This document shows positions 1 through 22,873 of a stretch of 22,873 nt of DNA, piece after piece (the first letter of the stretch is position 1; every line of letters begins with the position of its first letter). The notes below the pieces were generated by a model that had not been told where the DNA came from, made no database searches, and saw nothing but the letters and a program-made list of their open reading frames with translations. The stretch spans positions 233,274 to 256,146 of the forward strand of contig NW_003112965.1 in assembly GCF_000003605.2 (NCBI RefSeq), read 5' to 3'. The position numbers and the translations under genes were made by a program. The stretch comes from Saccoglossus kowalevskii. Lineage: Eukaryota > Hemichordata > Enteropneusta > Harrimaniidae.

Positions 1-442
1 GGTTTGACTATTCTATTCAAAATGGCCGAATGGTGGTCATTTTTGTGCTAAAAAATCATCAAATATCAAGCATTTATGGGTGGATTTCATTCAAACTTTT
101 TATTTTTCAGATTGGATTCAAAATGGCTGACTGGCGGCCATTTTGTTTTAATGATTGGGCTTCTAGAGCCATATCTCTTAAATGCTTTGACTTATTATAT
201 TTAAATTTTATATATTCGTTATACATCAGGTTATATATATACATGTATTCAAAATGGCTGATTTTGAATGCTGTTCCAGAGCAATATCTCTCAATATGGA
301 CAAGTACTTGTTTGACGATCAGATACAAATGTCAATCATTTTAATGTTAAAAAATCATATTCCTGACATGGTTATTGCTATAAACAAAACTATATATCTT
401 AAATTTGATAACTAACTGGGACTGTGCCATGCATGGCTTGTA
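1..442 (+). repeat. Dispersed repeat family R1, copy 1 (truncated by window start)
   Basis: This stretch is repeated in the same orientation, at high identity, near the right end of the window (22001-22496). Shared landmarks in order are a GGCCATTTTG-type motif, CTAGAGCCATATCTCTTAAA, a TATATATACATGTATTC stretch, TGTTTGACGATCAGATACAA and GACTGTGCCATGCATGG. A short imperfect inverted core (AAAATGGCTGAC / GGCGGCCATTTT) sits at about 119-145. I see no coding capacity or terminal inverted repeats, so the class is unknown. The small open frames across it on both strands have no recognisable protein. Confidence 0.85.
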
Positions 443-1018
443 ATATTTATTATTATTTAGTAAATTTTGAACAAAATATTAATTTACAACATTTACAAAT
501 GACAGAATAGATGAGCAGCATTCAAGAACATAAATCATAACACAAATAGTAATCGTATAATTTAGGCTTCCGGTCGCCAATAATGAATTACCCGATATTT
601 TTAGATTTTCTCCTATAAATGATGTTACTTTCACCATGTTAGCTAATATAAATAATTTCAAACTAAAAACAGTAAACTACTTTTATTTTGCGAGACACGA
701 ATTTTCATAAATTTTTCAAGTCAGAGAAAATCATAAAATTTTGTTGTAATGAAAATTTTTTTGGGATTCAGTGACTCTAGAAAAATTTTGCTTTCATGAA
801 TGCCATAAGATCCTTGATTTGTGAACATTTCTAGCAATAAAAATTAAACTGTTTAGAGTAAATTAATGTCAGAAATACATGTTCTATGAAATAAATCTGC
901 TACAGTAGCATATTTCAATAAGTCTAAGACATTGTGATTTTTCATGTTAATGTTATCTTCTTCCTGTCTGCATTAACGGCCTAAACAGAGTTGGAGGTAG
1001 AAATGGCCACTGTGGCTA
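443..1018. other. Non-coding AT-rich DNA, with part of a dispersed repeat (R2) at 669-810
   Basis: No exon or RNA gene was recognised. The part at about 669-810 resembles 10410-10550. Both start ACAGTAA(A/G)CT(A/G)CTTT, carry an AAAATCAT(A/G)AAATTTTGT block, and end with CAGTGACT followed by AAAATTTTG and TTTCATGAAT. This looks like an old dispersed, partly self-complementary element, too decayed to classify. A minus-strand 60-codon open frame at 479-661 has no recognisable product. Confidence 0.5.
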
Positions 1019-1208
1019 TACTGTAAACATTGGTTTTAAATTTTTGCTAATCAGTGAAATTCACTATTAACTAAATTAAATCCACATAAACCAAGTTTAG
1101 AACTCATTTATTTCCCTGCCAAGTTTGTGAACCTAAGACCCAGTGAAATTGTTCAAAACATCAAAATAGTGAAATTGAATGCCAGAGAAAATAAATGCTT
1201 TTACAGTA
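1019..1208. mobile_element. Degenerate MITE-like inverted repeat
   Basis: The stretch starts TACTGTAAAC and ends TTTTACAGTA, so the ends are inverted and bounded by TA. Inner parts GTGAAATTCAC and GTGAAATTGAATGCCAGAG also pair loosely. The ends resemble the better preserved MITE at 1991-2202, so this is probably an older or sibling copy of a TA-inserting, Tc1/mariner-like non-autonomous element. The call rests on the ends only. Confidence 0.4.
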
Positions 1209-1990
1209 GCTATTTTACCCTAATTGAAAGCCCAGGCACCGGTAATACACTGCATTAGCTAAATATAATACTGAACACATCTAGACACACATGTGTAACA
1301 AATAGCATTTGTATCTCACCGATAGTCTGTTTTCCCTATTTTATTTAACCTTCCCTGTTACTACTGTTTCTGGGACAGTATAAGAATGAACTCTTTGAAT
1401 GCCTTTCACAAAACATGCCCACATTAATTAACAAAGATTAACATCAGATTTATCGCCTCATGGATATTCATGAGGTTGTTTGTTTCAAACGAATCAGTAA
1501 TCAAAAACTAGAATAGCAATAGGCATATTCATAACTGTTTTGGTGTATTATTTCGCAGTGTCTTTGTGTACATACATGTATAAGTAATAAACTTACCTCA
1601 AGGGATTCATAACAAATATGTGGTTGAAAAAACCTTTATCATCTGCAAAAGTTGTACATTTGATCAATTTCATGTTGTGAACAGCATACTACCATTATGT
1701 AATTTCCTTTTTTATTAAAATTTTACAATCATGACAAATGCTATACAGGTGAATTGTAATTTTTGATAGAACATTACAATACTGCTTTTTCTGTCTTCCT
1801 TCATTTCCCGTAATTGTGGCCATACCACATTTGCTCTATTGCAGTACTGTTAGTAGCCCATTATTACCAGGCCCCATATGTCTATATGGTTAAAACACCC
1901 AACATAAAATAATTTTGCAATTTTTAGTTTAGCACTTTTAATGGAGTTAATGGAGTAAAAACAGTGAAATGAATGTTTACCAACTTGATA
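1209..1990. other. Non-coding DNA, nothing recognised
   Basis: This AT-rich stretch has stop codons in every frame, and I saw no exon with a family match, repeat or structured RNA. It is presumed intron 1 or sequence upstream of the gene. Confidence 0.6.
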
Positions 1991-2202
1991 CTGTAGAATA
2001 CTTTATTTTCGCTTTGAATTTATTTTCGCTATTTTCGCTGAAAGGATGATTCCGTGAAAATAAAATCCAGCGAATATACATTTTTTCCTATATTTCTATA
2101 TAAACTCATCAAAAATCAGTGAAAATATATTCCACAGAAAATGTCCAAAAAGCTTTTTCATTCAGCGAAAATTAATTCCAGCGAAAATAAAGTATTCCAC
2201 AG
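1991..2202. mobile_element. MITE family A, copy 1 (TIRs of about 25 bp, TA target site)
   Basis: The left end CTGTAGAATACTTTATTTTC is the near-perfect inverse of the right end GAAAATAAAGTATTCCACAG. Both ends are flanked by TA, the target duplication expected of Tc1/mariner-type insertions. Internal GCGAAAAT / ATTTTCGC words extend the self-complementarity. The length of about 212 bp and lack of an open frame make it a non-autonomous element. A second, more diverged copy lies in an intron at 19152-19345 and shares the internal word CTCATCAAAAATCAGT. Confidence 0.8.
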
Positions 2203-2460
2203 TATATAAACACAGAATTATTCAAAAACAAGAAAAGTTCTAAATCAGATAATATTTTTATCTAAAAAGTTATGAAAAATGCAAGGCATTCAAGCTGGAG
2301 CATACTGCTGCTACAGTGTTGGGTATAGCTTCAAAATTACCGGAATATTTGACTCTAGGAATTATTACTGGGGGACTATTCCAATATTATAGACATATGT
2401 ATAATTACAAGATAAGATCTTTATTTGAATATCTAAAACATTTTTTTATGTGTGGGAAAG
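2203..2460. other. Non-coding DNA, nothing recognised
   Basis: No exon, repeat or structured element was recognised between the MITE and the GC-richer block that follows. Confidence 0.5.
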
Positions 2461-2975
2461 CTTTCACGTTAGAGATCTCGGCGCGTGCAGAGACTCGGGA
2501 CCGAGTGGGCACGTGCCAAAAAGAACTCTACCTCGGTCCTGATAGATGCTTGGGACCAAAACATAAGCTGATTCATACTAGTATGAAATGACGATGACAG
2601 GAAAAACAGATATACTAGTATATAGTCGGATGCTGTAGTAATGAATGAAATGAATGCAAACCGTCGTCAGCGAGTGACGCATATTTATGTGCTGCTGCAA
2701 CCGCTATTTTCTTGCAACTACATTGACGTGAAAAAAATAATTGTTTCGAATCTTCTTTGCCGTTCATGTGCACGATGGCTCGTAATAAACACCATAGTAA
2801 CAAATGGATATAATTTCACTATAGCAATTATTATTATCATCATATGCGTATTGTTTCCCATGTTTGGGCCAAATAACAGATGGGTTCCGAATAACGTGAA
2901 CGCAACTGCTGTAATCCTTCTGCAAACACAAAAAATTACAAATTTTGGCACGTGCCAAGATCCCGTCGCGTGAAC
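2461..2975. repeat. GC-richer block bounded by GGCACGTGCC palindromes, possible foldback element
   Basis: The 10-bp palindrome GGCACGTGCC occurs at 2508-2517 and 2947-2956. Its flanks are loosely inverted: CGGGACCGAGTGGGCACGTG on the left, against the complement of GCACGTGCCAAGATCCCGTC on the right. The block also has more CpG (GGCGCGTGC, CCGTCGCGTGAACG) than the DNA around it, which suggests a more recent insertion. Open frames of 60-110 codons overlap it on both strands in conflicting frames with no recognisable domain, so I do not call them genes. The exact ends are uncertain. Confidence 0.4.
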
Positions 2976-3500
2976 GTAGTAATTCACTAATGCAAACTTG
3001 GCTAGATATTATTGAGTGACATACATGCAGGATAAAATCATCATCAATAATAAACGCCAACACAAAGTATCATATCTGTATTCTTAGGTTGTTTTGTGTG
3101 GAAAAGTATAAATTGAGAATTTTATAATGGCATATTCAAACACCACTTCAAGTATACTGTTTCTCAATTTGTATTGAGACTTCCTTTGTACATGACAAAG
3201 ACATATGACAATTATAAACATAATGACATTTGATTTACAATAACAGTTATATCCAATATATTGTTTGATGGACATATAAATGTTATATTACATTGAAACA
3301 TTAAAGATATTTTCATCAAGTTTGTCTATATATTTGCATTTTAATAATTTAGAAAAGTGGCATTATTCAAAGTTAATAAATATTCATGATATATTGATGT
3401 CAGTAACGCCAGTCTATGTTGCATGTAGATTATTCAAAGATCAACAAAATTTGGGGGCTGTATTATTAGCAAGAAATTAATAATTTTATTAAAACTTTTA
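2976..3500. other. Non-coding DNA, nothing recognised
   Basis: This AT-rich stretch holds only short open frames without family resemblance. I saw no repeat or RNA structure. Confidence 0.5.
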
Positions 3501-3648
3501 TTATATTATGAGGTTATTACGAGGATATTGCAAAGTATGCACGAAGAAAGTAAGGTATATCGACCGACACGCAGCGGAGGTCGATGCTACTGCATAGTGT
3601 CTGAATGCATACTTTGAGGTTTCCTCGTAATAACCTTATTATTATACA
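3501..3648. repeat. Foldback element: nested inverted repeat
   Basis: Outer arms at about 3502-3540 and 3607-3647 are inverted copies: GAGGTTATTACGAGGA with CAAAGTATGC on the left, and GCATACTTTG with CCTCGTAATAACCTTATT on the right. Inside them a second short stem, ATCGACC / GGTCGAT, encloses a CGACACGCAGCGGA loop that is GC-rich against an AT-rich background. As RNA this would form one long interrupted hairpin. It looks like a foldback or MITE-type element, or its core. A related GGTTATTAC word recurs at about 4281. Confidence 0.65.
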
Positions 3649-5410
3649 TCTTTTCCTTCCAAGGATACATCATGGGAATGCTGAAATCAAAAAAGTTTAG
3701 AAAAGATGTAGCAAACTTCTTTGTGTTGAGTCCGGTCAAAACCTCTGTGTAGCCATGTTTGTTTTTATTATTAGAGGACACTTACGCGCATAATCATTCC
3801 ATATTTGGAATTTGCATTTCATAAAATGGTAGAATGAAATTACGGCACACAGTAACTTATGACATTACGATGACAGATGTATTATTAAATTTGATAATAT
3901 TATATATTTGATATATCGGGTAACTTAAAAAAATGATCCATTGGATTTTCATCAACATATGAGGATGATATTTTTGTCAACATTAGATGATATATTCAAT
4001 ATATAACTTGAATTATGATGATGTATTATGTTTTTGGCAATATTTGAAAAAGATATTTGCATCAAAATTTGATGATATATTTGATATATCAGTATAGTAA
4101 TTAGTATATAGTGTACCTTAATCAGGGATTGCGTTAAGCCCATATTTTGCTTCCCGGACTCCAATTATTGAAAAGAGACCTAGTCTTGCCGAGACACTAG
4201 CGCAAACCCTGCCTTAATGTTCTTTTTTGGGGTTCCAAATTTGTTTCATTATTAGGCAAGGCTTAAACACTTTGGCTAATAAGGTTATTACTGGAGTAAT
4301 GATTTTATTAATTGTACATTATTTATCTATGTCATTATTGTACCTGCTTATTTAGATGAACATCTGTTGTAACTAGAAGTCTATTTTAATCAAGAAACTA
4401 CACATAGAGAAACATTTGTCCTTAAACTGATAGTTGCTATGTGACTGGGAAAACTAAATTTTTAGTATATTTTGATACTGGGAATGATTATAGTTGAGGG
4501 ATAAATATTTGTATTTATTTATTTTAGTGACTACAATCTTTGCAATCATTTGTTTAAAGTTGTAGTATGAAATGAACAATTATTAATTTTGTTGTTTGGC
4601 ACTGTATGTCCATGAATTGTCATGAAATGAGAAAACACTGTTTTTGTAATGTGTAACTTTGTATTTGTGTGAGGAAACAGTGAAAGCTCTAATACATAGT
4701 TGCACTGATTGTGACAATTCGTAACAGTGTATCAACATTTTAACTTTCCACCAAATGAATACAATTGTGTTCTGCTTATGATAAAATAAAATCATATTCC
4801 AAATTGTGTTATGCTGTATCAAAGAACAAAAATAAAAATGCGTTTTCTCATCCATATTGCATCTAATTTGTTGGTATATCTTAATTTCACACTATAGTCG
4901 TTACACTTAACAATTACACATCTTACCGGTATGTTGTACTACACAAATTACAAAATGACCTGTAAAACTCAAATACACTATTTACAAAATTCAGTGTCTC
5001 TTGAACTGCCATGGGTTGATCAGGCCATATTGCTTCTTGGGATAGGAGTCATAATTGATGATTGAGTATCGGTTTTACAATGCATCTTCTGTCTTCCAAA
5101 TGCCGAAATATAAAATCGACCCTTGTGTTACACCTGCAATGCAGGATTTGCATATTCTAATGGCGACCAGCTCTGTGAAGGTTCTGTACCTTCCTGCTTA
5201 ACACTTTTCTTTTTACCAGATAATTCCACATAATTTCTTCCATTTTTTTCAAAAATGTTGATCTGAAAACCTGTTACATTATGTCAATTAGCAAATAAAT
5301 TTGGAACATTACATACAAATTTGAACAACATTGCACTATAACATCTGTGGAAAAATGAATGCTTTTAAGGGGTTAAGTTAAGGTCAAGTAGAAATTTGGA
5401 GCAATCTTCA
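3649..5410. other. Non-coding DNA with small palindromes and an AT-rich degenerate repeat
   Basis: No exon was recognised. At 3798-3813 ATTCCATATTTGGAAT is a perfect 6-bp stem. At about 3955-4105 GATGATAT and GATATAT words recur irregularly and look like a decayed tandem repeat. At about 4177-4200 CTAGTCT / AGACACTAG form a short imperfect stem. The minus-strand open frames in this stretch (3587-3781, 3952-4164, 4583-4855) have no recognisable protein family and biased AT-rich codons, and I take them as chance. Confidence 0.45.
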
Positions 5411-5413
5411 TAA

Positions 5414-5608
5414 GGCCAGGAAACAAAAATTCTCTGTTTCTCGTTTCATGTAAATTTTAAAATGAGGCGATTTTGAATACTGAACTAAAATGGGGGAAAA
5501 TTTGAGACAAGTGCAAGTACAAGCACATTTTGGAATGCTTTGAAAGGAAAAAAATGATGAAAATGATGCGTGCGGAAGCGAGAAACAGAGATATTTTTTT
5601 TTTCAGCC
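5414..5608. mobile_element. MITE with GGCCAG/GGCTG ends and TAA target duplication
   Basis: TAA occurs at 5411-5413 and 5609-5611 directly outside the ends, as a 3-bp target duplication. The left end GGCCAGGAAACAAAAA runs into CTCTGTTTCTCG. The right end, read inverted, is GGCTGAAAAAAAA running into CTCTGTTTCTCG, so the terminal repeats span about 30 bp. A 3-bp TWA duplication with GG-starting repeats is typical of PIF/Harbinger elements. At 195 bp with no open frame it is a non-autonomous copy. It may be distantly related to the element at 20171-20585. Confidence 0.7.
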
Positions 5609-5611
5609 TAA

Positions 5612-6642
5612 ACTACCTACCATAGACCAGACTAGCTTACAGAACATTATAAATTCACAAGCGTATCAAGCAAGATATAATCTGCATCACCACACTATTT
5701 GTTCAAATTTACTTATTACAAGAACCAGATTTGTATATTTGTCTAATGTTCTTAGTAATTTACTCTTCGCAGTGTGTACAGGTGGTGTTCTTTCTTATTT
5801 TATATTAATTTGAAAATCAATATGTGTGTGAGCAAACCCAGATGTTCTTTGTATGAAAATAGAACTCAGCATATGGGGGTATATTCATACCAACTATAAA
5901 GACATGTTTTGTTGACTTGTCCATGTGGCAGTTCATTAGTGGTTTAAATTTGTGTTTAGCTTACATGCCTGTATACTTCCCAGTATTGGAAATTTATTAA
6001 AATTGTGTACCGGGTACCAGACAAGGCTCACCAGACACCAGAGCAGATGTCTTTCAAATGTCACCACCCCAGCCAGAAAGGTACTAGGTCTGCATTAAAA
6101 ATTAGTGTGTTCCAATTTCAAGTAATGACACCAGGTCACTTTGTTTAGCAACAGTCCTCACTTTCATCTTGATTTTCAGATTGCTATGGCATACACCTTA
6201 TTTTCTTCTAGTGTGTGCTCCCATATTTGACATTCACCTAAAGGACTGCAAAATTGGTAGCTGAATTGAAGTACTAGAAATTCACATAAAATTAAAAATA
6301 TCTCTATTCAATAGATTATGGTTTGTTCTTCTCAAAAGTGAGTTGGTTATTTCTATGTTTTCACAATTGACCAAAACATTAATGGCTCCATTGAAAAAAA
6401 AAAATTACTTTTGAGCCCTCTGTATTGAAAAGACATTGGATGAGAATTTCGTTTTCACAATTTAAATTGTGGCATTCGAGACTCATCCAATCGAGTACAA
6501 GTAGTTGTAAGGGTGAATTTTTTGAATAAAGTGTTAAAGTTCCAGTTTATTCCCAGTTGTTCTTTGATTTTGATAACCATACCATAGCCAAGATATAATC
6601 ATGATGATATTGACAGCCCTATTTACAATTCCATGATTATAT
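5612..6642. other. Non-coding DNA, nothing recognised
   Basis: No exon, RNA gene or organised repeat was recognised. The first coding exon of the gene (Met plus about 28 residues in human) was looked for by eye here and not found. Confidence 0.5.
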
Positions 6643-6672
6643 ATAAGATAAGATAAGATAAGATAAGATAAT
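6643..6672 (-). repeat. (TAAGA)n microsatellite, possible retrotransposon 3' tail
   Basis: Six or so tandem copies of a 5-bp unit (AGATA) are followed by ATTCTTTATTACAACC. Read on the minus strand this is AATAAAGAAT followed by (TATCT)n. A polyadenylation-like AATAAA next to a simple-repeat tail is common at the 3' ends of non-LTR retrotransposons and SINEs. No element body can be recognised to the right, so that part is inference. Confidence 0.75.
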
Positions 6673-8916
6673 TCTTTATTACAACCTTATAGAATGAATT
6701 ACATATCTATTTTGGTTTATGAAATGCAATAAAGGTGTTAAAATAAACATAACAAGTTAGATATCTAAAATCTACTACTATATATATAAATCCAATGAAT
6801 GAATGAATTAATAGTTTTTAGCTGACATACAAAGTACATGTACTAGTATTTGCAAATATCATAAATCTACATGAGGTAAAAGCACAGCAGGTACAAGTAA
6901 AAATTGGTTTTACAATGAATTGTGAAATACTAGTTCAATCAGAAACATGGAGGGGAGTCTAATGATACTTCAGCATATGCAGCCTTTTTTTTTTTTTTAA
7001 CCAGACACCGCTTGTTTTAACGTGAGTCAAATGCTGCATTAGTGCTTTGGTATCAGATATTCAGTGAAATCCACTACCTGTATAACACTGATGATGTTGA
7101 TTCCACTGTATTCACGTAGGCAGACTAGAGATACAGCATGTACTATTAATGGTTACATGCATTCTATAATGAAAATTACTGACACATGAATGTGTAGACT
7201 GGAATTTGTCTGCTTGCTGAAGTCTCCTACAGTCATGCATAGCATTGATGCACAGTGAAGCAGAGGTTAAAAAATAGTTATCCTACTACTAATTCCATAA
7301 CCAAACTACTCATTTTAAAATGACGCAACTCAGTTAACCAATGAAAATAGTCATTTGATCGTCTGATTTTTACATTAATTGAACTACTAAAGCTTTTGCT
7401 GCTGAAAACGAGCAAATACTTGATCAAAATATCTTTTCCTAGCCTACATGTACATGTCAGTAAATATTCAGCACCGGTGTTAACCTTGTATTTGATTCAT
7501 TAGTGAAAGTGTTGTCATTGTACATGTATGTTGTCGGTCATCTAGGAGGGAGGGCCATCATTAATTCCCAGTGTGTTGCATTTAAACCGACCAATGAGTG
7601 TGTTTTATTTTATTTTTTAACATTTATATGGCCATGCAATAAAACAAACTGACCATCCATGCCGTGTATTTATTTCAGAGTGCCCAAATGACCACAGAAA
7701 CTACACAGATTCTATTTTAATGACAAATTTCATCACACAGACAAATATTTCACAAGTTATTTTTGTGAAACCATCGTACTATGATATATGTTAAAATTAA
7801 TTTAAAATTTTCCATCACCATGGCAGAGATCTTACAACACTGGTCAGTAACCAATAAAATGTACATGTAATGTTAGTATAAAAGAATAAACATGAATTTA
7901 TTGAGTATAATCATATTTAGGCATATTTCATGTTTATTTTAACGCAGTATTTAAATAACGTAATATACATTTTGAATTAAACATATTAATACTTGTTGAT
8001 GGGGGTGCGGGGCATGAATGAACATGATTTAATATGGAAAATAAGTTAGCTCTGGTATTAAGTACTTCTAACACATTTCATCAATTCATGTAGCTAATAA
8101 TCTATACGTGTCATTTTAAAATGATTATATTTGTATCAAATTGAATGTAATTATTATATTTCATTTAATTCAGACTTATATTGACAGAGTTGGCAACAGA
8201 TGTAGTTTCATGATCAATAACAAATTTCAAATCAAAAAGTTTGAAATGTTTTAATGGTATTTGATGGACATGCTGGTTGACACATGACTAATAGTCATAG
8301 TAACCTCTCATCCCCAAACTTTGTCTTTAAAAAATGTACTGTGTGTAGTGTATAACTGATGTAGATAGTCAGCTCTGTCAATCCCCATCTGTCTCCATAA
8401 TTAATAAAACACTGGATACAAATTACATGTGTGCATATACCAAGTATTGTAAGATTAATATTTTCAGACTTAATGAGACATGTATGTTGTACATGTAATA
8501 GGTGATTTTCTCTTCATTGTGAGATCTTTTGTATTTACTGAAAGACACGGACCTAACATTTGCCACAATGAACAAATGATTTGATGTAGAACTTCAATTT
8601 AATATTTCATAGCTCAATGTCAAAATGCCGATATTTCAGAGGGGAATATTGCATTGATATATCTTTACATCATCAAAATTGACCATCATTAAATGTTTAT
8701 AACCTATTATTAATCATGGGAATACCCCTAAAATACTTTTGGCTATGTTTGTTTTTTGCAGAGTGCAGAGTATTATAATTATTGCCATTTATTGCGCGAT
8801 TAACGTTATCGCGAACATCCCCGTCTTTGCCCTGTTGTCCTGCAATAATAGACAATACATCATCCTTTATTTCCATAAATATATCTCACATCAATATGTC
8901 TGTTATTGTTTTCTAG
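6673..8916 (+). other. Presumed 3' part of intron 1, non-coding
   Basis: This is AT-rich DNA with many ACATGTA words, a T12 run at about 6987-6998 and no recognised exon. It ends in the polypyrimidine acceptor TGTTATTGTTTTCTAG at 8916. Although the reading frame is open from an ATG at 8739, residues before 8917 do not resemble ARFGEF3 and the acceptor interrupts them, so I do not treat that ATG as the gene start. Confidence 0.6.
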
Positions 8917-9050
8917 ATACACTTGATGCTCAGAATATTGCAAAGACAGTGCCAACATTTCAACTTCGAGAGATTTGTCTAGAACCAATAAAGTTGGCTT
9001 TTGAATCCAAAAATAATAAAATAGCCAGCTTTGCTTTAGGAGGGTTACAG
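8917..9050 (+). CDS. ARFGEF3: ARFGEF3 exon A: end of first helix and start of DCB repeat
   Basis: The exon is 134 nt, preceded by TTGTTTTCTAG and followed by the strong donor GTGAGT. The first two bases complete a split codon, then the frame reads TLDAQNIAKTVPTF, LREICLEPIKLAFESKN and KIASFALGGLQ. It aligns without a gap to human BIG3 residues of about 29-73, where LREKCLLPLQLALESKN is the matching core. That LxxxCxxPLxLAxxSK pattern is the typical N-terminal HEAT-like helix pair of the DCB domain in large ARF-GEFs. The exon ends at a codon boundary. The preceding exon, with the Met, is missing, so this is the first visible coding exon. Confidence 0.87.
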
Positions 9051-10020
9051 GTGAGTTGTTTTACATTTAATAACTGATAGTTATCTTTTTTTTGTTGACC
9101 AGATGCAATATGGTTGACTGGCAGCCATTTTGGTCATTAAAAGAAAAAGTATTTGGTCCACAATATAGCAGAGAGTATTTTGTATTGTTTGGTACATGTA
9201 ATTGTAATTTTATCCACTGGTGGTAATTTGTGTCCTCATACACATGTAACTATTATGGCTATTTTGCTCAATTCAAAAACAGTGTGGGGTTATGATTCGT
9301 GACTTTGTTATATCCAAGTAAGAAATGCCAGGCTATGCAAACAAATCAATCACAAGAAACGTATATGTGAGTAATAAACAAGTAGAGTAGTTTATTACGT
9401 CAATAAAGTACACCCACTGATATACCGGAGAATTTACCATAAAGTAATATGTAAGCAAACGTTAAACACAACAACGCAGTAAAGACTGGCGCTAAAATAC
9501 TTGCATGTCCTATTTATGGGCTCGGTAGGATACTGAACACTAGGCGGGAATGTCCCTAATTGGTCGAAAGTTAAAATTATAGAAATAAGTAACAAAGGGA
9601 TGTTTTCTATCACGTTCGCATTTGTTTGAACAACATGTCTATTTATAGACATGGTTTAAAGCAAAAAATTGTACATGTATCAAATATATAAAGTACTCAA
9701 AACAATATTTAAAAAAACTTTGATAATACAATAAGTGTTTTCAAATGATAACGATCAAAATGCTTAACAGGTTCTAATATTATCCTACTGTTTGGGGTTA
9801 AGGGTCTGCACAAAGAAAAATTAGAAGAAGAAAAAGTACTTTATCAACCTTGGAAAAAATCACTAAACAGTTTCATATTTAAAAAATAATGAAATTAACA
9901 GTTCTACCATTTCCTTCCTCAAAATACACATATATTGTTACACTTAAAGACAGAAGTTTTCATCAGAGCATACATGTATTTGTAATTAGTTTGAAATTTG
10001 AATATTATGTTACTTTTCAG
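9051..10020 (+). other. Intron after exon A
   Basis: This 970-nt intron runs from GTGAGT to TTACTTTTCAG. It holds a partial R1 repeat at about 9103-9140 (TGGTTGACTGGCAGCCATTTTGG), a 9-bp perfect hairpin at 9371-9398 (GTAATAAAC / GTTTATTAC) and another at about 9632-9652 (CATGTCTA / TAGACATG). The stretch 9430-9660 is less AT-rich than its flanks, possibly an old insertion. No coding match was seen. Confidence 0.7.
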
Positions 10021-10155
10021 AAATTAACTACAGATGAAAGATTCAAGTCAAACCTAAGTGAAGAAAATGAAGAAAATCAGATGACATCACAAATATTGAA
10101 CACCATTTCCATGATGCCTAGTTTACATGATGACTTGCAATTAGATATTTTAAAG
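10021..10155 (+). CDS. ARFGEF3: ARFGEF3 exon B: second DCB segment
   Basis: The exon is 135 nt, phase 0 at both ends, preceded by TTACTTTTCAG and followed by GTAATT, a weaker donor than its neighbours. It encodes 45 residues: KLTTDERFKSNLS, an acidic EENEENQ stretch, then TSQILNTISMMPSLHDDLQ and LDILK. The human counterpart starts KLLSEERF and continues LLNQILNAVKVTPSLNEDLQ, then VEVMK, with one residue less. In BIG1/BIG2 the equivalent piece starts KLIAYGHL, so this exon already favours BIG3. It joins in frame to exon C. Confidence 0.87.
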
Positions 10156-10409
10156 GTAATTTTATAATTGTAATATTTCGATATTTGAAAAAGAACATTT
10201 TTCCTTCCAAGATTTGGTGACTTGATTTTCAAATTTTTAGATATTTTTCTATGATTTTGGGGGAGATATTTGATAAAAAGGACATGATTTCTTCATTGGC
10301 AACAGATCTTGATCAAAATAAGTCTGAAAAAACATTGTATTGTAGCTGCATGGAATAATATCAGTTTTAAAGGATGTTACCAAGCATTAAGTCTACCAGT
10401 AGTAATTAT

Positions 10410-10625
10410 TTACAGTAAGCTGCTTTCATTTTATGTTTTGTGAGTCACTGAAAATCATGAAATTTTGTAGTTGTGAAAATATCTGTGGGGTCCTATGACA
10501 AAGAGTGGCAGTGACTTTCGCAAAATTTTGTTTTCATGAATCACATAAATCATCAAATCCTCTAAAAATTTATCAGGGATTTTGATCCAAACTACTGAAA
10601 TTGCCTTACAGCATACTAAAATGCT
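10410..10625. repeat. Dispersed repeat R2, second copy
   Basis: The left part ACAGTAAGCTGCTTTCATTT, then AAAATCATGAAATTTTG, and the later CAGTGACTTTCGCAAAATTT resemble 669-810 in the same order. The copy is partly self-complementary: GTGAGTCACTGAAAATC on one side pairs loosely with CAAAATTTTG..CATGAATCAC on the other. The class is unknown and the end positions are approximate. Confidence 0.45.
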
Positions 10626-11262
10626 GATGTTGTCAATTCTACACAATAGTATATAGTATAAATTGAATTGATTGTATAAATGCTTGCTGTCTGTCGCAAT
10701 AGTAGAACTTCTGCTAACATGTGTAATATAATTTGCTAGAAAAAATATAATGTTGTTAATATTGTTATAAAAATATAACCTGTTTTATTTACCACTAGTT
10801 AAGTTTTAGCATTATACAATAAAATTAGTAATATTGACATTTCAGTTTATGCCCAGAGATTCTTTTCATATGTATATAGTATAACTACAGACCGTAGTTA
10901 TTTACAGATTGTCTGAATTGGGCAAAGGCAACAGATGTTTGGTCTTGTCTACATGTGTCAGATGTTGTGTGTGTATGTACATACATGTATATTCTATGGA
11001 TTAAAATAGTTAAGTGGTACTAAAAAGCAGGATGGGAATTTTTAATGTTTGTTAATAATAACATTTTCCCCCACAATGCTTTAAGTAAACCCAATATTGT
11101 CAGGTCCCATCACTTTTTACCAGTGACTGGTCATGTTTTCAGTTTTGTGAAAATGTGTAATACTTTTCTGTTTGGTGTTCGAAAACCTGTTGTTTGTTAT
11201 GCTAGTGTGTATGTGTCAAATATTTACAATAGCTATTGAAAAAAATGAAACAAAAATGACAT

Positions 11263-11692
11263 ATTTCTGAACATCAACAGATTTTCTAAAACAAAAGCAG
11301 AATGTGTTATAGATGTACATTAATATCCCAGCCATATGCATTTAACATGGCAATGCATTGTTGAGTTGTTATTTCTGAACATCAACAGATTTTCTAAAAC
11401 AAAAGCAGAATGTGTTATAGATGTATATTAATATCCTAGCCATATGCATTTAACATGGCAATGCATTGTTGAGTTGTTATTTCTGAACATCAACAGATTT
11501 TCTAAAACAAAAGCAGAATGTGTTATAGATGTATATTAATATCCCAGCCATATGCATTTAACATGGCAATGCATTGTTGAGTTGTTATTTCTGAACATCA
11601 ACAGATTTTCTAAAACAAAAGCAGAATGTGTTATAGATGTACATTAATATCCCAGCCATATGCATTTAACATGGCAATGCATTGTTGAGTTT
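11263..11692 (+). repeat. Tandem array, four 108-bp units
   Basis: The word ATTTCTGAACATCAACAG recurs at 11263, 11371, 11479 and 11587, an exact 108-bp period. The units are almost identical, differing at a few sites (for example ACATTAATATCCC against ATATTAATATCCT). The last unit stops at GTTGAGTT, three bases short. Each unit contains TGCATT and AATGCA separated by TAACATGGC, which could pair as a 6-bp hairpin. The array ends about 218 bp upstream of the acceptor of exon C. The near identity implies recent expansion or homogenisation. Confidence 0.95.
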
Positions 11693-11910
11693 AGACTACA
11701 CCTGGTATGTGACAGACATCAAGATAGATGCAATTCTTAAAAACCTAAAAATACAAATCTGTGTTCAACATAGACCCAGCTAAAAATACTATTCAATGTA
11801 CCGGTATTTGCATACAACTTTAATGTGAGGTTCAGGAAAGGAAACACAATTTATTTTCTATCAAAAACAACCTGTATATAAATCTTGTTGTGACTTCTGT
11901 TTATTTACAG

Positions 11911-11979
11911 TTTCTTCTAATGATTACCTGTTCTGAAGTATGTGTGATAAATGCGAAAACAGTTATTAAAATAGCAGAG
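11911..11979 (+). CDS. ARFGEF3: ARFGEF3 exon C: short 23-codon DCB exon
   Basis: The exon is 69 nt, phase 0 to phase 0, between TTTATTTACAG and GTAAGA. It encodes FLLMITCSEVCVINAKTVIKIAE, given here in two parts: FLLMITC.. and ..KTVIKIAE. Human BIG3 has a segment of exactly the same 23-residue length, starting VLLCITYTP and ending AVLKIAE. In BIG1/BIG2 the equivalent is LLCVTTPHCEIHEGSVLLAV. The match is modest in the middle (SEVCVIN against PTFDLNG) but length, phase and order are right. It can splice in frame either to 14035 or to 14649. Confidence 0.8.
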
Positions 11980-12055
11980 GTAAGAATTACCAGGGGTAAA
12001 ACCAATCAAATATATGTTGAATAAACTCTGATCTATTCTTGTCTTGAAACAAGTA

Positions 12056-12573
12056 TTACAGCCGTTCTGGAAATTATTCAGACAGTCAGTTCGCAAAATG
12101 GTCTTTGCCCTATCTAGACTTGTCGGCGCCACTTGATTGATGGGCATGTGGTATAAAATCTGAATTTGATACATAACGCACCAGTAATGTAAAAACAGCT
12201 TTTAGTTTAGCTCAAAACTGTCGCGAAACTGCAGCGCGTCCAATGCCAAGAAACTTTACTTTGAGCCTTCCCGCCAACGACGAGTTCATTAATACCTGGG
12301 ATTACTCAACACTCGGGAGTTGTTTTGTAAATTGCGCTATGTCAGGTGGACTCAGATGGTTATAACAATTAAAAATAACACTTTAAATGCATATACAACA
12401 TATAACCTGTTAATGTATGGTAACCAACGTGTGTCGTTTTGAAAACAGCGTTTTACCCGCATCTAGCAAGATAATGAAATGACCCTCAACTGTAGGCGTG
12501 CCAATGGCGCCATCAAGTCTAGATTGGAAAAGATATATTGCTAACTGACTGTCCGAATAATTCTCGGCTGTAA
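12056..12573. mobile_element. Foldback element with arms of about 70-76 bp
   Basis: The arm 12056-12131 (TTACAGCCG, GACAGTCAGTT, CTAGACTTG and GGCGCCA in order) is inverted at 12505-12573 (TGGCGCCA, CAAGTCTAGA, AACTGACTGTC, CGGCTGTAA). A loop of about 370 bp lies between, with CpG-bearing words such as CTGTCGCGAAACTGCAGCGC. No target duplication is clear. It may be one foldback or MITE-like element, or two copies of a dispersed repeat in opposite orientation. There is no transposase-like open frame. Confidence 0.65.
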
Positions 12574-13020
12574 AATTGCTAATATTATGCATCAGTCTTT
12601 GCATGCAGTGAAAACTGCTTCATTTTTTTGGGAAGAATAAAACTGAAACTGAATTTGTGCCCTCAGAAAGTACTAGATGTGTAAACTTTTGGTTAAGCAA
12701 TGAGTTAGCTGATAAGAGCATGTCACATGAATTGCTGATGATGAAACAATTGCCAGGCAAATATTTATTTCTAGAAATACCAATGTGAATGAGTGATTCT
12801 GTGAAAAAAAATGCTTAATGTTTGTCTTGTTTTTTGGCCACAGAAAACCATTATGGTATCACCATACTTAAACAGTAATGACTTTCTGGTTTACTTATAT
12901 TACAATTGTATGGATGCAGAAATTGATTGTTTTAAGTCGATCACACATGAACATTCATCGTAAAATGAAAGATATGGCTTCACTGAATCAAACTATCAGT
13001 ATCGTCGAGAACCAGAGGTC

Positions 13021-13370
13021 TGCAACGCGCATAGTAGTCTATGGTGACATCATGCCAAGATCCCATTCAAGTCTCATCATGCCAAGAATCCCATTCAAGT
13101 CTCATCTCGAGACTGATGCTACGACCTTCTGACATGACATAGGCGGTTTATAATACAATAAAACATGTATTACCACATTCATAGTGAAAAAATGTAATAC
13201 ATCGAAAATGTACAGAAAATATAGTTATCGTAATCCATCATATCGTGAGCAGCTATTTTGATCCACCTGGACATCCCAGTATCCTAGTTACCTTGGGCTT
13301 GCGCGTTCGCATTTTTCTGAGCTGGAACGCTTATGTGATGGGATCTTGGTATCATGTCACCGTAGTTGCA
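13021..13370. repeat. Inverted pair plus 28-bp direct duplication
   Basis: CTATGGTGACATCATGCC followed by AAGATCCCAT (about 13038-13066) is inverted at about 13338-13366 as ATGGGATCTT followed by GGTATCATGTCACCGTAG. TGCAAC outside the left arm has its inverse, GTTGCA, outside the right arm. Directly after the left arm a 27-28-bp unit (CATCATGCCAAGATCCCA..) is duplicated in tandem. This again suggests a decayed foldback element, perhaps related to the block at 2461-2975, which shares TGCCAAGATCCC. Confidence 0.5.
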
Positions 13371-14034
13371 AACCCCCAGTAATGTACCTGTGCGAGAACT
13401 TAATGAAACAACTGATGGCTCAACAAAATTACTTGACATAGACACCAATTACCGAGATAACAGAATCAATGCAATAAATGAAAAAGATGAAAACATTAAC
13501 ATTAATTATGGATACTTTAATGAAATTAATGTTATGCAGTGAAATTCTCAAAATTATGTACCAGATACCAGGGTATGTAACTTTAAAATTTTACCAGTCT
13601 TGCCAGAAAGTAACCAGCCATGCATTAACAATTATTTTAAAATACCGGTACTACTATTTCATGTAAGTACCACAAAACATGTAATTTGAACTTGTTATTC
13701 TAAATCTTTTCTTATCAGCCAGGGCCTTGGCATGAAATGTCATCCAATAATATTATTTAGTAAAATTGCATTTTCAAAATTATCATTGAAGCAGACCATT
13801 TTTGTAATTTTTAATATTTACCATCCAAACTGAAAAGTCTCAAGCACATAGAAGGCAGTAATTTCAAACAGTAATTTTTGTGATTCCGAGTAAATACAAA
13901 GAAATACCCAAATTACTTGATACATGTTGGATATTTCGAATATTTGAGTTATCGGTACATTATGTAACTAAATTCTCAAGAAGTCATATTGTTTCAACTT
14001 TCATGCCGTGTTTTGCTCACTCACTTATTTTCAG

Positions 14035-14214
14035 CTTTGCACTGACGTGTATGAAATCAGTAAAGTTCATGTCAAGAATAAAGTCAAGGCAACACTGACT
14101 GGAACACTCAGAAACTTTGCCAAGTTTTATACCTCAGACCTACATGTAAATGAGCCCACTATTTCCCATCATGCCTCAATTGAGCCCCCTTGTTCCCAAG
14201 ATGGCATGAACAAG
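14035..14214 (+). CDS. ARFGEF3: Candidate duplicated ARFGEF3 exon D (alternative or additional to exon E)
   Basis: The exon is 180 nt, phase 0 at both ends, between a good acceptor CTCACTTATTTTCAG and the donor AAG|GTAATG. It encodes LCTDVYEISKVHVKNK, then VKATLTGTLRNFAKFY, then a non-conserved tail (TSDLHVNEPTISHH.. to QDGMNK). The first 35 or so residues align with the next exon (ICTSTFKASHQAS..VKATLTQMLSS) with one gap, and with human VCIETYISSC..VRATLSQML. Human BIG3, as I recall it, has only one such segment, so this is an extra copy. It can follow exon C and precede exon E or F in frame, so it could replace exon E or be added to it. The longer tail might be the equivalent of a different linker. 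Retention of an open frame and both splice sites argues against a dead copy. Confidence 0.65.
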
Positions 14215-14648
14215 GTAATGTCAACCATCAGAGTTACATCACCAATCTAATTCTTTATCCAGTTATGGCATTTCTGCTTGTATAACATGACCTTTGACCC
14301 TTATCTTGCATGTGCATTATTGTCATATATTGAGTACGATATTGCTGGATAAAGAAATAGATGGCTGACTTCATTGCTTTGCTGTTAAAATCAGATGCTA
14401 AATATTACCATGTACATCACAGTAGTTTGCCCAAATAGACTGAGCTAAAGTTAATAAGAAAAATTATTACATTTGTGTTTCATTCGTTCAGTATGATTCT
14501 AAAATCTTGATTCTCTGATGTATTTTGTCATGTTTTCTGCTGTCACATGACATGGTGATGTCATCATGTTTTTAATAGTGAAGTTTGCAGTACTTTACAT
14601 GTACACTTCCTCCATTTTGATTGTGAGCTTGCTGACTTACTCCCACAG
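14215..14648 (+). other. Intron between exons D and E
   Basis: This 434-nt intron separates the two homologous exons and runs from GTAATG to TTACTCCCACAG. It contains a perfect 7-bp hairpin at 14547-14564 (ATGACAT, loop GGTG, ATGTCAT). I saw no coding or repeat content beyond CATG-rich words. Confidence 0.6.
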
Positions 14649-14768
14649 ATCTGTACATCTACATTTAAAGCAAGTCACCAAGCTAGCACACATACTGCTG
14701 TTAAAGCAACATTAACTCAAATGCTGAGCTCTATCAGTCTTCATCTTAAAGACAGACAAAATCACAGG
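14649..14768 (+). CDS. ARFGEF3: ARFGEF3 exon E: conserved ATLTQML segment of DCB
   Basis: The exon is 120 nt, phase 0 at both ends, between TTACTCCCACAG and GTAAGG. It encodes 40 residues: ICTSTFKASHQASTHTA, VKATLTQMLSSISLHL and KDRQNHR. Human BIG3 matches over the full length (VCIETYISSC, TAVRATLSQML, LRQRQEN), and BIG1/BIG2 share TAKATLTQML. It is therefore the canonical exon at this position. The helix ending in ATLTQML closes the DCB domain, and the charged end (KDRQNHR) starts the linker to HUS. In frame with exon C upstream and exon F downstream. Confidence 0.87.
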
Positions 14769-14929
14769 GTAAGGTATCATGGTGTAACAGTAATTATGTT
14801 AAAATGTTGGCATGTAAAGGTCATAATGTTGTCATAAGATTCTCATATTGTAGTCATGTGATTCTTATAAATTTAATTGTATGGTGTCATGTGATAGTCT
14901 TGTTTTAATCATATAGGTAGCATGGTATG

Positions 14930-15092
14930 ATCATGTGATAGTCATGTGGTTATGGCATAACCATGTGATAGTCATTTGGTTATCATGGCGTAACCATGTG
15001 ATAGTCATGTGGTTATCATGGTGTAATCATGTGATAGCCATGCGGTTATCATGGTGTAATCATGTGATCCTCATGTATCTAGCATGGTGTAG
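14930..15092 (+). repeat. 33-bp minisatellite, about five units
   Basis: Units of the form ATCATGTGATAGTCATGTGG followed by TTATCATGGTGTA repeat from 14930, with starts at 14960, 14993 and about every 33 bp after. The first unit lacks three bases and the last diverges (CCTCATGTATCTAG). Decayed copies extend left to about 14820. The units are rich in the CATGTGAT / ATCATG pair and can fold back on themselves. Confidence 0.88.
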
Positions 15093-15465
15093 ATAAATAT
15101 CACTTTGTCATTGTATACCTTTAGTATTCTTTATATATACTGTTTTACACGAGTTTTTATGAAAAATCTTATTGTGAATGTTGTGAATGATTTCTTTTCT
15201 TAGCATGGTGCTTGTCTTTGTGAGAATCATATACTAAATATATTGCATGATTTTAAATGAATCTGAGACATCATTCATTTCATACACATTACATTCAATT
15301 CACACATCTTTCCATGTACATCTGTTGCAATATTACAATTTATTCTCTTTCCTACACGTACATTATAATGTTATTTTATGCACCACCTGGATACCTACAA
15401 TATGTTGAAATCTTGATACTTCTGTCTGTGGTGATTAAGTACATGTACCTTAGTGGTATATAGAA

Positions 15466-15776
15466 TATTAGACTATGGAGCAATAACCTTAGATGGCCAC
15501 AGAGATTTGTTGAGAATGAGAGCGCCGTGAAACATGTCTTTCTTCTAGTGTTCCATTCTCACTCTACATCACATTGACATTCTAATTACCATGGTTACGT
15601 AGATCACAGGGACAGTAGATTACTAGACTACAGACCAATAACCTTAGATGGCCACAGAGATCTTGTTCAGTATGAGAGCGCCATGAAACTCATCTCTCTA
15701 CTAGTGTTCCATTCTCACTCTACATCACAATGACATTCTAATTACCATGGTTACATAGATCACAGGGACAGTAGAT
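15466..15776 (+). repeat. Tandem duplication of a 155-bp unit
   Basis: Copies at about 15466-15620 and 15621-15776 share CAATAACCTTAGATGGCCAC, TGAGAGCGCC, TAGTGTTCCATTCTCACTCT and ATCACAGGGACAGTAGAT in the same order with about 90% identity by eye. The copies abut exactly. There is no open frame or terminal inverted repeat. Confidence 0.92.
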
Positions 15777-16799
15777 GCAACGACAAAACAAACACAATTA
15801 TTGTGGCTCTCTTCCTCTGAACTAAATCATGGTGGCCATTTTAATCTAAGATCTATTGCTGAGTGAATGAGAGTGGTATATTTCCTACATGCTACTATTG
15901 TCTACCACTGTGAAATGTACTGGTCAGACTGTTACATTGGAAAAGTAAGACCAAATTAACAATATTTGAAACTCTGAAATACTGGAAATCTTGTGCATGA
16001 CATTTAACAGTGTTTTAAAGTAGTTTGGACTAAACTTATTAATTTGATTACCGTAATTGATTTGATTAAGAATTATATTTTGACGCTATCAATGTAATGT
16101 CTAAGAAACATACTAACAGCATTTGACAGCTATACAATATGATATTTTCAAATTTATTGGTGTTTTGGAACAATTATGTGACATATTTCATATCATAATG
16201 GTACGTAAATTTTCAGATATAGATAATCTTCTAGATTTTCCAATTTCCATGATTTTCGGAGTATCTCAATCTTGGTGATTATTTTGGCTTCCAAGAACAA
16301 TAACAGCATCATATTGCAGTTAAACTGTGTTAGTGTGTTCAGAATGCGAAATATAGTTTGATGACCATACATTATTTGTCTGCATTTTGTGAGCAATAGA
16401 ATGAAATAAAACTGTGGTAAAAGTCAAGGAAATCCACCGATAAATTTTAATGGCAGCCAACAAATTTTAAATTGGATCTTTGTTGAATACTGAAATATTT
16501 TTTATACAATTTGTGTTCAAATTCAGTGTTCTCTTCAGGCAAAGTCAAAATAAATATTAATTTTTTTGATGTCAATGTATGACATGCTGCGCAAATGATG
16601 ACATTTGACTGCATAATTTTGTTAAAAGTCATTGAGTAAGTTGTGTACAACTTAAAGGGAACACTGTTTATACCATCAAATACGTCATACAATTATACCA
16701 AAACACCTATAAATCCCAGAATGTGACTTTAAATTTGCTGTAATAGTTAGTGTCTGCATTGTAGTATAACTGTAGAATTATTATTACCCATATTTACAG

Positions 16800-16842
16800 A
16801 ATGATGATGCTGATGATATCGTAGCTGAATTCCATACTAATG
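16800..16842 (+). CDS. ARFGEF3: ARFGEF3 exon F: 43-nt acidic linker micro-exon
   Basis: This small exon lies between CCATATTTACAG and GTAAGA. It starts in phase 0 and ends one base into a codon. It encodes NDDADDIVAEFHTN plus the first base of a Gly codon completed by exon G. Human BIG3 has a similar short acidic linker here (ENPDVPQDF, then G). Sequence match is weak, as expected for a linker, but the phase is exactly what joins exon E to exon G, which supports it strongly. Nothing else in the 2.1 kb between E and G fits. Confidence 0.75.
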
Positions 16843-16959
16843 GTAAGAACAAGAATATTCTATAGCATCTCAACATGGCTTAGTAATTTTCTCAAATTTC
16901 AAATACTATATTCTGAATGAAGGTTTTCATTTTATACTTGTTTGATTATTTCATGCTAG

Positions 16960-17047
16960 GTGCAAGCAGTGGTCCAACTCAGGCACTATGTGAAGATGTT
17001 GTAAATCTCTTAGAATATTTTTGCAAGAAATTAGAAAATGCACACAA
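16960..17047 (+). CDS. ARFGEF3: ARFGEF3 exon G: start of HUS-like region
   Basis: The exon is 88 nt, acceptor ATTTCATGCTAG and strong donor AA|GTAAGT. The first two bases complete a Gly codon, and the last two bases (AA) are completed by the first base of the next exon. It encodes ASSGPTQALCEDVVNLLEYF and CKKLENAH. Human BIG3 reads STVESLCDDVVSVLTVLCEK, then LQAA, so LCxDVVxxLxxxCxKL is the conserved core. The intron before it is only 117 nt (16843-16959), the shortest of the gene. Confidence 0.86.
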
Positions 17048-17820
17048 GTAAGTCAATAATAATATTCTACTTGCCGAGGGGTCTCATGAAAGGGCAGTTT
17101 ATGTATTGAGCTTGATTAAAAAGTGCATATATACATGGGTTTATTTATAGTATGTTTTCTTTATTCAAACACATCACAGCATTCATGTCCGCATGAATTT
17201 TACTCGTTGAAGCAAGTTTTATAGACCTTTAAAGAGGATTGGCAGAGAAATACTTAAAGTCGCAACTTCATACCCCGTCAACATCACCAGTCAGGCTGCC
17301 GTCACCCTTTGTATCTCAGTAATTGACGGCCAGTGGGTGTTAAATTGTCTCCTTCAGTCCTTTAACGGCCAATTTTACTTCAAAACTTCCGGCAAAACAC
17401 ATTAGAATTTTTGGGAGCTATCCAACCCCAATTTACTAAGACGAGAGGACACTATAGTTCCCAACTAAATCTAAATTATTAAAAATATTTAAAAAAAAAA
17501 TTATAGGTTTATTTTGCCAAATGTGATAAAAGGTGATTTCGGCATTGAATAATTTGAATGAAGTAAATTACATCATTGCTCTCATCGCATTTTACAAACT
17601 GAAAACAAATCATGCAGCAGATGCCCGATTACATGAATGACTCACAATCAACAATAAATTTCAATGTGTGTGTTTTAATGAAGCTTGTTCATGCCTACCA
17701 AGTATAACAATATTTGTATATTACACAATGTTGGGTCTGATTAAAAGTTTATTTTAAAAAATGAAGTTCTAATGTACTGTACATTTATAAGACTTCATGT
17801 CTCATGTACATGTACAAGAA

Positions 17821-18000
17821 TTTGTTTCATATTCTGATTCAAGATGGCTGACTGATGGCCATATTTGTTGTAAAAAATGGGTCTCATGCTTGAATTTGTT
17901 TTTAACTGGAAATACATGTATAAATACAACACCAGGGTACTGATGCATATCATGCCATTTTATGGTTTGATTCTAAAAGTGCACAAAAATCATGCATTTT
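17821..18000 (+). repeat. Dispersed repeat R1, partial diverged copy
   Basis: ATTCAAGATGGCTGACTGAT followed by GGCCATATTTGTTGTAAAAA, and further on a GGGTACTGATGCATATCAT word, resemble parts of the R1 copy at 22001-22190 in order. The match is partial and its right end is uncertain. Confidence 0.5.
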
Positions 18001-18298
18001 CACCAATCCAAAACTGGGACTCAGGTATGACATTCACCTAATACAAATATATTTCTTGCTACACAAGTGCACATACATTTCTCTGTAATCTTACAATGAA
18101 AGAGTCATGTCAAGTTGTACATTTTGTATTTTTATATCTACTGTGTTAACCACGGAGGCTCTGTGGTGATTGATGGTTGCGACATGTATTATGTAATTTA
18201 TGTTTATTAGTTGTACTGTATTAATCCACCATGTACTATGATGATTTATTGTTTGTTGTATGTTTGTTTGTTATAATCATATGATTTCTGTCCTCTAG

Positions 18299-18403
18299 AA
18301 AAAGTGACAAGTTTGAAGATTTGTTATGTTTGTTGCCGTCCGATTTTTTTCTAAAAGGTGTATCAGAAAGGTACAGCCTTGGGTCAATTCATGCACCATT
18401 CAG
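18299..18403 (+). CDS. ARFGEF3: Candidate ARFGEF3 cassette exon H with two frame-keeping donors
   Basis: After the strong acceptor GATTTCTGTCCTCTAG the frame set by exon G stays open: KKSDKFEDLLCLLP, SDFFLKGVSER, then YSLGSIHAPF, with a stop just beyond. Two donors, AAAG|GTACAG after 18370 (72 nt) and TTCAG|GTGATG after 18403 (105 nt), give lengths divisible by three, so either form would still join exon I in frame. Human BIG3 as I recall it has no such segment: exons G and I alone give a gapless fit there. It would insert 24 or 35 residues in a loop between HUS helices. The evidence is splice sites and frame only, with no family match, so it may be spurious. Confidence 0.35.
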
Positions 18404-19151
18404 GTGATGGTCTAGCAATATCAGATTCTACGCCTCTCGTCAGATATTTCACTTTTACTTGGAATCTATTTTTGTTTTTCCAGAATGGCAAAATTAGTGA
18501 AAATAAATTCCAGCTAAATTAAAACCTTTGGACGCCATAATTTTTCCCGCCAAAAAAATCAGTACAACATTTTGCATATTTTTTAGCGTTCTTAATTTTT
18601 TGTTAATTTTGGACCAAATACACATTTTCCATAGACTACATGTCTGGATTAAAGTTTTTGTAAAATCTGAAATATTCCAGCAGATTTATTTTAGCGACTA
18701 AAGTTGACTTGGCGTTCAAAGAGTTGAGGTAATTCTTTGTGGATGGTGAATTGAATGAATTGTCTTTTTCTGTGCTCTGTGGGAATAACTACATACTGTG
18801 TTTGTGTGGTGCTTTTTAATTTTTTGTATTATATAAACGAATTACTGAAATTGTTTTGATTGCAAGAGAGAGAAATTTTCTTGAATTTTGCAAGTCTTGA
18901 ATTGAAGTAACTCTTGAATGCAATCAAATCATGAATATTTCTGAAAGGAACATAACGGTTTAATGTATATCTTACTTGATGATAACAACACTCTCATAAC
19001 TAATGTATCCCAGCATGCATCATACCATATGGTTCTTCACTCATCTATGATCTATCATATTTGATTTGCATACAATTTGGTTATTTTATTTACCATGTTA
19101 CTGACTCTGACATGCCACGTGTATTAACCCATTCTGTCTCTAAATGTAATA

Positions 19152-19345
19152 CTGTAAAATACTTTATTTTTACTTGAAATTTAATTTCACTGAAGGAATT
19201 ATTCAGTATAAGCAAAATACAATGACATTACTTTTTTTTCTATATATTACATTCAACTCATCAAAAATCAGTAAAAAAGGATACAAAGCTGCAGCCAAAA
19301 AGTCTTGACGAAAATTAATTCAAGCTGAAATAAAGTATTTTACAG
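19152..19345. mobile_element. MITE family A, copy 2 (diverged)
   Basis: The left end CTGTAAAATACTTTATTTT and right end AAATAAAGTATTTTACAG are inverted copies. TA precedes the left end, while the right flank reads TG, so one target base has mutated. The internal CTCATCAAAAATCAGT and GAAAATTAATTC words match the copy at 1991-2202 in the same order. Non-autonomous, no open frame. Confidence 0.75.
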
Positions 19346-19814
19346 TGAACTATTTCACCATGGATACAATGCGAATTCCCAATAATGTTAATTAAATGTC
19401 GGGCTATAAAAATGACAATATCCATGTCAATTCTGAGTTTGATTATGATCAGTATTGAATGATTGATATACAACATTGAACAGTGATCGTTACCATGGTA
19501 ATATGAAGTCTTCAGTGTCAGTACCCAAATCGCTACCTTTAATTATCAATGTGTTAAAACATCAATAGCAATTCAAAACTTATTCCTTTGTTAATAAATG
19601 ATTTTAATAAATATACTACATGTACATGTAGTAGCAAATCTGGTTACAGTCCAAAGCAGCCTTCACTGTTGCCCATGTATGTGTTGTGCAGATCTACATA
19701 TAATATTTTACTGGTACAGACTAGACTCTATCATATAGCTTTCTACACAGTATTCCTGTTAGAATCAGTAACATTTTCAGCATAAATAAATGAGTTTAAT
19801 TATTTTACCAATAG

Positions 19815-19931
19815 GTTGACTGGGCCACAGAGTCAGCAACTTGTTGTGTTGTATTTGGAGTCTATATTAGCCATCCTGAGCAGTTCATCAGCAGACCTTA
19901 AACTTAATGATAAATTCCTGAATCTAGTCTG
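19815..19931 (+). CDS. ARFGEF3: ARFGEF3 exon I: HUS-like helix pair
   Basis: The exon is 117 nt between TTTTACCAATAG and the strong donor CTG|GTGAGT. Its first base completes a Lys codon from exon G (or an Arg codon from the candidate exon H), and it ends two bases into a Trp codon. It encodes LTGPQSQQLVVLYLESILAI, then LSSSSADLKLN and DKFLNLVW. Human BIG3 has SQQLQLLYLECILSVLSSSS, then MHLHRRFTDLIW, with the serine run conserved. In BIG1/BIG2 the equivalent is the VVSLQLLLSIL helix of HUS. A branch-and-tract region of ordinary strength precedes it. Confidence 0.88.
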
Positions 19932-20653
19932 GTGAGTGTACTTTATAGTGGTAGTTTGAGTAATTTATTATCATGTCAAAAAACATCGAGGTTCAGTGAT
20001 GAGTGTTCGTGTTTCATATCTCATTTTTTGACTTACTTTTGAACACATATAATACATGTATTTTAATCTTATTTCAATCATAGCGACACCTCATGTTCGA
20101 AATAAGTTTTTTGTGCCAATGTATTGAATGTTTGTATGTAGCGCTTTAAAAACTATTTTAATTATCATTAGGCCAGACTTTTTTTATTCCTTAGTTCTCC
20201 AGTTTTTATAAGGAAATTTTTTTGAAGAGGGCGAAAAAAAAAAATTAATTTTTTTTTTCCCATTAGATATGTTTGATTTGTGAGTGAGATCATTGATCGG
20301 AGAGAAGAAATGAAATAAAATTTTATTCCATGTATAACCTTGTTTTTCATCTGCGCAAGACTTCGGTACTTTGATCATGATACTCCCACGAAAATGCAAC
20401 TTGGATTTGTTATTCAGTGGGCAGTAAAAAAATGAAGATAAAAATAATATTTCTTAAGCATTTTTTTGCGCTTACAAGTCGGCGTGCGCGAGAAATTATG
20501 CTGAAATAAAATTATATTTTTATTTCATTTTCGGCTCTTGTTCATTCGGCAGGTTCGCGAAACAAGGGATAATAAAAGTCTGGCCTTAAAAAAATATTCT
20601 GGTATAGTGTACATGTATGAAGGTCTCAAACTAATAATTTTGTTTTTTCACAG
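19932..20653 (+). other. Intron after exon I, largely a MITE
   Basis: This 722-nt intron runs from GTGAGT to TTTTTTCACAG. More than half of it is the TIR-bounded element at 20171-20585. The open frames on the minus strand (20168-20399) and the plus-strand frame upstream of 20654 are inside the element or intron and do not resemble the protein. Confidence 0.75.
20171..20585. mobile_element. MITE with GGCCAGAC ends and TTA target duplication
   Basis: The left end GGCCAGACTTTTTTTATTCC is the near-perfect inverse of the right end GGATAATAAAAGTCTGGCC. TTA lies directly outside both ends (20168-20170 and 20586-20588). A 3-bp TWA duplication and GG-starting ends fit PIF/Harbinger-type elements, like the element at 5414-5608. 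Inside are long A and T runs, then a GC-richer right part (AAGTCGGCGTGCGCGAG). At 415 bp there is no transposase. It ends 68 bp before the acceptor of exon J, so it supplies most of the intron next to that splice site. Confidence 0.8.
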
Positions 20654-20966
20654 GCAAAATCTTTGCCCATGTCTAATCTCTATTCTTGGAAACCCAAAGA
20701 ATTTAAAGAATATTGTGTCATCACATAGCTTTGACAGCGACTCATCTCGGGGTAAGGCAGACCATGGACGAGGATCTGGTTGCTCGGCAACTGCACCAGC
20801 TGTAATGAGTACCGCAGCGAAGAGTATCTATGCTATTGGGGTTGAGTTATTACGGATTGTTGGGAATGTTGGATCTTTACGACCGGTGTTAGCATCTTTA
20901 TTTCATAGATTTCTACTGTACCCTCCACCACAACATCGACATGAAGCACTCAAAGCAGTGAAAGAT
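20654..20966 (+). CDS. ARFGEF3: ARFGEF3 exon J: large conserved HUS exon with GRGSGCS motif
   Basis: This is the largest exon (313 nt), between TTTTTTCACAG and GTATGT. It completes the Trp codon of exon I and ends at a codon boundary. It encodes QNLCPCLISILGNP, a serine-rich loop (SSHSFDSDSSRG), ADHGRGSGCSATAPA, the helix SIYAIGVELLRIVGNVGSLR, then PVLASLFHRFLLYPPPQHRH and EALKAVKD. Human BIG3 reads NLCPALIVILGNP, a serine-rich loop, SDHGRGSGCSCTAPA, LVRLVGSVDSMKPVL and LLYPPPQHR.EA, so this is the strongest orthology evidence in the window. BIG1/BIG2 have an equivalent helix pair ending in EIFLYILE without the GRGSGCS insert. The serine-rich loop is a plausible phosphorylation site (inference). 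Confidence 0.93.
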
Positions 20967-21043
20967 GTATGTATTCTAATCATTATAAACTCAATCCTGT
21001 AAAATAAAAATTGCTCTGAAAAAAAAGCTTAGAAGAAATTTAT

Positions 21044-21068
21044 ATCATCATCATCATCATCATCATCA
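21044..21068. repeat. (ATC)n microsatellite
   Basis: About eight tandem ATC triplets follow TTTAT and precede AAAGATATAG. It is a perfect short trinucleotide run of intronic position, with no sign of a coding role. Confidence 0.95.
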
Positions 21069-21370
21069 AAGATATAGTGAAGGAAGAAATAGTGAAAAAT
21101 GTTCAAATGTTGAGGAGTAAACCTTTACAGATATAATAATTTAAAGTGTTCTCTCACCACACTATATGTAAGTTATATAAAAATCTGAGAAATCCAGACA
21201 TAAGTATTGTTTTCTCTACAAAAAATTCAAATCTGTTATTGTTACATTTGCATTTGACACATAAACCTAATGTAATTATGTTCCAAGAGATTTTGTTTGA
21301 TCATTGTTCTGATATTGCCTAGAAACTGTGTATAGTGGGTCTCAAACATCGGGACTAATTTATAGTTTCA

Positions 21371-21517
21371 AGCACCTTGCAGAGATGCTGCGTAACACAA
21401 GTTTTGATTGGCTGCAGGGACTCCTTGAATAGAACTTGGGTAACACAAGTTTTGATTGGCTGCAGAAAGCACCTTGAATAGAACTTGGGTAACACAAGTT
21501 TTAATTGGCTGCAAATG
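21371..21517 (+). repeat. 49-bp tandem repeat, three units plus a decayed fourth
   Basis: The core GTAACACAAGTTTTGATTGG followed by CTGCA recurs at 21392, 21440 and 21489, a 48-49-bp period. Units two and three share CCTTGAATAGAACTTGG upstream of the core. A decayed fourth unit (TTTGAATACAACTTACTTGC) runs up to about 21541, close to the acceptor of exon K. The minus-strand open frame over it (21355-21546) is a shadow of the repeat. Confidence 0.9.
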
Positions 21518-21593
21518 AAATTTGAATACAACTTACTTGCATACATTTGTTTGATGTGGTTGAAAAATACTCAACATGATTGATTGTTTGCAG

Positions 21594-21706
21594 GTCTTAT
21601 GTAATCCACAGCATGTATTAGACATGGCAGGACCACCATTGTATGATGTACAAAGTATGAAATGCAGCAAGTCATCAAGGAATTCAGATTTGGATTTACT
21701 AAAACT
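21594..21706 (+). CDS. ARFGEF3: ARFGEF3 exon K: end of HUS-like region, DLDLLKL
   Basis: The exon is 113 nt between TTGATTGTTTGCAG and the strong donor ACT|GTAAGT. It starts in phase 0 and ends two bases into a Leu codon. It encodes VLCNPQHVLDMAGPPLYDVQ, then SMKCSKSSRNSD and LDLLKL. Human BIG3 has GSPQRLCDLAG, a basic serine-rich linker and HLDLLKLIMDGM. The next human segment (IMDGM..) is not found in the remaining 1.17 kb, so the following exon must lie beyond the window. Confidence 0.87.
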
Positions 21707-22000
21707 GTAAGTAACACGCACCTTGCAATGACGTATATTACACACATACGTTTAGGAGATCCATATATCAAAGATGAAGTAGTATGACTGGGACATGTTA
21801 ACTGATATTAGACAAAACAGATTTTATATATTTACATGTATGTGCCAAATGAGTACCCACTGATTACTTGATTTCCTCTACGTCTGTGTCTGTGTCTGTG
21901 CGTGTGTGCATCCAAACCTGTATTTTAGAAATGCCTGGACCAATCACAATCAAACTTCACACATACATCATACATGATATTATACATATGCACGTCAATT

Positions 22001-22496
22001 TGTTTCGTGATCTGATTCAAGAGGCCATTTTTGTGCTAAAAATCATCAAAATCAAACATTTTTCAGCTGTTTACAGATGGATTATGTTCAAAATTGGTAT
22101 ATACATCAGACATTACAGGTTCCTGATGCACATCATTTTGTTTTTCAGATAAGATTCAAAATGGCTGACTGGCGACTATTTTGTTTTAATGATTGGGCTT
22201 CTAGAGCCATATCTCTTAAATGCTTTGACTGATTACATTCAAATTTTATATATTCGGTATACATCATGTTATATATATATACATGTATTCAAAAAGGACT
22301 GATTTTGAATGCTGTTCCAGAGTAATATCTCTCAATACAGACAAGTACTTGTTTGACGATCAGATACAAATGTCAATCATTTTAACGTTAAAAAAAATCA
22401 TATTCCTGACATGGTTATATTCCAGCTATATTACTATAAACAAAACTATATCTTAAATTTGATAACTAATGGGGACTGTGCCATGCATGGTTTGTA
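22001..22496 (+). repeat. Dispersed repeat R1, copy 2 (complete right end)
   Basis: The copy is collinear with 1-442 in the same orientation. Differences are small substitutions and an insertion of about 14 bp (TTCCAGCTATAT) near 22422. Upstream lie GAAATGCCTGGACCAATCAC and AATCAAACTTCACACATACA words, which may belong to the same repeat and would then lie before base 1 for copy 1. The right end is set where the copies diverge after GCCATGCATGG. Confidence 0.85.
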
Positions 22497-22805
22497 TACC
22501 AGTGACACTATCAGGGATGTAAGTGAATGTAAGGAGAATTATTGACTTTTCTGTATTGTCATTTCAGTTTTTGTGTCTTGACCACCAATTCATGCTAACT
22601 TGTGTACATCTTTTGTATCAGCTTTTCTGTCTGTTTGAACATGACTATTTCATGTATATGTAAACATGACCCTTTTATGTCATGTGATAATGTCTCAGTT
22701 TCTGAGTTTTATTATTTCGCATAGAACAGTAGTTTTTTGGACTGTAATGCCACATTTGATATGTAAATTTATGCAGCTATCAGTGAGCACCTAATTCACC
22801 AGTGC

Positions 22806-22867
22806 TGGAAATGTAAATCAATAAACCAATAAATCTATAAATAAATCAATAAATCAATAAATAAATA
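22806..22867 (+). repeat. (AATAAATC)n-like simple repeat
   Basis: Irregular copies of AATAAATC and ATAAATCA run to the window end. The sequence resembles the variable A-rich tail at the 3' end of non-LTR retrotransposons, but no element body was recognised in the 300 bp before it. Confidence 0.7.
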
Positions 22868-22873
22868 TGTCAG

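Follow-up and report, generated by a model that had tools for sequence, protein, structure and literature searches.

A candidate tandem exon pair in the DCB domain of a BIG/ARFGEF3-type gene and its possible alternative use

Exons of a mutually exclusive set often meet the folded protein in the middle of a structural element: of those mapped to structures, 87% start or end within a secondary structure element according to Hatje et al. (PMC5740500), who argue that simple addition or skipping is not an option for exons whose boundary falls within a helix. For most human clusters of exclusive exons, the same paper reports no obvious enforcing mechanism.

The DCB domain of BIG1 forms a dimer through helices 7 and 8, with Arg176, Tyr182 and Asn203 named in the interface. 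Helix 8 also touches Arl1 via Thr193, Lys195, Thr197, Gln200 and Asn203, and changing Gln200 to Glu prevents copurification of Arl1 (all from PMC4956616). In human BIG3 the corresponding helix is the binding site for PHB2, and replacing Gln165, Asp169 or Gln173 by alanine strongly reduces the binding; Gln165 is the only one of these three critical residues that is common to BIG1 and BIG2 (PMC4096751). The sequence of the human BIG3 peptide is QMLSDLTLQLRQR (PMC5431889). The protein, also called ARFGEF3, binds Rab2A-GTP (PMC6639074), and its Sec7 region is described as being without the catalytic glutamate and the catalytic Sec7 motif (PMC4096751). Little is known of how BIG3 is recruited to membranes or brought together with its partners.

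As a case in which these two subjects may meet, we describe a pair of similar exons in a stretch of 22,873 nucleotides from Saccoglossus kowalevskii (the whole stretch that was analysed, hereafter the window).

Gene and exon layout

The + strand of the window carries an open animal gene with DCB and HUS regions, of BIG/ARFGEF3 type. Its exons, lettered A to I, and the other features needed below are as follows.

8917..9050, + strand: exon A, DCB domain; starts within a codon and ends in phase 0; Pfam DCB match
10021..10155, + strand: exon B, DCB domain
11911..11979, + strand: exon C, DCB domain; ends in KIAE, phase 0; predicted to supply the beginning of helix 7, as placed by alignment to BIG1 and from PMC4956616
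14035..14214, + strand: exon D, putative duplicate of exon E; 180 nt, 60 codons, no stop; predicted to encode helix 8, where Gly stands in place of Gln200, and the last part of helix 7; a tail of 23 residues if the donor at 14214 is used
14035..14145, + strand: short form of exon D, 37 codons via a weaker in-frame donor
14215..14648, + strand: 434-nt intron separating D from E
14649..14768, + strand: exon E, canonical copy of the pair, open over its 40 codons (120 nt); predicted to encode helix 8, with the QML shared by BIG1 and human BIG3, and the last part of helix 7
16800..16842, + strand: exon F, linker after the DCB domain
16960..17047, + strand: exon G, linker to the start of the HUS region
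19815..19931, + strand: exon H, HUS region; top splice score among the 10 candidates listed
20654..20966, + strand: exon I, HUS region

Joined as A-B-C-E-F-G-H-I, these exons give 339 residues without a stop, and with D in place of E (A-B-C-D-F-G-H-I) they give 359, again without a stop. The frame also stays open when both are included (399 residues) or neither (299 residues). Thus, with lengths of 180 and 120 nt, the frame permits D, E or both, as the original prediction had it.

The product can be assigned to a family from its domains. The Pfam DCB family (PF16213, cut-off 25.6 bits) matches the E form at 55.3 bits and the D form at 50.2 bits, and the HUS family (PF12783) follows at 23.5 bits (E ~5e-5), which is below its cut-off of 27.3, the window stopping inside that domain. 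Over the PHB2-helix region, exon E shares 7 of 13 residues with the human BIG3 peptide and 4 of 13 with BIG1, a comparison of this short stretch only. The Sec7 region lies outside the window. The DCB match with a HUS match after it, together with the peptide match, supports a gene of BIG/ARFGEF3 type, and on this point the original prediction is supported. We take the gene to be BIG3/ARFGEF3 rather than BIG1/2, partly from the features of the human protein and partly from the match of exon E to the peptide. Human BIG3 is not known to have more than one copy of this exon.

Several other searches returned nothing. The E form had no match in NCBIfam, exons H-I had none in the PDB, and positions 13900-14900 had none among phages by blastn. 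Exon I (104 residues) found no relative in the viral_contigs and genome_contigs sets (48 and 292 pattern matches), where animals are not expected.

Both D and E begin and end in phase 0, are bordered by AG and GT, and lie downstream of exon C. Splice sites were scored with Shapiro-Senapathy type weights. On this scale the acceptor of D ranks within the best 1.9% among 1,075 AG sites, and its donor within the best 2.6% among 1,333 GT sites; ranked likewise, the acceptor and donor of E stand at 2.1% and 0.3%. The donor of D is the weaker one, with a score of 6.5, near that of the exon B donor (6.7). The coordinates, frames and splice borders proposed for the two exons, as well as the gap of 434 nt between them, are reproduced here, and by these weights the splice sites can be called good, as had been claimed. 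The predicted extra tail of 20 residues in D fares less simply. A second in-frame donor at 14145, scoring 3.6 against 6.5 for the one at 14214, would give D 37 codons (E has 40), so the tail is not certain: it is present with the 14214 donor and absent with the 14145 donor.

The GC content of D is 0.42, a value reached by 3.3% of 2,270 windows of 180 nt, and that of its tail (14146-14214) is 0.48, the highest among the stretches compared. About 25 nt past the D donor there is a hairpin with 24-nt arms (14239-14262 and 14345-14368, 88% complementary), which could influence use of that donor.

Repeats are found at several places in the window. A 108-bp tandem repeat in four copies, 98% alike, occupies 11262-11691 and ends about 220 nt upstream of exon C. 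The intron after E contains a 33-bp tandem repeat (5.3 copies, 14921-15091) and a 156-bp tandem repeat (2 copies, 90%, 15461-15776), and dispersed repeat blocks that are 93-94% identical lie near both window ends (98-442 and 22136-22496). On the + strand between G and H, positions 18299-18403 form an in-frame, phase-compatible candidate exon of 105 nt. Its splice score sum of 15.7 makes it the second-best independent candidate of the 10 listed, and it is possibly a cassette exon; as a duplicate of exon H it was rejected, with no homology found (p = 0.23).

Relationship of exons D and E

Aligned as proteins, D and E reach a local BLOSUM62 score of 39, which is matched by 0.24% of 20,000 shuffles of D, and a global alignment of the 37-codon D with E gives p = 0.0003. 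The local alignment begins at residue 1 of both exons and in the same phase. When the whole window is searched in six frames with tblastn, D and E are each other's best match after self.

Two explanations would deny D a present role as a second copy of E. One holds that D is a chance open stretch that resembles E and is no duplicate. The exon is short, with 10 of 30 aligned residues identical, and the mutual tblastn E-values over the window are 0.11 and 0.26, all of which would suit such a coincidence. Against it stand the agreement in register and phase and the outcome of two controls. When the flanking introns (C-E and E-F) were subjected to 500 dinucleotide shuffles, 252 shuffles gave at least one phase-0 candidate exon, but none of these candidates reached a score of 39, the best being 31. 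The Pfam DCB score, 39.6 bits when neither D nor E is included, rises by 10.6 bits to 50.2 when D is inserted between C and F, and to 50.6 bits with the 37-codon D, whereas ten shuffled versions of D gave 38.4-40.0 bits against a baseline of 39.7 bits, all ten without gain. This gain is evidence independent of E, and a chance origin of D seems very improbable to us. The other explanation is that D is a former exon now out of use and decaying. It could account for the weaker donor and for the poorer resemblance of D to BIG1: local scores against that protein are 33 for D and 57 for E, and the D form finds BIG1 in the PDB at an E-value of 2.2e-6, with the alignment reaching into D, against 2e-9 for the E form. 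However, D has kept 60 codons without a stop or frameshift, and both of its splice sites, despite a DNA identity to E of about 42%, and the DCB profile still recognises it, so we regard decay as distinctly unlikely.

Searched alone, neither D nor E matched any Pfam family, and D alone found no BIG protein in the PDB, the only hit being an unrelated ribosomal protein (E 1.2). Taken together, the shuffles, the DCB gain and the shared register and phase support the view that D and E are homologous tandem DCB exons, and here the original prediction, in which both encode the same DCB segment, is upheld.

Other possible relationships in the window were considered and set aside. A DNA repeat as the origin of D was rejected, since blastn-short found nothing in the window, besides self, longer than 10-14 bases. 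The search for a third copy covered 17 candidate exons of the + strand and 4 of the opposite strand, and none was convincing; the best against E after the pair itself, an intronic stretch at 5984-6121 with a score of 31, gave a DCB score of 39.1 bits when inserted, with no gain. A Pfam MENTAL match seen with the D forms only (E ~7e-4, 19.7 bits, below the cut-off of 22) was taken as chance.

The exons agree at 47 of 111 aligned DNA positions over 37 codons (16, 17 and 14 at the successive codon positions). This is little above the identity of unrelated AT-rich DNA, and thus the duplication looks old. In the VKATLT block, D and E differ at 4 bases, all of them silent, and 6 of the 10 residues identical between the exons are written with different codons. 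These differences suggest that both copies of an old duplication have been kept under protein selection, an argument that rests on one genome and is partly circular because the block was chosen for its protein identity.

Use of one exon or both

For judging how the exons are used, it matters where they enter the folded domain. In the numbering of PDB entry 5j5c the Cys is residue 178, which puts the C/D or C/E junction between BIG1 residues 176 and 177. Because Arg176 and Tyr182 belong to the helix 7/8 interface, the junction with exon C is probably inside helix 7, and the exon would supply helix 8 together with the final part of helix 7. The original prediction of a swap of the last DCB helix therefore stands as regards helix 8 and needs widening, in that the segment also includes the end of helix 7. 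A junction within helix 7 favours use of one exon at a time, as D placed before E cuts E from the start of that helix; if neither were included, helix 8 would be missing, which argues against skipping both.

The reading we prefer, and consider a reasonably good bet from the sequence, is an ancient tandem exon pair of which each transcript would carry a single copy, joined to C and F, yielding two isoforms. In this view an internal coding exon of a BIG3/ARFGEF3-like gene was duplicated in tandem long ago; D and E would both be transcribed and used alternatively, and the resulting proteins would be identical except for the final helical hairpin of the DCB domain.

Exclusive use of D and E is probable in our judgement rather than enforced by anything we could locate. 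Since each exon is a multiple of three in length, C-D-E-F and C-F also keep the reading frame, and the frame enforces nothing. A lock in the form of a short intron, a U2/U12 clash, the frame or docking RNA pairs was sought in the sequence, and no clear one was found. The D-E intron, at 434 nt, is not short and contains an unremarkable CTGAC, resembling a branch site, 17 nt before E, and both exons have GT-AG sites. The region 11980-16799 contains 24 inverted repeats, a count made without a shuffle control. Competing RNA pairs as the exclusion device gained no clear support: in three intron-pair tests, 3, 43 and 7 of 60 shuffles reached the observed pairing, and not even the best of these, 3 of 60, is convincing.

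D might instead be a cassette exon, with E constant and D sometimes added (C-D-E-F), lengthening the protein by 37 or 60 residues. The frame permits this, the D-E intron looks spliceable, and the DCB score with both exons included, 52.8 bits, is compatible with joint inclusion; moreover, neighbouring exons that resemble each other are in many cases not an exclusive pair (PMC5740500). In such a transcript, however, E would lose its direct join to the KIAE end of exon C, where the first part of helix 7 is encoded. In addition, on the fly X chromosome only 90 of 16,180 non-exclusive exons share the features of exclusive exons (PMC3228551), a figure to be read with the fact that D/E fails the similarity cut-off used there. 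Those WebScipio defaults (15% or more similarity, and lengths no more than 20 residues apart; PMC3228551) are one predictor's filter and not a definition. A relative score computed in the same style is -1% for the 60-codon D (difference 20) and 10% for the 37-codon D (difference 3), so that the pair falls below the 15% similarity cut-off at either length of D. On balance we rate the cassette reading as unlikely, with some weight left to it. Nothing direct speaks for a further reading, in which D would be part of a different type of transcript that starts from an alternative promoter or ends early, and we find it hardly credible at all, given that the acceptor and donor of D are both in phase to join C and F.

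Comparison with known systems

Tandem duplicated exon pairs are known as a kind, and we found no earlier report of this one: among the literature matches listed, none describes a DCB exon pair in BIG3/ARFGEF3, which does not prove that there is none. Like the exclusive pairs covered in PMC9741552, PMC5740500 and PMC3228551, D and E are neighbouring homologous internal exons of the same phase that occupy the same place in a folded domain, with changes on a binding face. They differ from those pairs in that their similarity is under the usual prediction cut-off, their lengths may differ by 20 codons, and their exclusive use is a prediction.

Both the D and E forms align with the BIG1 DCB domain bound to Arl1 (PDB 5ee5 and 5j5c; PMC4956616). 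Of the five helix-8 contacts with Arl1, E keeps Lys195, Thr197 and Gln200 and D keeps Lys195 and Thr197, with Gly at position 200. Position 203 is Ser in E and Arg in D, and residue 182 of the dimer interface is Phe in E and Tyr in D. In the PHB2-binding helix of human BIG3, residues 165-177 (PMC4096751 and PMC5431889), the 7 matches of E include Gln165. At positions 165, 169 and 173, E has Gln, Ser and His and D has Gly, Asn and Phe; thus E keeps one of the three PHB2-critical residues, the glutamine of the family, and D none, and PHB2 binding is not confidently predicted for either form.

The original prediction had also proposed that replacing one exon with the other could change dimerisation or partner choice. 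By analogy with BIG1, where helices 7 and 8 are the dimer interface and helix 8 binds Arl1, and with BIG3, where the helix binds PHB2, this is a well-founded possibility. A more specific idea is that a GTPase or a PHB2-like partner docks on the glutamine that the E form retains. The D form, which has glycine at this place followed by a bulky aromatic face, would drop or change that partner. The gene would then encode a BIG3-family scaffold whose docking helix is switched by D/E, with D built for loss or change of partner and both forms long selected; we offer this only tentatively. If it is true, the pair is a natural exon swap of the Arl1/PHB2-binding helix and a ready-made test of the role of that helix.

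Human GBF1, BIG1 and BIG2 belong to the same protein family and are likewise alternatively spliced. Their observed splice variants are reported to lie, without exception, in interdomain linkers (PMC553965), whereas the difference between D and E lies within the DCB domain; alternative use of these exons, if true, would break the linker-only pattern of the human proteins.
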